NCBI RefSeq assembly: GCF_000015825.1
Contig: NC_009051.1
Coordinates: 986,695 to 1,050,694 of the forward strand
Source: Methanoculleus marisnigri JR1
GTDB taxonomy: Archaea; Halobacteriota; Methanomicrobia; Methanomicrobiales; Methanoculleaceae
Length of the DNA: 64,000 bases
Direction: 5' to 3'
Of the stretch, positions 1-64,000 are shown piece by piece. Position numbers and translations under genes: made by a program. Each line of letters starts with the position of its first letter. The stretch's first letter is position 1. Below the pieces are notes generated by a model. It saw only the letters and a program-made list of their open reading frames with translations. It had not been told where the DNA came from and searched no databases.

Positions 1-308
1 CGGATCATCACCGCATCGACGTAGCGGGCAAGCACCCGTGCCGTGTCCCGGATCTCCTCGCCCCGTCCGAGCTGCATATCCTGGGGATTTAAGAAGAGCG
101 CGTGGCCGCCGAGATCGGACATCCCCACCTCGAACGAGACCCGGGTGCGGGTGGACGCCTTCTCGAAGATCATCCCGAGGCTCTTGCCTCTGAGGAATTC
201 GTGTGCGGTTCCCGCAGACTTCAGCCTCTTCAGGCGCACTGCGTCGGCAACGATGCTCTCGAGTTCGTACTCGCCGATATCGAGGATCGAGAGAAAATCC
301 TTCTTCAT
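1..308 (-). CDS. argF: Ornithine carbamoyltransferase, N-terminal part (cut by window edge)
   Basis: Only the first ~102 residues are present; the gene runs off the left edge. The start reads [20 protein letters not shown] and contains STRTRVSFE, the carbamoyl-phosphate-binding signature of the aspartate/ornithine carbamoyltransferase family, followed by [18 protein letters not shown], as in ornithine enzymes. The product would condense carbamoyl phosphate with ornithine to give citrulline in arginine synthesis. The ATG overlaps the purD stop by four bases (ATGA), indicating translational coupling. Aspartate carbamoyltransferase shares the first motif but not the second block. Confidence 0.93.
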
Positions 309-1600
309 AAAATCTCCCTCATGTGCTGGCACCTCTTCTCGAGGATCTCGGGTGTGCCGATGTCCCTGCGGTGAAAGACGCTTCCCGAGACGGAAGATGC
401 CGCTTTCTCGGCTATCGCTTCGGCCTCCTCGAGCGTCTCGCCCCTCCCGACGAACGCGAGCGTCCGTGACGTCAGGGTGTGGAGCGTCCCGTCCCGCTCC
501 TCGACGCTTGCGTAATACAGCAGGGCGTCGCCGTAGTCGCCGAGGGTAAGCGGTTCGTTCGCCCTCGGCGCATCCGGGTAGCCCTCGGGGACGAGGTACT
601 TGCAGACCGTCGCCTTCTTCGCGAACCGGACGTGCGACGGCGCAAGATCGCCCTCGATGATGTGGCCGACGATCCCGGCAAAATCCGATTCCAGGAGCGA
701 AAGAACGTTCATGGCCTCGGGGTCACCGAACCGGGCGTTGAACTCGATGACTTTCGGGCCTTCGCGGGTGTTCATGAACTGGCCGTAGAGGATTCCCCGG
801 TAGGGCGTCCCCTCTGCCCGCATGGCCGCGACCGTGTCTGTCATGATCCGGAGGGCTTTCTCGTAGTCCCGGCGGGAGACGAAGGGGAGCATGTGATCTG
901 CCAGGGAGTAGGAGCCCATGCCGCCGGTGTTCGGTCCCACGTCCCCTTCGTAGGCACGCTTGTGGTCCTGCACGAGCGGCATGGGTATCAGGTGCTCGCC
1001 GTCGACGAACGCCTGGAGGGTAAACTCCTCCCCCACCAGCCGCTCTTCCAGGACGACGCTTCCCCCGATCTCCCGGGCGTACTCGACCGCCCCCGCCACA
1101 TCGACGTGTTCGCCCATGATGCGCACGCCCTTCCCGCCGGTGAGCCCGATGGGCTTGACCGCGAGGTCGCCGTCGTAGGACTCGATGAACCGCCGTGCCT
1201 CCTCCGGGTCGCGGCAGACCCGGTACTCCGGGCACCCCGCGATTCCGTGCCGCTCCATCAGTCGGCGGCAGAACGCCTTGTCCGTCTCGATCCGGGCCGC
1301 GGCACGCGTCGGCCCGAGAGACGGTATCCCCGCCGCCTCAAGGCGGTCGACGATGCCCGCCTCAAGGGGGGCCTCCGGCCCGATGACTGCGGCATCAACT
1401 CCGCAATTGGTGGCGAATGGTATTACTTTCTCGATATTGGTCTCTTTTTCGAGGAGCACCCGCTCCGAGAGCCGGGCAATCCCCGGGTTCTTGCGTGCCA
1501 TGACAGAAAAAATCTTCGTGTCGCTGTTGCAGGAAAGCGCCCTGGTGATCGCATGCTCCCTGCCACCACCGCCTACAACGAGTACTTTCATATCCATCAT
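305..1600 (-). CDS. purD: Phosphoribosylamine-glycine ligase (GAR synthetase)
   Basis: The 431-residue protein has the expected family length. It opens with the glycine-rich loop [13 protein letters not shown], carries the ATP-grasp signature [10 protein letters not shown] near residues 223-232, and has the metal-binding block [11 protein letters not shown] near residue 295. It joins phosphoribosylamine and glycine using ATP in the second step of purine synthesis. Two further in-frame ATGs lie within the first four codons; the one giving MKVLVVGG (base 1591) is closest to the usual family start. It sits between pyrE and argF in a tight minus-strand group of nucleotide and arginine genes. Confidence 0.96.
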
Positions 1601-1623
1601 ATTTGCCCGCTCTTAAAAAATGT

Positions 1624-2136
1624 TTATCCGTCCAGCAGCTCGCTGACCCGCACAAGTGCAAGAAGAGACGCACCTTTTTCTGCAAGCGCCTCGCGAGCGC
1701 CCGCTTCCCGGTCGACGACGGTCACTACCTGGTCGACGTGCGCGCCCGCGGCACGAAGCGCCTCGAGACCGTAGAGGGCGCTTCCTCCGGATGTGGTTAC
1801 ATCTTCGACCAGCAGCACGTTTTTCCCGAGCACGTCGCCGATGATTGTCCCGGCCTTGCCGTGATCCTTCCCCTCCTTCCGGACGACGGCATAAGGCCGG
1901 CCGCTCGCGAGCGAGACGGCGACGGCGATCGGTACGGCGCCGACCGCCACTCCGGCGACCATCTCAAATTCCCGGCCTTCGGCAATGGTTTTCCCGATCT
2001 CTGTGAGGACGGCGGGATTCGTTGTCGCAGCTTTGATGTCGATGTAGTAAGAACTCCGGGCTCCCGATGCGAGGACGAACTCCCCGAACTCGATAGCCCC
2101 GCATTCAAGCAACAGTGTCGCGATTGGGTTTACCAT
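1624..2136 (-). CDS. pyrE: Orotate phosphoribosyltransferase
   Basis: The 170-residue protein contains the PRPP-binding signature VLLVEDVTTSGGSA at residues 107-120 and the upstream catalytic-loop block KEGKDHGKAG (88-97). It converts orotate and PRPP to orotidine monophosphate in pyrimidine synthesis. The short length is typical of archaeal PyrE. Its start overlaps the end of carS by seven bases, and purD follows 23 bases downstream, so the three are probably cotranscribed. Confidence 0.95.
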   Translation of the reverse strand: MVNPIATLLLECGAIEFGEFVLASGARSSYYIDIKAATTNPAVLTEIGKTIAEGREFEMVAGVAVGAVPIAVAVSLASGRPYAVVRKEGKDHGKAGTIIGDVLGKNVLLVEDVTTSGGSALYGLEALRAAGAHVDQVVTVVDREAGAREALAEKGASLLALVRVSELLDG

Positions 2137-2693
2137 GGTACCTCTTTAACTCCGATGTAATAGCCGATAATGTTCACCACCCGGTGCAGGAGCGGTGTCA
2201 TGACGACGATCCAGACTGCGATGGGCAAAGTGATGGTTCCGAACAACCACTGGGGGTCGAAGATGAGAATCAGCAGGAAGGAACCGACGACCAGGTCGTA
2301 CTGGTCGGCCAGGAACCAGGATTCTCCCCGATCCTTACCCAGTCTCCGCTTCAGGAAACTTTTAGCGAGATCACCGAGGAGCGCGCCGGTTGCAAGGAGG
2401 GTGACGGAGAGGAACGTCTGCTGGGGGAGAGCACTCAGGCTGAACGCGGTGGCTGCCCAGATCTCGATGAGACCCACCAGCACACCCGAGACTACGCCAC
2501 CGAAGAATCCCCGGTACGTCTTTCCGTCGCCGAAGACCCTTCTCCCGTCGGAGAACGTCCGCCCGAGATCGATGGGCGTCCCGCCGCCGAAGAGTGCAGC
2601 CGCCGAATTCGGCACGTATGCCGGAATCATGATCCACAGTGCTGCCAGCCCGGCAAAAATCCAGTAGCCGATGTCTGTACTGATAACTGTCAA
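2130..2693 (-). CDS. carS: CDP-2,3-bis-O-geranylgeranyl-sn-glycerol synthase (CDP-archaeol synthase)
   Basis: This 187-residue integral membrane protein belongs to the archaeal CarS (formerly DUF46) family. It shows about five hydrophobic segments and the conserved cytoplasmic block DGKTYRGFFGG (residues 56-66), followed by GDLAKSFLKRRLGKDRG. The family transfers CMP from CTP to unsaturated archaetidic acid, making the precursor for archaeal phospholipid head groups. Its divergent neighbour is a tetraether-lipid-synthase-like radical SAM enzyme, so the two membrane-lipid steps share one promoter region. The ATG lies just after a TATA-like tract. Confidence 0.93.
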   Translation of the reverse strand: MTVISTDIGYWIFAGLAALWIMIPAYVPNSAAALFGGGTPIDLGRTFSDGRRVFGDGKTYRGFFGGVVSGVLVGLIEIWAATAFSLSALPQQTFLSVTLLATGALLGDLAKSFLKRRLGKDRGESWFLADQYDLVVGSFLLILIFDPQWLFGTITLPIAVWIVVMTPLLHRVVNIIGYYIGVKEVPW

Positions 2694-2708
2694 TATTCAG
2701 TACAATCA

Positions 2709-2720
2709 GTAAATATAAAG
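2709..2720. promoter_or_regulatory. Shared AT-rich TATA region for divergent carS and tes
   Basis: The gap between the two divergent genes contains GTAAATATAAAG, readable as a TATA box on either strand. It lies about 20 bases upstream of the carS ATG and 52 bases upstream of the chosen tes ATG. Assignment is by position and composition only. Confidence 0.55.
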
Positions 2721-2771
2721 ATTAAAGTGTCGAAACATGAGATACGAATGAAAGGTGGGCACGGTGAGAGA

Positions 2772-4241
2772 ATGCTGATAAAAAAGACGAAGAGCCTCTG
2801 CCCAACATGCGGTCGCGTGCTCGATGCCGATGTCGTTGAGGAGGAGGGACAGGTCTGGCTGGTCCGGACCTGCCCGGAACACGGCGCGTACCGGGGCCTC
2901 TACTGGTCCGATGCAGAGATGTACCGGAGATTCGATGCTTACGAGCGTATCGGAAACGGGATCTCGAACCCGCAGAAGGTTGTCTCCCCGGCAGGATGCC
3001 CGAACGACTGCGGTGCCTGCGAGAACCACCGGTCGACGACGCTGCTCGCGAACATCGACCTGACGAACCGGTGTAACCTCAACTGCGACTTCTGCTTTGC
3101 GAACGCCCGGGCATGTGGTTACGTTTACGAACCGACGTTCGACCAGATCGTCGGGATGCTGCGCATGTTGCGCGAGGAAAAGCCTGTTCCGGCACCTGCC
3201 GTCCAGTTCTCGGGAGGCGAGCCGACGATGCGTGACGATCTGCCCGAGATCATCCGGAAGGCAAAAGAACTCGGGATGTCCCAGGTGCAGGTCGCGACGA
3301 ACGGTATCCGGCTCGCACAGGATCCCGACTACGCCCGGCAGCTCAAAGAGGCCGGGCTCTCCACCGTCTACCTCCACTTCGACGGCGTGTCCCGCGAGAC
3401 GAACTCGAAACTCGCGAGTGACTGGCGGGCAATAGAGAACTGCGAGAGGATCGGCATGGGAGTGGTGCTGGTGCCTACGGTCATCAGGGGCAGGAACGAC
3501 CATGAGGTGGGCGCCATCATCAAATACGCCGCCGAGCATATCAAGACCATCCGGGGTGTCAATTTCCAGCCGGTGGCGTTTACCGGGGCCGCAAGCGAGG
3601 ATGACGTCAGGAACGAACGGATAACCATCCCGGAACTCGCGAAGCGGATTGAGGAGCAGACGGACGGCGTGATCAAGAAGGACTACTTCTACCCGGTGCC
3701 CTGTGTCGTCCCGATCTCCGAACTCGTCGAGGCTTATACCGGTAAACCCCAGATCTCGTTCACCACGCACCAGCACTGCGGCGCAGCGACCTATGTCTTC
3801 GTCACCGACGAGGGGATGGTTCCGGTCAACAGGATGGTGGACGTCGATGCCTTCTTCGAGTCGGTCGAGAAGATGACGGCGAAACTCGCGAAAGGCGGCT
3901 CGCTCAACAAGTACGTGACTCTCGTCGAGGGGGTCAAGGATCTCTACGGCTCCACCAGGAAGGCGGAGCAGAAGAACACCGGGGAATTCGTGAAACTGAT
4001 AGCAAAGGCTCTCGTGATGCAGAACTTCGAGGCCCTGCGTGAGTTTCACTGGAATGCCCTCTTCATCGGCACGATGCACTTCATGGACCGGTACAACTAC
4101 GACCTCTCCCGGGTGCAGCGGTGCTGCATCCACTACGCGACCCCCGACGGCCGCCTGATCCCGTTCTGCACCTACAACAGCGGCCCGGTCTACCGCGAGC
4201 AGGTCTGGAAAGCCTTCGCAGAGCCCCAGAAGGACGAGTGA
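2772..4241 (+). CDS. tes: Radical SAM enzyme, tetraether lipid synthase (Tes)-like
   Basis: The 489-residue protein has the radical SAM cluster motif CNLNCDFC at residues 101-108, preceded by extra cysteine groups (CPTC at 10-13, C34, and CPNDCGAC at 76-83). Late cysteines include HQHC and a C-terminal RCC...FC block. This multi-cluster layout matches the MJ0619/Tes family, whose characterised members join two archaeol tails into a biphytanyl chain. Some relatives act in methanopterin methylation, so the function is inferred. The adjacent divergent carS gene supports a lipid role. ATG 2772 was chosen because GGTGAG sits just upstream; an in-frame ATG at 2748 would add eight residues. Confidence 0.8.
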   Translation: MLIKKTKSLCPTCGRVLDADVVEEEGQVWLVRTCPEHGAYRGLYWSDAEMYRRFDAYERIGNGISNPQKVVSPAGCPNDCGACENHRSTTLLANIDLTNRCNLNCDFCFANARACGYVYEPTFDQIVGMLRMLREEKPVPAPAVQFSGGEPTMRDDLPEIIRKAKELGMSQVQVATNGIRLAQDPDYARQLKEAGLSTVYLHFDGVSRETNSKLASDWRAIENCERIGMGVVLVPTVIRGRNDHEVGAIIKYAAEHIKTIRGVNFQPVAFTGAASEDDVRNERITIPELAKRIEEQTDGVIKKDYFYPVPCVVPISELVEAYTGKPQISFTTHQHCGAATYVFVTDEGMVPVNRMVDVDAFFESVEKMTAKLAKGGSLNKYVTLVEGVKDLYGSTRKAEQKNTGEFVKLIAKALVMQNFEALREFHWNALFIGTMHFMDRYNYDLSRVQRCCIHYATPDGRLIPFCTYNSGPVYREQVWKAFAEPQKDE

Positions 4242-4272
4242 CCGCCTGCCTTATACGAGATGGGGAGGAGTG

Positions 4273-4905
4273 ACTGCTCGCTCGCACCTAACGGTGCTCA
4301 AGCTCGCTTCGCTCGCACTCCCCCCCGGCGGCTTTTTATGTGTACCCTATCTTTTGCGCGAAGTATTGGAGATTGTAACTTCGCTGAATCTGGTGTGGGT
4401 GGGGGCTATTGATAGAGCCTTACGCGATAGAGACAGGGGGGATGCTCCTGCCGTCCTGGCAGTCGCGCTCTGGAACATCGCACTCCCCGTCGGCCCCTCT
4501 CCCGATGGCGATACCCTCACAGCCCAGTGTACGGGGAGTACCTGGAGAAGAACCATGCACGGCTGCCCACCGGGTATCGCCATGACTGCCCCCGCCCCCT
4601 TGGGGGCGGGGGAGGAGGCCGAAGGCCGGGCGGGGTGGGGGTTACAGATATACCGAAGTGGTGGGTGATACCGGGAGAAACCATATGCGATAGAGACAGG
4701 GGAGGGGGGCGTGTCCCCCCTCCCCGTCAGCCCCACCCCAGTGGCGATACCCTCACGGTCCACTGCACCGGGGAGATACTGGAAATGTGATGTATGCGCC
4801 CCGAACCATGTTTTTTCCACCGGCTATCGCCATGACTGCCCCCTTCCAGCGTGGCGGGGAGGACCGGGCGGATTTCTCCCCCTATAAGGCGGGGGCAAGC
4901 TTGGC
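4273..4905. repeat. Cluster of dispersed mini-hairpin mosaic elements
   Basis: The 726-bp gap between the 3' ends of tes and the alanine dehydrogenase-like gene has no credible gene. It holds several copies of the window's dispersed element: a mini-hairpin block at 4273-4322 (CACC TAAC GGTG), frames ending in TGGCGATA at 4506-4513 and 4742-4749, and frame starts TATCGCCA at 4575 and 4825. Poly-G/poly-C arms such as GACAGGGGAGGGGGG lie between. The 4273-4322 block reappears inverted at about 49190-49240. The copy at 4825-4905 looks truncated. Confidence 0.8.
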
Positions 4906-4967
4906 AAAGGGGGGGTCATCTTCATTCATACAGCATGGACACCCCATCACCCGGCCTCGTGCAAGCG

Positions 4968-5909
4968 TCACGGAAACGGCAGTTCGTATCCCCCGTCCCC
5001 GTCCCGCAGGACGAGGGCGGCGATGGCGAGGTCCTGGATGGCAAGCCCGGTGGAGTCGAAGATTGTAATGGCGTCCGGGGACGACCGCCCCTTCTTCCCG
5101 ATGACGACCTCGCCGAGGGTTCCCGCGATCCGGGCGGGGTCGTAGTACCCGGTGCCGACCGGGACGTTGACCTCGCCCGAGTGGGTCGCCTGGCCGGGGT
5201 CGTCGACGAAGACCTCGGCATTCTCCAGGATCGTGGGATCCAGTTCCTGTTTGCCGGGGGCGTCCGCGCCGATCGCATTGATGTGCGTCCCTTCGTGGAT
5301 CCAGTCCGCCATCACGACCGGTTTCGTCGACGGCGTCGTCGTGGTCAGCACGTCGCAGTCGCAGGCGCGCTCGATCGGGACGCTCCGGGCATTGTAGTCG
5401 GAGTAACGCGCTGCAAAAGCCTCCGCACTCTTCTCAGTCCTGCTCCAGACCAGGATCTCCTCGATCGCGAGCGAGGCAGCCGTTGCCTCGACCTGCGCCT
5501 CCGCCTGCCGCCCGGCTCCCACGATCCCGAGGGTGACGGGGTGGCGGGGCGCGAGATACTTCGCCGCAATGGCGCCCGCTGATCCGGTTCGCAGCGCGGT
5601 GAGTTCGGTGGCGTTGATGATCGCCGTCGGGATACCGGTTGTTATATCGATGATGACGGTGAGCGCCATGACGGTGGGAAGGCCTCTCGTGCGGTTATGC
5701 GGGTGGACGTTGACGATCTTCACCCCGGCAATCTCCTGGGCCGGGAGGTATGCCGGCATCGTCCGGAAATCCCCGCTCTCGACGAACGTCACGTAGACCT
5801 TCGGCGGCATCTGAACATTGCCTCTCCCGTGTTCGGCAAAGGCCGCTTCAATCGCCGGGTTCACCTCGGCATACGGCGGGTATCCGGCATGAACCGGGTA
5901 ATACTTCAT
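4968..5909 (-). CDS. Alanine dehydrogenase / ornithine cyclodeaminase family protein
   Basis: The 313-residue protein has the mu-crystallin/ornithine cyclodeaminase architecture. It carries the substrate-lysine block GVKIVNVHPHN (residues 62-72), the TALRTGSAGA loop, and the dinucleotide-binding motif GIVGAGRQAEAQ (128-139), followed by a second half containing VVMADWIHEGTHINAIGAD. Family members are archaeal NAD-dependent alanine dehydrogenase or ornithine cyclodeaminase; sequence alone does not separate them here. It is read convergently with tes and is followed downstream only by repeats. No operon partner is evident. Confidence 0.87.
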   Translation of the reverse strand: MKYYPVHAGYPPYAEVNPAIEAAFAEHGRGNVQMPPKVYVTFVESGDFRTMPAYLPAQEIAGVKIVNVHPHNRTRGLPTVMALTVIIDITTGIPTAIINATELTALRTGSAGAIAAKYLAPRHPVTLGIVGAGRQAEAQVEATAASLAIEEILVWSRTEKSAEAFAARYSDYNARSVPIERACDCDVLTTTTPSTKPVVMADWIHEGTHINAIGADAPGKQELDPTILENAEVFVDDPGQATHSGEVNVPVGTGYYDPARIAGTLGEVVIGKKGRSSPDAITIFDSTGLAIQDLAIAALVLRDGDGGYELPFP

Positions 5910-6166
5910 AGGGCGATCACCCCGCGAAGGCAGGGTCGCCTCGCCGTTCTCCTCGATCCGATGGAGAGATGCATAGAACTACTCCGGTGGACGGAGATAT
6001 CAACTGTTTGGTGCGGGGGAATCCGGTTCGTTCATGCGTGTGATCCGGGAAGTCTTGCAGCATGGTAGAAAAAGAGTGCGAGCGGGCTCTCCCGTAAATA
6101 GGCCTCGCGTACACCGTCGGTGCGGGTCGCCGGGAGAGAGGGCGGGGAGTGTTGGAACCCCGGCTC

Positions 6167-6838
6167 TCACTCGGGGTTCTCCTGCATCCCCCGTATCGAG
6201 AGCCGGATCAGGCCGAGATTGGCATCCGGCTTCGTAAGGATGCAGAGGGAGAGATCGCCGTAGGGTGCGATGATGAGCTTCCCTGCCGGTGTCTCGAGGA
6301 TTATCTGGGAGAGGTCGCCCATCTCCATATCGCCGGTGATGCGGGTGCCGGCACGGAGCAGGTCTTCGGCGACCGCGGCCACCTGCTCGAAGTCCGCGGA
6401 GCCGAGCGACTGAAGGGCAAACCCCTCGTGGAAGACCGAGACTGCAGCGACGCCCGGCTGCCGCACGATCTGGTCGAGGCAACTCGTATCCACCGACCCT
6501 ATCCGGGAAGAAGGCTTTGCGCCGCCCTCGCTGATCAGGCACCCCGCCTCGCTGGAGGCTTCCCGGGCCGCCTCGGTTTCCTCGCCCGTGTAGGCGATGA
6601 GTTCCGAATCGAGCGACGGCCGTTCAAACAGGTAACTGTAAGCTTCGTCTCCGCTGAGCAGCAACCCTTTGCCGCTGTTCTCGAACGCGGCTCCGTATGG
6701 CTTCCCGTTCTGAACCAGAACGAAACCGGTTCCTCCGGGTTCGCTGATGCGCACCGCTCCGGTGAAGTGAGGGCTGATCGAAGCAAGGGCCGAGAGAGGC
6801 CCCTGCAGTCGTCCGAGTGAGATGCCGTCGGGTAGCAT
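6167..6838 (-). CDS. DUF2226-like plus roadblock/LC7 domain protein
   Basis: The 223-residue protein has an N-terminal half resembling DUF2226 (FTGAVRISEPGGTGFVLVQ, then GKPYGAAFENSGKG). The C-terminal half reads as a roadblock/LC7 domain (LDQIVRQPGVAAVSVFHEG followed by strands ending KLIIAPYGDLSLCILTK). Roadblock domains dimerise and usually bind or regulate nucleotide-switch proteins. It is the last gene of the hydrogenase-linked block and starts four bases after the preceding roadblock gene. No catalytic residues are apparent; a scaffolding or regulatory role is inferred. Confidence 0.72.
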   Translation of the reverse strand: MLPDGISLGRLQGPLSALASISPHFTGAVRISEPGGTGFVLVQNGKPYGAAFENSGKGLLLSGDEAYSYLFERPSLDSELIAYTGEETEAAREASSEAGCLISEGGAKPSSRIGSVDTSCLDQIVRQPGVAAVSVFHEGFALQSLGSADFEQVAAVAEDLLRAGTRITGDMEMGDLSQIILETPAGKLIIAPYGDLSLCILTKPDANLGLIRLSIRGMQENPE

Positions 6839-6842
6839 CGTC

Positions 6843-7190
6843 TCACAGAGCAGCGATAATCCGATCTCTGTTCTTCTTCAGTTCGTAGCGGATTCTCCCG
6901 ACATTAACGTTCGCGTTCGCCACAATGGCGATCAGCTCGTCCTCCGAGAGCGGGGAGAGCAGGATGGGGCCGTTCTCCAGTTCGATGAGCATCTGGTTCA
7001 TCTCGCCCTTTCCGAGTTCGTCGCTCATGGCTTCGGACGTACCCATGCCTGTCGATGCCATGGCACCCAGGGCCTCGACGTCCACGTCCCCGGCAACGAC
7101 GCTCTCGATCACAAAGCCGTCCCGCCCCGCCACGACTGCGGCGGTAACCCCGTCAAGTTTCAGGAATTCTCCCAGGATCTGTTTTAGCAT
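6843..7190 (-). CDS. Roadblock/LC7 domain protein
   Basis: The 115-residue protein is a single roadblock/LC7 domain of MglB-like size. It shows the N-terminal helix LKQILGEFLKLDGVTAAVVAGRDGFVIES and the core strands MNQMLIELENGPILLSPLSEDELIAIVA, split here only for quotation. Such proteins often act as regulators of small G proteins or as dimeric adaptors. It lies ten bases downstream of the hydrogenase large subunit and is probably cotranscribed. No Ras-like GTPase gene is present in the window; a MinD ATPase encoded upstream in the same block is a possible partner (inference). Confidence 0.83.
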   Translation of the reverse strand: MLKQILGEFLKLDGVTAAVVAGRDGFVIESVVAGDVDVEALGAMASTGMGTSEAMSDELGKGEMNQMLIELENGPILLSPLSEDELIAIVANANVNVGRIRYELKKNRDRIIAAL

Positions 7191-7200
7191 GTTTTATCTC

Positions 7201-8568
7201 CTATGTTCTCCGAACGCACTCGATCTTGAGGGGCATTCTCCCGATCGCGTGCGTCGCGCACGAAATACAGGGGTCATACGCCCTGATGATCATCTCGATC
7301 CGGTTTGCTGCCCCATCGGTCAACGCTCCGTTCTCCACCACCCGGCGTGCCATATCCTCCACGCCGCGGTCCATCCCGTAGTTGTTCTGGCAGGTCGCCA
7401 CGATCAGGTTGCACCGCTCGATGATACCGTTTTCATCGACGGAATAGTCGTGGATCAGGGTTCCCCGGGGCGCTTCGATGATCCCGACACCCCGGCGGTT
7501 CACGACCGCTCCCACCGGCGTCCGGATGTCTGATCCGGTGATGCCCGGGTCGGAGAGCAACTGGACGGCCCGCTCGCACGAGGCGATGAACTCGATGTAG
7601 CGCGCCAGGTTGTATGCCAGCGTGGCCTGGGTGACGGTGCCGAACCGCTCGCGGTACTCCGCGAGAGCGGCGTCCGCGTGCTCCGTGCCCATCTTCTGCA
7701 CGATGTTGAGCCGGGCGAGCGGCCCGACCCGGTAATAGTCTCCGCCTTTGAACCGGGCGAACTTCAGGTACGACCAGTCCTCCGAGTACTCCTCGATGAA
7801 GTTCGTGTAGTCCTGACCCGAGAACGAACCGAGCTGACCGCCGTCCGGCCCGAGCATCATAGCAGGCCCTTCGTAGGTCGAGTAGACCCCGTTGTTGGCC
7901 ATGCCCAGGAAACCGGTCGTTACGGCCCCGAACTCCATATCGACGCCGTCGAGGAGACCGCGAGCGAGATCCCATCCTTCACGCGCGATCCCGAGCGCCT
8001 CATTCGCCATGGTGGCGAGTTCTGCTCTCTTTCCTTCCGTGAGCGCCGTCGACATCCCGCCGGGCAGCGCGTTAGACGGGTGGATGGGTTTGCCGCCGAC
8101 CGCTTCCGTCAGGCGCTGACCGAACTTCCGGACCGCGATCGCCTTCTTCGCGAGATCCGGCGAGTGGCGGGCAAGCCCGATGACGTTCCGCGTCTCTGCC
8201 GGTGCGTCGTGGCCCAGGATGAAGTCCGGAGCCGCGAGCATGAAGAAGTGAAGGGCGTGGGAGTGGATGAACTGCCCGATGCTCAGGAGTTCCCGGAGTT
8301 TCTTCCCGGTCGCGGGCGGTTCGACGCCGAAGATCTGGTCGGTCGCCTTCGCTGCGGCCAGGTGGTGTGCCGAAGGGCATATCCCGCAGATGCGGGGCGT
8401 TATACGGGGTGCTTCCCCAATCGAAGCGCCGATAAGGAACTTCTCGAACCCCCTCAGTTCCACGACCTGGAAGTGGGCCGAGTCGACCTGCCCCTGGTCG
8501 TTGAGGTAGATCCTGACGCCTGCATGACCCTCGATCCGGGTCACCGGGCTGATTGTGATCTCTTTCAT
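7201..8568 (-). CDS. Cytoplasmic NiFe hydrogenase, large (catalytic) subunit
   Basis: The 455-residue protein carries both nickel-ligand motifs: RICGICPSAH (C61, C64) and DPCISCATH near the C terminus (C434, C437, H440). The tail AIGRMPLKIECVRRT after H440 is the peptide expected to be removed by a maturation protease. It resembles group 3, Mvh/Vhu-like enzymes rather than membrane Ech/Eha enzymes. Its start overlaps the small-subunit stop by four bases. The usual electron partner MvhD is absent from this block; a ferredoxin and a V4R protein are present instead, so the electron acceptor is unclear. Confidence 0.92.
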   Translation of the reverse strand: MKEITISPVTRIEGHAGVRIYLNDQGQVDSAHFQVVELRGFEKFLIGASIGEAPRITPRICGICPSAHHLAAAKATDQIFGVEPPATGKKLRELLSIGQFIHSHALHFFMLAAPDFILGHDAPAETRNVIGLARHSPDLAKKAIAVRKFGQRLTEAVGGKPIHPSNALPGGMSTALTEGKRAELATMANEALGIAREGWDLARGLLDGVDMEFGAVTTGFLGMANNGVYSTYEGPAMMLGPDGGQLGSFSGQDYTNFIEEYSEDWSYLKFARFKGGDYYRVGPLARLNIVQKMGTEHADAALAEYRERFGTVTQATLAYNLARYIEFIASCERAVQLLSDPGITGSDIRTPVGAVVNRRGVGIIEAPRGTLIHDYSVDENGIIERCNLIVATCQNNYGMDRGVEDMARRVVENGALTDGAANRIEMIIRAYDPCISCATHAIGRMPLKIECVRRT

Positions 8569-9482
8569 CTGCTCCTCTCCTTTACCAGATCCCGGATCTT
8601 TGAGTTCTCCTTGTCCTCCATGATCAGGCTCCCGATAGTGAAGGCGTACATCGTGTGTGCGACGTCGTAGAGTTCCTTCTCCACCTCTTTCTGCGGCTTA
8701 CCGGTGAGATCCGAAATTCTCCGCGCCATCATGCCGTAGATGTCCCGGCAGGGCTCACGGAGGATATCGAGCGAGGGGCCGTTGCACCCGTGGCACGGGA
8801 TGTTGTTTTTGGGGCACGACGCACCGCATCTCCCGAAGGTGACGCTCCCGAGGCAGAGGTAGCCCTGCCCGAGCAGGCAGTGTTCGCGGTCGGGAACGCC
8901 CTCGTGCCGATGCTTGAGCGTCCAGCTCTCGACCGGTCCCATGATCCTGTCGCATTCCGAACAGACGGACTTGCGCGAGAGTTCGAGGGTGTCTCCCGCG
9001 ATCATTGCCGGGATGATCTGCTTTAAGAACGCCTCTTTCGGCGGGCAGCCCACGATGTAGTAATCGATCTTCACGAGGTCGCCCACCGCGAACGCCCGGT
9101 AGAGGAACGGCGGCACGTCCGTCGGGATAACCCCGTCGGGCTTCGTCGTCTCAACCTCCCGGTAGACGCAGGAGAAGAGGTCTTCGTTCGAGCTCAGCAT
9201 TGAGAGACCCGATACGCCCCCGTAGCAGGCGCAGGTCCCTAGTGCGATAAGCGTCTTTGACCGTTTCCGGATCTTCTCGAGGCGTTCGCGGTTCTCTTCG
9301 TTCCGAACGGCTCCGGTCACGAACGCGATATCGATATCCTCGGGAGGCTCCTTGACGTCCATGATCACCGGGGAGTAGACGATGTCCGCTTCTGCGATGA
9401 CGTCAAGGAGCATTTCATGGAGATCCAGCACTGCGATCGTACACCCTGAACATCCTGCCAGTTCTTCAATAGCAATCTTCAT
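8565..9482 (-). CDS. NiFe hydrogenase small (iron-sulfur) subunit, MvhG-like
   Basis: The 305-residue protein starts with the proximal-cluster motif ELAGCSGCTIAVLDLHE (C11, C14), followed by GTCACYGGVSGL and VGCPPKEAFL, typical of small subunits. Further cysteines toward the C terminus (CSECDRI, CLGSVTFGRCGASCPKNNIPC) supply the medial and distal clusters. No twin-arginine signal is present, so the enzyme is predicted to be cytoplasmic. It is translationally coupled to the large subunit. The family passes electrons from the NiFe site to a partner protein. Confidence 0.91.
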   Translation of the reverse strand: MKIAIEELAGCSGCTIAVLDLHEMLLDVIAEADIVYSPVIMDVKEPPEDIDIAFVTGAVRNEENRERLEKIRKRSKTLIALGTCACYGGVSGLSMLSSNEDLFSCVYREVETTKPDGVIPTDVPPFLYRAFAVGDLVKIDYYIVGCPPKEAFLKQIIPAMIAGDTLELSRKSVCSECDRIMGPVESWTLKHRHEGVPDREHCLLGQGYLCLGSVTFGRCGASCPKNNIPCHGCNGPSLDILREPCRDIYGMMARRISDLTGKPQKEVEKELYDVAHTMYAFTIGSLIMEDKENSKIRDLVKERSR

Positions 9483-9492
9483 CGTCCTCGCC

Positions 9493-10056
9493 TCATTTCA
9501 GGATCAGTTTCTTCAGGCAGGCGTTCGGGCCGGTGTGAACGATCTCCAGTTTGGCTTTCCTGCCGGTGATCTCCTCGACTGCGCCGACGACATACCCGAA
9601 GAGCGTCTGGCAGAGCGGGCCGCCCTGATCGAGACCGTTGCGCCGGAGCGTCTGGCGGACGATGCAGTCGTGGAAGACGAGGTAGATGAACGTCTCGCCG
9701 TTCTCCTCGATGATGAACGTCTCCTTGTCTTCGGGCTTCCAGACTTCGAACGAGTACTGGCCCCGAAGCAGGTCGGAGAGTTCATGAAGCGCCCCCTCGA
9801 CGTCCTCACGTTTCTGGAAGTACTGGGCGACCTCGTGGCCGAACTTCTTCCCGGCACGGTAGGTGACCGCGTTTGCCCCGCGGCCCGCGATCTCCTCAAG
9901 CGACCTGATCACGAGGCCGTTGAGTTTCATCACGCCGTGGAGCGTCTGTTCCATCTCTCTGGGCTTGGGTGAACACTCGAGGGGAATATCCTCGGAACGA
10001 TAGACGAGATCGGAGTGAAAAGCCTCGTGCATTTCGTCGATGTATCCAGCGCTCAT
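9493..10056 (-). CDS. V4R (4-vinyl reductase-like) domain protein
   Basis: The 187-residue protein shows features of the V4R/heme-NO-like small-molecule-binding fold: a helical N-terminal region with RGANAVTYRAGKKFGHEVAQ, a central block FIYLVFHDCIVRQTLRRNG, and the C-terminal ending LCQTLFGYVVGAVEEITGR, then IVHTGPNACLKKLIL. V4R domains bind small ligands in sensory or tetrapyrrole-related proteins. It lies between ferredoxin and hydrogenase small-subunit genes, with a one-base overlap with the ferredoxin stop. A ligand-sensing or assembly role for the hydrogenase is an inference. Confidence 0.7.
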   Translation of the reverse strand: MSAGYIDEMHEAFHSDLVYRSEDIPLECSPKPREMEQTLHGVMKLNGLVIRSLEEIAGRGANAVTYRAGKKFGHEVAQYFQKREDVEGALHELSDLLRGQYSFEVWKPEDKETFIIEENGETFIYLVFHDCIVRQTLRRNGLDQGGPLCQTLFGYVVGAVEEITGRKAKLEIVHTGPNACLKKLILK

Positions 10057-10298
10057 CAGACCACCTTCCGAAGCATTTCACAGACCTTGATGTCGATGTA
10101 GTGTCTCCGGGCAGCGTAGATGCCCCGGTGCTCGAGTGCCTGAGCCGGGCAGATCTCGTGGCAGGAAAGGCATCCCATGCAATTGTTCGGCCTGACCGCG
10201 ACACTTATGTTGTCCTGGAGTTCGTACACGTGCATCGGGCAGTCCTTGACACAGAGACCGCACCCGACGCACGCGTCCTTATCCACATGTATCTCCAT
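10056..10298 (-). CDS. Double [4Fe-4S] ferredoxin
   Basis: This 80-residue protein has two perfect CxxCxxCxxxC motifs: C10-C13-C16-C20 and C40-C43-C46-C50. It would hold two [4Fe-4S] clusters and shuttle electrons. It is the first gene after a clear TATA box and is directly coupled to the V4R and hydrogenase genes, so it is the likely electron carrier or fixed relay subunit of this hydrogenase. The C-terminal extension of about 27 residues beyond the second motif is longer than in minimal ferredoxins and may dock to a partner. Confidence 0.92.
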   Translation of the reverse strand: MEIHVDKDACVGCGLCVKDCPMHVYELQDNISVAVRPNNCMGCLSCHEICPAQALEHRGIYAARRHYIDIKVCEMLRKVV

Positions 10299-10335
10299 TG
10301 CGTGCCTCAGAAGGTGATTAACACTTCCTGCTATT

Positions 10336-10346
10336 AAAAGTATATA
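10336..10346 (-). promoter_or_regulatory. TATA box for the ferredoxin-V4R-hydrogenase transcript
   Basis: The 345-bp gap 10299-10643 between this transcript and minD contains AAAAGTATATA, read on the minus strand as a TATA element about 40 bases upstream of the ferredoxin ATG. This splits the hydrogenase-linked block into two probable transcripts. The rest of the gap, up to the minD stop, shows no convincing gene. Confidence 0.6.
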
Positions 10347-10643
10347 GTTTGTTCGCTAAGAGGATCCATCATGCAGAAGAATATTTCGGATTTTATGCAA
10401 TTTGATTCTACTTGCGGACTGTACGGGCCGTTTCAGGGTTTGCAGATAAAATAACCGCGCACCTGTGCCGCCGGCAGCGACCGGTCGCGGAGAGTGACCG
10501 ATCCGAATAGTCTTTCTTCTCGATGCATCATGCCAGCCGGAACCGGCGTTTGCACGGCTCACTAGCCGTTGCTTCCCGTGCGCCGGGACGCTACGTGCGA
10601 AAAAGGCGGTAATGAGCGTGATAGACCTTGCCGGCCTCAAAAA

Positions 10644-11432
10644 TCACGCTCTCGCCCGGAAGAGGGCGCGGGCGAGCCGGTCGACAAAGCCTTCACTGGT
10701 ACCCTGCGTCTCTTCCTCGGCATACTCGATGCCGGCTACGTCGGCGGAGAGGCGTTTGAAGGCACGGGATGCGCTGGACGTCGGGTACTTCACCACGATC
10801 GGCGACCTCCCGGCAGATGCGCGCCGGATGTTCGGGTCCTCCGGGATGATCCCGAGCACCCGGACCCCGAGGAGTTTCTCCATCTGTGCGCTGTTGAAGT
10901 CGTTCCCGGTGGCCGCGACCCGGTTGATGATCGCCCCTTCGATGTGCCCGCCGACGGTCTCGGTCAGGATCTTTGTCTTCAAGGAGTCGACAATCGAGGA
11001 GATCTCGGGGTTCACGACGAGAATCACCCCGTCGGCAATCGTCAGCGGGATGACGCCGTCCCTGCTGATCCCTGCAGGAGCATCCAGGATCAGGATGTCG
11101 AACTCGCTCACGAGGTCGGTCATGATGTCCTTGAGCCGGTCGGGGTTCGACTGCTGGAAGCCCTGCAGAGAGAGACCGCACGGCACGACCTTCACGCCGA
11201 ACGGTCCGTCGTAGATGGCGTCCCGGACGCGCGCTTTGCCTGCCAGCACCTCGTGCAGGGTCACCGGCAGGTTTTCAAGCCCGAGAATGAGCCCGAGATT
11301 CGCCATTCCGACGTCGGCATCCAGAATGCATGTCTTCTTCCCGTATTGGGCAAGCATAGGGCCCAGATTTGCTGTGACCGTCGTTTTGCCGGTACCGCCC
11401 TTACCGGACGCAATCGTGTATACTTTTACCAT
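10644..11432 (-). CDS. minD: MinD/ParA-family ATPase
   Basis: The 262-residue protein begins with the deviant Walker A motif KGGTGKTT at residues 11-18, followed by CILDADVGMANLGLILG (the switch region) and DILILDAPAGIS, all standard for MinD/ParA ATPases. Family members dimerise with ATP and often act on membranes to position complexes. The C terminus has a charged, possibly amphipathic helix (FVDRLARALFRARA) that could touch the membrane. It lies downstream of a membrane-anchored roadblock gene and a DUF2226 gene. No MinE or MinC is nearby, so a positioning or assembly role for the hydrogenase system is inferred rather than division-site control. Confidence 0.88.
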   Translation of the reverse strand: MVKVYTIASGKGGTGKTTVTANLGPMLAQYGKKTCILDADVGMANLGLILGLENLPVTLHEVLAGKARVRDAIYDGPFGVKVVPCGLSLQGFQQSNPDRLKDIMTDLVSEFDILILDAPAGISRDGVIPLTIADGVILVVNPEISSIVDSLKTKILTETVGGHIEGAIINRVAATGNDFNSAQMEKLLGVRVLGIIPEDPNIRRASAGRSPIVVKYPTSSASRAFKRLSADVAGIEYAEEETQGTSEGFVDRLARALFRARA

Positions 11433-11464
11433 GTAATCACTCGCTGTTTTTGATCTTTCCGGTC

Positions 11465-11986
11465 TTACACCCAGTGCTGCAGGGTTTCCCGGATATCCTG
11501 TTCGAGTGCGTTCATCTGTTCGTCGGAGAGATGCTCCGAAGAGTGGGCGATGCCGACCACCGTCTCCCCGCGGTAGGGGACACCGAGGAGTTCCACTCCT
11601 TCTTCGTCGTGCAGTCTTCCCTCCGAGTAGAGGTGACTGTAGCGTGCGGCCTCGTCCTCGCTGCCGGGCTTCGTCGAGCCGATCAGGAGACCGTCTGCGG
11701 CCGCCAGCGTCAGGGATGCAAGGCTGTATTTTTCGCTGATTGCACCGAGCGTCTCCTCAAGGTTTCCCGTCTTCTTGGGATCGATAACCTCGAGGGGAGG
11801 CGTGGAGACGGGCGCCGTGATATCCGGGCCCGAAGAAGTCTTCGGCGTTACTGAAGCCTCTGGAGAATCCTGCCTTTTGATTGCCCGGGAGATCTCCGCA
11901 AGGTAGTATGTAATACCGGCAAAACCGACTACCGTCATTATCGTGAGGAGGATGAGGAAAAACTGGATAGTACCTGTTGAATCCAT
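11465..11986 (-). CDS. Membrane-anchored roadblock-like protein
   Basis: The 173-residue protein has one N-terminal transmembrane helix (residues ~8-29, FFLILLTIMTVVGFAGITYY), a low-complexity linker (~40-65), and a C-terminal domain of roadblock-like pattern (LEETLGAISEKYSLASLTLA, then DGLLIGSTKPGSEDEAARY). The fold call for the last domain is moderate. It could anchor partner roadblock proteins and the MinD ATPase at the cell membrane. It is separated from DUF2226 by 19 bases and from minD by 32 bases, so these are probably one transcript. Confidence 0.68.
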   Translation of the reverse strand: MDSTGTIQFFLILLTIMTVVGFAGITYYLAEISRAIKRQDSPEASVTPKTSSGPDITAPVSTPPLEVIDPKKTGNLEETLGAISEKYSLASLTLAAADGLLIGSTKPGSEDEAARYSHLYSEGRLHDEEGVELLGVPYRGETVVGIAHSSEHLSDEQMNALEQDIRETLQHWV

Positions 11987-12005
11987 TCTGTTACCATCTC
12001 CTGAA

Positions 12006-12638
12006 TTAGGTCTCTTGGTCCTTGATGAGGTGATCGAGGTGAATCTTTTTGAGCATGTCCTTGCAGTTTACTTTGAAACTGCCGACCAGTTGCTCGACGT
12101 CCATCTCTTCCATGTTCTGGACGAGCGTATCGATCTCGTCACCTCCTGGTTGAGACGCCTCGGCCGTCTCCTGCGCGGGTTTCACTCCCGGCATGGGGAT
12201 ATGATGCACTTCTGCGGCCGGTTCCGGACGACGCCTGGATGAAGATGCCGCACCGGCACCCTTCTGTCCTGTAGGCGGCGTCGCTCCGCCCGGAGCCCCT
12301 CTCCCTGCCGACGACCGTCCCGGTTTTCCGGGAACCCCGGTCGCGAACGGGGGATTGAACTCCAGGGCGAGCTGTACCTGCTCGGGCGTCAGAAGGTTCA
12401 GTTCTGCCGCCACCTCGTCCTCTTCGCCCTCCAGCACCGTGTCAAGTGCATGCTGCCCCTTTGTGCCCCCATATTCGGCAAGCACGACAAGACCTTCGTT
12501 CAGCACAAAGGTAGCACTCTCGTTGCCAAGGACGATCGTGCAGATCCCGGTAAACTGTGCTGAGCTCATCTCTTCTTTCAGCGCACGGGCTGTCGTGGAC
12601 TTGATAAGACGATGGAACCGACCGCGTGGCAGTTGCAT
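12006..12638 (-). CDS. DUF2226 domain protein with proline/glycine-rich linker
   Basis: The 210-residue protein has an N-terminal DUF2226-type domain (residues ~1-115, with FTGICTIVLGNESATFVLNEG), a proline/glycine/alanine-rich linker (~115-165), and a short acidic/basic helical tail (IDTLVQNMEEMDVEQLVGSF, then KDMLKKIHLDHLIKD). DUF2226 has no established function as far as I know. The domain recurs in the last gene of this block (6167-6838), which frames the cluster. It is probably the first gene of the minD transcript, given the TATA box just upstream. Confidence 0.7.
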   Translation of the reverse strand: MQLPRGRFHRLIKSTTARALKEEMSSAQFTGICTIVLGNESATFVLNEGLVVLAEYGGTKGQHALDTVLEGEEDEVAAELNLLTPEQVQLALEFNPPFATGVPGKPGRSSAGRGAPGGATPPTGQKGAGAASSSRRRPEPAAEVHHIPMPGVKPAQETAEASQPGGDEIDTLVQNMEEMDVEQLVGSFKVNCKDMLKKIHLDHLIKDQET

Positions 12639-12675
12639 TCAGACAACTTTAGTTCAGTGGTATAACATAAATCTT

Positions 12676-12686
12676 GTTATTTATAC
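12676..12686 (-). promoter_or_regulatory. TATA box for the DUF2226-roadblock-minD transcript
   Basis: The minus strand reads GTATAAATAAC about 40 bases upstream of the DUF2226 ATG, within an AT-rich spacer after the maturation protease gene. It is a good match to archaeal TATA boxes and supports a separate promoter for the minD group. Confidence 0.62.
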
Positions 12687-12739
12687 TCTCCATAGGAGAA
12701 CCTGGTACACAAAAATTCGAATGGTACGGTGACTCCTAT

Positions 12740-13216
12740 CTATGATCGCATCCCCTGATCCCCGATCCACTCCCGGAGGATGGTGAGGATCTTCTGTTCG
12801 GCAACCCGGATTCCCTCTTCGACCGCAGGGTCGATATCCCTGCTGAACGCCTGGATCTCGCCCACTTCAATCCCGACGGTCACGATCTCTCCGGCGTACC
12901 CGAGTTCGCGGGCGATCGTCACCACCTCACCGATCCCGATGTCGTGGAGCGCGTATGCCGGGAGGTCCCAGGACGGCGGAACCTCAAACGTGAGGACTTC
13001 CCCGGTACGGTCGCCGATACCCGTCATCGCATCGACGATCACCACCCTCTCGTAGCCTTCCATCAGCGGGATCAGGCCGAATCCGCCGGTGCCGCCGTCG
13101 ATTGCCTCCACTCCGGGGAATCTCCCTTCAAAGAGGCGCATCACCGAGATCCCCGCCCCGTCGTTTCCCATGAAGGGGTTCCCGCACCCGATGATACATA
13201 CCCGGTTCTTCTGCAT
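12740..13216 (-). CDS. Hydrogenase maturation protease (HycI/HyaD family)
   Basis: The 158-residue protein matches the family in length and motifs: IIGCGNPFMGNDGAGISV (first metal-binding acid), RVVIVDAMTGIGDRTGEV (second acid), and the LHDIG histidine block (YALHDIGIGEVV). These enzymes cut the C-terminal peptide from the hydrogenase large subunit after nickel insertion. The large subunit at 7201-8568 has such a peptide, making it the likely substrate. It heads the hydrogenase block and is divergent from the ATP-grasp gene. Confidence 0.9.
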   Translation of the reverse strand: MQKNRVCIIGCGNPFMGNDGAGISVMRLFEGRFPGVEAIDGGTGGFGLIPLMEGYERVVIVDAMTGIGDRTGEVLTFEVPPSWDLPAYALHDIGIGEVVTIARELGYAGEIVTVGIEVGEIQAFSRDIDPAVEEGIRVAEQKILTILREWIGDQGMRS

Positions 13217-13307
13217 GGTACCTACCGGTTATATCCGGCAAGGTACAAAATGGTACTGAAAACCCCCTGACCGTGAACTGCTGTTCCGGGAGCGGGATGT
13301 GAGGCGC

Positions 13308-14102
13308 ATGATCCACATCGTACCAAAACCGACCGATACGCCGGACGACAACTCGACCGGCGCTGTTATGCGGGAGCTGGAGAGGGCCGGTGCCCGATAC
13401 GGGGTTCTCGATCTCGGCGCAGTCGACCCCCTCGATTCCGGACTTGAGAACGAACTCATCTGGGTCTGCGGTATCCGGCAGGACGGGCACCAGTTCGAGA
13501 CCTTAAACGTGCTCTCGCTCCATAACCGGGTGATCAACACGCCCGAAAGCATCGTTGCCTGCGCATCCAAGGTGATGACGACGGCACTCCTCCTCGCAAA
13601 CAATGTGAGGACGCCGGAGACGGCCTACATGCAGTCGGAGGAGCAGGCGCGGAAATTTCTCCTGCGGCACGGAAAAGTCGTCTATAAGCCGCTGTATGGG
13701 TATGACGGAAACGGCATCCGGCTCGTGACGGAGCCGGGGGAACTCGGCCCGGGGCCCTGGTACCTGCAGGAGTACGTGAAAAACGACCGGGACTTCCGCG
13801 TCTTCGTCCTCGGCGGCGAGGCCGTCGGTGCGATAGCCCGGGTCTCCGATACCCTGATGCACAATATCCACCAGGGCGGGACCGGGATGCCGGTCGCGAT
13901 CGACGAGGAGATGCGCGCCACTGCCGATGCGGCGGCGGCGGCGATCGGGATCGACTACTGCGGCGTCGATCTCCTCCGTGACCGGGACGGCTACACGGTC
14001 CTCGAGGTGAACGGGACGCCGAACTGGCACTGCATGGCGGCACCCATCCCGGAGCTGCTCGCTCGATACCTCATCGAGCGCGAACGCGAGATGCGTGCCT
14101 GA
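13308..14102 (+). CDS. ATP-grasp ligase, RimK family
   Basis: The 264-residue protein has an ATP-grasp fold: KVVYKPLYGYDGNGIRLV (phosphate-binding loop), WYLQEYVKNDRDFRVFVLGG, and the metal-binding end GVDLLRDRDGYTVLEVNGTPN. This matches RimK-type amino-acid ligases. In methanogens this family includes MptN and CofF, which add glutamate to tetrahydromethanopterin or F420, but I cannot decide the substrate. ATG 13308 was chosen; a GTG nine bases upstream is possible. A TATA-like GTTATATC at about 13228-13235 lies in the divergent gap shared with the maturation protease gene. Confidence 0.8.
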   Translation: MIHIVPKPTDTPDDNSTGAVMRELERAGARYGVLDLGAVDPLDSGLENELIWVCGIRQDGHQFETLNVLSLHNRVINTPESIVACASKVMTTALLLANNVRTPETAYMQSEEQARKFLLRHGKVVYKPLYGYDGNGIRLVTEPGELGPGPWYLQEYVKNDRDFRVFVLGGEAVGAIARVSDTLMHNIHQGGTGMPVAIDEEMRATADAAAAAIGIDYCGVDLLRDRDGYTVLEVNGTPNWHCMAAPIPELLARYLIEREREMRA

Positions 14103-14146
14103 GGAGAGGGGAGGGGGGCGGAGGGCTTTCGCACCCGCGTGCGTTC

Positions 14147-14431
14147 CTACTGGAGATACTCTATCTCTTTCAAGGTCTTCTCTGCAAGTTCCTTCATCCT
14201 GGCGGAGATCCGGCCGGATGACGAGAACTCCACATCCTTCATGGCATTCGCAAGTTCCGTGCCGAGCACGAATATTGCGTACTTATGTTCCATCTTGCTC
14301 TTATGCACCTGAGAAGGGTCTATCTTCAACGCGTAATATTGTGAAAATTTCAGTTCCTGGTTCTGCAACTCAAAAAAGTCTTTAATCTCAGTAAGAATCC
14401 CATGTAAGGCTATTAACTCTTCCTTGTGCAT
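14147..14431 (-). CDS. UPF0058 family protein
   Basis: The 94-residue protein reads MHKEELIALHGILTEIKDFF and continues with a mostly helical sequence (KIDPSQVHKSKMEHKYAIFVLG). It matches the archaeal UPF0058 family, whose function is not established to my knowledge. The ATG at 14431 was preferred over one 17 codons upstream because the family begins at MHKEEL and the longer version would run into the TATA tract. It lies downstream of dnaG on the same strand with its own promoter. Confidence 0.82.
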   Translation of the reverse strand: MHKEELIALHGILTEIKDFFELQNQELKFSQYYALKIDPSQVHKSKMEHKYAIFVLGTELANAMKDVEFSSSGRISARMKELAEKTLKEIEYLQ

Positions 14432-14462
14432 ATTCTCTCCCAGAGATAAAAATGGTGGATGT

Positions 14463-14476
14463 AAATATATATAAAT
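14463..14476 (-). promoter_or_regulatory. TATA box for the UPF0058 gene
   Basis: An AT tract, AAATATATATAAAT, lies about 32 bases upstream of the UPF0058 ATG and just beyond the dnaG stop. The minus-strand reading ATTTATATATATTT is a strong TATA candidate. Confidence 0.65.
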
Positions 14477-14494
14477 TTGCACCCGGGATAACCG

Positions 14495-15721
14495 TCACCC
14501 TATCTTTATGAGCCTGATGGAGAGCGGGCGCTTTATTATCCCCTTAAAGTCCCGGGCAGCCACGAACTCGATGTCCCTCCCCCCGAGTTGATCGAGGAGT
14601 TTCTGGTCGATGATCCGATCGACGACGAGCCCTTCGACGTCGCCGTTCAGGTTCTGGAGTGCGCCCTCGACGTCGGTTGCGTTGGATTCCAGGAGGACGG
14701 TGTAATCCGGGGAGAGGAACCGCGCAATCTTTTTGTCCCGGACGTCGGCCATGTGCTCCCCGAGCGTCGAGGGGGGCTTTGAATCCCATTCCCGGCGTGG
14801 CGGCCGCTCGCCTTCGCTTGTCCTTCCGGCACCGGCAGGAGCCCGCACCTCGGCGGGGGCCGCACTCGGAGGCAACCGCTCGACGTTCTCCTCGGCGGGA
14901 GGCTGGTCGATGATCCCCACTGCAGGCACTTTGTTCCGGAGCGCCTTGACGATCTCTTTGCGGCTCATCTCCTCGACGCTCTTTCCCCGGGGACTGTAGG
15001 CCACGAAGTCGATCTCGGCGACCTGGAGGAGTTCGCGGAGGATCAATTCTCCGCCCCGGTCGCCGTCGAGCAGGGTCGTCGCGGTCTTCTGCGAACAGAG
15101 ATCGATGATGATGCGCGGAACGTTGGTTCCTTCGACCGCAACGGCATTTTTGATCCCGTAGCGCAGCAGGTTGATGACGTCGGCCCGTCCTTCGACGATG
15201 ATGATGGCGTCGGAGTCTATGACGTTCGGCCCCGCGTGCACCTTTTCTTCGCCGAGGTACTCGAGTTTCTCGATCCTGATGGCTTCCCTGACCTCGTCGA
15301 GCAGATCGTCGCTGTTGATGGAGCCCTCGTCGAAGTCCTCGAGAAGGAGTTCTTTGGCGCGTTCGACGATCTTGCGCCGTTTGGTCACCCGGATGTCTTC
15401 GATGCGGTCGACCCTCACGTGCGCCGTGCACGGCCCGACCCGGTCGATCGTTTCGAGCGACGAGGCGAGGAGCGCGGTCTCCGCCCGGTCGAGTGAAGAC
15501 GAGATGAGTATCACGCCTTTTGTCTCTCCTCGTTTCGTGGTGATCTGGACATCGATCCGGCCGACGCGGCCGGTTCTCTGTAAATCGCGCAGGTCGAGGT
15601 CTTCGCCGAGCAACCCCTCGGTCTGGCCGAAGATGGCGCCCACCACGTCGGGCTTGTCGACCACCCCCTCGATCTGCAGGATAAGATGAATGAGATACTT
15701 TGTTGTATCCGGTGAATACAT
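14495..15721 (-). CDS. dnaG: Archaeal DnaG primase-like protein
   Basis: The 408-residue protein begins MYSPDTTKYLIHLILQIEG, like other archaeal DnaG proteins. It has the archaeal N-terminal domain (EGLLGEDLDLRDLQRTGRVGR) and a central Toprim domain (SDAIIIVEGRADVINLLRYG, then TTLLDGDRGGELIL). A proline-rich linker (~280-320) precedes a C-terminal domain of unclear role. Archaeal DnaG is associated mainly with the exosome (RNA binding) and has some primase activity. The gene is preceded by its own TATA box. Confidence 0.94.
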   Translation of the reverse strand: MYSPDTTKYLIHLILQIEGVVDKPDVVGAIFGQTEGLLGEDLDLRDLQRTGRVGRIDVQITTKRGETKGVILISSSLDRAETALLASSLETIDRVGPCTAHVRVDRIEDIRVTKRRKIVERAKELLLEDFDEGSINSDDLLDEVREAIRIEKLEYLGEEKVHAGPNVIDSDAIIIVEGRADVINLLRYGIKNAVAVEGTNVPRIIIDLCSQKTATTLLDGDRGGELILRELLQVAEIDFVAYSPRGKSVEEMSRKEIVKALRNKVPAVGIIDQPPAEENVERLPPSAAPAEVRAPAGAGRTSEGERPPRREWDSKPPSTLGEHMADVRDKKIARFLSPDYTVLLESNATDVEGALQNLNGDVEGLVVDRIIDQKLLDQLGGRDIEFVAARDFKGIIKRPLSIRLIKIG

Positions 15722-15742
15722 GGAGTTTTGCCCCCTTTAGTA

Positions 15743-15752
15743 TGTATAAATC
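15743..15752 (-). promoter_or_regulatory. TATA box for dnaG
   Basis: The minus strand shows ATTTATACAT about 22-32 bases upstream of the dnaG ATG, implying a very short or absent leader. The rest of the 259-bp gap to UPF0235 (to 15980) is AT-rich and holds no convincing gene or RNA that I can identify. Confidence 0.6.
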
Positions 15753-15980
15753 TGATTGCCGCACCCCACGCGGGTTTTGATCTGCGCGGACGTACAGGTT
15801 AGTCATATATCTAGGGTGCAATTACTTAAATCAGATGGCGGTCCCGACGCAAGATTTTTTAAAGGATATGTCGAAAATTAAGTTCCTGTAAAGCAGCGTT
15901 TTGACAAACCCTGCTGTATCGTTCTCTCAAGGCCAAAGTAGTCCTGTTCCGGGTGTTTTGTTTTTCCCGCCCGAATCGGG

Positions 15981-16298
15981 TCATGCATCGGCGGCGTTCA
16001 GGCGCACGAGAGCATGCGATTTCGATACGCCGGCGATTGCTACGGTCTTTGAGGAAGACGTGTGTCCGGTGATTATGCTCACGTCGGCGCGGGGCACGCC
16101 GAACGTCTCCGCGAGAAGGTCGGTGATAGCGCGGTTTGCTTTTCCGCCGACGGCGGGGGCCGCGATCTGGCACTTAATACTCTTGCGCCATTCGTTGTAA
16201 CCCGCCGGAAACGAGGAGCGCTTTGCACCCGCCGTGACGTCGAGCGTGATAGTCACCCCGTGCGAGGTTTCGGCGACGGCATCGGCATAGGTGTCCAT
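15981..16298 (-). CDS. UPF0235 (DUF167, YggU-like) protein
   Basis: The 105-residue protein contains the family block CQIAAPAVGGKANRAITDLL followed by DVSIITGHTSSSKTVAIAG. UPF0235 proteins are small, widely conserved and of unproven function. It stands alone between dnaG and pyrC on the minus strand. The 205-bp gap upstream (16299-16503) contains CCTATAAGG at about 16466, which might be a promoter, but nothing else recognisable. Confidence 0.85.
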   Translation of the reverse strand: MDTYADAVAETSHGVTITLDVTAGAKRSSFPAGYNEWRKSIKCQIAAPAVGGKANRAITDLLAETFGVPRADVSIITGHTSSSKTVAIAGVSKSHALVRLNAADA

Positions 16299-16503
16299 GA
16301 GAATAGTCCTCTCGAAAGGATGTCGCCCGACACTAACGATCGGTGTTCACAGGTGGCTTGTGCCGTACCTCACCCGATCGAACCCATATGTCGGGCGTGC
16401 CTGTCGCGCACCTGGGTTGTCCCGCGGATCATGTCCGGGCGTCTCGCCAGATGATCACCCGGGGACCTATAAGGTGCGCTTTATCGGCTCTGTATTATTT
16501 ATT

Positions 16504-17757
16504 TTACAAGGGTAAATATCCTCGCCCGGGATACCACACCGGACGCTCCTCCCGGAGATCGCCGTGGGCGTAGGCCCGCGTTCCCCCGACGATCACCTCC
16601 TCCGGGAAGACCGCTTCGAGCCCCTCGAACGGCGACCAGCCGCACTTTGTATGGAGACGCGAGGCGTCGATCCGGGTGATCTCGTCCGGGTAGAGGGCAT
16701 AGTCCGCCCGGTCGCCCGGCTCGAATCCCGCGTGCGGGATGCCGAGGATGGCTGCAGGCTTCCACGACGTCTTCTCGATCACCGAGGCGAGGGTGATCCG
16801 CCCACTCTGCACCGCCGCCATCAGGAGCGGCACCATCGTCTCGACACCGGGGATGCCGGAGGGGGCGGTCTCGAACGGCACGGACTTCTCTGGAACCGTG
16901 TGCGGGGCGTGATCGGAGGCGACGACGTCTATCCTGTCCCAACACGACCAGAGATCGCGCCGGGTCTTCTCGTCCCTGAGCGGCGGGTTCACCCGGGCCC
17001 GGGTGTCGTCCGGATCGAAGTTATCGTGCGAGAGGAAGAGGTGGTGCGGCGTCACCTCCACCGTACCGCGCGCGGCCCTGACCGAGGCGGCGGTGCTGAG
17101 GTGGCAGAAGTGGAGTTGCATCCCTGCCGGGGCGAGGCCGGCGATCTTTTGCACGGCGCGCGCCTCACCGGCGCCGGACCGTGCGCGGTCGTGATCGGCG
17201 AGCGTCGCCGGCGCCGGCCCAGAGACCTCCTCGGCGTGGATGGTCACGAGCCCTTCGAGGGCGTGGATGCGGTCAAACAACCCTCTGAGCGTCTCCGCAT
17301 CGAGCCCCTCACCGTAGCTCGACGGAGCGGCGAAGGTCTCCCCGAATGCCATTGCGCCGGCACGGCACATCCCGGCCAGATCGGCGTCCGGCACAACGGC
17401 TGCGTTCACCGCGAACCCGCATACCGCCCGCTCCTCCGCCTCGCGGACGCGTGCCCGGAGGAGTTCGGGCGTGGTGATGGGGGGGACGGTGTTCGGCTGG
17501 TCGACGACGACCGTCACCCCGCCGGCGACCGCGCTCGTCGTGCCCGTCCGCCAGTCCTCCTTCCCGGCCTGCACCCCTCCCCGCATGTGGACGTGCATGT
17601 CGACCGCACCCGGAAGGCAGGTATACCCGGTGCAGTCGATCGTCTCGTCGGCACGAACCGCCGCGCCGACGTGCCGGACGAGGCCGTCGGCGACGGCGAT
17701 ATCGGCGCGCCGCCCCGTCGGGAGCGTCACGTTCCGGAGCACGATATCGGCGGTCAC
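16504..17757 (-). CDS. pyrC: Dihydroorotase
   Basis: The 417-residue protein has the amidohydrolase metal motif GAVDMHVHMRGG (H55, H57), the HAEEV and LHFCHLSTAASV blocks, and the late DHAPHTVPEKSVPFE loop of dihydroorotases. It would close carbamoyl-aspartate to dihydroorotate. The usual bridging carboxylated lysine is not evident; the corresponding block reads AMAFGETFAAPSS, with a glutamate nearby. GTG at 17757 was chosen because it overlaps the upstream stop (GTGA) and gives the family N terminus MTADIVLRN. Confidence 0.9.
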   Translation of the reverse strand: MTADIVLRNVTLPTGRRADIAVADGLVRHVGAAVRADETIDCTGYTCLPGAVDMHVHMRGGVQAGKEDWRTGTTSAVAGGVTVVVDQPNTVPPITTPELLRARVREAEERAVCGFAVNAAVVPDADLAGMCRAGAMAFGETFAAPSSYGEGLDAETLRGLFDRIHALEGLVTIHAEEVSGPAPATLADHDRARSGAGEARAVQKIAGLAPAGMQLHFCHLSTAASVRAARGTVEVTPHHLFLSHDNFDPDDTRARVNPPLRDEKTRRDLWSCWDRIDVVASDHAPHTVPEKSVPFETAPSGIPGVETMVPLLMAAVQSGRITLASVIEKTSWKPAAILGIPHAGFEPGDRADYALYPDEITRIDASRLHTKCGWSPFEGLEAVFPEEVIVGGTRAYAHGDLREERPVWYPGRGYLPL

Positions 17758-18668
17758 CGGCAGCACGCCTCCAGATCTTCCCGGGTTGCGTAGTACACCT
17801 CGACCATGTAGGCGGGGTGGTAACGCGTCTTCGATTCGCGGAGCCCGGGCACGCCCATGTCGCACTCGCGGTTGACGTAGCGGTAGCGGTCCCGGAGCCC
17901 CGCCGCCGTCTCGGTCGTGATCACCTTGTAAATGCCCGGGTAGGTCTCGGGGAGCGCCTTCTCGAAGTGGACTACCGCCATAGATTCGTTGACCGGACCG
18001 ACGATCGATATCGCCCCGATGGTGCCGCCGATCCTGACGATCCATCCTTCAAGCCCGATGGGGAAGAAGTGGTTCACGGCAAAGAGGATGGCCTCTTTCT
18101 CGGCGGCAAGAACCGGTTCGGAGTCGCAGTCCCGCCACTCGCACCAGACGACCAGGAACTCCCAGACCTCGTTGATGTTCTCCTCCGTGATCTTCTCGAC
18201 CGTATACTGGTATTCCCGCCCGAACCGGTTGACCTGGCGCCGGATAGTGGCGTAGCCCTTCCCGGCGAGGTCGGCGAGGGCTTCGGTCCGGTAGATGTAG
18301 TCGAAGAAGTTCCGGTTTGCATGGAGGGGGAGGGCCGGGTAGAGTTCCCGGATCAGCGCTTCATTTGCCGGGTCGAGGACCCACAGGGGCGTATCCCCGC
18401 CTTCCCTCGCCGCGAGGTCGACGACGTCCCCGACCAGTTCCGGGTTTCTCGGGCCGATCGGCATGCGAAACGCCGTCACGCCGTCGATGGTGCTTGAGAG
18501 GACGATCGAACCTTCGACCTCTATGAAACGGTAGTCGGCGTAATGGTTCCAGCAGACCATGTTCGCGAACGTGTTGTCGCTGTGCACCTGGGGGAACTGC
18601 CGGTAGTGCTCCCGGAAGAGGTCGCGATCGTCCAGGCTCACGGGCTTGAAGTCGGTCAGTTTCAGCAT
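17754..18668 (-). CDS. DUF2156 (phosphatidylglycerol lysyltransferase-like, GNAT-fold) protein
   Basis: The 304-residue protein resembles the DUF2156/LPG-synthetase C-terminal domain: an N-terminal GNAT half (FANMVCWNHYADYRFIEVEG, GPRNPELVGDVV) and a C-terminal half with GYATIRRQVNRFGREYQY and the ending YRYVNRECDMGVPGLRESK, then RYHPAYMVEVYYA. Related proteins aminoacylate lipids or other amines. No transmembrane segment is seen, so it lacks the flippase domain of MprF. It is coupled to pyrC and the GNAT gene, probably as one transcript. Confidence 0.8.
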   Translation of the reverse strand: MLKLTDFKPVSLDDRDLFREHYRQFPQVHSDNTFANMVCWNHYADYRFIEVEGSIVLSSTIDGVTAFRMPIGPRNPELVGDVVDLAAREGGDTPLWVLDPANEALIRELYPALPLHANRNFFDYIYRTEALADLAGKGYATIRRQVNRFGREYQYTVEKITEENINEVWEFLVVWCEWRDCDSEPVLAAEKEAILFAVNHFFPIGLEGWIVRIGGTIGAISIVGPVNESMAVVHFEKALPETYPGIYKVITTETAAGLRDRYRYVNRECDMGVPGLRESKTRYHPAYMVEVYYATREDLEACCR

Positions 18669-18670
18669 GC

Positions 18671-19132
18671 TTACCTCCTATCCGGGTACCACCGCATGGG
18701 TGTGTGCCCTTCCATCCTCCGAAAACCGAGTGCGGTGTAGAACGGCTCGGTTCCGGGTTCGGCGACGAGGGCGATCCAGGCGACACCTGCAGACGTACAG
18801 TAATCGAGCAGCGCAGATAAGACCATCGTTCCGATGCCCCGGCCCCGGTAGCGCGGCAGGACGACCAGATCCTGGATGTAGCCGTCCGAGACCCCGTCCG
18901 AGATCACCCTGCCCATGCCGACCGCTTTGCCGGTCGTCCGGTCGATGGCGACGGCGAAGGCGAAACTTCCCGCGATGAGGGCGGCGAGATCGGCAGGGTC
19001 CCATCGCTCGTTCCACCAGCCGCCCGCCCGGTAGAGGTCGGCGATCGTCTCCACGTCCCAGACGTTCACCAGACGCACCTCGATGCCCGCCTCCTCCGTC
19101 ATCGGTTCATGCCTCTCCATAAGGGTGCTCAC
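18671..19132 (-). CDS. GNAT-family N-acetyltransferase
   Basis: The 153-residue protein carries the GNAT acetyl-CoA-binding pattern VVLPRYRGRGIGTMVLSALL (the R/Q-x-x-G-x-G/A loop) and the C-terminal EPGTEPFYTALGFRRME motif. The acceptor is unknown. Three in-frame ATGs occur near the start (19132, 19120, 19102); the true one is uncertain. It lies two bases upstream of the DUF2156 gene, so it likely heads the transcript into pyrC. Confidence 0.86.
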   Translation of the reverse strand: MSTLMERHEPMTEEAGIEVRLVNVWDVETIADLYRAGGWWNERWDPADLAALIAGSFAFAVAIDRTTGKAVGMGRVISDGVSDGYIQDLVVLPRYRGRGIGTMVLSALLDYCTSAGVAWIALVAEPGTEPFYTALGFRRMEGHTPMRWYPDRR

Positions 19133-19198
19133 GGTGTTTATCGTATATGACAGGCGCGGGTCTCAACCCGGACGGTGGAAAAAAATTGTCGTGCCCTT

Positions 19199-20194
19199 TC
19201 AGCAGACGCGCGGAACCGGATCGCCGACCGGCGGTTCGATGAACCGCTCTCCGCCGATGGCGGTTCGCATGACCACGTGCGAGCCTTCTACGACCTCGCC
19301 GACGATCGCGGCGTCACGCCCGTAGGGATGACTCCGGAGCGCCGCGAGGACGGCCTCTGCCTCCTCGGGGGCGACGCCCATGATCACTTTGCCCTCGTTC
19401 GCCACCTCGAGGGGATCGAGGCCGAGCATGCCGGCGGCGCTCCGGACGCTCGCCCGGAAGGGGAGGGCTTCCTCCTCGATGACGACACCGACACCGCTCT
19501 TACTCGCCATCTCGTTGATGGCGTTCGCAAACCCGCCTCTCGTCGGGTCTTTCATGGCGTGGATCTCCCCGGCCGCGAGCGCCTTCTCGACGAGCGGCCA
19601 GAGGGGGGCGACGTCGGACTTGATCTGGCCGCCGAAGTCGAACCCCTCCCGGTGGGCCATGATGGCGATGCCGTGGTCGCCGATGGTGCCGCTGACGATG
19701 ATTTTATCCCCGACAGAAAGGCCGTTGTCCCGCACCACCCGCTCGGCGACGCCGATGCCGGCGGTGTTGACGACGATGGTATCGAGCGCGCTCCGCTCGA
19801 GCACCTTGGTGTCGCCCGTGACGAGGTTTGCCCCGCACTCGCCGAGTGCTGCGTCCATCGACGCGACGATCCGCTCGAGGTCGGCGACCTCGAAGCCTTC
19901 GGGGATGACCATGCCGCACGAGAGGGCGATCGGCCGCCCGCCCATCATCGCGAGGTCGTTGATGGTTCCGCAGACGGCGATCCGCCCGATATCCCCGCCG
20001 GGGAAGAAGATCGGCGAGACTACGTGGTTGTCGGTCGTGAAAACGATGTTCTGGCCGTTCAGTGGGATGACTGCGCCGTCGTCCAGCGATTCGAGCCCGA
20101 TCCCGCCGGCGTTGTTGTGCTCGAGGTTGGTGATGACGCGCAGGAGCTCGCCCATCACCTCGCCGCCGGCACCGTGCATGAGGTTGACTTTCAT
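19199..20194 (-). CDS. hypE: Hydrogenase maturation factor HypE
   Basis: The 331-residue protein opens MKVNLMHGAGGEVMGELLR and has the AIR-synthase-like blocks LDDGAVIPLNG and DPTRGGFANAINEMA. It ends in PVGDPVPRVC, the carbamoylated then dehydrated C-terminal cysteine of HypE. Together with HypF it makes the thiocyanate from which the cyanide ligand of the NiFe site is formed. The ATG overlaps the hypA stop by four bases, setting the start at 20194 rather than at upstream alternatives. Confidence 0.96.
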   Translation of the reverse strand: MKVNLMHGAGGEVMGELLRVITNLEHNNAGGIGLESLDDGAVIPLNGQNIVFTTDNHVVSPIFFPGGDIGRIAVCGTINDLAMMGGRPIALSCGMVIPEGFEVADLERIVASMDAALGECGANLVTGDTKVLERSALDTIVVNTAGIGVAERVVRDNGLSVGDKIIVSGTIGDHGIAIMAHREGFDFGGQIKSDVAPLWPLVEKALAAGEIHAMKDPTRGGFANAINEMASKSGVGVVIEEEALPFRASVRSAAGMLGLDPLEVANEGKVIMGVAPEEAEAVLAALRSHPYGRDAAIVGEVVEGSHVVMRTAIGGERFIEPPVGDPVPRVC

Positions 20195-20532
20195 TCTTCG
20201 TCCACTTCTATCTCGATGTTGGTAACTACGATTTCCATTCCTGTAACGATTTCGGGGAGTTTCCCGCACCGGGGGCAGACAAATCGCTCGTCCCCCTCGT
20301 AGCCGCATGAGCAGCGGGTGCGCGCCTCGACGTCCCGGCACGAGAACTGTGTTCCCGAAAAGAGCGGGTCGTCCTCGATGATGACGTTGAAGAGGAACTC
20401 CACCTGTTCAGGATTCACCATCGCCAGTTTGCCGACATCCACACTGACGCACTTCACCTCTTTTGCGTCGTTCTCGATCGCAGCCCGGCGGGCGGTCGTG
20501 TAGATGTCGTAGGCGATGCTGTACTCGTGCAT
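20191..20532 (-). CDS. hypA: Nickel-insertion protein HypA
   Basis: The 113-residue protein begins MHEYSIAYDIY, with His2 for nickel binding. It has a zinc-binding module with cysteines in TRCSCGYEGDERFVCPRCGK, as in HypA. It delivers nickel to the hydrogenase large subunit with HypB. It is coupled to hypE (ATGA) and to hypC (TAATG), so the three maturation genes form one unit. hypB, hypD and hypF are not in the window. Confidence 0.95.
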   Translation of the reverse strand: MHEYSIAYDIYTTARRAAIENDAKEVKCVSVDVGKLAMVNPEQVEFLFNVIIEDDPLFSGTQFSCRDVEARTRCSCGYEGDERFVCPRCGKLPEIVTGMEIVVTNIEIEVDEE

Positions 20533-20756
20533 TACTCCTCCATCGCGGCGTAAACCTGCCTGAAGACCTCGCGGGTCTCGAGCCCCTCCTCTCTGCTGAG
20601 GCGCTGGATGGCGAACCCGACGTGGACGAGGACGAACTCCCCGACCTTCACGTCGACGAGATCGAGCCTGACCTCCTGCTGCAGGTCGCCGAAGTCGACG
20701 ACGCCGATGTTGCCCTCTTTTATCTCGAGTACCTCAGCGGGCATTGCAATACACAT
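20532..20756 (-). CDS. hypC: Hydrogenase assembly chaperone HypC
   Basis: The 74-residue protein starts MCIAMPAEVLEI, with the essential Cys2 of HypC after the initiator Met. The length and body (VVDFGDLQQEVRLDLVDVKVG, ending VYAAMEE) match the family. It chaperones the iron-cyanide moiety onto the large-subunit precursor. The start at 20756 was preferred over a longer upstream reading because HypC function requires the N-terminal MC. Confidence 0.95.
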   Translation of the reverse strand: MCIAMPAEVLEIKEGNIGVVDFGDLQQEVRLDLVDVKVGEFVLVHVGFAIQRLSREEGLETREVFRQVYAAMEE

Positions 20757-21063
20757 GTCCTCTCTTCCTCTCCTGTTATTTTGTTCCGTTGTCAAAAAAG
20801 GTTGACCATGCTGCACGGGGGGACCCGGGAGCAGCCGTTGTGGCCGGCGCGATTCCCGTTCTCCCCGTATTCAGGTACGTATAGATCGGTTTGGTGGGGT
20901 AAAAAAGATATGTTTGTCTCCGGTTCCGGCCCCCGGAGGGGCGGAGGGCGGGGCCGACCGTGGTGCGCCGCCGCCGGTGCCGCCGGCCCGCGGGCGTTGC
21001 GGTGTTTGTGCCCGGAGCGTAATGTTATGGGCGTACTGTATCTGCTTATTCCCGCCTGTCCCT

Positions 21064-21712
21064 GTGCAGTGGACCGTGGTGGCCTGCGCACCGCGGGCGC
21101 TCGAGATCCTGAATCAAAACTTTTCGGCCTTCTCGTGCTCCTGCCCTTCGGCCAGTCGCCAGTCCAAGACCTTCGGCCTTCTCGTGCTCCTGCCCTTCGG
21201 CCAGTCGCCAGTCCAAGACCTTCGGCCTTCTCGTGCTCCTGCCCTTCGGCCAGTCGCCAGTCCAAGACCTTCGGCCTTCTCGTGCTCCTGCCCTTCGGCC
21301 AGTCGCCAGTCCAAGACCTTCGGCCTTCTCGTGCTCCTGCCCTTCGGCCAGTCGCCAGTCCAAGACCTTCGGCCTTCTCGTGCTCCTGCCCTTCGGCCAG
21401 TCGCCAGTCCAAGACCTTCGGCCTTCTCGTGCTCCTGCCCTTCGGCCAGTCGCATATCGCCACGCACTGCCCCCGCCCCTTGGGGCGGGGAACGACTGCT
21501 GGAACAGCAGGAGTTTGAGCACCGCAGGTGCGAATGAGGAGGCCGGAGGCCGGGCGGGGTGGGGGTTACAGATCTTTTGGATGGGTAGAGACAGGGGAGG
21601 GGGGATGCTCCCCCCTCCCCACCTGACGGTGGTCGAGCTCCGGGCGTTCCACCCATCGCACTCCCCGTCAGCCCCTCCCCCCGAGGCGATATCCCCACGG
21701 TCCAGTGCATCG
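21064..21712. repeat. Composite mini-hairpin mosaic element containing a tandem array
   Basis: This occupies most of a 1071-bp gap (20757-21827) without a gene. It starts with GTGCAGTGGACCGTGGTGG (21063), continues through the 49-bp tandem array, then has a second frame from TATCGCCACGCACTG (21455) to GGCGATATCCCCACGG and CCAGTGCATCGG (~21712). Internal mini-hairpins include GCACC GCA GGTGC and GGCC GGA GGCC. The first ~300 bp (20757-21063) hold only GC-rich sequence and AT patches near 20900. Confidence 0.78.
21123..21451. repeat. 49-bp tandem repeat, six full copies plus one partial
   Basis: Units begin TTCGGCCTTCTCGTGCTC at 21123, 21172, 21221, 21270, 21319, 21368 and 21417, exactly 49 bp apart and apparently identical. 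The last stops at about 21451. Because 49 is not divisible by three, all frames run through it, giving artificial reading frames on both strands. The array lies in a noncoding gap. Each unit contains two short GC-rich palindromes centred on TTC. A near-copy of half a unit (CTCCTGCCCTTCGGCCAGTC) recurs at about 57650-57670. Confidence 0.95.
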
Positions 21713-21827
21713 GGGCAGGAGGGAAAAATGGATCTTGTCTACCTCAACCGCTTACTGAAGACTTGCAGATGTAATGTATGCCAACCTGTCAGACTGGGAT
21801 TCGGCCGTCCAGAGCGCAGAACCTTCT

Positions 21828-22451
21828 CTACCCCTCCCGGCGAAACACCCCCTCCACCTCGGCCCGGGGGAGATCCCTGCCCCTGACCCGCATCCGCCAG
21901 CGGTGCGTCCGGACCGAGACCGCCACGAGCGGTGCGAAGAGTTCCGCCGTCTCGGCCTCGGTGAAGTAGTGGGTGATGATGCCCTCGCCCCGCCGGAACG
22001 TCCACGGCTCCGTCTCCTTCCCTTTCCCGGCGCGCATGTCCTCGACGGAGAAACTCCTGAAGAAGAGCGTTCCGCCGGGCCCGAGCACCCGGACGGCCTC
22101 GGAGGCTATGGTCTTCCTGCCCTGCGCGGGGAGGTGGCCGGCGACGTGAACCAGGAGGACCGCGTCGAACGTCCCGGACTGGAACGGCAGGTGCCGGGCG
22201 TCGGCGACGGCGAGACCGCCCTCCGCTATCCCCGGGCGCCGCCGGGCAAGGGCGACGGCTTCGGGAGATATGTCGACCGCGGTCACGCGCGAGGATCGCC
22301 GGGCGATAGCCTCAAGGGTCTTGCCGTTCCCGCACCCGACCTCGAGGACGGCGGCATCGGCGGGGAGGTCGGGGAGCGGTGCCGGTGCTCCTCCCCAGAG
22401 GTTTCCCCGCCTCCGGTAGTCCTCGTCCCAGGGGGATGGATGGACAGTCAC
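21828..22451 (-). CDS. Class I SAM-dependent methyltransferase
   Basis: The 207-residue protein has the methyltransferase motif I AAVLEVGCGNGKTLEA, the motif II acid VTAVDISPEAV, the ADARHLPF motif, and SGTFDAVLLVHVAGHL. It is of the small UbiE-like type. The substrate is unknown. It lies 30 bases downstream of msrB on the same strand, so it may be cotranscribed. Confidence 0.88.
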   Translation of the reverse strand: MTVHPSPWDEDYRRRGNLWGGAPAPLPDLPADAAVLEVGCGNGKTLEAIARRSSRVTAVDISPEAVALARRRPGIAEGGLAVADARHLPFQSGTFDAVLLVHVAGHLPAQGRKTIASEAVRVLGPGGTLFFRSFSVEDMRAGKGKETEPWTFRRGEGIITHYFTEAETAELFAPLVAVSVRTHRWRMRVRGRDLPRAEVEGVFRREG

Positions 22452-22481
22452 TGATCAGAGGTCGGCGCCGCCGGGGAATAA

Positions 22482-22967
22482 TCATTCGCGCCGGCCGAGA
22501 TCCTTCTCCCGCACGAACCGGAGCGATGCCGAGTTCATGCAGTAGCGCTGGTGGGTCGGCGGCGGCCCGTCGTCGAAGACGTGGCCCAGGTGGGCGTCGC
22601 ACCGCCGACAGAGTACCTCCGTCCGGTTCATGAAGAACCGGGTGTCGGGTTCCGCCCTGACGTTCAGGTCCGAGACGGGCTTGGAGAAACTCGGCCAGCC
22701 CGTGCCCGACTCGAACTTCGTCTTCGAGGAGAAGAGGTGGTTGCCGCAGCAGACGCAGACGTACAGCCCGTCCTCCTTGCAATCCCAGTACTTCCCGGTG
22801 AACGCCGGCTCCGTCCCCTCCTTCCGGGCGACGGAGAACTGCTCCGGCGTCAGCTGGCGCCGCCACTCCTCGTCGGACTTGACGACCTTCTCGACCTCTT
22901 CCACCTCTCCGGTCACGGCGTTGCAGACGTTCACCGTTTCGACGGTTTCTACGGCTTCCCTGTTCAT
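22482..22967 (-). CDS. msrB: Peptide-methionine (R)-S-oxide reductase
   Basis: The 161-residue protein has the MsrB zinc site (CVCCG at 71-75 and CRRC at 120-123), the block SGTGWPSFSKPV, LGHVFDDGPPPTHQRYC and the catalytic C143 (RYCMNSASLRF). It reduces methionine-R-sulfoxide in proteins. An N-terminal extension of ~30 residues before the domain is slightly longer than usual. A TATA-like GATTTATCT on the minus strand at about 23008-23016 lies upstream. This is an oxidative-damage repair gene in an anaerobe. Confidence 0.95.
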   Translation of the reverse strand: MNREAVETVETVNVCNAVTGEVEEVEKVVKSDEEWRRQLTPEQFSVARKEGTEPAFTGKYWDCKEDGLYVCVCCGNHLFSSKTKFESGTGWPSFSKPVSDLNVRAEPDTRFFMNRTEVLCRRCDAHLGHVFDDGPPPTHQRYCMNSASLRFVREKDLGRRE

Positions 22968-23092
22968 CGGTCACCCCCCGGTTTCTCCCGGCCCTTGGCC
23001 GGAGAGCAGATAAATCGTTCCCCGCCGCTGCCCGGGTGACGGGCCGCAGCCGGCGGACACTTCGTACCCGTCCCGGATGTGTTTTCGCATCC

Positions 23093-23101
23093 GTTATATA
23101 T
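23093..23101 (+). promoter_or_regulatory. TATA box for the lipoprotein gene
   Basis: GTTATATAT ends about 20 bases upstream of the ATG at 23122, implying a nearly leaderless transcript. The position and sequence match archaeal promoters. Confidence 0.68.
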
Positions 23102-23121
23102 CCACCGGTCGATGAACCATC

Positions 23122-23589
23122 ATGGAGAAATACTCTCTTCCGGGAAGGAGCCTTGTAACCCTTATCCTCCTCGGCTGCCTCGTCGGCGCTGCCGTCACGG
23201 CAGGCTGCATGGGGACTTCCGCGGAGCCGGAACCACAGGTTCCGACGTCGGAGGCGACACTGGGCGCTCACACCATCTACTCGCCCGCCGGGCCGAAGCC
23301 GTCGTTCTCGGCCACCGCCACCACGCCCGAGAAGCATATGCGCAGCGACGGGTCCTGTTACTGGATCGTGACCGGGACGGTGACCAACAACGGTGACGGG
23401 CCCGCGAGAAACGCCGTCATCCGGTTCATGCTCGTCGACGACGAAAGCAATATGATTCGGGCGACCGAGACCATTCTTGCCCCCCGGTTCCAGGCGGGCG
23501 AGACGAAGATATTCACCATCGACGCGTTCCCCGGCGACTGTGACCGGCAGTACCACGCCGAGATCGACGTCACGCACGATATCCCGTAA
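23122..23589 (+). CDS. Predicted lipoprotein with FxLYD-like domain
   Basis: The 155-residue protein has a signal peptide (residues 1-28) ending in the lipobox VTAGC, with C29 as the predicted lipidated residue. A disordered stretch follows. The rest (YWIVTGTVTNNGDGPARNAV, ending YHAEIDVTHDIP) resembles the FxLYD/DUF3426-type beta-sandwich domain found in cell-surface proteins of Methanomicrobia. It is probably anchored outside the membrane. Function is unknown. Confidence 0.8.
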   Translation: MEKYSLPGRSLVTLILLGCLVGAAVTAGCMGTSAEPEPQVPTSEATLGAHTIYSPAGPKPSFSATATTPEKHMRSDGSCYWIVTGTVTNNGDGPARNAVIRFMLVDDESNMIRATETILAPRFQAGETKIFTIDAFPGDCDRQYHAEIDVTHDIP

Positions 23590-23637
23590 GGCCGGGGGTG
23601 AGCGTTATCCGGATAACGGGTTTACAGAGGAGATGAG

Positions 23638-24306
23638 ATGAAGATACTTGGGATAAACGGAAGCCCCCGCGCCTCAAGGAGCCAGACGCTCCGGCTCGTC
23701 CAGGCCGTCCTCGACGGGGCGGAGAGCGCCGGGGCCGATGTGGAGCTCGTGGACGTCACGAAGCTCCGGATCGAGTACTGCAACGGGTGCCTGGTCTGCT
23801 GCGAGCGGGGCGAGTGCGTCAAGAACGACGATTTCGCCGAACTCTACCACAAGATGCTTGATTCCGACGGGATTGTCCTCGGGTCGCCCAACTACATCGA
23901 CTCGGTCACCGCCCAGATAAAGACCATGCTCGACCGGATGGCGGACGCCATCCACTGCCAGATGTTCCTCGGGAAGTACGGGTGCGCCGTATCCACGGCG
24001 GGCGGTTCCGGGGCGGACGAGGTCGTGGCGTACCTGAATCAGGTTCTGCAGACCCTGGGCGCGAACACCGTGGGCGGCATCGGCGTGGTCCTCGGCGGAG
24101 ACCCGGAGACGATCGTGCCTGCGGAGGGGAGGGCCTATGAGCTCGGGAGGAAACTCGCAAGAGCCATCGGGAAGAAGGAGACCTATCCCGATCAGGAGGA
24201 ACTCCACGCCGCGATGTGTGATCGGATGCGGGCGCTGGTCACGGCAAACAGGGATCGCTGGCACCACGAGTACGACTACTGGAAGGAAGCCGGGCGGATA
24301 CCCTAG
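23638..24306 (+). CDS. Iron-sulfur flavoprotein (Isf family, NADPH-dependent FMN reductase fold)
   Basis: The 222-residue flavodoxin-fold protein starts MKILGINGSPRASRSQTL (phosphate-binding loop). It has the compact cysteine motif CNGCLVCCERGEC (C48, C51, C54, C60) that holds a [4Fe-4S] cluster in the methanogen Isf family. A later block, VLGSPNYIDSVTAQIKTMLD, is also typical. Isf proteins transfer electrons and some reduce oxygen or peroxide. The ribosome-binding site GAGGAGATG precedes the ATG. Its stop overlaps the convergent HEAT-repeat gene by four bases. Confidence 0.91.
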   Translation: MKILGINGSPRASRSQTLRLVQAVLDGAESAGADVELVDVTKLRIEYCNGCLVCCERGECVKNDDFAELYHKMLDSDGIVLGSPNYIDSVTAQIKTMLDRMADAIHCQMFLGKYGCAVSTAGGSGADEVVAYLNQVLQTLGANTVGGIGVVLGGDPETIVPAEGRAYELGRKLARAIGKKETYPDQEELHAAMCDRMRALVTANRDRWHHEYDYWKEAGRIP

Positions 24307-27300
24307 GTCTTCTCCTTGACGCGGATCTCCTCGATGATCCGCTGCAGTCCTTCCCGGGCCTCCGGCTGCGGCTCCTCCCTGATCGCCAGGTCGAGAGCCG
24401 GGATAACCGCCCCGCCCATGTGGATCAGGCCCCATTCGGCCCGCTTTCTGACCACAAGCGCGTCGTCCTTGAGTGCCCGGACGAGCGGGGCGACGGCGTC
24501 CTCTCCCCCGATCCGGTTGATGGCCCGGACGGCGTTCGCCCGCACCTCTATCAACGGATCGGTGAGCGTCTCCGCAAGTACCGGGAGCGCGTCGGCGCCG
24601 ACCCGTTCCACCTCGGCCCATCTCCCCTGCGCCATGAGGCAGAGCGTGAGTTCCGCACGGGTTTCCGGCTTCCAGCCGCCTGCTTCCAGCGCTTCGGCGA
24701 CCCCCGCCCGGAACGTCTCGTCCCCCGAGCGGAGCGCGCCGACCAGGTGGCGGCGTATCGTATCGCCGGGATCTTTCAGGGCCTCGAGCGCGGCGTACCT
24801 GACCCGGTCGTCCACGTCGCTCAAGGCCTTGATGAGCGGTTCGAGGGCGCGAAGGTCTCCGATGTAGCCGAGCGAGCGCGCGGCGGCAACCTTGACTGCC
24901 TCGTCCCTGTCCTGCAGCGCCAGCGTCAGCGGTTCTATCGCCTGTTTGCTTCCCATGTACCCGAGCGCCTCCGCTACGGCTGCCCGGACCACGCTGTCGC
25001 GTTCGCTTTTGAGGGCTCCGCTCAGGGCTTCGATGGCCCGTGCGTCTCCGATATTGCCCAGGTTTCGGGCAGCAACGAGCCGGACGAACCGGTCGGGATC
25101 GTTCAGGGCGTCCGTGAGCGGTCCGAGTGCCGCTTCCCGCATCTCCCCGAGAACCCCGGCGGCGGCGCGTTGCATCTCCCGGTCATCGTCCTTGAGCACC
25201 CTGAGCAGCCCTTCGGCGGCCGGCTGCCCCATTGCGATAAGCCGGGTGGCAGCGGACGCCTGCACCTCCACCGATCTGTCATTGAGTGCAGTGATGAGCG
25301 TATTGATCTCTTCCCGGCCCTCCTGCCCGACGGCACTCTTCACGGAGACTTCTTTCTCCTCCCGGGCCCTGTTGCCGAAGGTGCTCTGCCACATGCTCGC
25401 CGCGCGCCGTCTCATGAGCGTGGTAGCCGCCTTTTCCCGGACCTCCCGGTCCTCGTCGCTCAGGGCATATGCCAGTGCCTCGTCCGCCCTTCCCGGCTCA
25501 ATCCCCCCGAGGGCATCGACTGCTGCGAGGCGCCCTCCTTTACCTCCTTCGCGCAACACTGCCGCGAGCGGTTCGACTGCGAGGTTCCCGAATCCCCCGA
25601 GAACCCGGGCGGCAGTCACGCCGACTTCCCGTGCGGGATCCTCGAGATGCCTGATAAGGAGCGGTATCGACCGGGGGTTCCCGATGATCCCGATCGCCCT
25701 CGCTGCCGTCAACCGGACTACCGGCACCGGCTCCTCGAGTGCCGCTTCCAGCGGCTCAAGCACATCCGGCCCGAACGCCGCAACGGTCTCGGCCGCAACG
25801 GACCGGACTCCGGGGTAGTCGTCGCCGAAGAGGCGTATGAGCGCTTCGAGCGCACGCGTATCCCCGATTCGCCCGAGCGCGGCGGCAGCGGCACTGCGAA
25901 CATCCTGCCCGGCGTCGCCGGTGAGCAGGATCAGCGCGTCGACGCCGTTCTCGTCGCCGATATCGCCGAGCCCCTCTGCGGCGGCGATACGGACAGCGTC
26001 GTGCGAGTCGGAGAGCGCGGCGACGAGAAACTCGACGGCCGGCGCCCCCAGGCTCCGCAACGCCGCAACCGCCGCCGCCCGGATCTCCGCGTCGTCGCTC
26101 TGCAGGGCATTGAGGTACCGTTCGAGCGACGCCTTCCCCGGTGCCTGCTCCGGCGGTTCCGGGGGTGCTACGGGGGCTTCCGGCAGCACCATCCGGCCCG
26201 GCTTCGCGGGAGCAGGTCCCTCCTTTTCTGTGCGCTCAGCCTCATCGGTCTCCTGCTCGTCGCCTGCGGGGGGGACGATCTCGTCCAGTGAAACCGGTTT
26301 CCTCGATTTCGATCGGCTCTTCTCGGTCCCCGCTTCGGCCTCCGGTCTCTCCTCCAGGAGTTTCTCGACCTCTTCGGCATCGTCCGGTTGTTGGGCGACA
26401 GGTTTCTCCTCCCCGCCTGCGGCGGGTTGCACCGCTTCCGCCCGTGCCGCCGGCGGAGGTCCGCGATGAGCCGGCCGGTCGGGTGGCCGGGAGACCGGTC
26501 CGAAGCGGTCTTCGATCCGCTTCCTGGCGGCAAGCCCCTCCCTGAGTTCCCGGTCGTAATCGGAAGACGCCGTCTGTACCGGTCTTGCCCGGGAGTTCTC
26601 CTCGTTGCGCGACCGGATGTAATCCAGCACGGCGGCTGCCTGCTCGCGGATTTCGGGGCTGTCGGAATTCATCGCCGCGTACAGTGCGTCGAGCGCGGGT
26701 TGTCCCAGTTGCCGCAGCGTCTCGCTCGCGCCGGTGCGGACACCCGAGTACTCGACCTCCAGCGCCCGGATGAGCGGCGGGATGGCCGCCCTCCCCATCC
26801 GGGCAAGTTCGTTCCACTGCTCCTTTGCGATCAGGTACCCCGCTCTCTCAAGATCGTTCTCCGGAATCCAGTCCAGCCGGTCCAGCGCCCAGGCCGCCTC
26901 CATCCGCACCGGATGGCAGGGGTCGTCGAGGGCTCCGACCAGGGCAGGTTTTCCCCGGTCGCTGCCTATCCCCCCGAGCGCCTCGGCAGCACGTACGCGG
27001 ACGTCCACCTGCGGGTCTTCCATCGCCCTGACGAGTGCCGGGACGGCCCGGGAGTCACGGATCTTCCCGAGCGTTCGTGCCGACTCGCTCCGAATCCGGG
27101 GCTCCTTGCCGCCGAGGCCCTTGACGAGGATCGGGACGGCTGCCGCCTGGAGTTTTGCAAGTTCGGCCCAGTCTTCCAGGAGGAAGTAATACCACACCTT
27201 CTCGGAGGGGTCGTCGGGCACCCATCGCAGTGCGGCAAGCCCGACGGCGGCCTCTCTCCGGACCGAGTGGTTTTTGTCGCGGAATGCTTCGACGAGCGGT

Positions 27301-27722
27301 GGGATTGCTTTTTTGCCCGTTCCCCGGATCGCTATCACGGCGGCACGCCTGACCGCCGGCTGTTTATGGTGCAGCGCGAACTGCAGCGTCTCGGAGAGCG
27401 AATCGCCCTCCTCCGCGACTGCACGGGTGATGGCTGCCTGCAGGCCCGGGCTTGCCCGGAGGATCAGGGCGAGGAGCAGGGGGATGGAAGGAGCGCCGGC
27501 CGAAGCCAGCGCCCCGAGCATCCGTGCCCGCGAGACGCGGTTGGCATTCTCGAGTCTCTCGAGAAGGTCGGGGACGGCGGAGACCCCGAGGGCACAGAGA
27601 GCTCGCGCTGCATCGGCGCGGTTTCCGGCTTCTTCACCGTCCAGAACCGCAATCAGGCCGGGACAATCCTTCGTCTGCCGTAACCCCTCGATATTCGCTC
27701 GAAATTTATCAAAGAATGCCAT
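24303..27722 (-). CDS. Large HEAT-repeat (PBS-lyase-type) protein
   Basis: The 1139-residue protein is made almost wholly of 30-35 residue HEAT/EZ repeats (patterns such as AVPALVRAMEDPQVDVRVRA and AIEPLTLALQDRDEAVKVAA). Two arrays are separated by a charged, proline-rich linker (~375-530) with KPVAQQPDDAEEVEKLLEE. No signal peptide or transmembrane segment is obvious. Such solenoids act as protein-binding scaffolds; related repeats also occur in bilin lyases and in cytoskeletal or transport adaptors. No enzymatic motif is seen. It stands alone and convergent to Isf, with a TATA region about 27777-27790 upstream. Confidence 0.88.
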   Translation of the reverse strand: MAFFDKFRANIEGLRQTKDCPGLIAVLDGEEAGNRADAARALCALGVSAVPDLLERLENANRVSRARMLGALASAGAPSIPLLLALILRASPGLQAAITRAVAEEGDSLSETLQFALHHKQPAVRRAAVIAIRGTGKKAIPPLVEAFRDKNHSVRREAAVGLAALRWVPDDPSEKVWYYFLLEDWAELAKLQAAAVPILVKGLGGKEPRIRSESARTLGKIRDSRAVPALVRAMEDPQVDVRVRAAEALGGIGSDRGKPALVGALDDPCHPVRMEAAWALDRLDWIPENDLERAGYLIAKEQWNELARMGRAAIPPLIRALEVEYSGVRTGASETLRQLGQPALDALYAAMNSDSPEIREQAAAVLDYIRSRNEENSRARPVQTASSDYDRELREGLAARKRIEDRFGPVSRPPDRPAHRGPPPAARAEAVQPAAGGEEKPVAQQPDDAEEVEKLLEERPEAEAGTEKSRSKSRKPVSLDEIVPPAGDEQETDEAERTEKEGPAPAKPGRMVLPEAPVAPPEPPEQAPGKASLERYLNALQSDDAEIRAAAVAALRSLGAPAVEFLVAALSDSHDAVRIAAAEGLGDIGDENGVDALILLTGDAGQDVRSAAAAALGRIGDTRALEALIRLFGDDYPGVRSVAAETVAAFGPDVLEPLEAALEEPVPVVRLTAARAIGIIGNPRSIPLLIRHLEDPAREVGVTAARVLGGFGNLAVEPLAAVLREGGKGGRLAAVDALGGIEPGRADEALAYALSDEDREVREKAATTLMRRRAASMWQSTFGNRAREEKEVSVKSAVGQEGREEINTLITALNDRSVEVQASAATRLIAMGQPAAEGLLRVLKDDDREMQRAAAGVLGEMREAALGPLTDALNDPDRFVRLVAARNLGNIGDARAIEALSGALKSERDSVVRAAVAEALGYMGSKQAIEPLTLALQDRDEAVKVAAARSLGYIGDLRALEPLIKALSDVDDRVRYAALEALKDPGDTIRRHLVGALRSGDETFRAGVAEALEAGGWKPETRAELTLCLMAQGRWAEVERVGADALPVLAETLTDPLIEVRANAVRAINRIGGEDAVAPLVRALKDDALVVRKRAEWGLIHMGGAVIPALDLAIREEPQPEAREGLQRIIEEIRVKEKT

Positions 27723-27939
27723 GTCCTCGTATCGGTAGAGTGCGTGTCCGGGGTGCCGCCTGGCCGGATCTCTGTGTATTTAAATTATATTCGTTATTCG
27801 TTACCAATAAATGTTCCATTTCGTGTCTTGCGGCGTACCGTGGTTTCAAACGGGATCGGTTTGTTGTCTTCCGGCTTTCCTGCATCCCGCCCGGCCGATG
27901 CGAATCTTTATCGGTGCATGTCCGGTATACGGGGACCCT

Positions 27940-28992
27940 ATGGTAAGGCTGGAGATCACCAGACTGCCGGGCATCATGCAGGAACTCGCGCCGGATATGG
28001 AGGAACTCGTAGGCCGGATATACTCCTGGTACGTCGAACCCGGACACCTGGTCTTCCCTGATCCGATGCTTGAATGGGTGCGGGAGAAGTACGGCGATAT
28101 CGAGACGCAGCAGATCGTGAGGGTGACCAATAACCAGACCGGCGAGAGCACGCTTTTCAACTCCGTGCGGGCACGCCGGCCGGTGCTGACGCCCCGCGCC
28201 GAGGAGACGCGGGATCTCCGGGCGCTCTCGGGGGAGGGTCCGTTCGCAAACCCCCTCGAGGAGACGCCGGCCGATACGTTCGGGAGGATCGACGGCGATT
28301 ACTGGGTTACAGCGAGCAATATCGCCAAGTACGATTACCTTCACGCCGTCATCATCGCGAAAGAGGACGACCCCTACGTCACCAGCGAACCGCAGGTCGC
28401 CGATATGATCAGCGTGGCCGTCCGGTGGTGCCAGGATGCGAACCGTACAAACCCCCGGGCGATCTACCCCTTCATCCTCTGGAACTTCCTCTGGCGTGCC
28501 GGGGCGAGCATCGTGCACAACCATGCCCAGGTGCTGCTCACCCACCTTCCGTATGCCGCTCCGGCACGGCTCGAGCGGGTCCGGGAGGAGTACCGGTGCC
28601 GCTACGGGAGCGAGTACTACGACGACCTCTTCACCGTTCATACCGCCGTCGGCCTCGGGCTCGTCTACAAAAACGCCCGTGTCATGGCGCACCTCACCCC
28701 GAGAAAGGAGCACGAGGTCGCGATCATCACGGAGTCGCCGCACGATCTCGCGGGGGCGCTCGCAAAGGTGCTCGAGTGTTACCGCAATATCGGGGTACAG
28801 AGTTACAACGCGGCGGTGTACATGCCCCCGCTCGGGGAAGAGGGACATTACGTCGCGTGGGTGGTCGACCGGGGAGACCTCCATTCCCGGACGTCGGATA
28901 TCGGGGGGATGGAGGTCTATGCCGGGACGCCGGTCGTCTCGTCCGACCCGTTCCGCCTGATGGAGCACCTTACGGCCGCCATGCTGCCGTGA
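27940..28992 (+). CDS. Galactose-1-phosphate uridylyltransferase-like (HIT-fold) protein
   Basis: The 350-residue protein resembles GalT-type nucleotidyl transferases: IVHNHAQVLL carries a histidine pair like the catalytic HPHxQ-type motif, and a second block near the end (HYVAWVVDRGDLHSR) may supply further ligands. The substrate cannot be assigned; methanogen members may handle sugar phosphates other than galactose. ATG 27940 was chosen because CGAATCTTTATCGG (27901-27914) looks like a promoter ending ~26 bases upstream; an earlier ATG at 27898 would fall before it. The gene ends two bases from the convergent GT4 gene. Confidence 0.72.
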   Translation: MVRLEITRLPGIMQELAPDMEELVGRIYSWYVEPGHLVFPDPMLEWVREKYGDIETQQIVRVTNNQTGESTLFNSVRARRPVLTPRAEETRDLRALSGEGPFANPLEETPADTFGRIDGDYWVTASNIAKYDYLHAVIIAKEDDPYVTSEPQVADMISVAVRWCQDANRTNPRAIYPFILWNFLWRAGASIVHNHAQVLLTHLPYAAPARLERVREEYRCRYGSEYYDDLFTVHTAVGLGLVYKNARVMAHLTPRKEHEVAIITESPHDLAGALAKVLECYRNIGVQSYNAAVYMPPLGEEGHYVAWVVDRGDLHSRTSDIGGMEVYAGTPVVSSDPFRLMEHLTAAMLP

Positions 28993-28994
28993 TA

Positions 28995-30149
28995 TCAGCA
29001 GGGGATCGTGTCGTGCTTCGCGAGGTTTTTGTAGACGCCTTCCATCCGCCCGGCGACACGGCTCCACGGGAACTCTTTCTTCACTTTGTCGAGCCCCTCC
29101 CTCCCCATGGCGAGCGCTTTTTCAGGTGAACCGGCCACCCGGGAGAGTCCGCGGGCGATCGAGTCCGGGTGCGGCCGCACCTTGACCCCGTCGGTCCCGT
29201 GCTCGATGTTCTCCGATAGTCCGCCGACGTCGGAGGCGACGACGCACCGGCCGGCGCTCCATGCTTCGAGGAGCACAAGCCCGAACGGCTCGTTTCTGCT
29301 CGGGATGGCGACGATATCGCTTGCGTTGAGGAGCGGCACGTATTCCGCGTCGGGCAGTCGTCCGAGGAACCGGACGGGAAGCGACCGGGCCCGGGTCTCG
29401 AGCCCCCGGCGCATCTGCCCGTCGCCGATGAACGCGAACTGGCCGTCGGCGTGCTCCCGGAGGAGAGCGGGAACTGCGTCCACCAGCATGTCGGGCCCTT
29501 TCTGCCACGCAAGCCGCCCGACGAAGAGTATCATCGGGGAGTCCGGGTCGAATCCGTAGCGTCGTTTTACCGCCTCCGGGTCGACGTCCGCCTGGTAGTG
29601 GCCGGGCACGATGCCGTTATGGACGACGTCGATCTTCCAGTCGGGGATCTCGTAGAGGCTCATGGCCTCCTGCCGGAGGGTCGAGGAGACCGCGGTGATA
29701 TGCTTTGCAATCGATGCGCCGCAGCGTTCGATCCCGGATATCTCCGTAAACGGCCACCCGTTGCTGAACGTATTCCCGTTCCGGCCGAACTCCGTCGAGT
29801 GGTAGGTGAAGACGGTCTCCCTGTCGCGGAGTTTCTGGAGTGCGTCGACCACGTGCCAGTCGTGGAAGTGCAGGAGGTCGAACGACGGTGTGTCGAACTC
29901 GTGGAACCTCTCAAGCATCTTCCCGCTCATATCGGAGCAGTACCGGACGATGTCCTCTCCCGACGGCCGGCAGTAGTGGTACCGCACTCCGTTGATCTCG
30001 GTGTCTTTTCCCTCTCCCCGGGTGAAAAAATGCACCTCGTGGTTCTGTGCCAGCGTCTCGGCAAGATTTGACGCCGCGCTTGCGAGCCCGCCGACCCGTT
30101 CCGCATACAGCGACTCCCAGCAGAAAAATGCGATCTTCAGACTCTCCAT
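28995..30149 (-). CDS. Glycosyltransferase family 4, glycogen synthase-like
   Basis: The 384-residue protein has the GT-B fold: N-terminal KIAFFCWESLYAERVGGLAS, then FDLLHFHDWHVVDALQKL, HITAVSST, and the C-terminal FVGRLAWQKGPDMLVDAV, followed by the nucleotide-binding EPFGLVLLEAWSAGRCVVAS. It transfers a sugar from a nucleotide donor, possibly to glycogen or a surface glycan. A malQ gene at 54 kb is consistent with glycogen metabolism. ATG 30149 was chosen because MESLKIAFFCWE is the family-like start. Confidence 0.86.
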   Translation of the reverse strand: MESLKIAFFCWESLYAERVGGLASAASNLAETLAQNHEVHFFTRGEGKDTEINGVRYHYCRPSGEDIVRYCSDMSGKMLERFHEFDTPSFDLLHFHDWHVVDALQKLRDRETVFTYHSTEFGRNGNTFSNGWPFTEISGIERCGASIAKHITAVSSTLRQEAMSLYEIPDWKIDVVHNGIVPGHYQADVDPEAVKRRYGFDPDSPMILFVGRLAWQKGPDMLVDAVPALLREHADGQFAFIGDGQMRRGLETRARSLPVRFLGRLPDAEYVPLLNASDIVAIPSRNEPFGLVLLEAWSAGRCVVASDVGGLSENIEHGTDGVKVRPHPDSIARGLSRVAGSPEKALAMGREGLDKVKKEFPWSRVAGRMEGVYKNLAKHDTIPC

Positions 30150-30263
30150 GGTATTCCTCGTCTCTATCGTCTCTGCCGGCCGCCGGGGCTTACGGTCCCT
30201 CTTCAGCATCTGGATCTCTATCGGGCCGGCATGCAGTCCGAGCGCTTCATATCGCCTCCGAGA

Positions 30264-30272
30264 TGATATATC
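30264..30272 (-). promoter_or_regulatory. Candidate TATA box for the GT4 gene
   Basis: The minus strand reads AGATATATC about 115 bases upstream of the GT4 ATG, between the upstream terminator-like hairpin and the gene. The distance implies a leader of ~90 bases; confidence is limited. Confidence 0.4.
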
Positions 30273-30284
30273 TTTGGATTCTCA

Positions 30285-30317
30285 AAAAAACCCCAAAATG
30301 AGGTGTTTTGGGGGTTC
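30285..30317 (-). terminator. Intrinsic-type terminator downstream of the Mut7-C/AmmeMemoRadiSam genes
   Basis: On the minus strand, AACCCCCAAAA pairs with TTTTGGGGTT across a seven-base loop and runs straight into a tract of T residues (30282-30290 on plus is A-rich). This is a hairpin plus U-run 13 bases past the Mut7-C stop. Archaea terminate mainly at U-tracts, so the hairpin may be an extra feature. Confidence 0.72.
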
Positions 30318-30329
30318 CGATTCACCGGG

Positions 30330-30821
30330 TCAGGACGAGAAAGACTCTTTCAGGCGCCGCTCGAGGCGGTGGCCGTGCGACCCCATCCAGTAGAGTTTCC
30401 GGCACCTGGGGCACCAGGAGAACTCCTTCCCCCGGGTCGACCGCGGGGCGTAGCGTGCCTCCCGGATCTCCCGCAGGGTGGCCGGCCGGAGGCGGGTGTT
30501 GCAGAGGGAACAGCGGCTCATCCGGATCTCGGGCTCGATCAGCCCGAGGTCGGCGATCTGCCGTATCTGGGCCATGATCTCTTCCGACGCGATGTAGACG
30601 GCCTGCTCGCCGCCCCGCCGCGCGAGTTCGCGGTCGCGGGTCAGAAGAAGCCGGTCGTCCCGGCCGGCGATCTCGAGGAGGAGGGTGTCTTCCCGGGAAC
30701 TCCCCGGGGAGAGGCTGTTTGCGCTCATGGTGTCGTAGCCCATGAACCGGAGGTAGCGGGTGAGCGTCCCGAGCATCCGGTCGGTCAGGAATCTCTGCCG
30801 TTCACCGGATCTCCGAGACAT
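30330..30821 (-). CDS. Mut7-C RNase (PIN-like) domain protein
   Basis: The 163-residue protein starts MSRRSGERQRFLTDRMLGTL, the Mut7-C opening, including the conserved acid of FLTDRML. It continues with a PIN-like core (TRDRELARRGGEQAVYIAS) and a C-terminal zinc ribbon with two CxxC pairs (CSLC, CPRC). Predicted to be an RNase. ATG 30821 was chosen because starting at the next Met would remove the conserved acidic residue; it overlaps the radical SAM gene end by 20 bases, so the two are coupled. Confidence 0.85.
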   Translation of the reverse strand: MSRRSGERQRFLTDRMLGTLTRYLRFMGYDTMSANSLSPGSSREDTLLLEIAGRDDRLLLTRDRELARRGGEQAVYIASEEIMAQIRQIADLGLIEPEIRMSRCSLCNTRLRPATLREIREARYAPRSTRGKEFSWCPRCRKLYWMGSHGHRLERRLKESFSS

Positions 30822-31815
30822 ACTCGATGCGCCCGCCGCATTCGGTGCAGGTCTGCTCCTCGAGCCCCCGTATCCTGACTGCGTAGCCCGACCGCTCGAT
30901 GACGGGGCTGCCGCAGGAGGGGCAGTAGGTGCTCTCGTAGGGGTGCCCCCCGACGTTGCCGAGATATGGGTAATGAACCCCGAGTTCTTTTGCACGCTCG
31001 TAGATCTTCTCAAGAGCCCTGATCTCGGTCGGCCTCGCGTCGAGCATCTTGTAGTCGGGGTGGAACCGGGTGAAGTGCATCGGGGTGTCGGGGCCGAGGT
31101 TCTCGAGCACCCACCGGATAAGCGTCTCCATCTCTTCCATCGAGTCGTTCTGTCCCGGGATGACCAGCGTGACCGTCTCGACGTGCATCCCGAGTTCCTT
31201 TGCAAGCGCCGTCGCGTCGAGGACCGGCTGCAGCCGCCCCCCGCAGACCTTCCGGTAGAAGGTGTCGGAGAACGATTTGATGTCGACGCGGAAGGCGTTG
31301 AGCATTCCCGCGAGTTCGTGCAGTCCCTCTTCGGTGATGTAGCCGTTCGTGACGTAGACCGTTCCGAGACCTTTTTGCCGCGCCAGCGTCCCCATCGCGA
31401 GCGGGTATTCGTGCCAGATGGCGGGTTCGTTGTAGGTCCAGGCGATGCTTGCGGATCCCGACCGGATCGCCCGTTCCACGCCCTGCTCCGGGCTGATGTC
31501 CCTGAGCGATTCCATCTCCAGTGTCTGCTGGGAGATTTGCCAGTTCTGGCAGTGCGCGCAGTGGAAGTTGCACCCGATGGTGCCGAGCGAGTAGGAGAGC
31601 GTTCCGGGCAGGAAGTGGTAGAGCGGCTTCTTCTCGATGGGATCGACCGCTTCGGCGATGACCTTGCCGAAGGTGGCGGCATAGAGCGTGCCGCCGCGGT
31701 TGATCCGGACGCCGCAGACTCCCTGTCTCCCCTCCTTGATGGTGCACCGGTGAGCGCAGAGCGAGCAGCGGACGGTGTCGTCCTCCAGTTTCCGGTAGAG
31801 TCGCGCCTCGTGCAT
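30802..31815 (-). CDS. amrS: AmmeMemoRadiSam system radical SAM enzyme
   Basis: The 337-residue protein has the radical SAM motif CNFHCAHC at 82-89, an N-terminal cysteine group (C17, C20, C24, C34) and a C-terminal zinc ribbon (CPSCG, CTECGG). This matches the AmmeMemoRadiSam radical SAM protein, named for co-occurrence with AMMECR1 and Memo. Neither partner is in the window. The reaction is not known to me with certainty. It is followed by the Mut7-C gene with overlap. Confidence 0.88.
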   Translation of the reverse strand: MHEARLYRKLEDDTVRCSLCAHRCTIKEGRQGVCGVRINRGGTLYAATFGKVIAEAVDPIEKKPLYHFLPGTLSYSLGTIGCNFHCAHCQNWQISQQTLEMESLRDISPEQGVERAIRSGSASIAWTYNEPAIWHEYPLAMGTLARQKGLGTVYVTNGYITEEGLHELAGMLNAFRVDIKSFSDTFYRKVCGGRLQPVLDATALAKELGMHVETVTLVIPGQNDSMEEMETLIRWVLENLGPDTPMHFTRFHPDYKMLDARPTEIRALEKIYERAKELGVHYPYLGNVGGHPYESTYCPSCGSPVIERSGYAVRIRGLEEQTCTECGGRIEYVSEIR

Positions 31816-31859
31816 ACGATCACCGCGTGAGGGGAACCATGATAGTTATTGCGGGCGGG

Positions 31860-32012
31860 TTACCGGCTGCCCTGCTCCTCGTCTTCTTCTTCATCGTACT
31901 CGACGACAAGCGCCCCACGGTAGCCGCAACGCTTGCACTGGTAGACACAGCCGGTATATCCTCCGGTAACCGCCCAGACATCCGTAGAGTTGCATGCGGG
32001 GCAGTGCAGCAT
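31860..32012 (-). CDS. Small zinc-ribbon protein
   Basis: The 50-residue protein has two CxxC pairs (C4, C7; C26, C29) in MLHCPACNSTDVWAVTGG and YQCKRCGYRGALVVEY, with a highly acidic tail (DEEEDEEQGSR). It matches the transcription-factor-like zinc ribbons seen as small archaeal proteins. Function is unknown. Longer in-frame upstream readings were rejected because the family begins at the first CxxC. It is read divergently from pyrH with a gap of 47 bases. Confidence 0.72.
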   Translation of the reverse strand: MLHCPACNSTDVWAVTGGYTGCVYQCKRCGYRGALVVEYDEEEDEEQGSR

Positions 32013-32059
32013 CTTCACAACAGGTATATGAGTGATATTGAGGATAATAATAGGGTGGG

Positions 32060-32764
32060 ATGAAGAAGATCGTAATTTCTCTGGGCGGCTCGGTTCTGGT
32101 TCCTTCGCTTGAATCGAACAATATCGATCGGTATGTTTCTGTTCTGAAGAAGATCTCCGGTACGTGCCGCATTTTCGTCGTCGTCGGCGGCGGCGGGGAG
32201 GCACGCCGGTATATCGGGGTCGCCCGCAGTCTCGGCGCCGGGGAGGCGGCGGCGGACGAGCTCGGCATCATGGTGACCCGGCTGAACGCGCGTCTTCTCA
32301 TCGCCGGACTCGGGGATGCGGCCTATCCGCGCGTTGCGGAGAACTACACGGAGGCGCAGGAGTTCGCGCAGGCCGGCAAGATCGTCGTCATGGGCGGGAT
32401 AACGCCCGCGCAGACGACCGATGCGGTATCCGCGGTTCTCGCCGAGAGCGTCGGTGCCGCCCTCCTCATCAACGCCACGTCGGTGAACGGGATCTACAGC
32501 GCCGACCCGAAGAAGGATGCCGGTGCGGTGAGGCACGAGCGCCTCACGCCGCGTGAGCTCCTGGATATCATCACCGGGAGCCGGATGGATGCGGGCGCGA
32601 ACACGGTGCTCGACATCGTGGCCGGGAAGGTGATCGAGCGGTCCGGCATCCCGCTCCTGGTGCTCGACGGCCGCGACCCGGAGAACCTCTACCGGGCGAT
32701 CGTGGAGGGTGTATGCGTCGGCACCGTCGTCTGCGAAGAGGGTTCGACCCCTCTGCCGTCCTGA
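32060..32764 (+). CDS. pyrH: Uridylate (UMP) kinase, archaeal type
   Basis: The 234-residue protein begins MKKIVISLGGSVLVP, the phosphate-binding loop of the amino-acid-kinase fold. It has VVVGGGGEARRYIGVAR and LLINATSVNGIYSADPKKD near residues 132-151, as in UMP kinases. It converts UMP to UDP with ATP in the same pathway as pyrE and pyrC elsewhere in the window. Confidence 0.95.
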   Translation: MKKIVISLGGSVLVPSLESNNIDRYVSVLKKISGTCRIFVVVGGGGEARRYIGVARSLGAGEAAADELGIMVTRLNARLLIAGLGDAAYPRVAENYTEAQEFAQAGKIVVMGGITPAQTTDAVSAVLAESVGAALLINATSVNGIYSADPKKDAGAVRHERLTPRELLDIITGSRMDAGANTVLDIVAGKVIERSGIPLLVLDGRDPENLYRAIVEGVCVGTVVCEEGSTPLPS

Positions 32765-32819
32765 ATCTTTCCTTCATCGGCAACTATTTTTGCCTGGGTT
32801 CCCAACGTATGCAGGTACA

Positions 32820-32894
32820 GGGGCAGTAGGGTAGCCTGGTCCATCCTAGAGCGTTTGGGACGCTTTGACGGCAGTTCGAATCTGCCCTGCCCCA
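32820..32894 (+). tRNA. tRNA-Pro (UGG anticodon)
   Basis: A 75-base cloverleaf can be drawn. The acceptor stem GGGGCAG pairs with CTGCCCC, with discriminator A. The D arm GGGT..ATCC, the anticodon stem GAGCG/CGCTT with loop TTTGGGA (anticodon TGG), and the T arm GGCAG-TTCGAAT-CTGCC all pair. The 3' CCA is not encoded. No intron is seen. The nth start codon lies six bases downstream of the 3' end, suggesting a joint transcript. Confidence 0.93.
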
Positions 32895-32900
32895 TCAGTC

Positions 32901-33557
32901 ATGAACCGCACGACCGCCTGCGAGGTCTACCGCCGTCTTCTCGAGCACTATCCCGTCGTCGACGGCAGGCGCCATTTTCTCGAGTTTCATAACCCCTTCG
33001 AGACGCTGATCCTCACCATCCTCTCGGCGCAGACGACCGACCGTGCCGTGAACGCCGTCCGCGACGATCTCTTCTCCCGCTACCCGACGCCGGAGGCGCT
33101 CGCCCGCGCGGAGCCGGAGGAGGTGGAGCCGCTGATCAGGACGATCGGGTTTCACCACGCCAAAGCCCGCTACATCGTCGGGGCGGCAAGAAAACTCGTC
33201 GCCGAGTTCGGCGGCGAGGTTCCGCGGACGATGGAGGAACTCCAGACGCTGCCCGGTGTCGGGAGGAAGACCGCAAACATCGTCCTCTCCCACGCGTTCG
33301 ATATCAACGTCGGGATCGCGGTCGACACCCACGTCCGCCGGGTCTCGAAGAGGCTCGGGTTCACCGACAGCACGAACCCCGATATCATCGAGCGCGATCT
33401 CGTCGCTCTCTTCCCCGAGGAGGTCTGGCGGGACATCAACTACCTCCTGATCCGCCACGGGCGCGCCGTCTGCACGGCAAAGAACCCGAAGCACGAGGTC
33501 TGTGTCGTCGCGGGGCTTTGCCGGTATTACCGGGAGTTCTCGGGCGGGGAGGAGTAG
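32901..33557 (+). CDS. nth: Endonuclease III (DNA glycosylase/AP lyase)
   Basis: The 218-residue protein has the helix-hairpin-helix LPGVGRKTA (118-126) with catalytic K123 and the acid D142 (VDTHVRR). It removes oxidised pyrimidines and cuts abasic sites. The C-terminal iron-sulfur loop normally has four cysteines (C-x6-C-x2-C-x5-C); here it reads C191..H198..C201..C207, so the second ligand is a histidine. The start follows tRNA-Pro by six bases. Confidence 0.93.
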   Translation: MNRTTACEVYRRLLEHYPVVDGRRHFLEFHNPFETLILTILSAQTTDRAVNAVRDDLFSRYPTPEALARAEPEEVEPLIRTIGFHHAKARYIVGAARKLVAEFGGEVPRTMEELQTLPGVGRKTANIVLSHAFDINVGIAVDTHVRRVSKRLGFTDSTNPDIIERDLVALFPEEVWRDINYLLIRHGRAVCTAKNPKHEVCVVAGLCRYYREFSGGEE

Positions 33558-33717
33558 GGCGGGCTATTCCGGCTCGCCTTCGTGCCCTGAAGTGTTGTTC
33601 TCCGGGACTCCTGCAAAGCCCATCTACGGATTACAGGGGGTTGTGAAGCCCGGACTGGACATGCCCCTCCTGCGCTAGTTCTGATATGACAGTGCAAATC
33701 GGAGCCAGGTGCTACCT

Positions 33718-33977
33718 CAACTTTCGGAAATGCGTCATGAGGAGCCTGTCCCTATACACGACTTTCTAGAGGATATCGCCACGCACTGCCCCCGCCCCCT
33801 GGGGCGGGGGAGGAGGCCGAAGGCCGGGTGGGGTGGGGTCACAGATGTCCGATTACAAGGTAGAGACAGGGGAGGGGGGTTGCACCCCCCTCCCCGTCAG
33901 CCCCTCCCCCAATGGCGATACCCCCACGGTCCAGTGTACTGGCCTCCTCATAGTTATGATGCGTTTTCGAAAGTTGA
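33718..33977. repeat. Mosaic element inside a longer imperfect inverted repeat
   Basis: The 557-bp gap between nth and the Pit gene holds one dispersed element (33774-33938), from TATCGCCACGCACTG to TGGCGATACCCCC and CACGGTCCAGTG. It is bracketed by an imperfect inverted repeat: about 29 bases at 33718-33746 (CAACTTTCGGAAATGCG...) against about 37 at 33941-33977 (...GCGTTTTCGAAAGTTG). This gives the site a transposon-like look. Outside it, the gap shows nothing else convincing. Confidence 0.75.
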
Positions 33978-34114
33978 ACCCGAAATCCGTAGATGGCCTT
34001 ACGCAACTGCCGCACAGCCCTATGCGAACCCGCCGGAGATCGACCCGCGATCGTCAACCCTCACAGAGTTCGATTAAAAGGGAGTTTGGGCGACCGGACA
34101 GAGAGCCCGTTTAT

Positions 34115-35299
34115 TCAAAAACCCCCGCCGACCAGCGCCCGCGCGGCAAGATAACACCCTCCGGCCACGATCGCCGCCGCCGGGAGCGTCAGGATCCATG
34201 CGACGAGGATCTCCCGGACAACGCCCCACTTGACCGCCGAATAGCCGCGGGTCGCGCCGACGCCCATGATCGCGCCGGTCGCCGCGTGGGTCGTCGAGAC
34301 CGGGACGCCGAACGCTGTCATCAGCGAGAGGACGCTTCCGGCGGCGGTCGACGCAGCAAACCCCTGGTAGGGCCGGATTCTCGTGATCCGGTTGGCCATC
34401 TTGTCGATGACGCGCCACCCGCCGAGGAGGGTTCCGAGCGATATGGCAAGCGACGATGTGAGGATGACCCAGAGCGGGACGGAGAACTCGGCGATCAGGC
34501 CGCCGGCAAGGAGCATCGCGGTGATGATGCCCATCGCGTTCTGGGCGTCGTTGCTGCCGTGGCCGATGGCCTGCAGCGAGCCCGAAAAGATCTGGAGGTT
34601 CTTGAATGTACGGGAGAGGCGCCGGGGAGGATGGTTGCGGAAGATCCAGGTGACGAGGGTGGCGAGGGCGAACGCGGAGAGGAATCCAAGCGTGGGGGAG
34701 ATGACGATGAAGATTACGACCGCGAGGATGCCGCTGATCTTCAAAAAGCCGGCTATGATGGCGAGCGGAATTGCCATGGTCACCCCGATGAGCCCGCCGA
34801 GGAGGAGGTTCCACGGCTTGAAGTCGCCTCTATGGTGTGCAACAACGCCCGTGACAATCGCGCCGAGGATCGCGCCTACGAGCCCGTAGAAGATGGTCTG
34901 CTCAATGAGCACGAGCGACGGCCAGAGGACCGCGCCCGTTCCCGCGGCTGCAATCCCGGCGCCGAGAAGCCCCCCGATCAGGGCATGGCTGCTCGAGACC
35001 GGGATCCCGAAGAACGAGGTCATGAAGACCCAGAGAACCGCGCCGACCATGCCCATGAGGATCAGCATCGGCGTGAGGGAAACGGGATCGACGATCCCCC
35101 TCCCGATGGTTGCCGCAATTGCCGTGGTGAAGAGCAGGGGGCCGAGGAGGTTGAAGACCCCGGCCAGGAGCACCGCCTGCAGGGGTGTTAGCGCCTTTGT
35201 CGCGACGATGGTAGCGATCGAGTTTGCGGCGTCGTTCAAGCCGTTTGCAAAATTAAAGAGTAAGGCCAGAAGAATGCCGAGAACGATGATCGGATCCAT
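34115..35299 (-). CDS. pitA: Inorganic phosphate transporter, Pit family
   Basis: The 394-residue protein is rich in transmembrane segments and carries the duplicated PiT signature: GLNDAANSIATIVATKALTP near the start and GSNDAQNAMGIITAMLLAGG in the second half. It imports phosphate, probably as a metal-phosphate or with sodium or protons. ATG 35299 was chosen because MDPIIVLGILLALLFNFANG is the family-like start. It is five bases downstream of the DUF47 gene, a standard pairing. Confidence 0.93.
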   Translation of the reverse strand: MDPIIVLGILLALLFNFANGLNDAANSIATIVATKALTPLQAVLLAGVFNLLGPLLFTTAIAATIGRGIVDPVSLTPMLILMGMVGAVLWVFMTSFFGIPVSSSHALIGGLLGAGIAAAGTGAVLWPSLVLIEQTIFYGLVGAILGAIVTGVVAHHRGDFKPWNLLLGGLIGVTMAIPLAIIAGFLKISGILAVVIFIVISPTLGFLSAFALATLVTWIFRNHPPRRLSRTFKNLQIFSGSLQAIGHGSNDAQNAMGIITAMLLAGGLIAEFSVPLWVILTSSLAISLGTLLGGWRVIDKMANRITRIRPYQGFAASTAAGSVLSLMTAFGVPVSTTHAATGAIMGVGATRGYSAVKWGVVREILVAWILTLPAAAIVAGGCYLAARALVGGGF

Positions 35300-35304
35300 G
35301 GCGG

Positions 35305-35934
35305 TCAGGAGTGTCTGATGGCTATGTCGCTCAAGACATTCGCGACGTCCTCGCACTTGTCGGTCGCCATCTCAAGGTTCTCGTAGATGTCCTTGAGTTT
35401 GATGATGGTGATGGCATCCTCCGTTTTGAAGAGATCCATGATGGCATGGCCAAGGACGTTGTCCGCGACGTTCTCCAGGCGGTTCACCTCGATGCACCGC
35501 TCCTCGATCAACCCCGGGTTCTTGATCGTCCGGATGCCGGCCACGGCCTTCTCGATCTCGACGACGCTCAGCCGGATTAGTTTTGCCAGCTGGATCATCG
35601 AGTCGTCGGTCTCGGTGATGCCGTAACTGTACATCTGCTGCGCGGTGCCGTCGATGTAGTCGAGGATGTCGTCGAGCGCCGATGCAAGGCGGGAGATCTC
35701 TTCCGGCTCGAGCGGCGTGATGAACGTCCGGTTCAGCTGCTCGTAGATCTCATGCGAGATCTCGTCTCCCTGATGCTCGATCTGTTTCATCCGGTGACAC
35801 TGCTCTTTCACGTTCTCGAAGTTCTCGACAAGTTCGACGAGCAGATCGGCTGCGGAGACGACCGTCTGGGCCATCCTGTCGAAAAGGTCAAAAAATGCCT
35901 TGTCCTGAGGGATTACCCATTCCTTAATGCCCAC
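35305..35934 (-). CDS. DUF47 (PhoU-like) Pit accessory protein
   Basis: The 209-residue all-helical protein (e.g. CHRMKQIEHQGDEISHEIYE, ASALDDILDYIDGTAQQMYS) matches the TIGR00153/DUF47 PhoU-like family that is habitually encoded with Pit transporters. It is thought to control phosphate uptake. A TATA box lies ~31 bases upstream. It is the first gene of the pair. Confidence 0.92.
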   Translation of the reverse strand: MGIKEWVIPQDKAFFDLFDRMAQTVVSAADLLVELVENFENVKEQCHRMKQIEHQGDEISHEIYEQLNRTFITPLEPEEISRLASALDDILDYIDGTAQQMYSYGITETDDSMIQLAKLIRLSVVEIEKAVAGIRTIKNPGLIEERCIEVNRLENVADNVLGHAIMDLFKTEDAITIIKLKDIYENLEMATDKCEDVANVLSDIAIRHS

Positions 35935-35964
35935 AATGATCTTTATAGCGTTTTTCAGTCAGGG

Positions 35965-35973
35965 ACTATATAG
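35965..35973 (-). promoter_or_regulatory. TATA box for the DUF47-Pit pair
   Basis: The plus-strand sequence ACTATATAG (minus CTATATAGT) is centred about 35 bases upstream of the DUF47 ATG, consistent with an archaeal promoter. Confidence 0.6.
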
Positions 35974-36112
35974 CGATCGGTCAGGCCGCATGGGTACGGT
36001 AAAATGGGGTTGATATATATGCAGAGCCCCGCAACGTGCGCATCTCTTATCCCTGCCTATTCCGGCGCAGCCCGCCCGGTTCCCCCCTCAGGACTCCGGG
36101 CCGGAGTTGCTC

Positions 36113-36421
36113 TTACCCGGAGACCTTCGTGAGATTGCTGCGGATGAAGTCGAGGTCGGTTTCCTTTGCCGCGATCTCATACAGGATAGTCCCATAACCT
36201 GGGCAGGGTTTCGTGAACGGCAGCAGGATCTTCCCTTTCTTGATCTGGAGGCCGACGAGCATCGGGGACTTCAGGAGCATCCGGATCTCTTTGAAGACGA
36301 AGTCCGGCGGCATCTCGTAGTATTCTCTGCAGTGCTTTCGCACGTAGTCGTTCACCTGTTCCGATGTCGCTTCCTTGAGGATCACCCGTCCACCGAGGTT
36401 GTTTACGCAACGTGATGCCAT
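36113..36421 (-). CDS. Conserved hypothetical protein (unrecognised)
   Basis: This 102-residue basic protein was not recognised. It has no transmembrane segment or signal peptide. Two-part character: a helical N-terminal half (EATSEQVNDYVRKHCREYYE) and a beta-rich half with KSPMLVGLQIKKGKILLPFT and a terminal KPCPGYGTILYEIAAKE. Cysteines occur singly, so no metal motif is clear. It is read convergently with nothing; its promoter side is the AT-rich tract 36425-36457. Confidence 0.6.
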   Translation of the reverse strand: MASRCVNNLGGRVILKEATSEQVNDYVRKHCREYYEMPPDFVFKEIRMLLKSPMLVGLQIKKGKILLPFTKPCPGYGTILYEIAAKETDLDFIRSNLTKVSG

Positions 36422-36627
36422 GGGAGTAATGTTCGCATTAAAACGAATAAATGTTGCGCCGTATCCCCTCTCCTATCCGCGTGCCGGGGAGGGGAAAGGT
36501 CATCGTCTGCAGTCTTCTTCCTGGCCGCGGTCTTCCTCCTGGTCGTTCTCGGAACCGGTCTCGGGCTGCTGATCAGGCGTCAGTGAGGCGTCCAGAGCCC
36601 GTTTTTCCTGCGGTATTTCATCACCGG

Positions 36628-36670
36628 TTCACTTAATGTCCTGCCGCAACCAAATACTCCTTTAAGTGAA
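36628..36670. repeat. Nine-base perfect inverted repeat overlapping the start of the fusion gene
   Basis: TTCACTTAA (36628-36636) and TTAAGTGAA (36662-36670) are perfect inverted copies with a 25-base spacer. The second arm contains the GTG start codon (36666). This could be an operator or a leader structure affecting translation. Confidence 0.6.
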
Positions 36671-39302
36671 GCGCGAACCGGCAGTAAAGAAAGTCCTCTA
36701 CTGGTGCGACCAGTGCAACGTCCCCCTTATCGGGCGCACCTGCGCCTGCGGAGCGAGAGTCAGGGAGATACCGCTCCTGCAGCCGCACGATCTCCGGCCC
36801 GCCCTCGCGGCGGATATGGCCCTCATCCGGGGTCTTCTGACCGAACGGTTCGGCAACGTCCCGTTGCCCCGCGTCGTGCTCCTGAACAAGACCGGCGGCG
36901 TCGACCGGGCGGACCTCGTGATCGCCCACGGCGACCGGCTCGGCTGGCTCACGTTCGACCCGATCGCGCGGAAGTTCAGCCTCGATATCGCTCCCGAAGC
37001 GCTCCCGCACATCCTGCCGCACGTGACGCGCGGCATCATCGACCTGGAGGCCGAGCCCGCGGTGAGCGCCCATAAGGGCCGCATCGGCGGGAAACAGTTC
37101 CCGCTCGCGGCTCCGGTGCCGGACGGGACGGCCATCGTCTCCTACAAAAACCGGTTCGGCACGGGCATCGTCAGGGACGGGCAGGTCCGGGTGAAGGAGC
37201 TCGTCCCCGTCGAGCCCCGCAGCCGGCCCGACCCGGGCTGGGACGAGGTGATCGAGAAGAACCGCTACCACTTGAAAAACCTCGAACGGAACGCCGTCCG
37301 TACCATCAAAAAACACATGAACGACCGGCCGTGCGTGAATGTCTCGTTCTCCGGCGGCAAGGACAGCACCGCCGTTCTCCATCTCGCGCGGAAGGCGGGG
37401 GTGGAGAAGGCGTTCTTCATCGATACCGGGCTCGAGCTCCCCGAGACGGTGGAGTTCGCGGCGTCGCAGGGCGTCGAGATCATCAAAAAAGGCGGCGACT
37501 TCTTCCAGGCGGTCGAGAAGGCGGGACCGCCGGGGAAAGATCATCGCTGGTGCTGCAAACTCCTGAAACTGCAGCCGTTGAAGATCTATCTCGCCGGGCT
37601 CGGTCCCTGCGTCACCATCCAGGGGAACCGGTGGTACGAATCCCGGAACCGTTCCGACCTCGATGAGACGAGCCAGAACCCGGCAAATCCCCTGCAGTTG
37701 AACGTCTCGCCGATCCGGAACTGGCGGGCGCTCGAGGTCTTCCTCTACCTCTGGTGGCGCGAGGCTCCCATGAACCCGCTCTACGAGATGGGGCTCGAAC
37801 GGGTGGGCTGCTACCTCTGCCCGGCGGTGCTCGAGAGCGAGTACGAAGGGCTCCGGGAGATGCACCCGGAACTGACGGATCGCTGGGACGAATTCCTTAT
37901 CCGTTGGGCGGAGAAAAACGGGTTGCCGGACGCCTACCACCAGTGGGGGCTCTGGCGATGGCGGGCGCTGCCCCCGAAGATGCGCGAGGTCTGCAGGGAC
38001 CGGGGCATCGGCGTCAACGACGACTTTACCCTGCGGGAAGCCCCAAAGAGCGTGAAAAAGGTGGCAACTATGAAGAGTACGGGTACCCGTGAGCCGGCAC
38101 CGCCGGCAGAGAACGAGTCCGTCCCGGACGAGATCCGCAAGGACTTCCCGATCCTCGGCGATATCGTTTATCTCGACAACGCAGCGACGACCTTCTCGCC
38201 GGAGCCGGTGGTGGAGGCGCTCGTCGAGTTCGAACACCGATACCGGGCGAACGTCGGCCGGGGCGTCCACCGGTTGACCCGGATCGCGACGCAGCGCTAC
38301 TGGCACGCCCACGAGAAGGTGGCCCGGTTCATCGGCGGGGAGGCGGGGGTGACGGTCTTTACGAAGAACGCCACCGACGCGATCAACATGGTCGCGCAGG
38401 GGCTCTCCTGGAATCCGGGCGACCGCGTGGCGACCACCATCCTCGAGCACCACTCGAACCTTCTCCCCTGGCGGGCACTTGCAAAACAGGGCGTCGCGCT
38501 CGACGTGATCGGGATCGACGCCGACTACTCGCTCGACCTTGCCGCGCTCGAGGAGACTCTGGCCGGAGGCGGTGTCCGGCTCGTTACCGTCACCCACGCC
38601 TCGAACGTCCTTGGCGTGACGACGCCGGTCCCCGAGATTTCCCGGCTCTGCCGGGAGCACGGCGCCCTCCTCCTGGTGGACGGGGCGCAGTCGCTCCCGC
38701 ACATGCCGGTGAACGTCGCGGATCTCGGCTGCGACTTCCTCTGCTTTGCGGGGCACAAGATGTTCGGCCCGACCGGCACCGGCGTCCTCTGGATGCGGGA
38801 TCTCCTCATCGAGCCTGCGATGCTCGGCGGCGGCATGGTCGTGAGCGTGACCGCCGAAGGCTACGTCCCGGCGGAGGGCTACCAGCGCTACGAGGCCGGG
38901 ACGCCGAACGTCGGCGGCGGGATCGGGCTCGGGGTCGCCGTGGACTACCTCTCGGCGATCGGGATGGAGAAGATCCACCGGCACGAGGAGCGCCTGACAG
39001 CCCGGCTGATCGAGGGGCTCTCCGGGATAGACGGGGTCACGGTCTATGCGGGCCGGCAACCGGGTGCCCGGATAGGGATCGTCTCGTTCACCATCGACGG
39101 CGTCCACCCGCAGGAGGCGGCGCAGATGCTCGATGAGGATGCGGATATCCTGGTGCGCTCGGGGCACCACTGCTGCCAGCCGCTGATGGAGCATCTGGAC
39201 CTCCCGGAGGGGACGGTGCGGGCGAGCATGGCGGCCTTCACGACGGAGCAGGAGATCGATCTTCTGATTGCGGCCGTCGACGAGATCGGCCGGGGGCGGT
39301 AG
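36666..39302 (+). CDS. Fusion: PAPS-reductase-like/zinc/PUA-like domain joined to cysteine desulfurase
   Basis: The 878-residue protein has two halves. The N-terminal half has a zinc motif (C14, C17, C26, C28), a PUA-like segment (~50-180), and a PP-loop domain with SFSGGKDST (SGGKDS at 229-234) and late cysteines (HRWCCKLLK, GCYLCPAV), as in phosphoadenylylsulfate-reductase-like enzymes. The C-terminal half (~490 on) is a class V PLP enzyme: YLDNAATT, AGHKMFGPTGTG with PLP lysine ~698, and HHCCQPLMEHL with catalytic C836, SufS-like. Thus sulfur mobilised by the desulfurase could serve the PP-loop domain. GTG 36666 is used as the start. The two halves share one uninterrupted frame, so this is a true fusion. 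Confidence 0.87.
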   Translation: MKREPAVKKVLYWCDQCNVPLIGRTCACGARVREIPLLQPHDLRPALAADMALIRGLLTERFGNVPLPRVVLLNKTGGVDRADLVIAHGDRLGWLTFDPIARKFSLDIAPEALPHILPHVTRGIIDLEAEPAVSAHKGRIGGKQFPLAAPVPDGTAIVSYKNRFGTGIVRDGQVRVKELVPVEPRSRPDPGWDEVIEKNRYHLKNLERNAVRTIKKHMNDRPCVNVSFSGGKDSTAVLHLARKAGVEKAFFIDTGLELPETVEFAASQGVEIIKKGGDFFQAVEKAGPPGKDHRWCCKLLKLQPLKIYLAGLGPCVTIQGNRWYESRNRSDLDETSQNPANPLQLNVSPIRNWRALEVFLYLWWREAPMNPLYEMGLERVGCYLCPAVLESEYEGLREMHPELTDRWDEFLIRWAEKNGLPDAYHQWGLWRWRALPPKMREVCRDRGIGVNDDFTLREAPKSVKKVATMKSTGTREPAPPAENESVPDEIRKDFPILGDIVYLDNAATTFSPEPVVEALVEFEHRYRANVGRGVHRLTRIATQRYWHAHEKVARFIGGEAGVTVFTKNATDAINMVAQGLSWNPGDRVATTILEHHSNLLPWRALAKQGVALDVIGIDADYSLDLAALEETLAGGGVRLVTVTHASNVLGVTTPVPEISRLCREHGALLLVDGAQSLPHMPVNVADLGCDFLCFAGHKMFGPTGTGVLWMRDLLIEPAMLGGGMVVSVTAEGYVPAEGYQRYEAGTPNVGGGIGLGVAVDYLSAIGMEKIHRHEERLTARLIEGLSGIDGVTVYAGRQPGARIGIVSFTIDGVHPQEAAQMLDEDADILVRSGHHCCQPLMEHLDLPEGTVRASMAAFTTEQEIDLLIAAVDEIGRGR

Positions 39303-39408
39303 AGCCGTCTCCCTCAATCCTCTAACCCCATTCGGCGTTTGGCTCTTCCAGGCTCAGGGTTTCCACATCTCCAGTCTACTCTTGGAATCTGCTCTTCGGT
39401 TGCACTTA

Positions 39409-39530
39409 GCACGGATTTCGAGGGACTATCGCCGTAGGGGGAAGGGGCTGACGGGGAGGGGGGAGCATCCCCCCTCCCCTGTCCCCACCCCCCTGTGTTG
39501 CGATACCCCCACGGTCCACTACATGGGCAA
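39409..39530. repeat. Dispersed mosaic element, minimal copy
   Basis: This 122-bp copy lies in the 380-bp gap between the fusion gene and fdhD. It begins GCACGGATTTCGAGGGACT with TATCGCC, has the GGGGAGGGGGGAGCATCCCC quasi-palindromic core, and ends TTGCGATACCCCC then CACGGTCCACTACATGG. It is the shortest complete copy and helps define the frame. Nothing else recognisable lies in the gap. Confidence 0.8.
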
Positions 39531-39682
39531 GTTTGGGAAAATCAAGTCTGAAAGCCCTATCTTATCGGTGGCAGGAAACCCCCAGGTCTGGACACGACTG
39601 GGAATTCTCTCTCCTGTCACGAAAAAAGGGCCACTCCTGAACCCCACGAACTCATTCCTCTCCCCCGGAGCCCTTGCTCACC

Positions 39683-40414
39683 CTATGCGCCCAGTCCTAT
39701 AACCCTCTCCGGGTGCGCATACACCCCCATCTCCGGCGTTCCCGCGAACCCGACGATACAGAGCCCTGTCTCCTCCGCAACCTCCACGGCGAGGGCGGTC
39801 GGGACCCCGGTGGAGACGAGCACCGGGATGCCGGCGATCAGGCACTTCCTGACCATCTCGGAGGTGACCGTCCCGGTGCCGACGGCGACCGTCCGCGAGA
39901 AGTCGAGTCCGTCCTGCAATCCCCGGCCGATCACCCTATCGAGGGCGTTGTGCCGGTCGAGGTCTTCTGCGCGGGCGACAATGCGGCCTCCCCCGGCAAG
40001 AGCGACCGCGTCGAGCGGGCCGGGGGCGGCGAGGGCGGCAACGGCGGCCTCAACCTCCGGGACGGAGACCATAAGGTCCGAGTCGATCGCGGGCAGTTTC
40101 CGGGTGTCGATGTAGGAGACGGCTCCCCCGCACCCGGAGAGGATGGTCTTTTTCACGCTGACCCGCTTGAAGACGTTCTTCGTGATGACGCTGATCCGGT
40201 TCCCCTCGATCCTGACCGACTCGATCTCGTCCGCGCTCCCGATGATCTCCTCGGTGTAGAGGTAGCCGGTGATGAAGTCTTCAAATCCGCCGGGGCTCAA
40301 GGTAACGGTCGTCAGGTGTCGGCCGTTGACGAAGATCGCCGTCGGCGCCTCTTCGGCGGCATCATGGGCGGCACTTCCGCCGCCGATACGGATACAGGCA
40401 ATTCTCTTGAACAT
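39683..40414 (-). CDS. fdhD: Formate dehydrogenase accessory sulfurtransferase FdhD
   Basis: The 243-residue protein has the FdhD pattern (TTVTLSPGGFEDFITGYLYT, RVSVKKTILSGCGGA, and AVGTGTVTSEMVRKCL). FdhD passes sulfur to the molybdenum/tungsten cofactor of formate dehydrogenase, needed for activity. Only one cysteine is seen in the SGCGG loop, where some enzymes have CxxC. ATG 40414 was chosen over an upstream in-frame start because MFKRIACIRI matches the family. It is near fdhA and fdhB but separated from them by the VOC-domain gene. Confidence 0.92.
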   Translation of the reverse strand: MFKRIACIRIGGGSAAHDAAEEAPTAIFVNGRHLTTVTLSPGGFEDFITGYLYTEEIIGSADEIESVRIEGNRISVITKNVFKRVSVKKTILSGCGGAVSYIDTRKLPAIDSDLMVSVPEVEAAVAALAAPGPLDAVALAGGGRIVARAEDLDRHNALDRVIGRGLQDGLDFSRTVAVGTGTVTSEMVRKCLIAGIPVLVSTGVPTALAVEVAEETGLCIVGFAGTPEMGVYAHPERVIGLGA

Positions 40415-40537
40415 CTTCCTCACTTCACGTCGCCGCACGCTCCGGATGGCACCGGGTGCCACCCCGTGTGGGGCCGGTCATGCTATAAGAGGTGTACGGG
40501 AGAGGACTATACTATACCGATCGGGCGGCCGCGCTCT

Positions 40538-41011
40538 CTACACGCACTGCCGGACGAACTCCTCGGGCATCGAGGTGCGCCGTGCGGTCTCTTCGATCGA
40601 GAGCCCGCTCTCAAGGAACCTCGTTACCACGCTCTCCATGGGTTCGCCGACCTCGATGATGTGCATGTCGGGGTCGTAGAACCTGACGGCCCGCTGTCCC
40701 CAGGGCTGCTCGATCGGTTCGTGCACGTAGTTCACGGCCTCCCTCCCTTTGAGCCGTTCGAGGAAGCTGTCCAGGTCGTTCTCTTCGAAGTAGAGTTCGG
40801 CGTTGTTCGACCGCGGAACGATATCGCTCTCGGCGACGCCGATGAGGTCCGAGAAGTGCGACTTCAGGTGGATCGCAAAACCACCCTCGAAGATCACGTT
40901 CTCGCCGTGGTCATGGAGAACCCGTTGATCCAGCACCTCTTCGTAGAACGCCCTGGAGACCTCTACGTCACGAACGACGATAAGCGGGCATACGAATCTC
41001 ATATCGATCAT
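40538..41011 (-). CDS. VOC (glyoxalase/bleomycin-resistance) family protein
   Basis: The 157-residue protein has the VOC pattern: MRFVCPLIVVRDVEVSRAFY, FEGGFAIHLKS, and a metal-site end RFYDPDMHIIEVGEP, followed by a helical tail of ~30 residues (ESGLSIEETARRTSMPEEFV). The tail resembles a short helix-turn-helix-like extension. Substrate unknown. It lies between fdhD and fdhB; a TATA-like CTTTTATAC on the minus strand at ~41090-41098 suggests its own promoter. Confidence 0.82.
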   Translation of the reverse strand: MIDMRFVCPLIVVRDVEVSRAFYEEVLDQRVLHDHGENVIFEGGFAIHLKSHFSDLIGVAESDIVPRSNNAELYFEENDLDSFLERLKGREAVNYVHEPIEQPWGQRAVRFYDPDMHIIEVGEPMESVVTRFLESGLSIEETARRTSMPEEFVRQCV

Positions 41012-41261
41012 CTCATGGGATAGTGCGGCAGTTCAGCCTTCCGATCTCTGCGTTTCCCGGAACTGCTTCGTTGAAACGCCCTGAAAAACGGTATAAAAGA
41101 GGTATTAACGGCTGTCCGGGGGCGGGAAGAGATGACAGGGGAATCCTCCCCGCCGCCGGGCTTTTTGCGCCCCGGCACGGGCGCATTCGGGTTTTTATGG
41201 AACTCAAGATGTTGTTGATCACGCGCCCGGTCGGGCCCGATCAGGCTCCGGGTGTTACCCC

Positions 41262-41391
41262 ATCACCGCCTGCGGGCCATCGCACCTGATGGTGCTCATG
41301 CTCCGGACGTTCCGTCCGTCGTCCTTCGAAAACGCTTCGCGTTTTCTCGAGCTCCGTTCCTTCAAAGCCTGACGGCTTCTCGGAACATCGC
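41262..41391. repeat. Mini-hairpin mosaic downstream of fdhB
   Basis: Consecutive mini-hairpins run up to the fdhB stop: GCACC TGAT GGTGC, GGACG TTC CGTCC, AAAACGC TTC GCGTTTT, and AAGCC TGAC GGCTT. The frame ends of the dispersed element are not obvious here, so this may be a fragment. It lies in a 380-bp gap (41012-41391) with no gene. Confidence 0.72.
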
Positions 41392-42630
41392 TTACTTAAA
41401 CACGTCGAAGATCTGGTCGCTGCCGGTTGCGGAGAGCCGCTGGCGTTCCGCCTGCTCCTCGACGAGCGCGAGCACCGGGAGCTCCATGTCCACACCCGGG
41501 GTGTGGCCGAACATCCTCTCCATATCCGTCTGCAGGGCGTGCATGTAGAGCGAGTTCGCGATCTCCATCGGGCAGTTCTCCTCGCACTGGCCGCAGTTGA
41601 CACAGGAGTCCGCCACGTGAGCGAACCGGATCAGGTGGAACATGAACGGCACGGGGAGCACGCCCGGCGGCACCAGGTAGTCTTTCTTCGTGCTGCACTC
41701 TTCGCAGTAGCAGATCGGGCAGTTCTCGATGCAGGCGTAGCACTTGATGCACCGGGACGCGTCCTCCATTATCTTCTGGAGGCGCTCCTTGCCCTCGCCG
41801 AGCCCTTCGAAGTATTTCGCCCGCCACTTGTCGCCGAGTTTCAGCATCGCGTTCTCGACCTTGCCGCGGATCTCGATCCCCTTCGGGTTCGCGGGCTCCG
41901 TGGCGATCGCCCCGGCCTTCGCGGCCCTGCTCAGGAGATCAGCACCCTTCTCGGAACAGACCTCGACGAACGTGGCCTTCCCGGCTTTCTCCCCGATGAC
42001 GCCCCAGTTGCCGCAGGCGAGGTCCGCCTGGCGCGGGACTTTCATCTTGCAGCGGCGGCAGTTCGACCGGCGGCCGTAGCCTTCCTCTTCGAGTTCGTCC
42101 ATCGAGATGCCCTTGTGCTGACCGTCCTTCGTGACGATGATGAACTGGCCCTTGTCAATCTCCTCCTTGACGACGTCGTTCGGGTCGATGCCGAACTTCT
42201 CGGCGATCATCTTCCGGGCCGAGACCGGGCTGACGGACCCGCCGCAGTTGACGCCGATCATGAGAAGGTTGTCCAGGTTGACCTGGTTGCGCTTCGCGAG
42301 CTCGTAGAGGCCCATCGCGTCGCAGCCCTTCACCGTCACGGCAAGGCGCATATCCTCGGCCCCGCCCAGGTACTTCTTGACCAGTTTCGAGAGCAGAAGC
42401 GTTCCACAGTGGAGCGAGCCTGCTGTCTGCCCGATCTCGGCCGGGTCGGTGATGATTGTCGGGACCGCATCGTAGAGGTCCACGCCCTTCTTCACCGCGA
42501 GGACTGCGTCGACGATCTTGTTCTCCAGGGCATACTTGAGCAGTCCGGTCACCGCACCGCCGCACTCCGCGACGCTGGCGATATCGGGGCTCGTCGTCCA
42601 GGCGTATACCATATCTCCCTTTGCTGCCAT
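41392..42630 (-). CDS. fdhB: F420-dependent formate dehydrogenase, beta subunit
   Basis: The 412-residue protein has the FrhB/FdhB N-terminal F420-binding half (GCDAMGLYELAKRNQVNLDN, IGVNCGGSVSPVSA) and two [4Fe-4S] motifs: CIKCYACIENCPICYC and CVNCGQCEENCP. It passes electrons from formate to coenzyme F420. It is directly downstream of fdhA (stop and start abut). In the order's energy metabolism this lets formate replace hydrogen. Confidence 0.95.
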   Translation of the reverse strand: MAAKGDMVYAWTTSPDIASVAECGGAVTGLLKYALENKIVDAVLAVKKGVDLYDAVPTIITDPAEIGQTAGSLHCGTLLLSKLVKKYLGGAEDMRLAVTVKGCDAMGLYELAKRNQVNLDNLLMIGVNCGGSVSPVSARKMIAEKFGIDPNDVVKEEIDKGQFIIVTKDGQHKGISMDELEEEGYGRRSNCRRCKMKVPRQADLACGNWGVIGEKAGKATFVEVCSEKGADLLSRAAKAGAIATEPANPKGIEIRGKVENAMLKLGDKWRAKYFEGLGEGKERLQKIMEDASRCIKCYACIENCPICYCEECSTKKDYLVPPGVLPVPFMFHLIRFAHVADSCVNCGQCEENCPMEIANSLYMHALQTDMERMFGHTPGVDMELPVLALVEEQAERQRLSATGSDQIFDVFK

Positions 42631-44697
42631 TTACTGCACCCCCGTGATCTTCTCGACCTTCACAGCACTGTGCTTCAACTCCGGCATCTTGGAGAGCGGG
42701 TCGAGCGCGGTGTTCGTCAGCATGTTCGCCGCCGCATCCGCAAAGTGCATCGCCATCATCAGCACGCCCGGTGCGACCTCGTCGGTCACCCTCGCGGTGG
42801 TCTCGACCTCGCCGCGCCTGCTGGTGAGTTTGATCATCTCGCCGTTCTGGATCTTCAGGCGCGCTGCATCCTCGTTGTTGATCTGCACGTAGCCGTTGGG
42901 CACCTCGTGGTGGAGGAGCTCCGCCCGGCCGGTCTGGGTCCGGGTGTGGTAGTGGAAGAGCAGACGTCCGGTCATCAGGGTGAACGGATACTCGGCGTCG
43001 GCGACCTCCGCGGGCGGCCGGTGTTCGATGCCGAAGAAGTGCCCGAGGCCGTCGGCCGACGAGAACTTCTCGCGGTGGAGGATCGGCGTTCCGGGGTGCT
43101 CCTCGGTGGGGCAGGGCCAGTGCACGGACTCCGGCTTCTCCATCCTTGCGTAGGAGGCGCCGGCCATCGACGGGGTGACCCGCCGCATGTCGTCCCAGAT
43201 ATCTTCCGCGGAGTTGAAGTCGAATCCCTGGAGCCCGAGTTTGTGAGCGAGATCGACGAAGATCTCCCAGTCGGCCTTCGCCTCGCCCGGAGGCTCCACG
43301 GCCTTCCTTACACGGTTGATGCGCCGCTCGCCGCTGGTGAACGTCCCGTCCTTCTCGGCGAAGGATGCGCCGGGCAGGATGACGTCGGCGTATTTCGCCG
43401 TCTCGGTCATGAAGATGTCCTGCACGACCAGGAAGTCGAGTTTCTCAAGCGACCGCATGACGTGGTTCGAGTCGGGGTAGGAGACGACCGGGTTCAACGC
43501 GAAGATATACATCGCTTTGATCGGGTCGCCGCACTGGGTGATCTGCTCGGTCAGCGTCACGCCGTACTCGCTTGCAAGCCCGGTGACGCCCCAGAGTTCT
43601 TCCATGCGCTTGCGGATGGTGTCGTCCTCGCACTTCTGGTAGCCGGAGAAGACGTTCGGGTATGCACCCATGTCGCAGGCGCCCTGGACGTTGTTCTGGC
43701 CGCGGAGCGGGTTGACGCCGGTTCCGGGTCTGCCCACGTTGCCGGTGAGCATCGAGAGGTTTCCGAGCGACCGGACGTTGTCCGTGCCGGTCGAGAGCTC
43801 CGTGATGCCGAGGCAGTAGATGATCACCGCGTTCTTCGCGCCGGCGTAAATCCGGGCGATCTCCTTGACCCGCTCGGTCGGCACGCCGGTGATCGACTCG
43901 ACGTCCGCGTAGTTCTCCACGGTCTTCTTCAGGTCCTCGAATCCCGTCGTCCTCTTCTCGATGAACTCCTTGTCGTGGAGGTTCTCCTGGATGATCCAGT
44001 ACATGATCGAGTTGATCAGGGCAATGTTGGTCGAGGGGTTGTAGCGGACCCACTCATCGGCCAGGCGCGCCGTGGGTGTGTAGCGCGGGTCGCAGACGAT
44101 GATCTTCTTGCCCGCCTTCTTGGCCTGGACGAGCCTGCGGCCCGCAAGCGGGTGCGCCTCGATCGTGTTCGCACCGATCATGAAGATGACGTCGGCGTTC
44201 AGGACGTCCTCGAAGGGGTTCGTCGCGGCCCCGGAGCCGAACGAGAGCGAGAGCCCCGCGACGGACGGCCCGTGGCAGATACGCGCGCAGTTGTCGATGT
44301 TGTTGGTCTTGAAGGCCACCCGCGCGAGTTTCTGCATGATGTAGCACTCTTCGTTCGGAGTACGGCACGAGACCTGGAATCCAAGGGATTTCGGCCCGTA
44401 CTTCTCGCTGGTCTCCTTGAACTTCGAGGCGATGAGATCGTAAGCCTCGTCCCAGGATGCCTCGACGAACTCACCGTTCTTCTTGATGAGGGGTTTCGTC
44501 AGCCGGTCGGGGCTGTGCACGAACTCCCAGCAGGTGGCTCCCTTGGGGCAGAGTTTGCCCTCATTGATCGGACTTCTCTTCAGGGGCTCGACCCCCACGA
44601 GCTTACCTTCATTCACCACAAGATTGAGCCCGCACCCTACGCCGCAGTACGGGCAGGTTGTGGGAACGTAACGTAATTTGCCATTAGTGTCAGCCAT
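42631..44697 (-). CDS. fdhA: F420-dependent formate dehydrogenase, alpha (catalytic) subunit, cysteine form
   Basis: The 688-residue protein has the N-terminal [4Fe-4S] motif (C15, C18, C22, C50 in PTTCPYCGVGCGLNLV and KLCPKGATCW) and the catalytic position NCARICHGPSVAG with C141 followed by H142, a cysteine in place of selenocysteine. It ends with the molybdopterin domain IV (HYHTRTQTGRAELLHHEVPN). It oxidises formate to CO2. ATG 44697 was chosen; a start 27 bases upstream would add nine residues. The upstream region has an inverted repeat and a TATA box. Confidence 0.96.
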   Translation of the reverse strand: MADTNGKLRYVPTTCPYCGVGCGLNLVVNEGKLVGVEPLKRSPINEGKLCPKGATCWEFVHSPDRLTKPLIKKNGEFVEASWDEAYDLIASKFKETSEKYGPKSLGFQVSCRTPNEECYIMQKLARVAFKTNNIDNCARICHGPSVAGLSLSFGSGAATNPFEDVLNADVIFMIGANTIEAHPLAGRRLVQAKKAGKKIIVCDPRYTPTARLADEWVRYNPSTNIALINSIMYWIIQENLHDKEFIEKRTTGFEDLKKTVENYADVESITGVPTERVKEIARIYAGAKNAVIIYCLGITELSTGTDNVRSLGNLSMLTGNVGRPGTGVNPLRGQNNVQGACDMGAYPNVFSGYQKCEDDTIRKRMEELWGVTGLASEYGVTLTEQITQCGDPIKAMYIFALNPVVSYPDSNHVMRSLEKLDFLVVQDIFMTETAKYADVILPGASFAEKDGTFTSGERRINRVRKAVEPPGEAKADWEIFVDLAHKLGLQGFDFNSAEDIWDDMRRVTPSMAGASYARMEKPESVHWPCPTEEHPGTPILHREKFSSADGLGHFFGIEHRPPAEVADAEYPFTLMTGRLLFHYHTRTQTGRAELLHHEVPNGYVQINNEDAARLKIQNGEMIKLTSRRGEVETTARVTDEVAPGVLMMAMHFADAAANMLTNTALDPLSKMPELKHSAVKVEKITGVQ

Positions 44698-44740
44698 GTG
44701 AATTCTCCCGATAGTTGCATTCAACGTCGGTTTTGCCAGG

Positions 44741-44763
44741 CATGTCCGGGTAGAACGGACATG
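44741..44763. promoter_or_regulatory. Inverted repeat in the fdhAB leader
   Basis: CATGTCCG (44741-44748) and CGGACATG (44756-44763) are perfect inverted arms with a seven-base spacer. They lie between the TATA box and the fdhA start, near the predicted transcript start, so they fit an operator or a leader hairpin. A 15-base perfect palindrome, CCCCGGGACCCGGGG, is at 44867-44881 further upstream. Confidence 0.6.
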
Positions 44764-44790
44764 TTAATAGTGGCTTTACTCTACTAAGTA

Positions 44791-44800
44791 GTATATAAAT
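44791..44800 (-). promoter_or_regulatory. TATA box for fdhAB
   Basis: The plus-strand GTATATAAAT (minus ATTTATATAC) lies within an AT-rich tract. The predicted transcript would start at about 44767-44770, giving a leader of ~70 bases before fdhA. The rest of the 303-bp gap (44698-45000) shows only the inverted repeats noted. Confidence 0.7.
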
Positions 44801-45000
44801 TTAAACTTACTCTTTTAACATTGGCTGATTATTCATGCTGTATAGTTGATTGCTCTTCGACTCAATCCCCGGGACCCGGGGTATAGCCAACGATATCGAT
44901 GATTATGCGATAAGGTGACACTTCCTCGGCGATATGCCGCAGCAACCCGTTTTGGGTAAAGCAAATTTGATTTACTGATCCAAAATGTTTACAATCAACC

Positions 45001-45660
45001 TTGACCAAACACCTCTCCGTGCAACCGAGACTGAATCACACATGGGAAGATATCGAGGCCCGGCTCGAGTCGAGAGGCTCCCCCCCGGGATTGATCGAGG
45101 ACTTCAAACGATGCATCGATTTCCACACCTTCGCGGCCCCCGGGCTCCTGGTCGGGGTCTTCATGGTGGATCAGGCCCTGGAACTCCTGAACCCTCCTGA
45201 GGGTGAGAAGATCTACGCTGTCTGCGAGACCACCAAGTGCCTGCCCGACGCCCTTCAGGTGATTGCCCACTGCACGACCGGCAACCACCGCCTCCGGGTG
45301 ATCCCGATCGGGAAGTTTGCCATCACCATGAACGGGCCGGCCGATTCCCCGTACGTAAACGGGATCCGGGTCTTCGTCGACGGCGATAAGATCGAGCGTT
45401 ATCCGACGTTCGCTCTCTGGTACACCAAAGACCCGCTCTTCGACCCGAGAACCCGGGGTATCGACCTGATCGACGAGGTCATCGATGCGGGACGCGATCT
45501 CCTCTCGCACGAGCGGGTGCGGGTGAAAGTGCCCCAGAAATGGCCGTGGAAGTCCGCGATCTGTTCCATCTGCGGCGAGATGGTTCCCGACAACCTGCTC
45601 GTCGACGGTGCCTGTACCGACTGCCGATCACAGTCCTACTACGAGAAGGTAGCGTACTGA
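45001..45660 (+). CDS. FmdE-domain protein with zinc ribbon
   Basis: The 219-residue protein matches the FmdE family: an N-terminal domain with CIDFHTFAAPGLLVGVFMVD, CETTKCLPDALQVIAHCTTG and IGKFAITMNG, and a C-terminal zinc ribbon (CSICGEMV, CTDC). FmdE is encoded with formylmethanofuran dehydrogenase genes and is thought to bind a molybdenum/tungsten cofactor or metal. The start is uncertain: TTG at 45001 is used, and GTG at 45019 is an alternative. It diverges from fdhA. Confidence 0.82.
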   Translation: MTKHLSVQPRLNHTWEDIEARLESRGSPPGLIEDFKRCIDFHTFAAPGLLVGVFMVDQALELLNPPEGEKIYAVCETTKCLPDALQVIAHCTTGNHRLRVIPIGKFAITMNGPADSPYVNGIRVFVDGDKIERYPTFALWYTKDPLFDPRTRGIDLIDEVIDAGRDLLSHERVRVKVPQKWPWKSAICSICGEMVPDNLLVDGACTDCRSQSYYEKVAY

Positions 45661-45717
45661 GGAGTTCTTCTCCCCCCCTGGGGGAGGCATAACTCCTATC
45701 GATATGGAAGGCACCGC

Positions 45718-46536
45718 ATGGAGCTCTCTCCTATCGGACTCGTGCATTCAGGTATCCGCTTCAGGAGCGACATGCCGGTCCAGGGCGTCGACGCCGAGAT
45801 CGAGATCTTTTCCCGGTACGCCGGGGGACTCTCCGGTATCGAGGAGAATTCGCACCTGATCCTCGTCTGCTGGATGCACGAGGCCGGCCGGGACGTCCTC
45901 ACGGCGGTCGCCAGGAAGGTTTCGGGCGATCTCCCGGAGAAAGGCGTCTTCTCCCTCCGCTCGCCGGTGCGGCCGAACCCCCTTTCCGTCTCGGTGGTGC
46001 GGCTCTGCGGTGTCCGGGACGAGCGGTTTCTGGCGCTCGCGAACGTCGACCTGATCGACGGGACGCCGGTGATCGATATCAAGCCCTACCAGACGGGATG
46101 GGACTGCGTCTTCTCCGCGACCGGCCACGACCGGACGGAGAAGATCCGGAAGATGGGCCCCGGCGAGTACCGGGCCGGCCTCATCCGGGAGGCCGTGAAC
46201 TATCACGGGGAACTCTGCCCCGGGGTAGCGGTCGGGGTGCGGATCGCGGAGGCGGCGACGCGCATCTTTGAGCGCGACCTGCGGCACCCGCAGGTATCGG
46301 TCGCGCCCGGCCCCGATCCCTGCATCGCCGACGCGCTCATCGGGATCACCGGCGCGAGCCCCGGAAACCGCCGGCTGGGGTGTTCGGGAGGAGACCGGTA
46401 CGTTCTCTCCTGCGCCGGAAAGGAGGCGGTCTTCATCCTCCGGGAGGTGCCGGAGAGCGTCGATGCGATCCTTGCGGCCGGCGAGGCGTCGCTCTTCGAC
46501 TGCGCCGTTCATTCCCGGCCGCAACAGAGACGATGA
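45718..46536 (+). CDS. TrmO-like methyltransferase domain fused to an FmdE domain
   Basis: The 272-residue protein joins two domains. The N-terminal ~145 residues follow the TrmO/UPF0066 pattern (LSPIGLVHSGIRF, FSLRSPVRPNPLSVSVVRL, PVIDIKPYQTGWD). TrmO proteins methylate N6-threonylcarbamoyladenosine in tRNA. The C-terminal ~110 residues form an FmdE-type domain (AVNYHGELCPGVAVGVRIAE, PCIADALIGITGASPGN). GGAAGG lies upstream of the ATG. The role of the fusion is unclear; the FmdE half links it to its neighbours. Confidence 0.8.
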   Translation: MELSPIGLVHSGIRFRSDMPVQGVDAEIEIFSRYAGGLSGIEENSHLILVCWMHEAGRDVLTAVARKVSGDLPEKGVFSLRSPVRPNPLSVSVVRLCGVRDERFLALANVDLIDGTPVIDIKPYQTGWDCVFSATGHDRTEKIRKMGPGEYRAGLIREAVNYHGELCPGVAVGVRIAEAATRIFERDLRHPQVSVAPGPDPCIADALIGITGASPGNRRLGCSGGDRYVLSCAGKEAVFILREVPESVDAILAAGEASLFDCAVHSRPQQRR

Positions 46537-46552
46537 TCCAGGAGTCACGAAG

Positions 46553-48352
46553 ATGTCACGCAGGTACCTGAACCTTACCCCGCTCTCCGAGGCGCTCGCG
46601 ATCATGCAGCGGGAGTTCCCCTCGCCGGGCCGCGCCGAGAGCGTGCCGCTCGCAGAGGCTGTCGGCAGGGTGACGGCCGAACCCCTGTATGCGGGGTATT
46701 CCGTTCCCATGGCCGATATCGCGAAGTTCGACGGTTACGCGGTGAAGAGCGGCGCGACACGCGGGGCGCAGGACCAGCGGCCGCTGCCTCTTGCCGGGTA
46801 TACCCGCGTCAACACCGGCGAGGTGCTCCCACAGCCGTTCGACGCCGTCGTCATGATCGAGGATACCTGGGACGAGGGCGGCACGCCCTGGATCCGGAAG
46901 TCCGCCGCGTTCGGGCAGCACATCCGCCGTGCCGGCGAGGATGTCCGGGCGGGGGAACTCGTCCTCCCGAAAGGCCACCGGGTCAGGCCGTTCGATATCG
47001 GTGCGCTCGCGACCTACGGGATTGACCGGGTGAGCGTGCGGTCGGTCCGGGTCGGCATCGTCCCGACGGGGAGCGACCTCGTGCCGCTTGGCACGGCGCC
47101 CGGGCCCGGCCGGACGATCGAGACGAACACCCTCATGGCGGAGGCGTACCTTACCGGGACCGGGGCGACCTGCCGCCGTTACGGGATTGTTCCCGACGAA
47201 CCCGATCTGATCCGGGAGGCGGTCGAGACGGCGGTCGCCGAGAACGATCTCGTCATCCTCTCGGCGGGTTCGTCGGCCGGCACCCGCGATTTCTCCCGGG
47301 ACGTCGTCGGGGAAATCGGGGAGATAGTCTTTCACGGGATCGCGGTCAGGCCGGGGAAACCGGTGCTGCTCGCGAACGTCGGCGGCAAGCCGGTTCTCGG
47401 GATGCCCGGGTATCCCGTCGCCGCCCAGACGGTTCTCCGCGAGGTTGCCGGGAGCCTCCTCTCGTGGTGGGGGCTCTCGCCGGTCCCGTGCGGGGAGCTG
47501 GATGTCCGGCTGGCGCGGAGGCTGGCGTCCGATCTCGGGTTCGACGAGTTCGTCCCGGTCTCGGTCGGGCGGGTCGACGGCACCTGCTGGGCGACACCCC
47601 ATCCCCGGGGCGGCGGCATCCAGATGGCGGTCGTCCGGGCGAACGGCTATCTCCACATCCCCGCCGCCCGCGAGGGGATCGAGGCGGGGGAAGTGGTGCG
47701 TGTCCGGCTCACCGTCCCGTCCGCTTCCCTCGCCCGGACGCTGGTCTGTGTCGGGAGGCGCGACCCCGTCCTCGGGGAACTCGGAAACCGTCTCGCGGAG
47801 TCCGGCTACCAGTTCCACTGCTGCAACGCCTCGACGATTGGGGCGGTGCTGGCCCTGCGGGCGAACACCTGCCACGCGGCAACGGTTGCTCTCCCCGAGA
47901 CCGCGTTGGCATGGGACGACCAGGTGCTCCGCTACCTGCCGGACGTCGACCTCCTCCGGGTGCCGGTGGCCCGGACGGAGTTGGGGGTCGCATCGGCCGA
48001 TCCCCTCGACGCCGGAAGCCTTGCGTCGCTCCGGGTCGCCAACCGCCCGAAGAGCGCGGCGGCGCAGTTCCTCCTCGATGCGTGGCTTGACCGGGAGGGG
48101 ATCGACGTCTCCCCGTCGGGCGTTCCCGCGGACGTCCGGGTCTGTCCGGCCCTTGAAGCGCGGGAGGCGGGGCTCCGGTTCACGCCGATCGGCTGCGAGT
48201 CGTGCGATCTGGTGATACGAGAGGAACTTGCCGCGGACGAGGGCGTCGCCGCCCTCATCGAGGCCGTACGCTCGCCGGAGTTCCGCGCGTACCTCCATTC
48301 GATCGGGAGAGACCCGGGGGACGGAGACGCGCCCGGCGTCTTTTCGGCCTGA
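46553..48352 (+). CDS. moeA: MoeA molybdopterin protein with C-terminal periplasmic-binding-protein-like domain
   Basis: The 599-residue protein has a full MoeA N-terminal half (MADIAKFDGYAVKSG, IVPTGSDLVPLGTAPGPGR, AGSSAGTRDFSRDVV, GMPGYPVAAQTVL) that inserts Mo or W into molybdopterin. A C-terminal domain (~415-585: LVCVGRRDPVLGELGNRLAE through FTPIGCESCDLVIREELAAD) looks like the PBP-like domain of archaeal MoeA fusions. The real start is 46553, with GGAGTCACGAAG upstream, not a long upstream extension. It lies 16 bases after the TrmO-FmdE gene. Confidence 0.9.
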   Translation: MSRRYLNLTPLSEALAIMQREFPSPGRAESVPLAEAVGRVTAEPLYAGYSVPMADIAKFDGYAVKSGATRGAQDQRPLPLAGYTRVNTGEVLPQPFDAVVMIEDTWDEGGTPWIRKSAAFGQHIRRAGEDVRAGELVLPKGHRVRPFDIGALATYGIDRVSVRSVRVGIVPTGSDLVPLGTAPGPGRTIETNTLMAEAYLTGTGATCRRYGIVPDEPDLIREAVETAVAENDLVILSAGSSAGTRDFSRDVVGEIGEIVFHGIAVRPGKPVLLANVGGKPVLGMPGYPVAAQTVLREVAGSLLSWWGLSPVPCGELDVRLARRLASDLGFDEFVPVSVGRVDGTCWATPHPRGGGIQMAVVRANGYLHIPAAREGIEAGEVVRVRLTVPSASLARTLVCVGRRDPVLGELGNRLAESGYQFHCCNASTIGAVLALRANTCHAATVALPETALAWDDQVLRYLPDVDLLRVPVARTELGVASADPLDAGSLASLRVANRPKSAAAQFLLDAWLDREGIDVSPSGVPADVRVCPALEAREAGLRFTPIGCESCDLVIREELAADEGVAALIEAVRSPEFRAYLHSIGRDPGDGDAPGVFSA

Positions 48353-48403
48353 ACCGCCGCACCTGCTCGAAACGCATATCCTTTTCTGGCATCATCACTC
48401 CTC

Positions 48404-48802
48404 ATGCGAGTCAGCGAGCAGACACGGGAGCAGATCATGGCGGTGCTCCGGCGGATGACGGATGCCATGGGCAGAAAGGACATCGAGAGCCTGGTAACGC
48501 TCACCGATCCCGACTTCCGGGGTTTGTTCACCGGCGCCGACGGGAAGGTGATCGGGAGGGAAGCCTGCCGCCGGCACCTCGAGCACGGCTTTGCGCGGGC
48601 GGAAACCGTCGCGCTCGATCTCTCCGATGTCCATATCGGCGCCGAGGGGACGGTCGCCTGGGTGATGGCCGATATGACCTGCCGTTTTGTCTCAGGCGGT
48701 GTCCCGCGGACCATGAACGGGCGGATGACGGCGGTGCTCCGGGGGACGGGCCATGCGTGGATCTTCGCCCAGATGCACTGCTCGCTTCCGGCAGAGGGAT
48801 AG
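48404..48802 (+). CDS. SnoaL/NTF2-like protein (DUF4440-type)
   Basis: The 132-residue protein shows the SnoaL-like pattern: MTDAMGRKDIESLVTLTDPD (helical start), then GAEGTVAWVMADMTCRF and GRMTAVLRGTGHAWIFAQMH, fitting the alpha+beta cone fold with a hydrophobic pocket. Catalytic or binding partner unknown. It is downstream of moeA, possibly in the same transcript. Confidence 0.83.
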   Translation: MRVSEQTREQIMAVLRRMTDAMGRKDIESLVTLTDPDFRGLFTGADGKVIGREACRRHLEHGFARAETVALDLSDVHIGAEGTVAWVMADMTCRFVSGGVPRTMNGRMTAVLRGTGHAWIFAQMHCSLPAEG

Positions 48803-49054
48803 GAAGAAGGGCGGTCGTCTCCGGCGTAACTCTTTTTGCTTTGTTGTGGTTTGTTCTGGTTCCTGGGCGGTAGGGTTTGCCTGGATCCGATGAGATCGTT
48901 TACTCAGCCATTCCGGTGCAGTGAGTTTGAGCACCGAAAGTGCGATGTTCCGATCGGAGAGTCCGCGATGATTGGGCATCTCGGGTACAAGAGTCTGAAC
49001 ACTCCCGGATTTTATTTTACGCACGCACAGTGACCGGAGCGAGGAAAAATCCCC

Positions 49055-49564
49055 ATGCAGTGGACCGTGAGGCTACGCACCTTCGGTGCTCGAACTCCGC
49101 CTGCACCTCCGGTGCACGCGTCGTTTATCGCCATGGGGGTGGGGCTGACGGGGAGTGCGATGTTCCGATAGGAACGGAGCTCGAGCACCCGAAGGGTGCG
49201 GAGTGCGAGCGAAGCGAGCTTGAGCACCGATAGGTGCGAGGGGGCGTGCCCCTCCCCTGTCTCTCTCATAAGGCTATATCTGTAACCCCCCACCGCCCGC
49301 GCTTCGCGCTCCTCCCCCGCACCTTCGGTGCTTCAACTCCGCTCCTAGCGGAGCGTCGTTCCGCCCCCGGAGGGGGTGCAGTGCATGGCGATAGGCGATG
49401 TCCCCACGGGACATCGCTGGGAAGACCGAAGATTGACGTTCCTGTGGAATGCGATGGGCCGAAGGGCCGGGAGCATGAGCACCGAAGGTGCGAAGTGCGA
49501 GCTTAGCGAGCATGAGAAACCCAAAGGGTTTCGAAGTGCGCAGTTCCCACGAAATCCGTGCTGG
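49055..49564. repeat. Large mini-hairpin mosaic element
   Basis: In the 883-bp gap between the SnoaL-like gene and the first META-domain gene, this copy begins TGCAGTGGACCGTGAGG and ends AAATCCGTGCTGG. Mini-hairpins in order include GCACC TTC GGTGC, GCACC TCC GGTGC, CACCC GAA GGGTG, GCACC GATA GGTGC, CTCCGC TCCTA GCGGAG, GATGTCCC CAC GGGACATC and AAACCC AAA GGGTTT. Another mini-hairpin (GCACC GAAA GTGC) lies upstream at about 48928. Confidence 0.8.
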
Positions 49565-49685
49565 CTGCCGCCAAAAAACAAAACAGTGGATGGTCGGGTT
49601 TCTCTGGATTGCGCAACATGCTGGAGTGCTTCTTAACCTCGTTTGCTAGCGTCCACGCCCCATAAAAATATCCCGGCAGAGCCCC

Positions 49686-50537
49686 TCACGGATCCGCTGT
49701 AAAGAACAGAATCGCCCTGCCGTTGCCGTCGATGACCGCGAGGGTGTCCCCGACGATCCGGTAGCCCGCCGCCGACCGGAGGAGGTCGAGGTAGGTTTTC
49801 TCCTGCTCCATGATGCCGGCGGGCTCGGCGCAGGAGGCTTTCGTCGCGATGATCCGCTCCACGCCAATCCCCGTCTCGTTGACCTGGTAGGGGGCGGAGT
49901 AGGCGTTGCACCCGGCAGACCCCGAGACCGTGCCGTCGCCGTCGAAGACCAGGGTGATATCGGTGCCGGGCACCGGCGATGCGACGGTGCTGCCGCTGCC
50001 GGTGGTGTAGCGGGTGAGGTGCCATTCGGTCGCAAGCAGCGGCACGCTCCCGGGCTGCTCTGCCCGCGCGAACGTGAGCACCTCCCGCCCGGAAGGCCCG
50101 GAGATCGTCAGCCGGTCGTCCTCGACCCGGTAGGAGGCGGCCGCCACGAGGAGCTCCCGGTAGCGGTTCTCCTGCTGCACGAGTTCCTGCTCATCCGCAG
50201 GGTAGGCCGCGGTGGCGACGACCGGTTCCACTGCGATGGTGGAGCCGTTGATCCGGTAGGGGGCGGAGTAGAGGTTGCACCCGGCCGACCCCGAGAGCGT
50301 TCCGCTCTCGCCGAAGACGATGAGCGGCGCCGTCCCGTGCAGGGGCGCGACGACGGAGCCGTTGTCGGCGCGGAACTCGACCAGATTCCATGCCGTCCCG
50401 CTAAGTGGTTCGGTGACCCGATTGGCGCTGTCAGGAGGCGTATCTACACCGCCGGTCCAGGCGACCGAGACGATGCACGCCGCTACGATGATCAGGAATG
50501 CAGTCTTCGCGAGTATGTTCTGTCCCTCTCTTTCCAT
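49686..50537 (-). CDS. Secreted two-META-domain protein with altered lipobox
   Basis: The 283-residue protein has an N-terminal hydrophobic segment (residues ~9-27) and two META (HslJ-like) domains, each with the pattern LSGTAWNLVEF or LATEWHLTRY, an SGSAGCNxYSAPY block and a late EQEKTYLDLL-type helix. At the lipobox position the sequence reads VAWTGG, where its four-domain paralog has TAGCTGG, so the lipidation cysteine is a tryptophan (TGG codon). It may stay as an N-terminal membrane anchor or be secreted. Function unknown. Confidence 0.85.
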   Translation of the reverse strand: MEREGQNILAKTAFLIIVAACIVSVAWTGGVDTPPDSANRVTEPLSGTAWNLVEFRADNGSVVAPLHGTAPLIVFGESGTLSGSAGCNLYSAPYRINGSTIAVEPVVATAAYPADEQELVQQENRYRELLVAAASYRVEDDRLTISGPSGREVLTFARAEQPGSVPLLATEWHLTRYTTGSGSTVASPVPGTDITLVFDGDGTVSGSAGCNAYSAPYQVNETGIGVERIIATKASCAEPAGIMEQEKTYLDLLRSAAGYRIVGDTLAVIDGNGRAILFFTADP

Positions 50538-50753
50538 CTCTTTCGAGTAGGCATTGGGAGGGGTAGAAGAAATAGTAACTCATTTCCATCGAGATTCCCT
50601 CGCTTCTCCTCTTCCCCGGAATCGGATCTTTCCGGCGTCGATCCGGGGTTTTCGTCAGGAGAGCGCCCCCAAGAGAGATGGCCGCACCGCCGGGGCAAAA
50701 GGGCAAAATCGGGCAGGGGCCGATCGGTCCCTGCGCCGGAAGCGGGGTAGGGA

Positions 50754-52328
50754 TCAGGGCCGGCCCGCGCTGTACGAGAGCAGGGTCTTTCCTGCATCAT
50801 CCAGGAGATCGAGCCGATCCCCGTCGATATGGTAGCCTGCAACCGAGGTGAGGAGGTTGAGGTACCGGGTCTCCTGGTTCATGAGGCCTTCCGGCTCGCC
50901 GCAGTGCATCTTCGTGCTGATCGGCGGTTCGATGGTGAGGTTCGTGCCGTCGAGCTGGTAGCCGGCCCCGTAGGAGTTGCACCCGGCGCTGCCGGTGACG
51001 TTTCCGTCAGGGTCGAAGACCGCCGTGATCGTGGTCCCGACGATCACCGAGGAGACCGTCTCCCCGCCGGGGCTGCTGAAGGACTCAAGCGTCCACTCCG
51101 TTCCGGCGAGCGGTGCCGGCGTGACCTCCGGTGCCTGCACGAAGAAGAGCAGGTCGGTGCCCTCCGCGTCCGTGAGGATCAGGCGGTCGCCCTCCGTCCG
51201 GTAGGAGGAGACGTTCGCGAGGAGGCCCATGAACGCCGCTTCCTGCTCCATGACCCCCGGCGTCTCGCAGTACATCAAAGTGCTGTAGAGCGAGGAGACC
51301 GTGAGGTCTGCGCCGTCGAGGCTGTACTGGCCGCCGTAGTGGTTGCACCCGGCGTTGCCGGTGACATTTCCGTCGTCAAAGTTTGCGGTGATCGTCGTGC
51401 CGGCGATCACCGAGGAGACTGCGTCTCCGTTGGCGCTGTAGGACTCAAGCACCCAGTCCGTTCCGACGAGCGGGAGGTCGGGCGTTTGTGCGGCTTTCTC
51501 GAAGACCAGCAGGTCGCCGCCCTCGCTGTCGGCGAGGATCAGCAGGTTGTCTTCCATCCGGTAGGAGGCGACTTCCGTGAGGAGCGCAAGGTAGCGGTCC
51601 TCCTGGTCCATGATGCCTTCAGGCTCGCTGCAGTACATCTCGGTCCGTATGGCCGGCTCGATGGTGAGCGCTGCGCCGTCCACGGTGTAGTCTGCGCTGT
51701 AGTGGTTGCACCCGGCCGATCCGCCGAGGCTCCCCTCTGCGCTGAAGGTCACCGTCACGCCCGTGCCGTCAAGAACCGGTGTCTGGGTGCCGTTCTCCCC
51801 GGCGAGGCTCGTGAGCGTCCACCAGGTGTTTCCCGCGAGTCCCGTGGACTCGTCTCCCTTCACGAAGACAAGCACGTCGGTGCCTTCCGCGTCGGTGATG
51901 ATGAGCCGGTCGTTCTCGATCCGGCATCCGGCCGCCGAGCCGAGGAGATCGATGAACCGCGACTCCTGGTCCATGATGCCTTCGGGCTCCAGACAGAGTT
52001 TCAGTGTCTGGGCAATCGAGGAGATTGAGAGGCTCGTGCCGTCGATCTGGTAGTCCCCGCCGTAGCCGTTGCACCCGGCCGAGCCGGTGACCTTTCCATC
52101 AGGGCCGAAGGCCGCCGTGACCTCCGTTCCCGGCAGAACCCCGACGAGCGTGCCGTTCTCATCGAGGAACGAATCCAATGTCCAGGAAGTTCCGGCAAGC
52201 CCGACGGCCGTTCCCGGCGTCGACGTGCCCCCTGTGCACCCCGCGGTGACGATGCACGCCACGACGATGACAATGAGCGATGCCGTCGCGAGGATGAAGT
52301 TCCTGTTCCTTCTTCTGTTCGGTGCCAT
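50754..52328 (-). CDS. Lipoprotein with four META domains
   Basis: The 524-residue protein has a signal peptide and lipobox VTAGC (C31, followed by TGGTST). It then has four META domains in tandem (starts LAGTSWTLDSF, LAGNTWWTLTS, LVGTDWVLESY, LAGTEWTLESF; each with a GSAGCN or GNAGCN block). Methanomicrobia often encode such surface proteins; HslJ-type domains in bacteria relate to heat-induced outer-membrane function. ATG 52328 was chosen because the signal peptide starts there. The 216-bp gap to the two-domain paralog holds nothing clear. Confidence 0.88.
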   Translation of the reverse strand: MAPNRRRNRNFILATASLIVIVVACIVTAGCTGGTSTPGTAVGLAGTSWTLDSFLDENGTLVGVLPGTEVTAAFGPDGKVTGSAGCNGYGGDYQIDGTSLSISSIAQTLKLCLEPEGIMDQESRFIDLLGSAAGCRIENDRLIITDAEGTDVLVFVKGDESTGLAGNTWWTLTSLAGENGTQTPVLDGTGVTVTFSAEGSLGGSAGCNHYSADYTVDGAALTIEPAIRTEMYCSEPEGIMDQEDRYLALLTEVASYRMEDNLLILADSEGGDLLVFEKAAQTPDLPLVGTDWVLESYSANGDAVSSVIAGTTITANFDDGNVTGNAGCNHYGGQYSLDGADLTVSSLYSTLMYCETPGVMEQEAAFMGLLANVSSYRTEGDRLILTDAEGTDLLFFVQAPEVTPAPLAGTEWTLESFSSPGGETVSSVIVGTTITAVFDPDGNVTGSAGCNSYGAGYQLDGTNLTIEPPISTKMHCGEPEGLMNQETRYLNLLTSVAGYHIDGDRLDLLDDAGKTLLSYSAGRP

Positions 52329-52353
52329 ACAACTGCATATGGGCGGGATTGGG

Positions 52354-52362
52354 TGATAAATG
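52354..52362 (-). promoter_or_regulatory. Candidate TATA box for the four-META gene
   Basis: The minus strand reads TTTATCACC about 26-34 bases upstream of the ATG at 52328, in the correct position for a leaderless archaeal transcript. Confidence 0.45.
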
Positions 52363-52538
52363 AATGGTAGGCTACGAAAAAAATCGAACCTATACATGGG
52401 TGGTTTTTCGAATCTGGCGATTATACGTTTTATCCGGGTGCGGTTATCTTACGCTGCCGGACGGCGGAAAGCGGGCCGTTCCTCCGGTGTCGTGGCGTTC
52501 CGGCATCTCTCGCCGGGCACGTTCCTGTACATGCGGGG

Positions 52539-52548
52539 GTTTTTATCC
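52539..52548 (+). promoter_or_regulatory. Candidate TATA box for the phosphoglycerate mutase gene
   Basis: GTTTTTATCC lies 18-42 bases upstream of the candidate ATGs (52566, 52575, 52590), favouring a short leader. Confidence 0.45.
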
Positions 52549-52565
52549 GGCCAGTTCCATACCGG

Positions 52566-53330
52566 ATGCGGGAGATGGATGCTGTGGCAATGTTGATCCT
52601 TCTGCGACACGGCGAGAGCACCTGGAACAGGGAGAACCGGTTCACGGGCTGGACCGACGTGGACCTCTCTCCGCAGGGTGTAAAAGAAGCTCATAAGGCG
52701 GCGGAACTCCTCAGGGACGGCGGGTACACGTTCGGCGTCGCCTATACCTCCGTCCTGAAGCGGGCGATCCGGACGCTCTGGATCGTGATGGACGACCTCG
52801 ATCTCATGTACGTTCCCGTGCACCGGTCGTGGCGGCTGAACGAGAAGGGTTACGGCGTCCTGCAGGGTTTGAACAAGCAGGAGACCGCGGAGAAGTACGG
52901 TGCGAAGCAGGTGCATCTCTGGCGCCGGGCATACGACGTGCGGCCGCCGCCGCTCGCGTGGGACGATCCGAGGCACCCGCGGTTCGACCCCCGCTACGCG
53001 GATCTCGACCAGGAGACCCTCCCTGCGACCGAGTCCCTGCACGACACGCTCGAGCGGGTGCTCCCCTACTGGGAGAGCCATATCACCGAAGATCTCCGGC
53101 GGGGCAAACCCGTCCTGGTCTCCGCCCACGGGAACAGTCTCCGGGCTCTGGTCAAGCACCTGGACAATGTTCCCGACGACGAGATCGCGGGGCTCAACAT
53201 TCCTACCGGCTACCCGCTCGTCTACGAACTGGACGAGGACCTGAAGGCCGTGAAGCACTACTACCTCGGCGACCCGGAGGAGATCGCGGCGGCCGCCCGG
53301 GGCGTCGCCCGGCAGGCAGGGCCGGGATAA
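52566..53330 (+). CDS. gpmA: 2,3-bisphosphoglycerate-dependent phosphoglycerate mutase
   Basis: The 254-residue protein (from the first ATG) has the dPGM phosphohistidine motif [20 protein letters not shown], the SVLKRAIRT block, and [18 protein letters not shown]. It interconverts 2- and 3-phosphoglycerate using a phosphohistidine. Most archaea use the cofactor-independent enzyme, so this bacterial-type gene may have been acquired. Starts at 52575 and 52590 are alternatives; the family N terminus matches the 52590 start (MLILLRHGE). No RBS decides. Confidence 0.92.
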
Positions 53331-53381
53331 CCGGGGCTGGTCTCCCGGCCTTTCCCCGATACATCCCTTCGTTTACCTCCC

Positions 53382-53461
53382 TGTAACACAATCGTAACAC
53401 CGTTCCTGCTATTGTTACAGATCTGTAACATCTTTTGCCCGCCTGTAACAAAACTGTAACA
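53382..53461. promoter_or_regulatory. Array of three phased TGTWACA dyads upstream of a small DNA-binding-like gene
   Basis: Six TGTAACA-type heptamers lie at 53382, 53393 (CGTAACA), 53413 (inverted), 53424, 53444 and 53455. They form three pairs with 11-bp spacing, repeating every 31 bp (53382/53413/53444 and 53393/53424/53455). The central pair, TGTTACAGATCTGTAACA, is a perfect palindrome. The last copy runs into AATTAAATCC, a TATA-like stretch (53461-53470), and the small gene begins at 53492. This looks like an operator array for an autoregulated gene. Confidence 0.82.
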
Positions 53462-53491
53462 ATTAAATCCCCGCCCGGTAAACATCATTCT

Positions 53492-53689
53492 ATGTCCAGG
53501 GTTGTCCGGGTTGACGAGGAGGCGCTGGAGGTCGCCCTGCAGTACGGGAAGAACCTCTCGGCCGGGATCATGAAGATGGAAGAGATGCTCAAAAAACAGG
53601 AGAAGGCCAGGCGCGACTATACCAATATCGAGGAGATGGTCCGCCGGGCGGTCAGGGAAGAACTCGATATGCTGACGGCCAGGTACTGA
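53492..53689 (+). CDS. Small predicted DNA-binding protein (ribbon-helix-helix-like)
   Basis: The 65-residue protein reads MSRVVRVDEEALEVALQYGK and then LSAGIMKMEEMLKKQEKARR, a beta-strand followed by helices as in ribbon-helix-helix DNA-binding proteins or antitoxins, with a coiled tail (TNIEEMVRRAVREELDML). The fold call rests on pattern only. The TGTWACA array just upstream makes it the obvious candidate to bind there. No toxin gene is adjacent; the gap after it is a mosaic element. Autoregulation is an inference. Confidence 0.65.
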   Translation: MSRVVRVDEEALEVALQYGKNLSAGIMKMEEMLKKQEKARRDYTNIEEMVRRAVREELDMLTARY

Positions 53690-53846
53690 GTGGATGGGCT
53701 GAGCCCGGGGCAGATGATGCCGGGGGGCACTCTTGCCCTGAGTGTGTGGCTCGGAGAAGACCTCCTGAGAGAGTTGTTGTTGCTATAGGGTCTGGCACCA
53801 ACTAGAAGAGGACAAGGACAGACACGATCCAGTTTTCCCCGCAATA

Positions 53847-53966
53847 CGGGTGCAGTGGACCGTGGTGGCTATCGCCAAGCGGGGGGTGGGGACAGGGGAG
53901 GGGGGAGCATCCCCCTCCCCTGAAACCCCTCCCCCAAACGCGATATTCGATGGAAATCCGTGCTCT
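53847..53966. repeat. Dispersed mosaic element
   Basis: In the 340-bp gap between the small gene and malQ, this copy starts TGCAGTGGACCGTGGTGGC with TATCGCC, passes GGGGACAGGGGAGGGGGGAG and CATCCCCCTCCCCTG, and ends GCGATATTCGATGG then AAATCCGTGCTCTGG. It closely matches the copies at 39409 (inverted) and 59396 (inverted). Nothing else is seen in the gap. Confidence 0.8.
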
Positions 53967-54029
53967 GGAGCGATTCTAGACGAGGTCATCTAGAAGATCG
54001 TCCAGCGTAAAGATTCCAAGACCACCAAT

Positions 54030-55529
54030 TCACCCCCGTCCGGTGAGTTCCGTAAGCCCCCTGAGCCACTCGAACGGCGCACCGGCGAACTCCTCCGGCG
54101 TCATCCGCCACACCCAGTTCCCCGTGGTGGTCGAGGGGTAGTTCATCCGTGCCGCGGCACCGAGGCCGAGGACGTCCTGCATCGGGACGATGCACGCCCG
54201 GGCGACCGAGGTCATCGCCAGCCGGACGAGCTCCCGGTGAACCTCGTCCGCCGCCACCTCCCGCCCGATATAGGTGAAGAACCTCTCCTTATCCTCCTCC
54301 GACGCCTCCTCCTCGAACCATCCCCGTGCGGTGTTGTTGTCGTGCGTCCCCGTGTAGCAGATGAGGTTATGGACGTAGTTGTGCGGGATATGGGGGGTTC
54401 TTGCGATCCCCTCGCCGAACGCGAAGAGGAGGATCTTCATCCCCGGGAAGTCGAACCGGTCGAGGAGGGCCTGGACGGCGGGGGTGTTCGCCCCCAGGTC
54501 TTCGGCGACGATAGGAAAGCAGGGGTGCTTTCGGGCGAGCGCCTCGAAGAAGTCTTCTCCCGGCCCGTCGACCCAGGTGCCGCGCTCGGCCGTCGCGTCG
54601 CCCGCCGGAACCTCGTAGTAGTCGGCGAATGCCCGGAAGTGGTCGATCCGGAAGAGGTCGTAGAGTTCGGCGGACCGGGCGATCCGGCCCGCCCACCAGT
54701 CGTAACCGCGCTCCCGGAGTGCGGCCCAGTCGTAGACCGGGTTCCCCCAGAGCTGCCCGGTCCTGCTGAAGATATCTGGCGGCACCCCCGCCACCACGGT
54801 CGGGCGGAGGTCTTCGTCCAGTTTGAAGATCCCGGGGTGCGCCCAGACGTCGACGCTGTCATACGCGACGTAGATCGGGATGTCGCCGATGACCTGGATG
54901 CCCCGTTCGGTGCAGTAGCGCCGGAGGGCCGACCACTGGCGGGCGGCGATGTACTGGAGGAACTTCTCTTTTCGTATCCGGTCGTCGAGCAGTTCGCGCA
55001 TCTCTTTGAGGGCTCCCGTTTCCCTTGCCCGGATATCCTCCGGCCACCGGTTCCACGCCTGCCCGCGGAAATGGCCTTTTAACGCGACGAAGAGCGCGTG
55101 GTCGTCGAGCCACCATCCCGTGCCGTCGCAGAACGTCTCGAACCTGCGATCCGGCCCGGAGTGGCGGAACCGCTCGTAGGCAGCCGCGAACAGCCGTTCC
55201 CGGTACCATGCGGCCGCCTCGTACGCCGCCCGCTCCTCCGGGAACCCGGGCGCCGGCTCCAGTTCGCTCTTCCTGAGATAGCCTTCCCGGACGAGCATCT
55301 CGGGGCTGATGAGGAGGATGTTTGCGGCGAACGCCGACGGGCTCGAGTAGGGGGAGTGGGCGTATGCCGTCTCTGTCGGGTTGAGCGGCAGGATCTGCCA
55401 GTAGTGCTGCCGGCCCCGCTCAAGCGCATCGACGAACCGGTATGCCGCCGGACCGAAATCGCCGACGCCGTACGGTGACGGCAGGGACGTGATATGCAGG
55501 AGTATGCCGCTCCCCCGTGTCTGAATCAT
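54030..55529 (-). CDS. malQ: 4-alpha-glucanotransferase (amylomaltase)
   Basis: The 499-residue GH77 protein begins SGILLHITSLPSPYGVGDFG and has the family blocks YWQILPLNPT, SPYSSPSAFA, the catalytic-region FRIDHFRAFADYYEVPAGDA, EDLGANTPAVQALLDRF and YTGTHDNNTARGWF. It transfers maltosyl or longer units between alpha-glucans, serving glycogen turnover. ATG 55529 was chosen because MIQTRGSGILLH is the usual start. It is read alone, convergent with the small gene. Confidence 0.95.
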   Translation of the reverse strand: MIQTRGSGILLHITSLPSPYGVGDFGPAAYRFVDALERGRQHYWQILPLNPTETAYAHSPYSSPSAFAANILLISPEMLVREGYLRKSELEPAPGFPEERAAYEAAAWYRERLFAAAYERFRHSGPDRRFETFCDGTGWWLDDHALFVALKGHFRGQAWNRWPEDIRARETGALKEMRELLDDRIRKEKFLQYIAARQWSALRRYCTERGIQVIGDIPIYVAYDSVDVWAHPGIFKLDEDLRPTVVAGVPPDIFSRTGQLWGNPVYDWAALRERGYDWWAGRIARSAELYDLFRIDHFRAFADYYEVPAGDATAERGTWVDGPGEDFFEALARKHPCFPIVAEDLGANTPAVQALLDRFDFPGMKILLFAFGEGIARTPHIPHNYVHNLICYTGTHDNNTARGWFEEEASEEDKERFFTYIGREVAADEVHRELVRLAMTSVARACIVPMQDVLGLGAAARMNYPSTTTGNWVWRMTPEEFAGAPFEWLRGLTELTGRG

Positions 55530-55631
55530 ACATCTTCTCCCGATAACTCGCCCTTCTGGGGCGGTCTCCACTTATAGCCTTATCCCGCCCGGGGAGTACG
55601 GTCAAATAGATCGCGCTCCATAGGGGCCGGA

Positions 55632-55850
55632 ATGGAGGTGATCGAGACGGCGTTACCAACCGCCATGACCAACTCCCGCATCCACGAGTACCTCCGCGAA
55701 GCCCCGTACCCGGCGACCCGGCAGGCTCTGGTCGACCGTGCCCGTAAGACCGGTGCACCGGGCGATATCCTGCGGGCGCTCGAACGGCTGCCGGAGAGGT
55801 TGTATGCGAGCCCGGACGCCGTGATCGAGACCATCGGGATGCTGGTGTGA
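55632..55850 (+). CDS. DUF2795 family small protein
   Basis: The 72-residue protein follows the DUF2795 pattern: IHEYLREAPYPATRQALVDR, ARKTGAPGDILRALERLPE, RLYASPDAVIETIG. DUF2795 proteins are small, helical and of unknown role. The gap to the convergent TIGR04255-like gene is only 24 bases and has no mosaic element. Confidence 0.75.
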   Translation: MEVIETALPTAMTNSRIHEYLREAPYPATRQALVDRARKTGAPGDILRALERLPERLYASPDAVIETIGMLV

Positions 55851-55874
55851 GGGTATGCCGTCCCCCGCCGGAGA

Positions 55875-56648
55875 TCACCGTGCCGCTGCGGTCGTCGTCG
55901 CCTCCTCCCGGATGGTGAAGAGGTCGCGGAGAGCGTCCCTGATGCAGGCCTCGAAGATGTCGCGCACGTGGGTGTGGGCGATCTCGAGCCAGTCGGCCAC
56001 CCCGTCGGTGGGGATGTTCTGTCCTTCCGTCAGGTAGTAGTCGATATTGAGGAGGAACGCGTTGTGTTCCGTCGATTCGGGGACGGCGTCGGTGAGTTCC
56101 ACCCGGCAGTTGTCGCGGTCGTCGTGGAACGAGAACTCGCACCCGGTGATGAACCCTGCCGGCACCTGCGGGAGTTCCGGCGGGAGGGTGGGGTAGAAGG
56201 CGAAGTAGTCCGAGAGCGTCACCTCCCGCTCCGGGATCTCGATGAAGTTGACGTAGCGCAGGTTCATGGTGCCGATGGCGTCGGTGCCGATGACCTCCCG
56301 GAACCGGTCGAACGCCCCGTGGATCTGCTCCGAGAAGGCTTCCCAGTGGACGTAGGGTTTCTGGCAGCTCACCGAGAGCAGGCGGGGCCCGACCTGGACG
56401 GCGCAACCCTCGTCCTCGGCGAGGAATATCGAGCGTTCGGCGACGAGGAGTTCCTCGCGGAGCCCTTCCGGACCGAGGAGCATCACCACCTCGCGCACGT
56501 AGCGCTGGTCTCTCTTCGGGTAGGTGTCCTTTAAGTGACTGTAGAGTATCCCCGGATAGGTCAGGTCCCAGGGGGTGTCCTCGGGGAACCGGAACTCGCA
56601 TATCACTTCGGCGGCGGGGGGGTTGACATACTTCCTTACCTCTGCCAT
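55875..56648 (-). CDS. TIGR04255 family protein
   Basis: The 257-residue protein matches the sporadically distributed TIGR04255 family: an N-terminal VICEFRFPEDTPWDL, a central EEHAFL-like block EDEGCAVQVGPRLLSVSC, and RFREVIGTDAIGTMNLRYVN, then the C-terminal HNAFLLNIDYYLTEG and WLEIAHTHVRDIFEACI. Family members are patchily distributed and often near mobile or defence genes; function is unknown. ATG 56648 was chosen as the family-like start MAEVRKYVNPP. Confidence 0.78.
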   Translation of the reverse strand: MAEVRKYVNPPAAEVICEFRFPEDTPWDLTYPGILYSHLKDTYPKRDQRYVREVVMLLGPEGLREELLVAERSIFLAEDEGCAVQVGPRLLSVSCQKPYVHWEAFSEQIHGAFDRFREVIGTDAIGTMNLRYVNFIEIPEREVTLSDYFAFYPTLPPELPQVPAGFITGCEFSFHDDRDNCRVELTDAVPESTEHNAFLLNIDYYLTEGQNIPTDGVADWLEIAHTHVRDIFEACIRDALRDLFTIREEATTTAAAR

Positions 56649-56730
56649 ATTCTTCTCCCTCAGGGGTGCTGGATGGAGGGAGACTACTTTAAGGTGACTG
56701 CCCGGCGGCAAAGGCCGGGCACCATCACGA

Positions 56731-56740
56731 TGCTTTATCT
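56731..56740 (+). promoter_or_regulatory. Candidate TATA box for the dolichol-kinase-like gene
   Basis: TGCTTTATCT lies ~24 bases upstream of ATG 56764, consistent with a nearly leaderless transcript. Confidence 0.5.
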
Positions 56741-56763
56741 CTCCGGGCCGCTATCCGGGTGTG

Positions 56764-57327
56764 ATGGGCGAGACGTTCCGCCAGACGGTTCACCTGCTCA
56801 TGGGGGTCCTCAGCGCCGCGATAATTCTCCGCCTGGACGACCGGTGGGCGTTCATCTTCGTGAGCGCCGCTCTTGCTCTCCAGTTCCTCCTCTGCGACGC
56901 CTTCACCCGCGGCTACGACGTCCCGGTCCTCTCGCGGGTGATGGACGAGTCGGAACGCACCGGGAAGGTGCCGCTCAAGGGCGGGATCGCCTACGCCGCC
57001 GGGGCGCTCTTCTGCCTCGCGGTCTTCGGCCGCGAGTATACCGCGGTCGGCCTCGTCACGGTCGGGGTGCTCGACAGCGTTTCAACGCTCGCCGGGCTGC
57101 GGTTCGGGCGGCATACCCTCGTCGGGAAGAAATCGCTCGAGGGGACGGTTGCCGGGGCGGCGGCGGCCGCTCTTGCCCTCGCCTTCCTGATCCCCTGGTG
57201 GGTGGCCGTGGTTGTGGCGGGGGTCGCCGGCGTCATCGAGGCCTGCTTCCCGCTCGACGACAACGTGGCGATTCAGGTGGGGGTGTGCGTGGTGCTGGCG
57301 CTTATGGGGGTCGGGGCGGGGTTGTGA
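56764..57327 (+). CDS. Dolichol/polyprenol kinase-like membrane protein (CTP-dependent)
   Basis: The 187-residue membrane protein has several hydrophobic segments and the late block LVTVGVLDSVSTLAGLRFGR, HTLVGKKSLEGTVAGAAAAA. This is the CTP-binding signature of the SEC59/VTE5-type dolichol, phytol or diacylglycerol kinases. It could phosphorylate a polyprenol for N-glycan carriers or salvage an isoprenoid. GTG 56761 is an alternative start one codon upstream. Confidence 0.8.
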   Translation: MGETFRQTVHLLMGVLSAAIILRLDDRWAFIFVSAALALQFLLCDAFTRGYDVPVLSRVMDESERTGKVPLKGGIAYAAGALFCLAVFGREYTAVGLVTVGVLDSVSTLAGLRFGRHTLVGKKSLEGTVAGAAAAALALAFLIPWWVAVVVAGVAGVIEACFPLDDNVAIQVGVCVVLALMGVGAGL

Positions 57328-57409
57328 CAGAAGAGTCTCGAGTGCTGGATTTGCGGAGTGCAGGTGTTCGACTGAGGATGGCAGAACAAGTTGGTGTGAT
57401 GCAAAAGCC

Positions 57410-57760
57410 CCGTGCTCTGGACCGTGGTGGCTATCCCCGAGAGGGGGGTGGGGACAATGGGGAGTGCGAACGGAGTGAGCATGAGAAACTCGAAGAGTTT
57501 CGAGGGGGGAATACTCCCCCCTCCCCACCTGACGGTGGTCGAGCTCCGGGCGTTCGCACCTTCGGTGCTCATGCTCCCGCTCTGGCGACCGGTCGCATTC
57601 CGCCCATCGCACTCCCCGTCAGCCCCTCAAAGAACTTCGTTCTTCTCATGCTCCTGCCCTTCGGCCAGTCGCACTCCCCGCGTGGCGATAAGCGACGTTC
57701 CGGCAGGAACGGAGCTGGAGCACCGAAGGTGCGATATCCATGGGAAACCCGTACACGGGC
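57410..57760. repeat. Mini-hairpin mosaic element
   Basis: In the 513-bp gap between the dolichol-kinase-like and GtrA-like genes. It starts CCGTGCTCTGGACCGTGGTG with CTATCCCC, contains GAAACTC GAA GAGTTTC, the GCACC TTC GGTGC hairpin and GAAC TTC GTTC, then CTCCTGCCCTTCGGCCAGTC (shared with the 49-bp tandem array). It ends GCGATATCCATGGGAAA with CCGTACACGG. It is largely the inverse of the copy at 59396. Confidence 0.78.
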
Positions 57761-57840
57761 AGGTGCGGCAAAAAGAAAGGAGCATGAACCCTCAGCACTA
57801 TCTTACTAAATCGCGCTGAGCCCTGTCGATCCTCTCCCCT

Positions 57841-58209
57841 TCAGTGCTTCACACCCCGCTTCTTGAGTTCCTCCGACTTCTTCTTCGAGCACTCTTCGCA
57901 CCGAAACTCGGGCGCCGGATCGTTCGATTTATCGTAGTTCTCTGCCCGGACCAGGCGGTAGCCCCGGGCGACCTTCCCGCAGTCCACGCACCGGACCTTC
58001 TCTTTGACCTCCCACTGGGCGGCGAGCGCCTCGGAGGTGAAGATGAACCGGTCGACCCAGAAGAAGATGAGGCCGCCGATGAGGTTTGCGACGACGGTGG
58101 CGGCGAGCGCCCCGAGGCCCGCGAGCCAGTAGAGCACCACGGCGAGGATGGGCGTCGAGAGCTGCCACCGGACGAGATACAGGCCGTATCGCTTAAAATT
58201 TACTTCCAC
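57841..58209 (-). CDS. GtrA-like membrane domain with C-terminal zinc ribbon
   Basis: The 122-residue protein has two transmembrane segments (YGLYLVRWQLSTPILAVVLY and ALAATVVANLIGGLIFFW) with the GtrA-like VANLIGGLIFFWVDRFIFTS end. A soluble tail carries two zinc CxxC pairs (C74, C77; C104, C107). It is shorter than full four-helix GtrA proteins. The function of this small fusion is unknown. It lies 45 bases downstream of the trm-G10 gene on the same strand. Confidence 0.72.
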   Translation of the reverse strand: MEVNFKRYGLYLVRWQLSTPILAVVLYWLAGLGALAATVVANLIGGLIFFWVDRFIFTSEALAAQWEVKEKVRCVDCGKVARGYRLVRAENYDKSNDPAPEFRCEECSKKKSEELKKRGVKH

Positions 58210-58254
58210 GTATAAAATTCGGCGGGCGACCTCATAAAACCGGGGTCGGCACCG

Positions 58255-59208
58255 TCACCCGAGCACCAGGATCCGGCGGGTCAGGCTCTTGTGCACCCGC
58301 TGCTCGTGCTCCTGCAGGACGGTGAAGTGGCGGGCGGCGATCGGCGTGATGTCGCGATGCGTGACGACGACTGCGCGCCTCCCCGGCCGGAGGATGCGGC
58401 GGATTTCGGCAAGCGATCCGTCGTAGAGCCGGTCCATGCTCTCTCCGTGGATCCGGACCGACTGGCCGTAGGGGAGGTCGGTCACGACCGAATCAAGCGC
58501 CCCGTCGCAGACCGGGACCGCCGTGGCGTCGGCGATCAGCACGTCCGAGCCCGGGAGGTTCTGCCGGTAGCCGTCGACCATCGCGGGGTCGAAGTCGCTC
58601 CCGAGGATCCGGACGCCGATCTCCCGGGCTTCGAGCAGGATCCCGCCGGTGCCGCAGAAGGGGTCATAGACCACTTCGCCGGGGCGGACAAGGGAGATGT
58701 TGACGAGCGCCCGGGCCATCCGGGGCATCATCACCCCGGGGTGGAAGAACGGCCGGCGCATGGGGTTCCGCGCCTCGAACGCCCCCCGGTCGATCTTTCG
58801 GATGACGCGGCCGAAGTAGCAGCGGTCTTCCGAGACGACGGCGCGGTACTCCTCGACCGGGTCGCGGAGCGAGACCGGGCCGGCAATCAGGCTCCCGATC
58901 AGCCGTTCCAGGTCGAGACGCTCGATATCCATCCTGCTCCCCTGGATCATCTTCCCCCGGCCGACGAACGGCTTCTCAGTCGTGATGGCACGGTCGCGGA
59001 GGAGTTCCGTAAACGCTGCCCTTGTGGGCTCGCACTCCCCGAGGTACTCCATCACCACATGCGTCAGGGCGAGGCGCCCGGCGGCCTCCGGTTCCGGGCA
59101 CTCCGCGACCGCGACCTGGGTCCTCCGGTCGAGCACCGTGCCCACGCACTCCAGTTCCATGGCAGGGAGGTCGGGGTGCTCGCCGGAGAGTTCGAAGAGC
59201 AGCTTCAT
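58255..59208 (-). CDS. tRNA (guanine-10-N2)-methyltransferase (Trm-G10 type)
   Basis: The 317-residue protein has an N-terminal THUMP-like region and the methyltransferase core VYDPFCGTGGILLEAREIG (motif I), then VVTDLPYGQSVRIHGESM (motif IV, DLPYG variant of DPPY). This matches the archaeal tRNA G10 N2-methyltransferase family. It would modify guanosine-10 of tRNAs. The start MKLLFELSGEHPDLP is family-like. Confidence 0.87.
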   Translation of the reverse strand: MKLLFELSGEHPDLPAMELECVGTVLDRRTQVAVAECPEPEAAGRLALTHVVMEYLGECEPTRAAFTELLRDRAITTEKPFVGRGKMIQGSRMDIERLDLERLIGSLIAGPVSLRDPVEEYRAVVSEDRCYFGRVIRKIDRGAFEARNPMRRPFFHPGVMMPRMARALVNISLVRPGEVVYDPFCGTGGILLEAREIGVRILGSDFDPAMVDGYRQNLPGSDVLIADATAVPVCDGALDSVVTDLPYGQSVRIHGESMDRLYDGSLAEIRRILRPGRRAVVVTHRDITPIAARHFTVLQEHEQRVHKSLTRRILVLG

Positions 59209-59395
59209 TCCTATGGTATTGGGGGCGTGGGGCGATAAAGCGGGGGGATGGGGGATGCGACTGGCCGAAGGGCGGGATGGTGTGGCGGGTGTGAGGGGTC
59301 TGGTGGACGTGGATAATTACTGCCTCTTCGGTTGAATGTAATCCGAGATCCAGCGTGCATGAGTTTAGGTCATGAGGACATTTACACACCCCTTG

Positions 59396-59556
59396 GCACG
59401 GATTTCCCATGGATATCGCCATTGGGGGAGGGGCTGACGGGGAGGGGGGAGTATTCCCCCCTCGAAACTCTTCGAGTTTCTCATGCTCACTCCGTTCGCA
59501 CTCCCCATTGTCCCCACCCCCCTCTCGGGGATAGCCACCACGGTCCACTGTACCGG
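59396..59556. repeat. Dispersed mosaic element, complete copy
   Basis: In the 500-bp gap between trm-G10 and dnaJ. It reads GCACGGATTTCCCATGGATA, TCGCC, then GGGGCTGACGGGGAGGGGGG, GAAACTC TTC GAGTTTC, and ends GGGGATAGCCACCA with CGGTCCACTGTACCGGG. It is largely the reverse of the first part of the copy at 57410. No gene is visible in the gap. Confidence 0.82.
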
Positions 59557-59708
59557 GCTTTGTGCTCGCATCTGCTGTTTCCGTGGTCATTCATCACACA
59601 TCCAGCTGTTTTCCCAGCAAATGCGACCCACTGCCCTCTCGGATCAAGAAGTATGCCTAAAGTGGGATCTAAAAAGAAGATAGCTGATAAAGCAAGAGGG
59701 ATCCCCCC

Positions 59709-60851
59709 TCACTTCACCGACTCTTTCATCTTGTCGACGACGTCCTGAAAGAAGCCCTTGCCCTTCTTCGCGGAGGGTTTGTGCCCCCCGATCTCGAGCA
59801 GACGCTCATAGAGTTCGCGCTCCTCGTCCGTCAGGCGCTCGGGCACGACGATGTGCACCCGCACCAGCATGTCGCCGGGCTTCGTCTGCCACCGCACGCC
59901 CTCGCCCCGTATCTTCAGCCCGGTGTTGTGCTGCACGCCGGCGGGGATATCCAGGACGACCGTGCGCCCGTCGATCGTCTGCACCTCGACCTCGGAGCCC
60001 AGCACCGCCTGCGCCGGGGAGATATCGACGGTCGTCTCCAGGTCGTCACCCCGCCGGGTGAACGTCCTGTGCGGCGCGACGCTGATCTCGATGTAGAGGT
60101 CCCCCGGCGGCGCACCGTAATCCCCGGCGTCGCCGTAGCCCTCCATCCGGAGGCGCATGCCCGTATCCACGCCCGGCGGAACCCGGACCTTCACGGTCTG
60201 CCGGCCACGCCGGTGCCCGGTTCCGCCGCAGGCCTTGCACCGGGTCTCGGGGACCTTCCCCCGGCCACCGCAGGTGGTGCAGGGCGTCATCCGGACGAAG
60301 TTCCCGAAGATGGACTGGCTCATCTGCCGCATCTGGCCGCTGCCGCCGCAGGTCGGGCAGGTGGTGGTCTTCTTCGTCTCGCTCCCCGTCCCGTCGCACT
60401 CCGGACAGGGCTCGACGTGGTCGACGCCGACCTCCTTCTCGGTCCCGAACGCCGCCTCCTCGAGCGTGATGCGCATCTTCATCAGGAGGTCGGCGCCGGG
60501 GCGCGGGCCGGCACGCTGCCTGCCCCCGCCGCCGAAGAAGGTCTCGAAAATATCCCCGAACCCGGAGAAGTCGGCGCTGAACCCGCCCGAGTATCCGCCG
60601 CCGCCGGCGTACGAGCCACGGGACGCGTTACTGTAGGCGTCGTGCCCCATGTTGTCGTACTGGGCGCGTTTCTGCGCATCAGAGAGGACGCTATAGGCCT
60701 CGTTGATCTTCTTGAACTTCTCCTCGGCCCCCGGTTCCTTGCAGACGTCGGGGTGGTATTTTCGGGCCAGGTTCCGGTAGGCTTTCTTGATCTCCTTATC
60801 ATCGGCGCTTTTCGAGACACCGAGGATATCATAGTAGCTGTCCGGACCCAT
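59709..60851 (-). CDS. dnaJ: Chaperone protein DnaJ
   Basis: The 380-residue protein has the J domain ([23 protein letters not shown] in YHPDVCK), the glycine-rich region ([17 protein letters not shown]), four CxxCxGxG zinc repeats ([33 protein letters not shown]) and the C-terminal client-binding domain. It is the Hsp40 cochaperone of DnaK. ATG 60851 was chosen; it follows the dnaK stop by five bases. Confidence 0.96.
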
Positions 60852-60856
60852 CGACC

Positions 60857-62686
60857 TCACTCTTTGACTTCGTAATCGGCATCGACGACGGTATCGTCCT
60901 TCTTCGCGGCCCCTTCCGTCTGCTGCTGCTGGGCGGCGGCCGCCTGTGCCTGCTGGTACATCTTTGTCGTGAGTGCATATACCGCTTCGGTCAGGGCATC
61001 CATCTTCTGCTTGATCGCCTCGAGGTCGTCGCCCTCGAGCGCCTTCTTGAGGTCGGCGATCGCGCTCTCGATCTTCTCTTTGTCCGCGGCCTCGATCGAA
61101 TCGCCCGCGTCCTTCATCGCCCGCTCGGCGGTGAAGATAGCGGTGTCGGCGGTGTTCCTGATTTCGATCTCCTCGCGATTCTTCTGGTCCTCCGCCTCGA
61201 ACTTCTTCGCCTCGTCCATCATCCGCTGGATCTCGGCTTCGGACGGGCGGGAGTCCTGCGGCTTGATGGTGATCGACTGCTCGTTCCCGGTGCCGAGGTC
61301 CTTTGCCGAGACGTGGACGATACCGTTTGCGTCGATATCGAACGTGACCTCGATCTGCGGGATGCCACGCGGCGCCGGCGGGATGCCGGTGAGCTGGAAT
61401 CGGCCCAGGGTGAAGTTGTCCTTCGCGAGCGCCCGCTCGCCCTGCATCACGTGGATCTCCACCGAGGTCTGGCCGTCGGCGGCGGTCGAGAAGATCTGGC
61501 TCTTCCTTGTCGGGATGGTGGTGTTGCGCTCGATGAGCTTCGTCGCGATGCCGCCGAGCGTCTCTATGCCGAGCGAGAGCGGCGTCACGTCGAGGAGCAG
61601 GACGTCCTTCGTCTCGCCGGTCAGCACGCCTGCCTGGATGGCGGCGCCGAGGGCGACGCACTCGTCGGGGTTGATGCCTTTATCGGGCTCCTTCTTGAGG
61701 ACCTTCTTCACGGTCTCCTGGACGAGCGGGACACGGGTCGAACCTCCGACGAGGAGGATGTGGTCGATGTCGTCGGCGCCCAGTTTGGCGTCGGAGAGCG
61801 CCTGCTTCACCGGCCCGAGGGTCGAGTCGACGAGGTCGCCGATGAGCTGCTCGAACTTCGCCCGGGTCAGATCGACGTCCAGGAACTTGGGCCCGCTCTC
61901 CGTCGTGGTGATGTAGGGGAGGTTGATGTTGGTCTTCTGGACGGTGGAGAGCTCGATCTTCGCGTTCTCGGCCGCGTCGCGCAGCCGCTGCATCGCGACC
62001 GGGTCATTCCGGAGGTCGATGCCCTCCTTCTTCCTGAACTCGTCGGCCAGGTAGTCGACGACCCTCGTATCGAAGTCGTCGCCGCCGAGGCGGTTGTTGC
62101 CTGCGGTCGACTTGACCTCGAAGACGCCGTCGCCGAGCTGGAGGATCGAGACGTCGAACGTCCCGCCGCCGAGATCGTAGACGAGCACCGTGGAGTCGCC
62201 TTCCCTGTCGATGCCGTAGGCGAGCGCGCTCGCGGTCGGCTCGTTGATGATCCGGAGCACCTCGAGGCCGGCGATCGTCCCTGCGTCCTTCGTTGCCTGC
62301 CGTTGAGCGTCGTTGAAGTAGGCGGGCACCGTGATGACGGCTTTCGCGATCTTCTCGCCGAGATACTCCTCCGCGTCCAGCTTCATCTTCTGGAGGATCA
62401 TCGCGGAGATCTCCTGCGGGGTGTAGGTCTTGTCCCCGATGGTGACCTTCTCGTTCGTGCCCATCCTGCGCTTGATCGACTGGACGGTGCGGTTCGGGTT
62501 CGTGATCGCCTGCCTCTTCGCGACGTTGCCGACCAGCCGCTCGCCCTCCTTGGAGAACGCTACGACCGACGGGGTGGTTCTGCCGCCTTCGGCGTTGGCG
62601 ATGACCGTCGCCCGCCCGCCTTCCATGATTGCCATGCACGAGTTGGTTGTCCCAAGATCGATACCCAGAACTTTTTCCGAAACCAT
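60857..62686 (-). CDS. dnaK: Chaperone protein DnaK (Hsp70)
   Basis: The 609-residue protein starts [19 protein letters not shown], has [12 protein letters not shown] and the [16 protein letters not shown] linker-proximal block, and ends in a glutamine-rich tail ([15 protein letters not shown]). It uses ATP to bind and release unfolded proteins. It lies between grpE and dnaJ with gaps of four and five bases, a bacterial-type operon order often carried by methanogens. Confidence 0.97.
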
Positions 62687-62690
62687 TCTG

Positions 62691-63200
62691 TTATTCCTCC
62701 ATTCCTTTAGATACTACGACTTTTGCGCATCTGATGACCTTGTCCTGCATACAGTATCCGCGGACGGCCTCGTCGATCACGGTTCCTTCCCCGGCGTCCG
62801 AAGGGACGTAGGCGATCGCCTCGTGCCGTTCGGGGTCGAAGGGAAGGTTCCGGCATTCGATGGGTGTGATGCCGTGCCGTTCGAGGATGGTCATGAAGAG
62901 TTTCTTGATCTGCTCCATCCCTTCCGGGAGGCCTGCACCCTCGGCTCTCTCCGCCCGCTCGAAGTTGTCTACGACCTCGAGCAACTCCACCGCGAAATTC
63001 TCGATGGCGAACGTCGTACGGGCGTCGAGTTCCCGGTCCATTCTTTTGCGGTAGTTGTCGAAATCCGCCGCAAGGCGCAGATAACGGCTGTTAAGGTCGT
63101 CATATGCATTCTGCAGCTCTTCAAGCGCCGGAGATGCTGCATCCGCCTCGTTTGCGAGATTCTGTTGCTTCTCGTTTGGTTCGGATGTATCCTCCTTCAT
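62691..63200 (-). CDS. grpE: Nucleotide exchange factor GrpE
   Basis: The 169-residue protein has a coiled-coil N-terminal half ([20 protein letters not shown]) and the GrpE core ([40 protein letters not shown], and the ending [12 protein letters not shown]). It releases ADP from DnaK. ATG 63200 was chosen over a TTG 18 bases upstream. Confidence 0.94.
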
Positions 63201-63261
63201 ACGCCTAACCTGCTTCAAAACGATGTAATGGAGTTGTTCGTTTATTTATTGTAATGTGGTT

Positions 63262-63274
63262 CTATATAATATTA
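63262..63274 (-). promoter_or_regulatory. Promoter TATA box of the grpE-dnaK-dnaJ operon
   Basis: The plus strand TCTATATAATATTA (minus TAATATTATATAGA) lies about 65 bases upstream of the grpE ATG, in the 301-bp gap shared with purH (63201-63501). No heat-shock element was recognised beyond the TATA region. Confidence 0.6.
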
Positions 63275-63468
63275 ACTCTGACTGCAGAAATCTGCCTCCG
63301 GTGACATCCCGGATTTCCGATTGGACATCCGTTCGCCGGTATTCTTCCCCCGGTATCCGGATCCGCGCGAGGTGCAGCGCCCTCCTCGCCGGTCATGCCG
63401 GCGTTCCCCATGGCAGGGCCTGCGGTTTTCCTGCCGTGGAAATCGCGGCCGGTTCTGCGGGCAGCGCC

Positions 63469-63478
63469 AGATATATCT
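63469..63478 (+). promoter_or_regulatory. TATA box for purH
   Basis: AGATATATCT lies ~24 bases upstream of the purH ATG at 63502, implying a short leader. The rest of the grpE-purH gap shows no gene. Confidence 0.62.
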
Positions 63479-63501
63479 CTCTACCCCTCTCATGTGTACC
63501 C

Positions 63502-64000
63502 ATGAAGTGGGCACTGCTGTCTGTCTGGGACAAGGCAGGCATCGTCGATCTCGCAAAGGTGCTTATCGAGCACGATTACGGGATCCTGAGTTCCGGCGGC
63601 ACCGGGGCCGAACTCGCGCGGGCGGGGATTTCGTTCACCGACGTCTCCGCCTACACGGGCTTTCCCGAAATGATGCACGGTCGGGTCAAGACCCTCCACC
63701 CGAAGATCCACGGGGGGATCCTCGGCCGCCGCGGCATCGACGATGCCGTGATGCAGGAGCACGGCATCGAGCCGATCGACCTCGTGGTGGTGAACCTCTA
63801 CCCCTTCGAGGCGATGAGCGGCAAGGGCCTCTCTCTTGAGGAGATCATCGAGTACATCGATATCGGTGGCCCGGCGATGGTGCGTGCGGCGGCGAAGAAC
63901 CATAAGCACGTCGCGGTCGTCGCGGATCCCGGCGACTACGGGATGGTCGCGGACGCCGTCCGGCGGGGCGGGTTCTCTCCTGAAGAGCGGTTGAACCTCG
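63502..64000 (+). CDS. purH: IMP cyclohydrolase / AICAR formyltransferase, N-terminal part
   Basis: The visible ~166 residues form the MGS-type domain of Pur[21 protein letters not shown], then [35 protein letters not shown], and [13 protein letters not shown] and [20 protein letters not shown]. The gene runs off the right edge, so it cannot be told whether the formyltransferase domain is fused or absent, as in some archaea. It completes the last steps of IMP synthesis. Confidence 0.94.

Follow-up and report, generated by a model that had tools for sequence, protein, structure and literature searches.

In the archaeon Methanoculleus marisnigri JR1, a gene for a 65-residue protein is preceded by six copies of a heptad, TGTWACA, set out at strikingly regular intervals. 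This raises the question of which protein reads these sites and with what effect on the gene behind them. We addressed it by computational analysis of a window of 64,000 nucleotides, that is, the whole stretch of DNA around the gene, and by comparison with related genomes and viruses. Transcription control in the Methanomicrobiales, the order to which this species belongs, has been little explored.

Three phased heptad pairs precede a small gene

By direct reading, the six TGTWACA-type heptads form three pairs, none with an assigned strand, and lie 11 bp apart, centre to centre, within each pair. The distal pair is TGTAACA-caat-CGTAACA (53382..53399; single heptads at 53382-53388 and 53393-53399), the middle pair TGTTACA-gatc-TGTAACA (53413..53430; 53413-53419 and 53424-53430), and the proximal pair TGTAACA-aaac-TGTAACA (53444..53461; 53444-53450 and 53455-53461). 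The pairs start at 53382, 53413, and 53444, giving a period of exactly 31 bp. An earlier note on this DNA had described six heptads arranged as three 18-bp dyads with a 31-bp period and a central dyad forming a perfect palindrome. The six sites, the three pairs, the period, and the perfect palindrome of the central pair, TGTTACAGATCTGTAACA, were all borne out. The term dyad does not hold for the outer two pairs, which are direct repeats, the inverted repeat being restricted to the middle pair, and one heptad of the six deviates from the consensus (CGTAACA). Symmetry resides in the individual heptad (TGT-W-ACA), which fits the expectation of one protein dimer per heptad.

The array is far beyond chance. 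Seven matches at ≤3 mismatches were found in the window, versus 0.6 expected, and none of 100 shuffles reached seven. In a genome-wide scan, which the earlier note had proposed, TGTWACA-N4-TGTWACA at 0-1 mismatch was found at these three pairs only in the complete genome of 2,478,101 bases.

The array ends at 53461 and the ATG begins at 53492, with 30 bp in between. Directly after the last heptad, so that the proximal pair abuts it, comes a TATA-like element, ATTAAATC (53462..53469, + strand), whose centre is located ~26 bp before the ATG and which presumably serves the small gene. This is the TATA-like stretch beside which the earlier note had the array end. The TATA-to-ATG distance implies that the transcript of the 65-residue protein gene would be leaderless. 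On the upstream side lies a histidine-phosphatase/phosphoglycerate-mutase-like gene (52566..53330, + strand, Pfam PF00300), and on the downstream side a convergent 4-alpha-glucanotransferase gene (54030..55571, - strand, Pfam PF02446); neither is part of the system.

The heptads are conserved together with the gene

Homologues of the small protein were found in 77 of the 232 genomes of the order, the class-level search set consisting of the same 232 genomes; most genomes of the order thus have none. No homologue was detected outside the order in a phylum sample of 393 genomes. In most of the 77 carrier genomes, and on virus contigs as well, the array precedes the gene.

Within Methanoculleus, all three pairs were kept at 29 of the 29 loci with readable upstream DNA, with a unit spacing of 30-32 bp, and the conserved spacing in close relatives that the earlier note had looked to was therefore present. 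The pair corresponding to the distal one carried 0-3 mismatches at all 29 loci, and the middle pair 0-4. Overall, the three best pairs showed a mean of 2.2 mismatches in 42 bases, as compared with 18.0 (minimum 10) for shuffled upstream DNA and 21.2 (minimum 14) for 1,424 other windows taken from the same loci. The proximal heptads had a mean information content of 1.6 bits per base, and the adjoining upstream 13-bp spacer 0.4 bits. Conservation of the heptads, and not of the spacers, indicates selection on the sites rather than general similarity. As for the heptad itself, its GTWAC core was nearly invariant among 389 heptads selected at ≤1 mismatch.

The array, or at least some heptads, was also found before homologues with 35-55% identity in three further families of the order, f2, f4, and f6. 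There, the within-pair spacing was mostly 10 bp (N3) instead of 11 bp (N4), and the pairs still repeated at ~31-32 bp. Because relatives vary in within-pair spacing (10 or 11 bp) and in pair orientation, the conserved unit appears to be the heptad plus its spacing, and not the 18-bp dyad.

The array is a single locus in its own genome, and there is nearly always one per relative. Among 61 relatives searched, every perfect N4 pair was at the gene, with the exception of one in genome G018. Three high-quality Methanoculleus genomes devoid of the gene (G002, G012, and G023) had no perfect pair either, and none was found in the sampled genomes of the gene-less families f3 and f5. In family f6, we inspected perfect pairs away from the gene as candidate trans targets, and none was convincing as an operator. 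At loci L063 and L392, the stray pair lies in a stem beside a tRNA, apparently in an rRNA spacer; at L062 and L064, its start coincides with a stop codon and it looks like a terminator hairpin; at L401 and L402, it falls in GC-rich intergenic DNA; the others are near gene ends.

The small protein is a likely ribbon-helix-helix protein

The 65-residue protein (53492..53689, + strand) is our candidate autorepressor, with ribbon-helix-helix (RHH)-like features and an additional C-terminal helix. Residues S2, V4, and R6 were invariant in 32 homologues, and in a wider set V4 and R6 remained invariant and S2 nearly so. They occupy alternate positions along the predicted N-terminal strand, and we infer that they face the DNA.

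AlphaFold predictions, made for single chains only, gave for a virus-led alignment an extended segment (residues 1-8) followed by helices at residues 9-18, 22-36, and 41-63 (pLDDT 87). The model of the window protein began in the same way but merged the last two helices into one. The predicted topology fits that of RHH proteins or of RH3 proteins, which carry a third helix in addition to the RHH. An N-terminal strand followed by two helices, as expected of an RHH protein, is seen in the AlphaFold model, and so is, in the alignment, the conservation of alternating strand residues. In RHH proteins, the strand becomes paired only in the intertwined dimer, as a two-stranded sheet. Aligning profiles with hhalign against RelB, NikR, and CopG, three classic RHH proteins, gave in-register yet weak matches (27-56% probability). 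A Pfam RHH_1 match scored 13.4 bits against a cut-off of 20.5 and covered residues 37-59, out of register; we treated it as noise, since this is the wrong place for the RHH strand. Pfam, NCBIfam, and PHROG gave no convincing family match for the small protein, Foldseek run with both monomer models no meaningful match, and sequence searches of the PDB nothing useful. Hence, the strand-helix-helix reading put forward in the earlier note is backed by the AlphaFold topology and by the in-register profile alignment, and received no confirmation from family libraries or Foldseek. Membership of the RHH superfamily is likely. The protein family is undescribed; the principle of autoregulation is already known.

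A regulatory meaning of the array, also advanced in the earlier note, is well supported by these comparisons, namely by an array that is conserved before the gene in viruses and in the majority of the 77 carrier genomes, by the unconserved spacers, and by the invariant residues at alternate strand positions.

The array is set against the core promoter in two layouts

In nearly all array-bearing loci, the array was placed against the core promoter of its own gene, with either the proximal pair at about -31 or a pair over the ATG. In Methanoculleus and in family f6, the TATA-like box lies behind all three pairs and immediately after the last of them, which typically ends at about -31. As a rule, this box is recognizable in Methanoculleus, nearly all loci having a TAAATC- or ATATATC-like stretch immediately behind the last heptad. 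In f4, most of f2, and the viruses, the TATA-like box has one pair downstream of it, whose last heptad extends into the start codon (TGTAACATG). In either layout, a filled array would cover the BRE/TATA region, the start site, or both, which makes repression the likelier sign of regulation.

The array-gene unit is found before different genes

Like the upstream neighbours of the small gene, which differ between relatives, the genes behind it change from one lineage to another. In Methanoculleus, the small gene stands alone, with no co-directional partner. In most f2 genera, a phosphoesterase-type gene (410-465 aa) starts within ~20 bases after it, and no homologue of that gene was found in 35 Methanoculleus genomes. 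In family f6, the next gene is Asn-synthase-like (315-350 aa). With downstream genes differing by lineage, the picture is that of a portable cassette, in which the repressor-array unit would be constant and the gene that it drives lineage-specific. At the f6 loci L066-L067 and L404-L405, we noticed that the Asn-synthase-like gene has no recognizable glutaminase domain and that its end often touches the small gene.

The earlier note had stated that related genomes with the gene and scrambled sites would speak against its reading. As far as the gene's own promoter is concerned, such a situation was encountered at eight f2 loci, where the gene is kept and the 190 bp upstream of it contain no heptad at all. 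In four genomes of genus g25 (G111, G113, G115, and G116), pairs reappeared 10-45 bp before the ATG of the neighbouring gene. This neighbour occupies the position of the f2 partner gene, whose product has a calcineurin-like phosphoesterase domain at its C-terminus (the domain was tested in G037 and G057 only); the neighbour is 411-416 aa long where intact and is broken in G111. In g25, the array thus seems to have moved to the promoter of the phosphoesterase gene. In two g12 genomes (G121 and G123), a phased array was found on its own, flanked on both sides by the 3' ends of convergent genes and with no visible promoter; in G121, it lies 175 kb from the small protein gene. Since the sites reappear elsewhere in six of these genomes, the operator finding is qualified rather than refuted. 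Moreover, displaced and free-standing arrays suggest that the array is itself a target and more than a feature of the leader.

The two g12 arrays (L384:4984-5062 and L385:4925-5005) have the 3' end of a biotin-carboxylase/pycA-like gene as their neighbour, and neither a promoter nor an ORF is evident at them. Heptad pairs were also noticed within the few hundred bases upstream of an XerA-like tyrosine recombinase gene in the g25 genomes G112 and G113 (L386:5157-5410 and L387:5050-5185); we did not retain them as an array, because the pairs are imperfect and lack the 31-bp phasing.

Copies in probable viruses

Three IMG/VR contigs (L073, L074, and L075) encode homologues, 43-44% identical, behind three-unit arrays. 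On L073, PHROG assignments pointed to a contractile-tail module, with a tape measure protein, a tail fibre or Dit-like protein, a baseplate hub, and a baseplate wedge. On L074, PHROG placed the homologue next to a tail sheath gene, and on L075 inspection revealed the same neighbours as on L073. A further contig, L176, which bears a terminase gene, was reached via the DNA pattern alone. A protein encoded on it shares the strand motif and shows weak similarity (E = 0.003); a heptad lies immediately in front of this protein's gene and overlaps the ATG. In this region (L176:2030-2090), several TGTTACA/TGTAACA heptads run into the ATG of the protein, MGKVTRLKDDV..., a possible and much more distant relative. 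In pattern scans of the whole viral collection, the matches listed were mostly due to chance, and among them a relative was also encoded by L176, L241 (from the L075 contig), and L368 (the same sequence as L073). A weak virus match, L375, was discarded, having a different N-terminus and no heptad. No relative of the small protein was found among GenBank phages or PLSDB plasmids. Altogether, the array-gene cassette appears to sit in tailed, probable viruses of methane-producing archaea.

One might then imagine that methanogen chromosomes and tailed viruses share one portable cassette and one DNA code, and that the chromosomal copy binds and silences the matching tail-module promoter of an incoming virus, a repressor-type immunity derived from a domesticated viral switch. 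We regard this as rather improbable. If true, it would explain why the gene is patchily spread, why it stands alone and autoregulated in Methanoculleus, and why there is no chromosomal regulon.

Probable cooperative autorepression and its alternatives

We consider it probable that the locus is a self-contained cassette for cooperative autorepression by promoter occlusion. Each dimer of the putative RHH-type protein would recognize one near-palindromic TGTWACA heptad. Two dimers one helical turn apart would make up a pair, and with pairs every three turns up to six dimers could be aligned along the same side of the double helix. The pair ending at -31 would overlap the entry point of TFB/TBP (BRE/TATA) of a leaderless promoter. 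Owing to this overlap, cooperative filling of the array would block assembly of the pre-initiation complex and hold the amount of protein to a low set point. Wherever a lineage has co-directional genes downstream, those genes would come under the same switch. Archaeal viral RHH proteins have been reported to repress their own promoters by occlusion and are thought to oligomerize along several sites (PMC5569661). Weighing against this reading are the eight f2 loci without heptads at their own promoter, the two free-standing arrays with no evident promoter, and an RHH membership that family libraries and Foldseek did not confirm.

Sites upstream of a TATA box, as all three pairs are in Methanoculleus and f6, could also be compatible with activation. 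The array would still be the operator of the small protein, and the protein would activate, or switch between activation and repression, by recruiting TBP/TFB. As a matter of precedent, AvtR both activates and represses one promoter in a concentration-dependent manner (PMC5569661). However, a dimer bound to the proximal pair, right against the TATA-like box, should be in the way of TFB/TBP, and in most of f2, f4, and the viruses a pair covers the start codon and the predicted start site, as is typical of repression. We thus hold activation to be unlikely. That some other, global regulator uses the array, its position before the small gene being incidental, would be in line with array and gene promoter being uncoupled at eight loci and with binding by the small protein itself being a prediction. 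Yet the M. marisnigri genome has no other close site, and thus no regulon that a global factor could serve; absence of the gene goes with absence of the array, and viruses carry both; and a scan for the DNA pattern alone led to a more distant possible homologue behind heptads (L176). This leaves a global regulator extremely unlikely.

The earlier note had likened the array to iterated operators or to centromere-like sites. The conserved coupling of array and gene favours the operator part of this comparison. For the centromere part, the protein would segregate or anchor DNA, or organize the chromosome, and control of its own gene would be secondary. RHH centromere proteins do use iterated heptads, omega of pSM19035 being an example (PMC9499535), the phased arrays of G121 and G123 are free-standing, and the distance of the gene from the main orc1 gene amounts to 37-48% of the genome in 11 of the 14 complete or nearly complete genomes compared. 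Nevertheless, no ParA or SegA gene is found next to it, the neighbours being gpm/malQ and others, and the heptads are gapped, whereas omega needs at least four contiguous ones (PMC9499535). There is one locus here as against the tens of TCTAGASTCTAGA sites of SegB (PMC12284271), so that neither the ATPase partner nor the contiguous heptads or many sites of RHH partition systems were found. Besides, the gene is missing from most of the order and is usually far from the origin gene, a pattern that is itself clearly broken in two genomes (14% and 17%) and drawn from related genomes. A centromere-like role thus seems very unlikely. The third exception among the 14 distances is 33%, and the whole series is confounded by kinship. 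An antitoxin role, with the downstream gene encoding the partner of an autoregulated toxin-antitoxin pair, is hardly credible. Antitoxins are often laid out in this way, as small RHH-like proteins that have a C-terminal helix and an iterated operator, and in f2 and f6 a second gene comes immediately after; but the partner depends on the lineage, its phosphoesterase-type and Asn-synthase-like versions match no known toxin family, and Methanoculleus has no partner and, in none of its genomes, a homologue of the f2 one. The conserved adjacent toxin gene of a type II toxin-antitoxin system was therefore not found.

The predicted operator is precise enough to be tested in one gel-shift experiment. 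Its geometry, with pairs at one turn repeated at three and a fixed position against the TATA-like box, would make a clean natural system in which to study how RHH-type oligomers may block an archaeal promoter. With the same switch before different genes in different lineages, and in virus tail modules, the system also lends itself to studies of the movement of a regulatory cassette and of shifts in what it controls.

Comparison with known RHH systems

On the best-supported account, the system would work like known RHH autorepressors. In Arc/MetJ-type repressors, dimers about one turn apart cooperate on one operator, with a protein strand inserted in the major groove. The proposed arrangement of dimers is similar, with the difference that Arc/MetJ operators are single clusters, whereas three clusters with three-turn spacing are set here against an archaeal TATA-like box.

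The omega (ParB) protein of plasmid pSM19035 binds contiguous WATCACW heptads, in 7-10 copies at six sites, and has a ParA partner (PMC9499535). It shares with our system iterated heptads, one dimer per heptad (as proposed here), and sites overlapping promoters; in contrast, TGTWACA heptads come in pairs at 10-11 bp, with a skipped turn, and there is no ParA. SegB of the Sulfolobales is an archaeal RHH protein with a SegA partner, which recognizes TCTAGASTCTAGA at tens of chromosomal sites (PMC12284271). It binds upstream of its own operon, as the small protein would, but the many sites and the SegA partner have no counterpart at our single locus.

Closer to the virus copies are SvtR and F55, small RHH autoregulators of Sulfolobus viruses. 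F55 binds tandem ATAGATAG repeats next to promoters, and SvtR, whose site is an imperfect inverted repeat, binds most tightly near a tail-fibre gene (PMC5569661). The virus copies of the small gene likewise lie among tail genes. Unlike the array, which is one locus with pairs phased at 31 bp, SvtR and F55 have other site sequences and several targets each. E73 of a Sulfolobus spindle-shaped virus, a 73-residue protein with an RH3 fold, reportedly binds DNA with no apparent specificity (PMC5569661). The small protein resembles it in size, in the predicted strand, two RHH helices, and added C-terminal helix, and in being carried by archaeal mobile elements. We detected no sequence relationship between the two, and the small-protein family differs from E73 in having a sharp, conserved candidate operator. 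What is new here is the undescribed family, the three-turn phasing of pairs locked to an archaeal core promoter, and the reuse of the unit before different genes and in viruses.

Incidentally, two other repeats were noticed in the window. A 123-bp sequence occurs twice in inverted orientation (57404-57526 and 59439-59561) with 97% identity, and two adjacent genes at 49686-52397 consist of tandem lipoprotein-like domain repeats (a 4-copy DNA repeat).
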